NCBI GenBank assembly: GCA_011048855.1
Contig: DSCZ01000064.1
Coordinates: 1-7,336 of the forward strand
Reading direction: 5' to 3'
Source of the DNA: Desulfobacteraceae bacterium
Lineage (GTDB): Bacteria > Desulfobacterota > DSM-4660 > Desulfatiglandales > Desulfatiglandaceae
DNA: 7,336 nucleotides
In this document: piece after piece, positions 1-7,336 of the stretch
Numbering within the stretch: the stretch's first letter is position 1
Layout: each line of letters begins with the position of its first letter
Made by a program: the position numbers and the translations under genes
The notes under the pieces: model-generated
Told to the model about the DNA's origin: nothing
The model's input: only the letters and a program-made list of their open reading frames with translations
Databases searched by the model: none

Positions 1-2857
1 CAGAGAAAGCGTAACAGGAAAGCGGTTCGATCTTGTGAAATTGCATCAAATTGAATGTTTGGGTTTTGAATTCCTTAAACCCGTTTGTATCATTGGCATT
101 CCATTGAAAAAGCGTTTTTGCCAGATGATTTGGGCCAAACCCGTTGTCTTCAGTTTCTTCGTCCGGTCGAAGAACGGAATGGGGACCGTGTTCGTAGGCC
201 CTATCCAGAGCGTATTCGCGATAAATCAAGGAAAGGCTTTTACCGAATCTGTCGTTGAACAGCTCATCCATCGCTTTGCGGTAAAGCGTCCTGTACTGCG
301 ATGCGCTCAACCCGAACTTGTTCGCCGTCCGGATGCTCATGTATTCGAAAAGCTGATCCGTCCAGGCAAAACTGTTTCCACCATAGCGTTTTGAAACGTA
401 GGTGAAAAAATCCTGCTTGGTATAATGACGGGGCGATCTTGGATCATCGACCGCCTCATAGAGCCGTGCGTGTTCGTTCGGGCGGAGTATACGGGGGTGC
501 ACCGAGGGCCCTGTTACGGAACCTCCTGTGTTCTGGTAGGTCTGGCCGAGAGGGGTTGCCGTTCCCTCCAGATAAGCAGCCATAGATTTTCTCAGCTTCC
601 GCACGTCGTAACCATATTGTACTGCGTGGAAGAGTTCGTGTATGACGATATTCCCGAGTGAAACACCATAATCTGTGTTTAATTTAACAAATTGGTCATG
701 ATTAACGTACATCTGGCCCAGGGCGGACAATTCGTCGTCATCACGGAGGATGGTGCTGTAGGTTTCCTGGTCCTCGATATAGGTCCATGTGCCGTTTTCA
801 AATTCGATATAGCCGGCATGAAAATGCGAACCGTCCGGGTGGTTGCTGTCGATAAGATGACAAACCCGGGCAGGCGGTGAAAGCCGGGGGTCGATGTAAA
901 TCTTCGGAGACCTGAAGCCCGCCAGGGCCAGTGTCTCGCCGGCGTCCCACAATTCCGGCAGGATAATCGTCTTGACGTCATCTTCAGACATGTCGGTATG
1001 GTTCACCACGACCCATTCAAAGGTTTTCCAGTCCTGATCCGTGAGCCATGCCAGGGGTAAACGGGATGTGCCGGCGATTTCATAATCAGGCCCCTGTGCC
1101 CGGATGATGTTTATGGACGGGTCTTCCACCACACCTACCTTCCAGCCGCTTATCACACCCGAAAGCTCGACCCGGTAAACGCCGGCGTCGGCGTCGTAGG
1201 TTCCGAGCAAAGAATAGGAAGCCCCGTTGTTCAGCATCACCTTCAGCAGCAGCTTGCCGGGATCATCAACTGCCGAAGGCTCCAGGGGGATGGCAAGCGA
1301 AAAGGTCCCGTCCCCAAAGAGAGCATCATCGGCTGATGTCGTCAGGGTCATCACCTCGGAGACAAGTCGCTCCCCACCTAAGACAAGACCGGGGGCATCA
1401 GCGGACACAGTCATGATGATGGCCTCGCCGCCGTTGAGTCCTCCCGGAGGCGTCACCAGGGAGCTGCCGCCGGCACCGGATATGGTTTTCGCAGGGGTAT
1501 TGTCATCGTAGGAATAAACAAGAGAGTCTAGAATGTAGAGGGCTTCAGCCATACCGACCCTGCCGTCGCCATCCACATCAACGCCCGATGTGGCGTAATC
1601 ACTGCGGACATCTGAAGCTTCAAGGCCCGACAAAACCCGCAGGGCGAGAATGGCATCGTAAAGATCGATGAAAGTGTTGTCATTGATGTCTCCCAGGCGC
1701 GTCAGCAGCAGAAGGGGTAGCTGTACGGGCTCGGACCTGTCCTCGGTTGTCCCGTCACCAAGCTGGCTGTCAGCGTTATATCCCCAGGCCCAAACCGTTG
1801 CATCGCGTTTTCGGGCAAAGGTCTGCCAGTATCCCGCGGCAATGGTCGACACGTCCGCGAGTCCCTTGACCTGAACGGGCTGGCGGCTGTCCTCGGTTGT
1901 CCCGTCACCAAGCTGGCCGTCCCCGTTCCCTCCCCAGGTCTGGACCGTCCCGTCACGCTTCAGAGCGGCCGTGTGGTATCCCCCGGAATCAATGGCCATT
2001 ACGTCCGAAAGCCCCCCCACCTGGACGGGACGGGTGGAAACCAAGCCCGTCTCGGTGCCAAGCTGGCCGACATTGTTATATCCCCAGTCCCAAACCGTCC
2101 CATCACGCTTCAGGGCGACGGTGTGGTATTCCCCGGCAGCTAGGGCTGTGACATCGGAAAGTTCGCTCACGGGCACCGGTTCGGAGTTGCTCGTGGTCGT
2201 CCCATCTCCGAGTTGACCCACCTCATTATATCCCCAGGCCTGGACCGTGCCATCACGCTTCAGAGCCAGCGTATGATAATATCCCGCGGCGATTGCCGCA
2301 ACGTCCGTTAGCCCGATCACCTGTACAGGTTCGCTTACATCATCATCTGTACCGTCACCAAGCTGGCCGTCCACGTTCCCTCCCCAGGCCCAAACCGTCC
2401 CGTCACATTTCAGCACAACCGTGTGATATCCCCCCGCTGCGATTGCTGCAACGTCAGCAAGCCCTTCCACCTTGACCGGCTCATTTTTGTCCTCAAAGGT
2501 TCCGTCACCAAGCTGGCCGACATTGTTTCGTCCCCAGGCCCAGACAGTACCATCATCCTTAAGCGCGATCGAGTGAGATCCCCCCACGCCGATGGCCGAT
2601 ACGTCCGAAAGCCCTACCACCGGCACGGGCTCGGACCTATTCAGGGTCGTCCCATCGCCCAGCTGGCCGAAGCAGTTATATCCCCAGGCCCAGACCATCC
2701 CGTCACGCTTCAGGGCAGCCGTATGAAGCGCTCCCGACGCAATCTGTACCCTGGCCCGGGCGGTGTTTCCGCACATGAGAACCAGCATGCTTATAATCAT
2801 CACCGCAAAAATGAATCGGTTGATTACACCCGTCGGATATGTCCATAATTGAGTCAT
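1..2857 (-). CDS. Secreted RCC1-propeller / dockerin / HExxH metalloprotease-like protein (C-terminus beyond window)
   Basis: Translation from 2857 is open without a stop to the left edge, giving 952 complete residues. Residues 1-35 form a signal peptide: hydrophobic [15 protein letters not shown], then an ARA-like cleavage region. Residues 36-380 are RCC1 repeats (WAWGYNxxGQLGDGT, AAGxYHTxAL), predicted to form a seven-bladed propeller. Residues 390-401 and 427-438 are two 12-residue calcium loops (D390, N392, N394, D401; D427, D429, D431, E438), each followed by an LYDAILAL or EALYILDSL helix, as in dockerins. After a beta-rich stretch comes HELFH at 740-744, with E764 in YLEGTAT as the likely third zinc ligand, a gluzincin pattern resembling MXAN_6640-type putative metalloproteases. 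The protein is probably exported; its substrate is unknown. A GTG at 2860, 8 nt after AGAAAGG, is an equally possible start. It could be a binding or adhesion protein with a degenerate protease, but the zinc ligands look intact. Confidence 0.9.
1718..2710 (-). repeat. Tandem 150-bp RCC1-coding repeats, six full units plus a partial seventh
   Basis: Within the large minus-strand gene the units begin at 2710, 2560, 2410, 2260, 2110, 1960 and 1810. Each full unit is exactly 50 codons, with no indel between units. Every unit opens with a K-x-D-x-x-V-like stretch, then W/TWG, then GQLG or SQLG, and ends in an AAGxxxT-like stretch. The seventh unit stops after about 31 residues, where the dockerin linker begins. 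The missing half-unit lies before the first repeat ([13 protein letters not shown], around residues 37-49), so the set adds up to seven blades. DNA similarity between units is visible, for example recurrent tccccaggcccaaaccgtcc on the plus strand. Confidence 0.92.
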
Positions 2858-2890
2858 CACTGCAGGAGCCTTTCTGTTGGTTTTAGTCTT

Positions 2891-3100
2891 TTAATGGGGG
2901 GTTGTGATTGAAAATCCTTCAGCCTGTGCCAACAAGATTGAGTTGGCGGGAATCGCCCAAACGAACCATTCCGTTGTCGTTTCGGGGACCAACACCGAAC
3001 CCCGGTTGAGAAAATTCAACCGATCATCATCGGACCGGAATATCTTCCTTCTTTCGACTCCGCTGATGATCACATAACGGGCGGCCTCAGGCGCGGAGGG
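2891..3100 (-). pseudogene. Remnant of a Y1 (IS200/REP-associated) tyrosine transposase
   Basis: The minus-strand frame reads APEAARYVIISGVERRKIFR, then SDDDRLNFLNRGSVLVPETT and TEWFVWAIP. This matches the N-terminal half of Y1_Tnp / TnpA-REP transposases, whose usual pattern is an APG-HHV-RGIERR-IF-DD-DR-F-RL core followed by WALIPNHxHLLL. Here the HxH catalytic motif is gone: the frame reads WAIPANSILLAQ and ends at a stop at 2891. No catalytic Tyr region follows, and an in-frame TAA lies just upstream, near 3107. The family normally runs to roughly 150-300 residues, so this is a truncated, inactive fragment. It lies between the start of the large secreted-protein gene and the broken toxin. 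Family assignment is by motif recognition only. Confidence 0.75.
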
Positions 3101-3120
3101 AACCGATTAGCCTGAAGGCC
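3083..3120. repeat. Imperfect inverted repeat at the 5' side of the transposase remnant
   Basis: GGCCTCAGGC (3083-3092) pairs with GCCTGAAGGCC (3110-3120): a 10-bp stem with one bulged A and a 17-nt loop. It sits where the first codons of the Y1 transposase remnant would be. IS200/IS605 and REP elements are recognised through such subterminal hairpins, so it may be an element end, but no second copy was found in the window. Confidence 0.5.
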
Positions 3121-3137
3121 GAGGTTGGCAAATCGTT

Positions 3138-3255
3138 TTATTGAACGAATCTATCAAGTAAAATATCCTCGACATTTTGTCTCGAATCTATGACTGATAG
3201 AACAAAAATCTCGTTGCGCAACTTTCGCCCATGCGACTTGATATTCCTGGTTCAT
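3138..3255 (-). pseudogene. Truncated, frameshifted ParE/RelE-type toxin remnant
   Basis: An ATG at 3255-3253 overlaps the TGA (3254-3252) of the upstream antitoxin in an ATGA junction, the usual coupling for a TA toxin. The frame reads MNQEYQVAWAKVAQRDF, resembling the first strand and helix of ParE/RelE-superfamily toxins (xYxVxWxxxAxRDL). It then loses similarity and stops at 3154. Continuing in the next frame, which ends at 3138, gives LSVIDSRQNVEDILLDRF, which resembles the following helices (II-YI----NP--A---LDRF). The frame change falls near the T/A-rich stretch encoding RDF. About 40 residues in two frames remain of a family that usually has 85-105, so the toxin is dead. Short similarity makes the family call moderate. 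Confidence 0.6.
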
Positions 3256-3533
3256 TTACGGGTGGCTTTCAATTCATTTTCAATTTCGGTGAATACATCT
3301 TCCTGGGATTTCATTCGTCCTTCCCTAATATCGGTTTCGCCCTCAGAGATAAGTTTTAAGATTCCCATAGCATTGCGCATATTTTCATAGCTTTTCGGAT
3401 CTTGTAATATGGCTCTTGGTTCGCCATTTTGCGTTATAATAACAGGCCGATGCGTTTCATTAATTTGATTTAGCAAATCTGCCGCACGAGACTTCAAATA
3501 GGTTACCGGTTTAATATCACTCGTAATATTCAT
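3252..3533 (-). CDS. Phd/YefM-family antitoxin (orphan, partner broken)
   Basis: This 93-residue protein begins MNITSDIKPVTYLKSRAADL and continues LNQINETHRPVIITQNGEPR and AILQDPKSYENM. That is the Phd/YefM fold: an N-terminal DNA-binding half (about 1-50) in which the THRPVIITQNGEPRAIL segment is characteristic, then an acidic, flexible toxin-binding tail (about 55-93). The start at 3533 is chosen because GGAGG lies 7 nt upstream in GGAGGAAATAATATG; longer in-frame versions would begin inside the promoter. Its stop overlaps the start of a ParE/RelE-like remnant, so it was the first gene of a TA operon whose toxin is now lost. It probably autorepresses the promoter just upstream. A retained antitoxin can still neutralise homologous toxins encoded elsewhere, but that is inference. 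Confidence 0.88.
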   Translation of the reverse strand: MNITSDIKPVTYLKSRAADLLNQINETHRPVIITQNGEPRAILQDPKSYENMRNAMGILKLISEGETDIREGRMKSQEDVFTEIENELKATRK

Positions 3534-3554
3534 ATTATTTCCTCCAGTCCGTAA

Positions 3555-3582
3555 ATAGTACCACATTCGGACCGATAGTCAA
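3555..3582 (-). promoter_or_regulatory. Sigma70-type promoter of the orphan Phd antitoxin
   Basis: On the minus strand, TTGACT (3582-3577) and TACTAT (3560-3555) are separated by 16 nt. The -10 ends 21 nt before the antitoxin ATG, and the GGAGG ribosome site lies between them. Spacing and position fit a TA promoter. An 85-codon minus-strand reading frame covers this element and is therefore unlikely to be a gene. Confidence 0.6.
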
Positions 3583-3760
3583 TTTTTATGGTTTCGTAAA
3601 GCTGGTTTATGCCCCTGCGTATTCGATTCTGAGCGGTCAGAGCTTTCTCTTTATCACACCATCTATTTGGTATCTTGTGGCGGGGCCGTTTGGATTCACA
3701 ACTTGCAGCTCCGGTGTTCGTTTCGAGCTTTATCTCTGGAATGTCAAGTAAAAATTTTAT

Positions 3761-3796
3761 TGCCGAGATGATTAGATTTGATGACATTCCTCGGCA
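3761..3796. repeat. Inverted repeat TGCCGAG ... CTCGGCA
   Basis: Perfect 7-bp arms lie at 3761-3767 and 3790-3796, around a 22-nt AT-rich centre. It could be a regulatory hairpin or a cassette boundary. There is no T-tract, so it is not a convincing terminator. Confidence 0.45.
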
Positions 3797-3799
3797 TAT

Positions 3800-3832
3800 C
3801 GATGTGCCCGGGCGCGCAGCACCGGCACACCG
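3800..3832. repeat. GC-rich imperfect hairpin
   Basis: CGATGTGCCCGG (3800-3811) can pair with CCGGCACACCG (3822-3832), with one mismatch and one bulged C. This gives roughly 10 base pairs around a 10-nt GCGCGCAGCA loop. It lies 4 nt from the previous inverted repeat, in the most GC-rich patch between the two TA loci. REP-like or cassette-end roles are possible but not shown. Confidence 0.45.
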
Positions 3833-3874
3833 AACGCTCGGCCGCTCCGCCTAAAAACCCACTCGAAAAATATC

Positions 3875-3903
3875 TTGACTATCGACGATGGGATGGATAG
3901 ACT
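3875..3903 (+). promoter_or_regulatory. Sigma70-type promoter of the plus-strand TA operon
   Basis: TTGACT (3875-3880), a 17-nt spacer and TAGACT (3898-3903) precede the antitoxin ATG at 3936. The -10 is a weak match (TAnnnT). The operator palindrome begins at its last base, as expected for an autorepressed TA promoter. Confidence 0.6.
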
Positions 3904-3919
3904 TAGTTTGCTAAACTAA
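3903..3919. promoter_or_regulatory. Palindromic operator, TTAGTTT-GCT-AAACTAA
   Basis: This is a perfect 7-bp inverted repeat with a 3-nt centre, placed between the -10 element and the ribosome site (GAGG, 3926-3929). Phd/YefM antitoxins bind short palindromes at their own promoters. Position and symmetry make this the best candidate for the binding site of the antitoxin encoded at 3936. Confidence 0.65.
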
Positions 3920-3935
3920 TCATTCGAGGCATCTT

Positions 3936-4184
3936 ATGCAGACCGTTAATATCCACGAGGCAAAAACACATCTATCGAGGCTGGTGGCCGAGGCTGCCAA
4001 GGGAAATGCTTTCATCATTGCCAAGGCCGGCAAGCCCATGGTCAAGGTTTTACCGCTTTCCGAGGAGAAACTGGATACCGCTGGGAAGCTGGGGTTTATG
4101 TCGGGTGAAATTGCGGTTCCGGATGATTTTGATTCTCTTGGGGCAAAGGAAATCTCTGCCCTGTTCGAAGGAAAGTCATCGTGA
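3936..4184 (+). CDS. Phd/YefM-type antitoxin of a VapC toxin
   Basis: This 82-residue protein starts MQTVNIHEAKTHLSRLVAEA and continues AKGNAFIIAKAGKPMVKVLP. That is the standard Phd/YefM N-terminal domain (beta strand, NIHEAKTHLSRLV helix, IIAKAGKPxxxLxPL hairpin). The C-terminal tail (KLGFMSGEIAVPDDFD, then ISALFEG) is the VapC-binding segment common in antitoxins paired with PIN toxins. GAGG lies 6 nt before the ATG. The stop codon overlaps the GTG start of the toxin gene, so the two are translationally coupled. It neutralises the VapC toxin by binding at its active site and, with it, probably represses the promoter through the palindrome at 3903-3919. Some annotation schemes would call it VapB because of its partner, although its fold is Phd/YefM. 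Confidence 0.92.
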   Translation: MQTVNIHEAKTHLSRLVAEAAKGNAFIIAKAGKPMVKVLPLSEEKLDTAGKLGFMSGEIAVPDDFDSLGAKEISALFEGKSS

Positions 4185-4567
4185 AACTGCTCCTGGATAC
4201 GCATATTGTCCTGTGGGCTGCAGGTCACCCGGAAAGACTCTCCGAATCAGCCCGAACGCTCCTGACGACACCTGAGAACATTTTGTTTTTCAGCGTGGCC
4301 AGCATATGGGAGATTATTATCAAGCGCGGGCTCGGGCGCGAGGACTTCAAGGTGGATCCACGACGCTTGAGAAAGATGCTGATCACGCATGGTTACTCCG
4401 AGTTGGCTGTTGGCGCAGAACATGTCCTTGCCATCGAAGCACTCCCTCCGATTCACAAAGACCCGTTTGATCGCCTGTTGCTGGCCCAGGCCCGAACAGA
4501 AGGGATACTTCTCCTCACAGTTGACGCATCCGTTTCCCAATATAAGGAATCCGTGCTGACCGTTTAA
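4181..4567 (+). CDS. vapC: VapC-type PIN-domain ribonuclease toxin
   Basis: This 128-residue protein starts at GTG 4181 within a GTGA overlap with the antitoxin stop. It begins MKLLLDTHIVLWAAG and contains SVASIWEIIIKRGLG, HKDPFDRLLLAQA and LLTVDASVSQY. The PIN-domain acidic residues are all in place: D6, E44, D97 and D115. Length and motifs match intact VapC proteins, which are Mg2+-dependent endoribonucleases that cleave tRNA or rRNA and stop growth when free of antitoxin. The target RNA cannot be read from sequence. The gene ends 56 bp before the last recognisable codon of the kinase remnant on the opposite strand, so the cassette lies against the truncated end of that gene. No terminator is evident after the stop. 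Confidence 0.93.
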   Translation: MKLLLDTHIVLWAAGHPERLSESARTLLTTPENILFFSVASIWEIIIKRGLGREDFKVDPRRLRKMLITHGYSELAVGAEHVLAIEALPPIHKDPFDRLLLAQARTEGILLLTVDASVSQYKESVLTV

Positions 4568-4622
4568 TCCGGTACGAACATCCTTCATCCAATCGGTCAC
4601 GACCTGTCTGCGTGCGGACAAG

Positions 4623-6510
4623 GCCGGTTTCGATGCTTACCTTTCCGGTTCCGCCGATGGCGTCCCGGGCGTTAACCAGGAGATTGGCCAGGATCTGGTC
4701 GAGTTGTGAGGGGTCCATGAACACCGGCATCCGTCTCGGCCCTGGCTGCCAGGACAAATTGATATCTTCCCCGATGAGCCGGCGCAACATCTTGAGCATA
4801 CCCTCCACGCTTTCATTCAGATCCAAAACATCAGGTCGGATGTTCTGTTTTCTTGCAAAGGCCAGCAGTTGCCGGGTGATGTCTGTGGACCGGCGGGCTG
4901 CATCAAGAATCTCCTTCAGATCCGCATGCAGGGGATCCTCCGGGGGAACCCCGTCCAGAGCCAGTTCCGCATTACCCATGATGACGCCCAGCATGTTATT
5001 GATATCGTGGGCCACGCCCCCGGCCAGACGTGCCACGGACTCCATCTTCTGGGCCTGAGTCAGTTGCTCGTGCAATTTCCGGTTTTCCTTCTCGGCCCGT
5101 TTTCGCTCTGTGATGTCGCGCATGCTCCCGATGTTTTTGGCGGTATCCGGATGAACCCGGTGAAATTTTACGCATATATCCTGCCAGCCGACAGCAACCA
5201 GCACCTTTCCGGAAGCATCAACGATAGCGCTTCCGATATTGGAGAAACTGTAAAAATCTTCCATCATGGTTTGCATCGCTTCCGGATCGATAATATCGGC
5301 AAGATTCAGCGCGCCGATATCGCCATCGGGTTCGAGGATCGCGTTAAGTTTTTTTCTGACCGTTGCTTCGGTCTCGCGCACTGGGCGGGCGGGTCGTCCC
5401 TTACTTGCACATCATCGGAGGACAGCGCCGCTTGTGCACAGATTGGAATTTCCCCGGCCCGCAGCCGCTCGTCCATGGGTTCAAAACCGCCGTTAAACCC
5501 CGTATGGAAAAACGGTTCCCTGGGCCGGCCGTCCTCCATCAGAACGATCCAGACGTTGTAATACCCTTGATTTTCCACCAGAAGGCGGCAGGCTTCATCC
5601 AGGAGACGGATCGGGTTTTTTTCGCGGACGATGAGCTGATTGACATTGCGGATGGCCGCCAGGATACGGTTCCGGTGGTCCAGGATTTCCTGCAATTCTG
5701 CGCGGCGGCGATTCAAGCGGGCCAGCACGACGCCCGCAAGCACGGCAACCGCTATGTAAACGAAGCGCATGAAGACCTCGTGCGAACTTGCCCCATGCAC
5801 CGCGATACCCCAGAAGGTTTGCCCCTCGTGCGGAAAGGCGACGTAATGCACAAGGGCGTCCAGCATCCAAAGCAGCAATCCGAAAAGCGCGGCGCCGGCA
5901 CAGATGGCCGTGGTGTCACGCTGGGCCGGGCGAAGGGGCAGACCGAAGAAGCGACGAACGGCGCCCAGGCTGAGTGCCACATAAGCCGCCGTCAGCAGGA
6001 TGTAGGCCGTCACCACGTGCTTGATCGCCACCGTCTGCAGCCAGGCCGAACTTACGTGGTCCCAGGAAATTTCGGGGTTCCAGGGAGGCGGATTCAACGA
6101 CACCAGCCATCGAAACACCACCAGAAAGCCCAGCTCAATGACGATGCGAAACGGAACCTCCACAGCGAACGAGGAAACATACCAGGGATGGCCTTCGACC
6201 CGGCGCTCGGCACACCAGCCGTGCCAGACGATCCATAACGTGAATACCGGTACCGAATAAAGAACCCCCAGCCGTCACCCTGCCACAGCCACCACATCGT
6301 TTGACACCCGCCCGCCAGGGCTGACAGAAGGCCGTAGCGCCAGCCCCAGGCCAACGCAACCACCAGCGGAAAGAACAACCCCGCCAGAATGCTGATTTTG
6401 AAGGTTGCACCTTCCATGAATTCGATATCCAGGAAATTGACGGCGAAGCCGATCAACCCGAATGCGACCGCAACGGCCACCCGTTGGGCTTTCATCTCAG
6501 GGGCTCTCAT
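4623..6510 (-). pseudogene. Decayed membrane sensor histidine kinase (GAF-PocR-PAS-HisKA, ATPase truncated)
   Basis: Three minus-strand frames together form a kinase. Frame 1 (6510 to about 6270) and frame 2 (about 6269-5380) give about eight membrane segments, from VAVAVAFGLIGFAVNFLDI to VFMRFVYIAVAVLAGVVLA. A GAF domain follows (RNRILAAIRNVNQLIV, NVWIVLMEDGRP, FEPMDERLRAGEIPICAQ). Frame 3 (5381-4623) opens with a PocR domain (LADIIDPEAMQTMMEDFY, VGWQDICVKFHRVHP). This jumps in frame to a PAS/PAC end (RDITERKRAEKENRKL), then HisKA (RLAGGVAHDINNMLG, His codon at 5009-5007) and the ATPase N-box (NLLVNARDAIG). Similarity ends near 4625, without the D-box and G-boxes, so it cannot be a working kinase. 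The open frame itself runs on to 4515, inside vapC. The ATG at 6510 has GGAGG 6 nt upstream. Confidence 0.85.
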
Positions 6511-6569
6511 GACCTGCCTCCGTTTCCCGGAATCATCTTTCCGTTGTTTGTAGGGGAGGTGTGATTCCA

Positions 6570-6582
6570 CTTTGTCCTCCTT
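6570..6582 (-). promoter_or_regulatory. Alternative ribosome site and GTG start for the kinase remnant
   Basis: AAGGAGG (6582-6576) is followed after 5 nt by an in-frame GTG (6570), 20 codons upstream of the ATG at 6510. Starting here would add a basic tail (MESHLPYKQRKDDSGKRR). Both starts have good ribosome sites. The 6510 start keeps the N-terminus short before the first membrane segment and is preferred, without certainty. Confidence 0.4.
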
Positions 6583-6688
6583 GCCCAACGTTCAGGATAT
6601 GCTGCAACCCGGCTTGGCAAAAAACCTGTTTAACGATCTCTTCAGCGGGCACCGCTTTTTGTGCTCTGATGGAAGAGCATCGTTGGAA

Positions 6689-7093
6689 TTATTCCGCATT
6701 GTGAATAATAATTTTTATGTACTTCGAAAACAGCTCGAAATCTTTGTCCGTAGTAAAAATTGAAAGTTTGTTTCTGTTGGCCATGGCGCAAATTAAAAAA
6801 TCAGTATTCGAACCTTGGATACCTTTTGAGCGGCAACGATTAAAATACTTCGCTGCTGTAACATAATCCTCGGTGATGGCTGGGAGATCGGGAAAACTTT
6901 CAAGATGTCTTTGAAGTTTTTTGAACTGAGATTCACTGCGAATGCCAGACAGGATTTCCTGCCGTATGGGTCCAATCATTTGTACGCGATGATCCTCAAT
7001 CATGCGCCGGAATTCTTGGACTGTCGTATTGGATTCCAGCTTGTCACGCCTTAATGCCAGGGACCATACACTGGTATCAACGATGACCTTCAT
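6689..7093 (-). CDS. vapC: VapC-type PIN-domain ribonuclease toxin
   Basis: This 134-residue protein begins MKVIVDTSVWSLALRRDKLE and contains IGPIRQEILSGIRSESQF, GSNTDFLICAMANRN and LSIFTTDKDFELFSKY. The four conserved PIN acids are present as D6, E46, D98 and D116, with D118 beside the last. It belongs to a different VapC subgroup from the plus-strand toxin (DTSVW rather than DTHIVLW), so the two are not recent copies. The ATG at 7093 overlaps the TGA of the upstream antitoxin in an ATGA junction. It is predicted to be a Mg2+-dependent RNase inhibiting translation; its RNA target is unknown. The stop codon lies inside an AT-rich inverted repeat (6688-6709). The gene is AT-richer than the kinase remnant beside it, consistent with separate acquisition. 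Confidence 0.93.
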   Translation of the reverse strand: MKVIVDTSVWSLALRRDKLESNTTVQEFRRMIEDHRVQMIGPIRQEILSGIRSESQFKKLQRHLESFPDLPAITEDYVTAAKYFNRCRSKGIQGSNTDFLICAMANRNKLSIFTTDKDFELFSKYIKIIIHNAE

Positions 7094-7290
7094 GAATGTT
7101 GTCTCTGCTTTTTATAATCATATTCCGGATCATATTCCACCGTCCCAAACATCGATAGAATTTTTTCCTGCTCTAAATTTTGTATATATTCAATTAAAGC
7201 TTTCGAAACAGCGGCTTTTTTTGTTTTATGGCCTCCGAGCCTGACAGCCTTTTGAATAAGTTCGTCATCAATCTGTAAGTTCGTCGCCAT
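7090..7290 (-). CDS. vapB: VapB-family antitoxin
   Basis: This 66-residue protein starts MATNLQIDDELIQKAVRLGG, then HKTKKAAVSKALIEYI, and ends with FGTVEYDPEYDYKKQR. That is the VapB antitoxin family: a short N-terminal strand and helix pair for DNA binding (about 3-40), then the FGTxEYDPxYDYK tail that occupies the partner VapC. The start at 7290 is chosen because GAGGAG lies 9 nt upstream; the in-frame ATG three codons earlier directly abuts that site, and longer versions lack support. The stop overlaps the toxin ATG. A TATTTT at 7320-7315 could be the -10 element, but the matching -35 would lie outside the window. Confidence 0.93.
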   Translation of the reverse strand: MATNLQIDDELIQKAVRLGGHKTKKAAVSKALIEYIQNLEQEKILSMFGTVEYDPEYDYKKQRQHS

Positions 7291-7336
7291 AACGATCATC
7301 TCCTCAAAGGTCCTAAAATACCACACATGATATTAC

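Follow-up and report, generated by a model that had tools for sequence, protein, structure and literature searches.

Why would a single secreted protein carry an RCC1 propeller, a dockerin and a gluzincin-type protease motif, and what would it dock onto where no cellulosome is in sight? We addressed this question for a gene at the left edge of the window (the whole stretch of DNA analysed, 7,336 nt) by profile searches, alignments and surveys of related genomes. We propose a surface zinc metalloprotease that is docked via its dockerin to a small single cohesin of the same cell and bears the RCC1 propeller as an accessory head, a reading in which we place somewhat more belief than doubt. The enzyme, one of a small family whose members come mainly from sulfate-reducer-type bacteria, would be exported by the Sec route to the cell surface, where its calcium-folded dockerin would plug into the single-cohesin protein. 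Docking would serve to anchor or sort the enzyme, as a lipid anchor probably does elsewhere in the protease family, with one small socket serving many plugs, and the propeller would have been added in this lineage, probably for substrate or surface binding.

Open reading frame and domain layout

The original prediction had described a single open frame, giving no strand. The frame is borne out on the minus strand. It spans 952/953 stop-free codons and is still open where the window ends on the left, so that the C-terminus of the protein is missing (Table 1). Residues are numbered here with the alternative GTG as residue 1, the residue numbers of that prediction being one lower. A signal peptide had been predicted as well and, judged by eye, is present as a Sec-type leader with a hydrophobic run followed by the cleavage site. 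Seven relatives continue beyond the point at which the window ends: P0003, P0004 and P0007-P0011 extend 355-383 residues past it (P0003 and P0004 by 368 aa), and P0003, P0004, P0005 and P0007 carry a TIG domain in that part. As an observation the original prediction is confirmed, and the case for a secreted, dockerin-bearing, gluzincin-like protease candidate is supported at the level of sequence.

Table 1. Features of the gene in window coordinates, with the basis of each assignment
Feature	Position	Strand	Basis or remark
Gene, up to the window edge	2..2857	-	ATG 2857, alternative GTG 2860; C-terminus beyond the window edge
Signal peptide, residues 2-36, signal peptidase I-type ARA/RV site	2753..2857	-	by eye
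RCC1 seven-repeat propeller, about residues 37-386	1703..2752	-	PF25390 E 3.5e-106; PF00415 E 1e-86, 7 stretches
Dockerin, residues 390-446, two calcium loops	1523..1693	-	PF00404 E 0.013, sub-threshold; independent clade profile 52.8 bits
Conserved unnamed region (GxGGSSLxTPxGGLNGG...), about residues 455-605	1046..1498	-	alignment A1; borders by eye
Metalloprotease-like core (distantly related to MXAN_6640), about residues 606-953	2..1045	-	NF045524 E 2.8e-6; border by eye
HELFH, residues 741-745 (zinc-ligand candidates H741, H745; base E742)	626..640	-	invariant H, E, H in 16/16
E765 in YLEGTA (candidate for the third zinc ligand), 20 residues C-terminal of H745	566..568	-	invariant in 16/16

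The protease core and its family

The HELFH motif with a downstream Glu, as originally claimed, is present. Since H741, E742, H745 and E765 are invariant in all 16 sequences of alignment A1 (the window protein, P0003-P0015, L007 and L008), some of them just 26% identical to the window protein, the motif is not a matter of chance. HExxH together with a conserved downstream Glu is the sequence signature of a gluzincin, and the spacing of 20 residues between the two equals that of thermolysin. From this signature we infer zinc binding and proteolysis.

A search with residues 455-953 (7991 candidates scored) yielded, apart from the window protein itself, 13 relatives with identities to it from 70% down to 37%. 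The core is rare, occurring in 7 of 389 genomes (some matches partial) in the order of G001, the nearest relative genome examined, and in 1 of 395 genomes sampled across the phylum. A search for MXAN_6640-like proteins, suggested by the original prediction, succeeded in part: the model NF045524 (MXAN_6640_HExxH, putative metalloproteases) matches 16/16 members of A1 at E up to 0.1, with a best E of 1.9e-8 and the HExxH region aligned in every member, whereas the window protein reaches 27.3 bits against a curated cut-off of 140. By these scores the core is a distant relative of MXAN_6640 that lies outside the curated family. No known peptidase family was found over its Pfam cut-off in the core, and nothing in Pfam matched positions 2-1540 of the minus strand at E up to 0.1. 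The putative zinc peptidase DUF5700 was rejected with one matching member at E 0.14, as was flagellinolysin of NCBIfam, which matches 6/16 members (best E 7e-4) and, for three of the four members checked, reaches 14.5-19.1 bits against 205. Sequence searches for a solved structure related to the core returned chance-level matches only (E 0.67 and 0.79).

That the core is a binding or structural protein with a retained HExxH, and not an active protease, would fit with a closest model that is itself labelled putative and matches far below its cut-off, as well as with the literature searched by name, where no paper on MXAN_6640 was found (in mainly open-access journals). The invariance of all four residues down to 26% identity argues against such a protein, and we consider it improbable.

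The dockerin and the modules found in its place

Two textbook calcium loops had been claimed for the dockerin, and in sequence both are intact (loop 1, D391-N393-N395-D399-D402; loop 2, D428-D430-D432-G436-E439). PF00404 gives the stretch 16.1 bits, under its gathering cut-off of 22.9, a value that serves as a search threshold and does not define the fold; two members of the same family, P0004 and P0005, lie above it with 23.8 and 32.4 bits. An independent profile, built from six dockerins of which none belongs to the window's protease family, matches the window protein at the score given in Table 1, while the best of 2000 shuffles of that protein reached 9.7 bits, and the matched residues fall within the 385-450 range to which the original prediction had assigned the dockerin. 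On account of the loops and the clade profile, we therefore call the stretch a dockerin despite its PF00404 score.

The modules that precede the same core vary over the family. The window protein has RCC1 and dockerin, P0004 and P0005 have a leader and dockerin, and P0003 has a dockerin in a gene model without leader, while P0007-P0011 (5/16) appear by eye to have a lipobox-like leader and a Gly-rich stretch, with no score above 0 bits for the independent dockerin profile. Further modules in this place are FnIII-like repeats in L010 (by eye), PASTA in one A1 member, and others. In total, dockerins are present in 4 of the 16 aligned sequences (the window protein, P0003, P0004 and P0005), the same four being found by both dockerin profiles, and P0006 is truncated there. 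The dockerin tag hence occupies a position at which a lipid anchor seems to be present in sister proteins. This speaks for a role in holding or sorting the enzyme, and the dockerin may do an anchor's job. A like contrast is seen between genomes, though two are few: G001 encodes a core 68% identical to that of the window in the dockerin form, together with four dockerins and one A3 cohesin (see below), whereas in G002 the core is encoded twice. One of these copies follows a lipobox-like leader (L005), the second is interrupted by the start of its contig (L002), and profile searches of G002 found neither dockerin nor cohesin.

A small single-cohesin protein as candidate partner

In G001, a metagenome-assembled genome of uncertain completeness, PF00963 finds one cohesin (34.8 bits against 24.1), in a protein of 182 aa that, by eye, begins with a leader and ends in a short polar tail. 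A dockerin protein is encoded on the same contig (L044), and a C10 peptidase gene beside the protease gene ends in a dockerin-like stretch, where PF00404 gives no match and which is one seed of our dockerin profiles. The original prediction had seen no cellulosome context. This stands for the window, where no cellulosome gene is present, and needs amending for G001, whose small cohesin lies beside type II secretion genes.

The cohesin of G001 has many counterparts. Of 19 further small single-frame cohesins that were fetched, 18 match it in a phmmer search with E-values no higher than 1.3e-21 (L063 does not), and these 18 with G001's own form alignment A3 (19 rows). Against 5.8 billion proteins, A3 gave 444 matches among 6980 candidates; those bearing names among the best 120 of the 444 are called 'hypothetical', 'cohesin domain-containing' or 'cellulosome anchoring protein cohesin region'. 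Desulfonema limicola and Desulfatibacillum aliphaticivorans are among the species with an A3 match. We infer that a cohesin of this type is encoded in the window's own genome as well and that it would bind the dockerin of the protease.

The dockerin could instead insert the protease into a multi-cohesin scaffold, cellulosome-like or part of an adhesion complex. At least ten cohesin matches are found in 9 of the 389 genomes of the order, some of them in long frames, and cohesin and dockerin occur together in some long frames (L043, L030, L020). Passages on Cloacimonadota propose a scaffoldin alongside dockerin peptidases (PMC8542988), and sulfate-reducing (SRB) partners of ANME are reported, in a source consulted in part, with cohesin/dockerin adhesins (PMC10553843). 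In the window, however, no scaffold gene was seen, and the small protein is the only cohesin match of G001, a genome that may be incomplete; we hold the scaffold to be a serious but minority possibility.

Co-occurrence of cohesins and dockerins across the order

With a threshold of E 1e-10, A3 is found in 35 of the 389 genomes (weakly in G681, 4e-11) and the dockerin profile A2 in 68 at E 1e-3 or better. Dockerins are present in 34 of the 35 A3 genomes and in 34 of the 354 without A3 (Fisher p 1e-28, a value that ignores kinship, with A2 seeds that include dockerins of A3 genomes and of the window's protease family and may favour A3 genomes somewhat). The one exception is G599, in which none of 22 candidates, all scored, is a dockerin. 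The PF00963 scan of the order found cohesins in at least 60 of 389 genomes, and missed G001's own; 29 genomes have a PF00963 match without A3, 13 of them with dockerins, and these are the 13 among the 34 dockerin genomes without A3 that have another cohesin match. Dockerins seem more closely tied to A3 than to cohesins in general, although shared ancestry can be a source of such co-occurrence.

These counts bear on a further alternative, in which the dockerin has no cohesin partner, being either a spacer stabilised by calcium or a leftover module, and the protein is a free secreted protease. The internal position of the dockerin, the sub-threshold PF00404 score and the lack of a dockerin in 11 of the 16 aligned sequences (P0006 being truncated there) would agree with this; the intact state of both calcium loops, the retention of the dockerin in three relatives besides the window protein and the near-constant presence of dockerins in A3 genomes do not, and we give this alternative little credit.

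Other dockerin proteins of the A3 genomes show what else a small cohesin might hold. Twenty regions around dockerin matches in 12 A3 genomes yielded 23 dockerin frames, 16 of which have the dockerin no more than 3 residues from the C-terminus, so that it is the internal position in the window protein that is unusual, while protease cargo is not. A Pfam scan of 19 dockerin proteins (17 of the 23 frames, with L055 and L057) found, over the cut-off, peptidases of families S8 (L082), C10 (L090) and M12 (L092), a serpin whose gene neighbours the C10 gene in L090, beta-helices (L083, L094), propellers (L080, L087) and a cyclophilin (L096). An M10 peptidase with dockerin lies near the cohesin in L052. 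L080 joins its propeller to a C13 match just under the cut-off (22.5 against 22.8) and a dockerin and, read from its matches, is the theme of the window protein in other folds.

Gene neighbourhoods and type II secretion

The possible link to type II secretion was prompted by the stretch around the G001 cohesin (L044), whose gene adjoins gspN and gspC and is divergent from gspF-G-H-I-J-K-L. The gsp names were given here by eye and gene order, with gspN assigned by NCBIfam (138.9 against 50 bits) and gspC, gspF and gspK confirmed via relatives in L052, L067 and L077. Over the 35 A3 stretches of 3-13 kb, clear type II genes are found in five (four of 34 if L044 is set aside). In L051, gspD (507.9 bits against 351) and gspE (701.6 against 630) precede the cohesin on the same strand. 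In L067, the cohesin is followed by gspF-G-H-I-J on one strand, with gspF at 410.6 against a cut-off of 424, better than the pilus models. L052 has gspC (158 bits against 150), and L077 has a divergent gspG-K, with gspK at 122 against a cut-off of 130. Genes in four further stretches score better as type IV pilus, with PilQ over its cut-off in L057 and PilB below it in L058, L071 and L072, and in the remaining 26 stretches, several of them short contigs, no type II or pilus gene is in view. Type II linkage of every A3 cohesin is rejected as a general rule.

Dockerin genes are found in seven of the 35 stretches (L044, L052, L053, L055, L057, L071 and L078). By chance, 0.19 stretches with type II linkage would be expected if each genome holds one 14-kb type II cluster, and the seven dockerin neighbours compare with 0.73 expected from the counted matches (at least that many, from the best 16 per genome; P 6e-6) or 3.1 expected from first-look candidates (P 0.027), all of these being estimates that rest on assumptions.

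The cohesin thus has more than one place within type II genes, after gspE in L051, before gspF in L067 and beside gspN/gspC in L044. One could extend our proposal and suppose that the dockerin in this order is a type II sorting or retention tag, read by a soluble single-cohesin adaptor that is encoded within that system in some genomes, with many unrelated cargos, proteases prominent among them, sharing one socket; the window protein would be a cargo with an internal tag where its relatives carry an N-terminal lipid anchor, and would pass through the type II system. We offer this extension tentatively and think it unlikely as a whole. The cohesin link is of more interest than the three-domain protein itself, given that a conserved one-cohesin protein tracks dockerins and is, in some genomes, embedded in type II operons.

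Cargo recognition and surface retention by the type II system are called elusive in a source seen in part (PMC7949064), and binding of the A3 cohesin to dockerins, if it occurs, would provide a testable answer to either for one lineage. Tags that keep type II-exported enzymes on the cell surface are described in passages on GspN-dependent surface lipoproteins (PMC12802150) and on GlyGly-CTERM/rhombosortase, which retains type II effectors (PMC6219818, PMC13393428). Both resemble the proposed role of the dockerin, yet as described there they use lipid or processed C-terminal anchors and not a protein plug and socket. No description of a link between cohesins and type II secretion was found among the matches listed from mainly open-access literature; the passages of PMC5817068 that mention both are unrelated to each other.

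Comparison with known dockerin systems

Non-cellulosomal modules are reportedly treated by Peer et al. in 2009. Cohesin/dockerin proteins are described in ANME, in a source seen in part that calls the implications of dockerins outside cellulosomes not clear from presence alone (PMC9012536). In the present survey, a conserved small cohesin family tracks dockerins across an order. A close parallel is found in Cloacimonadota (Ca. Stygibacter), where passages of PMC8542988 describe dockerin-tagged S8 and C25 peptidases. Like the window protein, these combine signal peptide, dockerin and peptidase outside the classic clostridial cellulosomes, but their dockerins are C-terminal and the proposed scaffoldin, of 3,755 aa, has tandem cohesins, whereas the window's dockerin is internal and its candidate partner is the 182-aa single cohesin in a relative's genome. 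SRB partners of ANME are likewise sulfate reducers with cohesin and dockerin proteins, discussed as adhesins in PMC10553843, a source seen in part in whose main text the term 'type II secretion' is absent.

The RCC1 propeller

A complete RCC1 propeller had been claimed. PF00415 matches the window protein in seven stretches at 285.8 bits against a cut-off of 21.7, which fits a complete propeller of about seven repeats. As a piece of a conserved three-part machine the propeller does not hold up, since RCC1 is found in one of the 16 aligned sequences, that of the window (P0003 is undecided and P0006 is cut short N-terminally), and elsewhere its position is taken by other N-terminal modules. RCC1 as a family trait or key to function is rejected on the same count. 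The G+C content of the RCC1 DNA, 61% against 53% for the core, lends weak support to a later addition, RCC1 codons being probably rich in G+C anyway; the accessory role that we assign to the propeller would accord with such an addition.

The original prediction regarded the combination as not a described system. Its pieces are already known, however, from dockerin S8/C25 peptidases, the RCC1 protein Cthe_0258, P0049 and L080, and the three parts together make a local variant, in which a propeller is added to a dockerin protease of known style. Cthe_0258, with five RCC1 repeats, is tabled among cellulosomal proteins of Clostridium thermocellum, as are serpins (PMC6083626, seen in part). It shares RCC1 repeats with the window protein and differs in its cellulosome host and in a table row that gives no peptidase module. 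Among 119 RCC1 relatives examined, of 2888 matches, no HExxH string was found. RCC1 repeats and a peptidase do occur in one protein in P0018, P0022 and P0049, unlike the window protein with subtilase-type (S8) peptidases, and P0049 is also annotated with a dockerin that is weak with our own dockerin profile. The gene model of P0003 starts with what appears to be the tail of an RCC1 repeat, with no leader, and P0003 may be a second RCC1 member of the family.

Neighbourhood of the protease gene

The DNA directly upstream of the protease gene resembles a remnant of an IS200-type transposase and is a candidate for one. Further along the window, the sensor histidine kinase is split into three overlapping pieces lying in three different frames, with its ATPase end cut off, which reflects either assembly errors or a decayed gene. 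Three toxin-antitoxin pieces were additionally observed, all of them located inside 4 kb.

In genome G408, all that was found of the protease core is a short piece, which carries an in-frame TGA and is apparently a decayed copy.

Features in the window and in stretch L006 of genome G408
Feature	Location	Strand	Remarks
Protease-core piece	L006 1486-2058	-	69% identical
Candidate transposase remnant	window 2880-3120	-	directly upstream of protease gene; reads ARYVIISGVERRKIF...
Phd/YefM antitoxin	window 3252-3542	-	lone, then very short frame
PIN-toxin and antitoxin pair	window 3936-4567	+	
Sensor histidine kinase	window 4515-6588	-	5TM-LYT-like; PocR and HisKA matches
PIN toxin, further	window 6689-7093	-	

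Dockerins and cohesins in other genomes

In L090, a stretch read around dockerin matches, a C10 peptidase with a dockerin adjoins a serpin with a dockerin (1151-3550 and 3869-5917), the same tag being carried by an enzyme and a candidate inhibitor. One long frame holds both dockerin and cohesin stretches in each of L043, L030 and L020, which belong to other genomes of the order; such a protein may be a linker that forms chains. In five stretches (L044, L051, L052, L067 and L077), type II secretion genes enclose or adjoin small single-cohesin genes.
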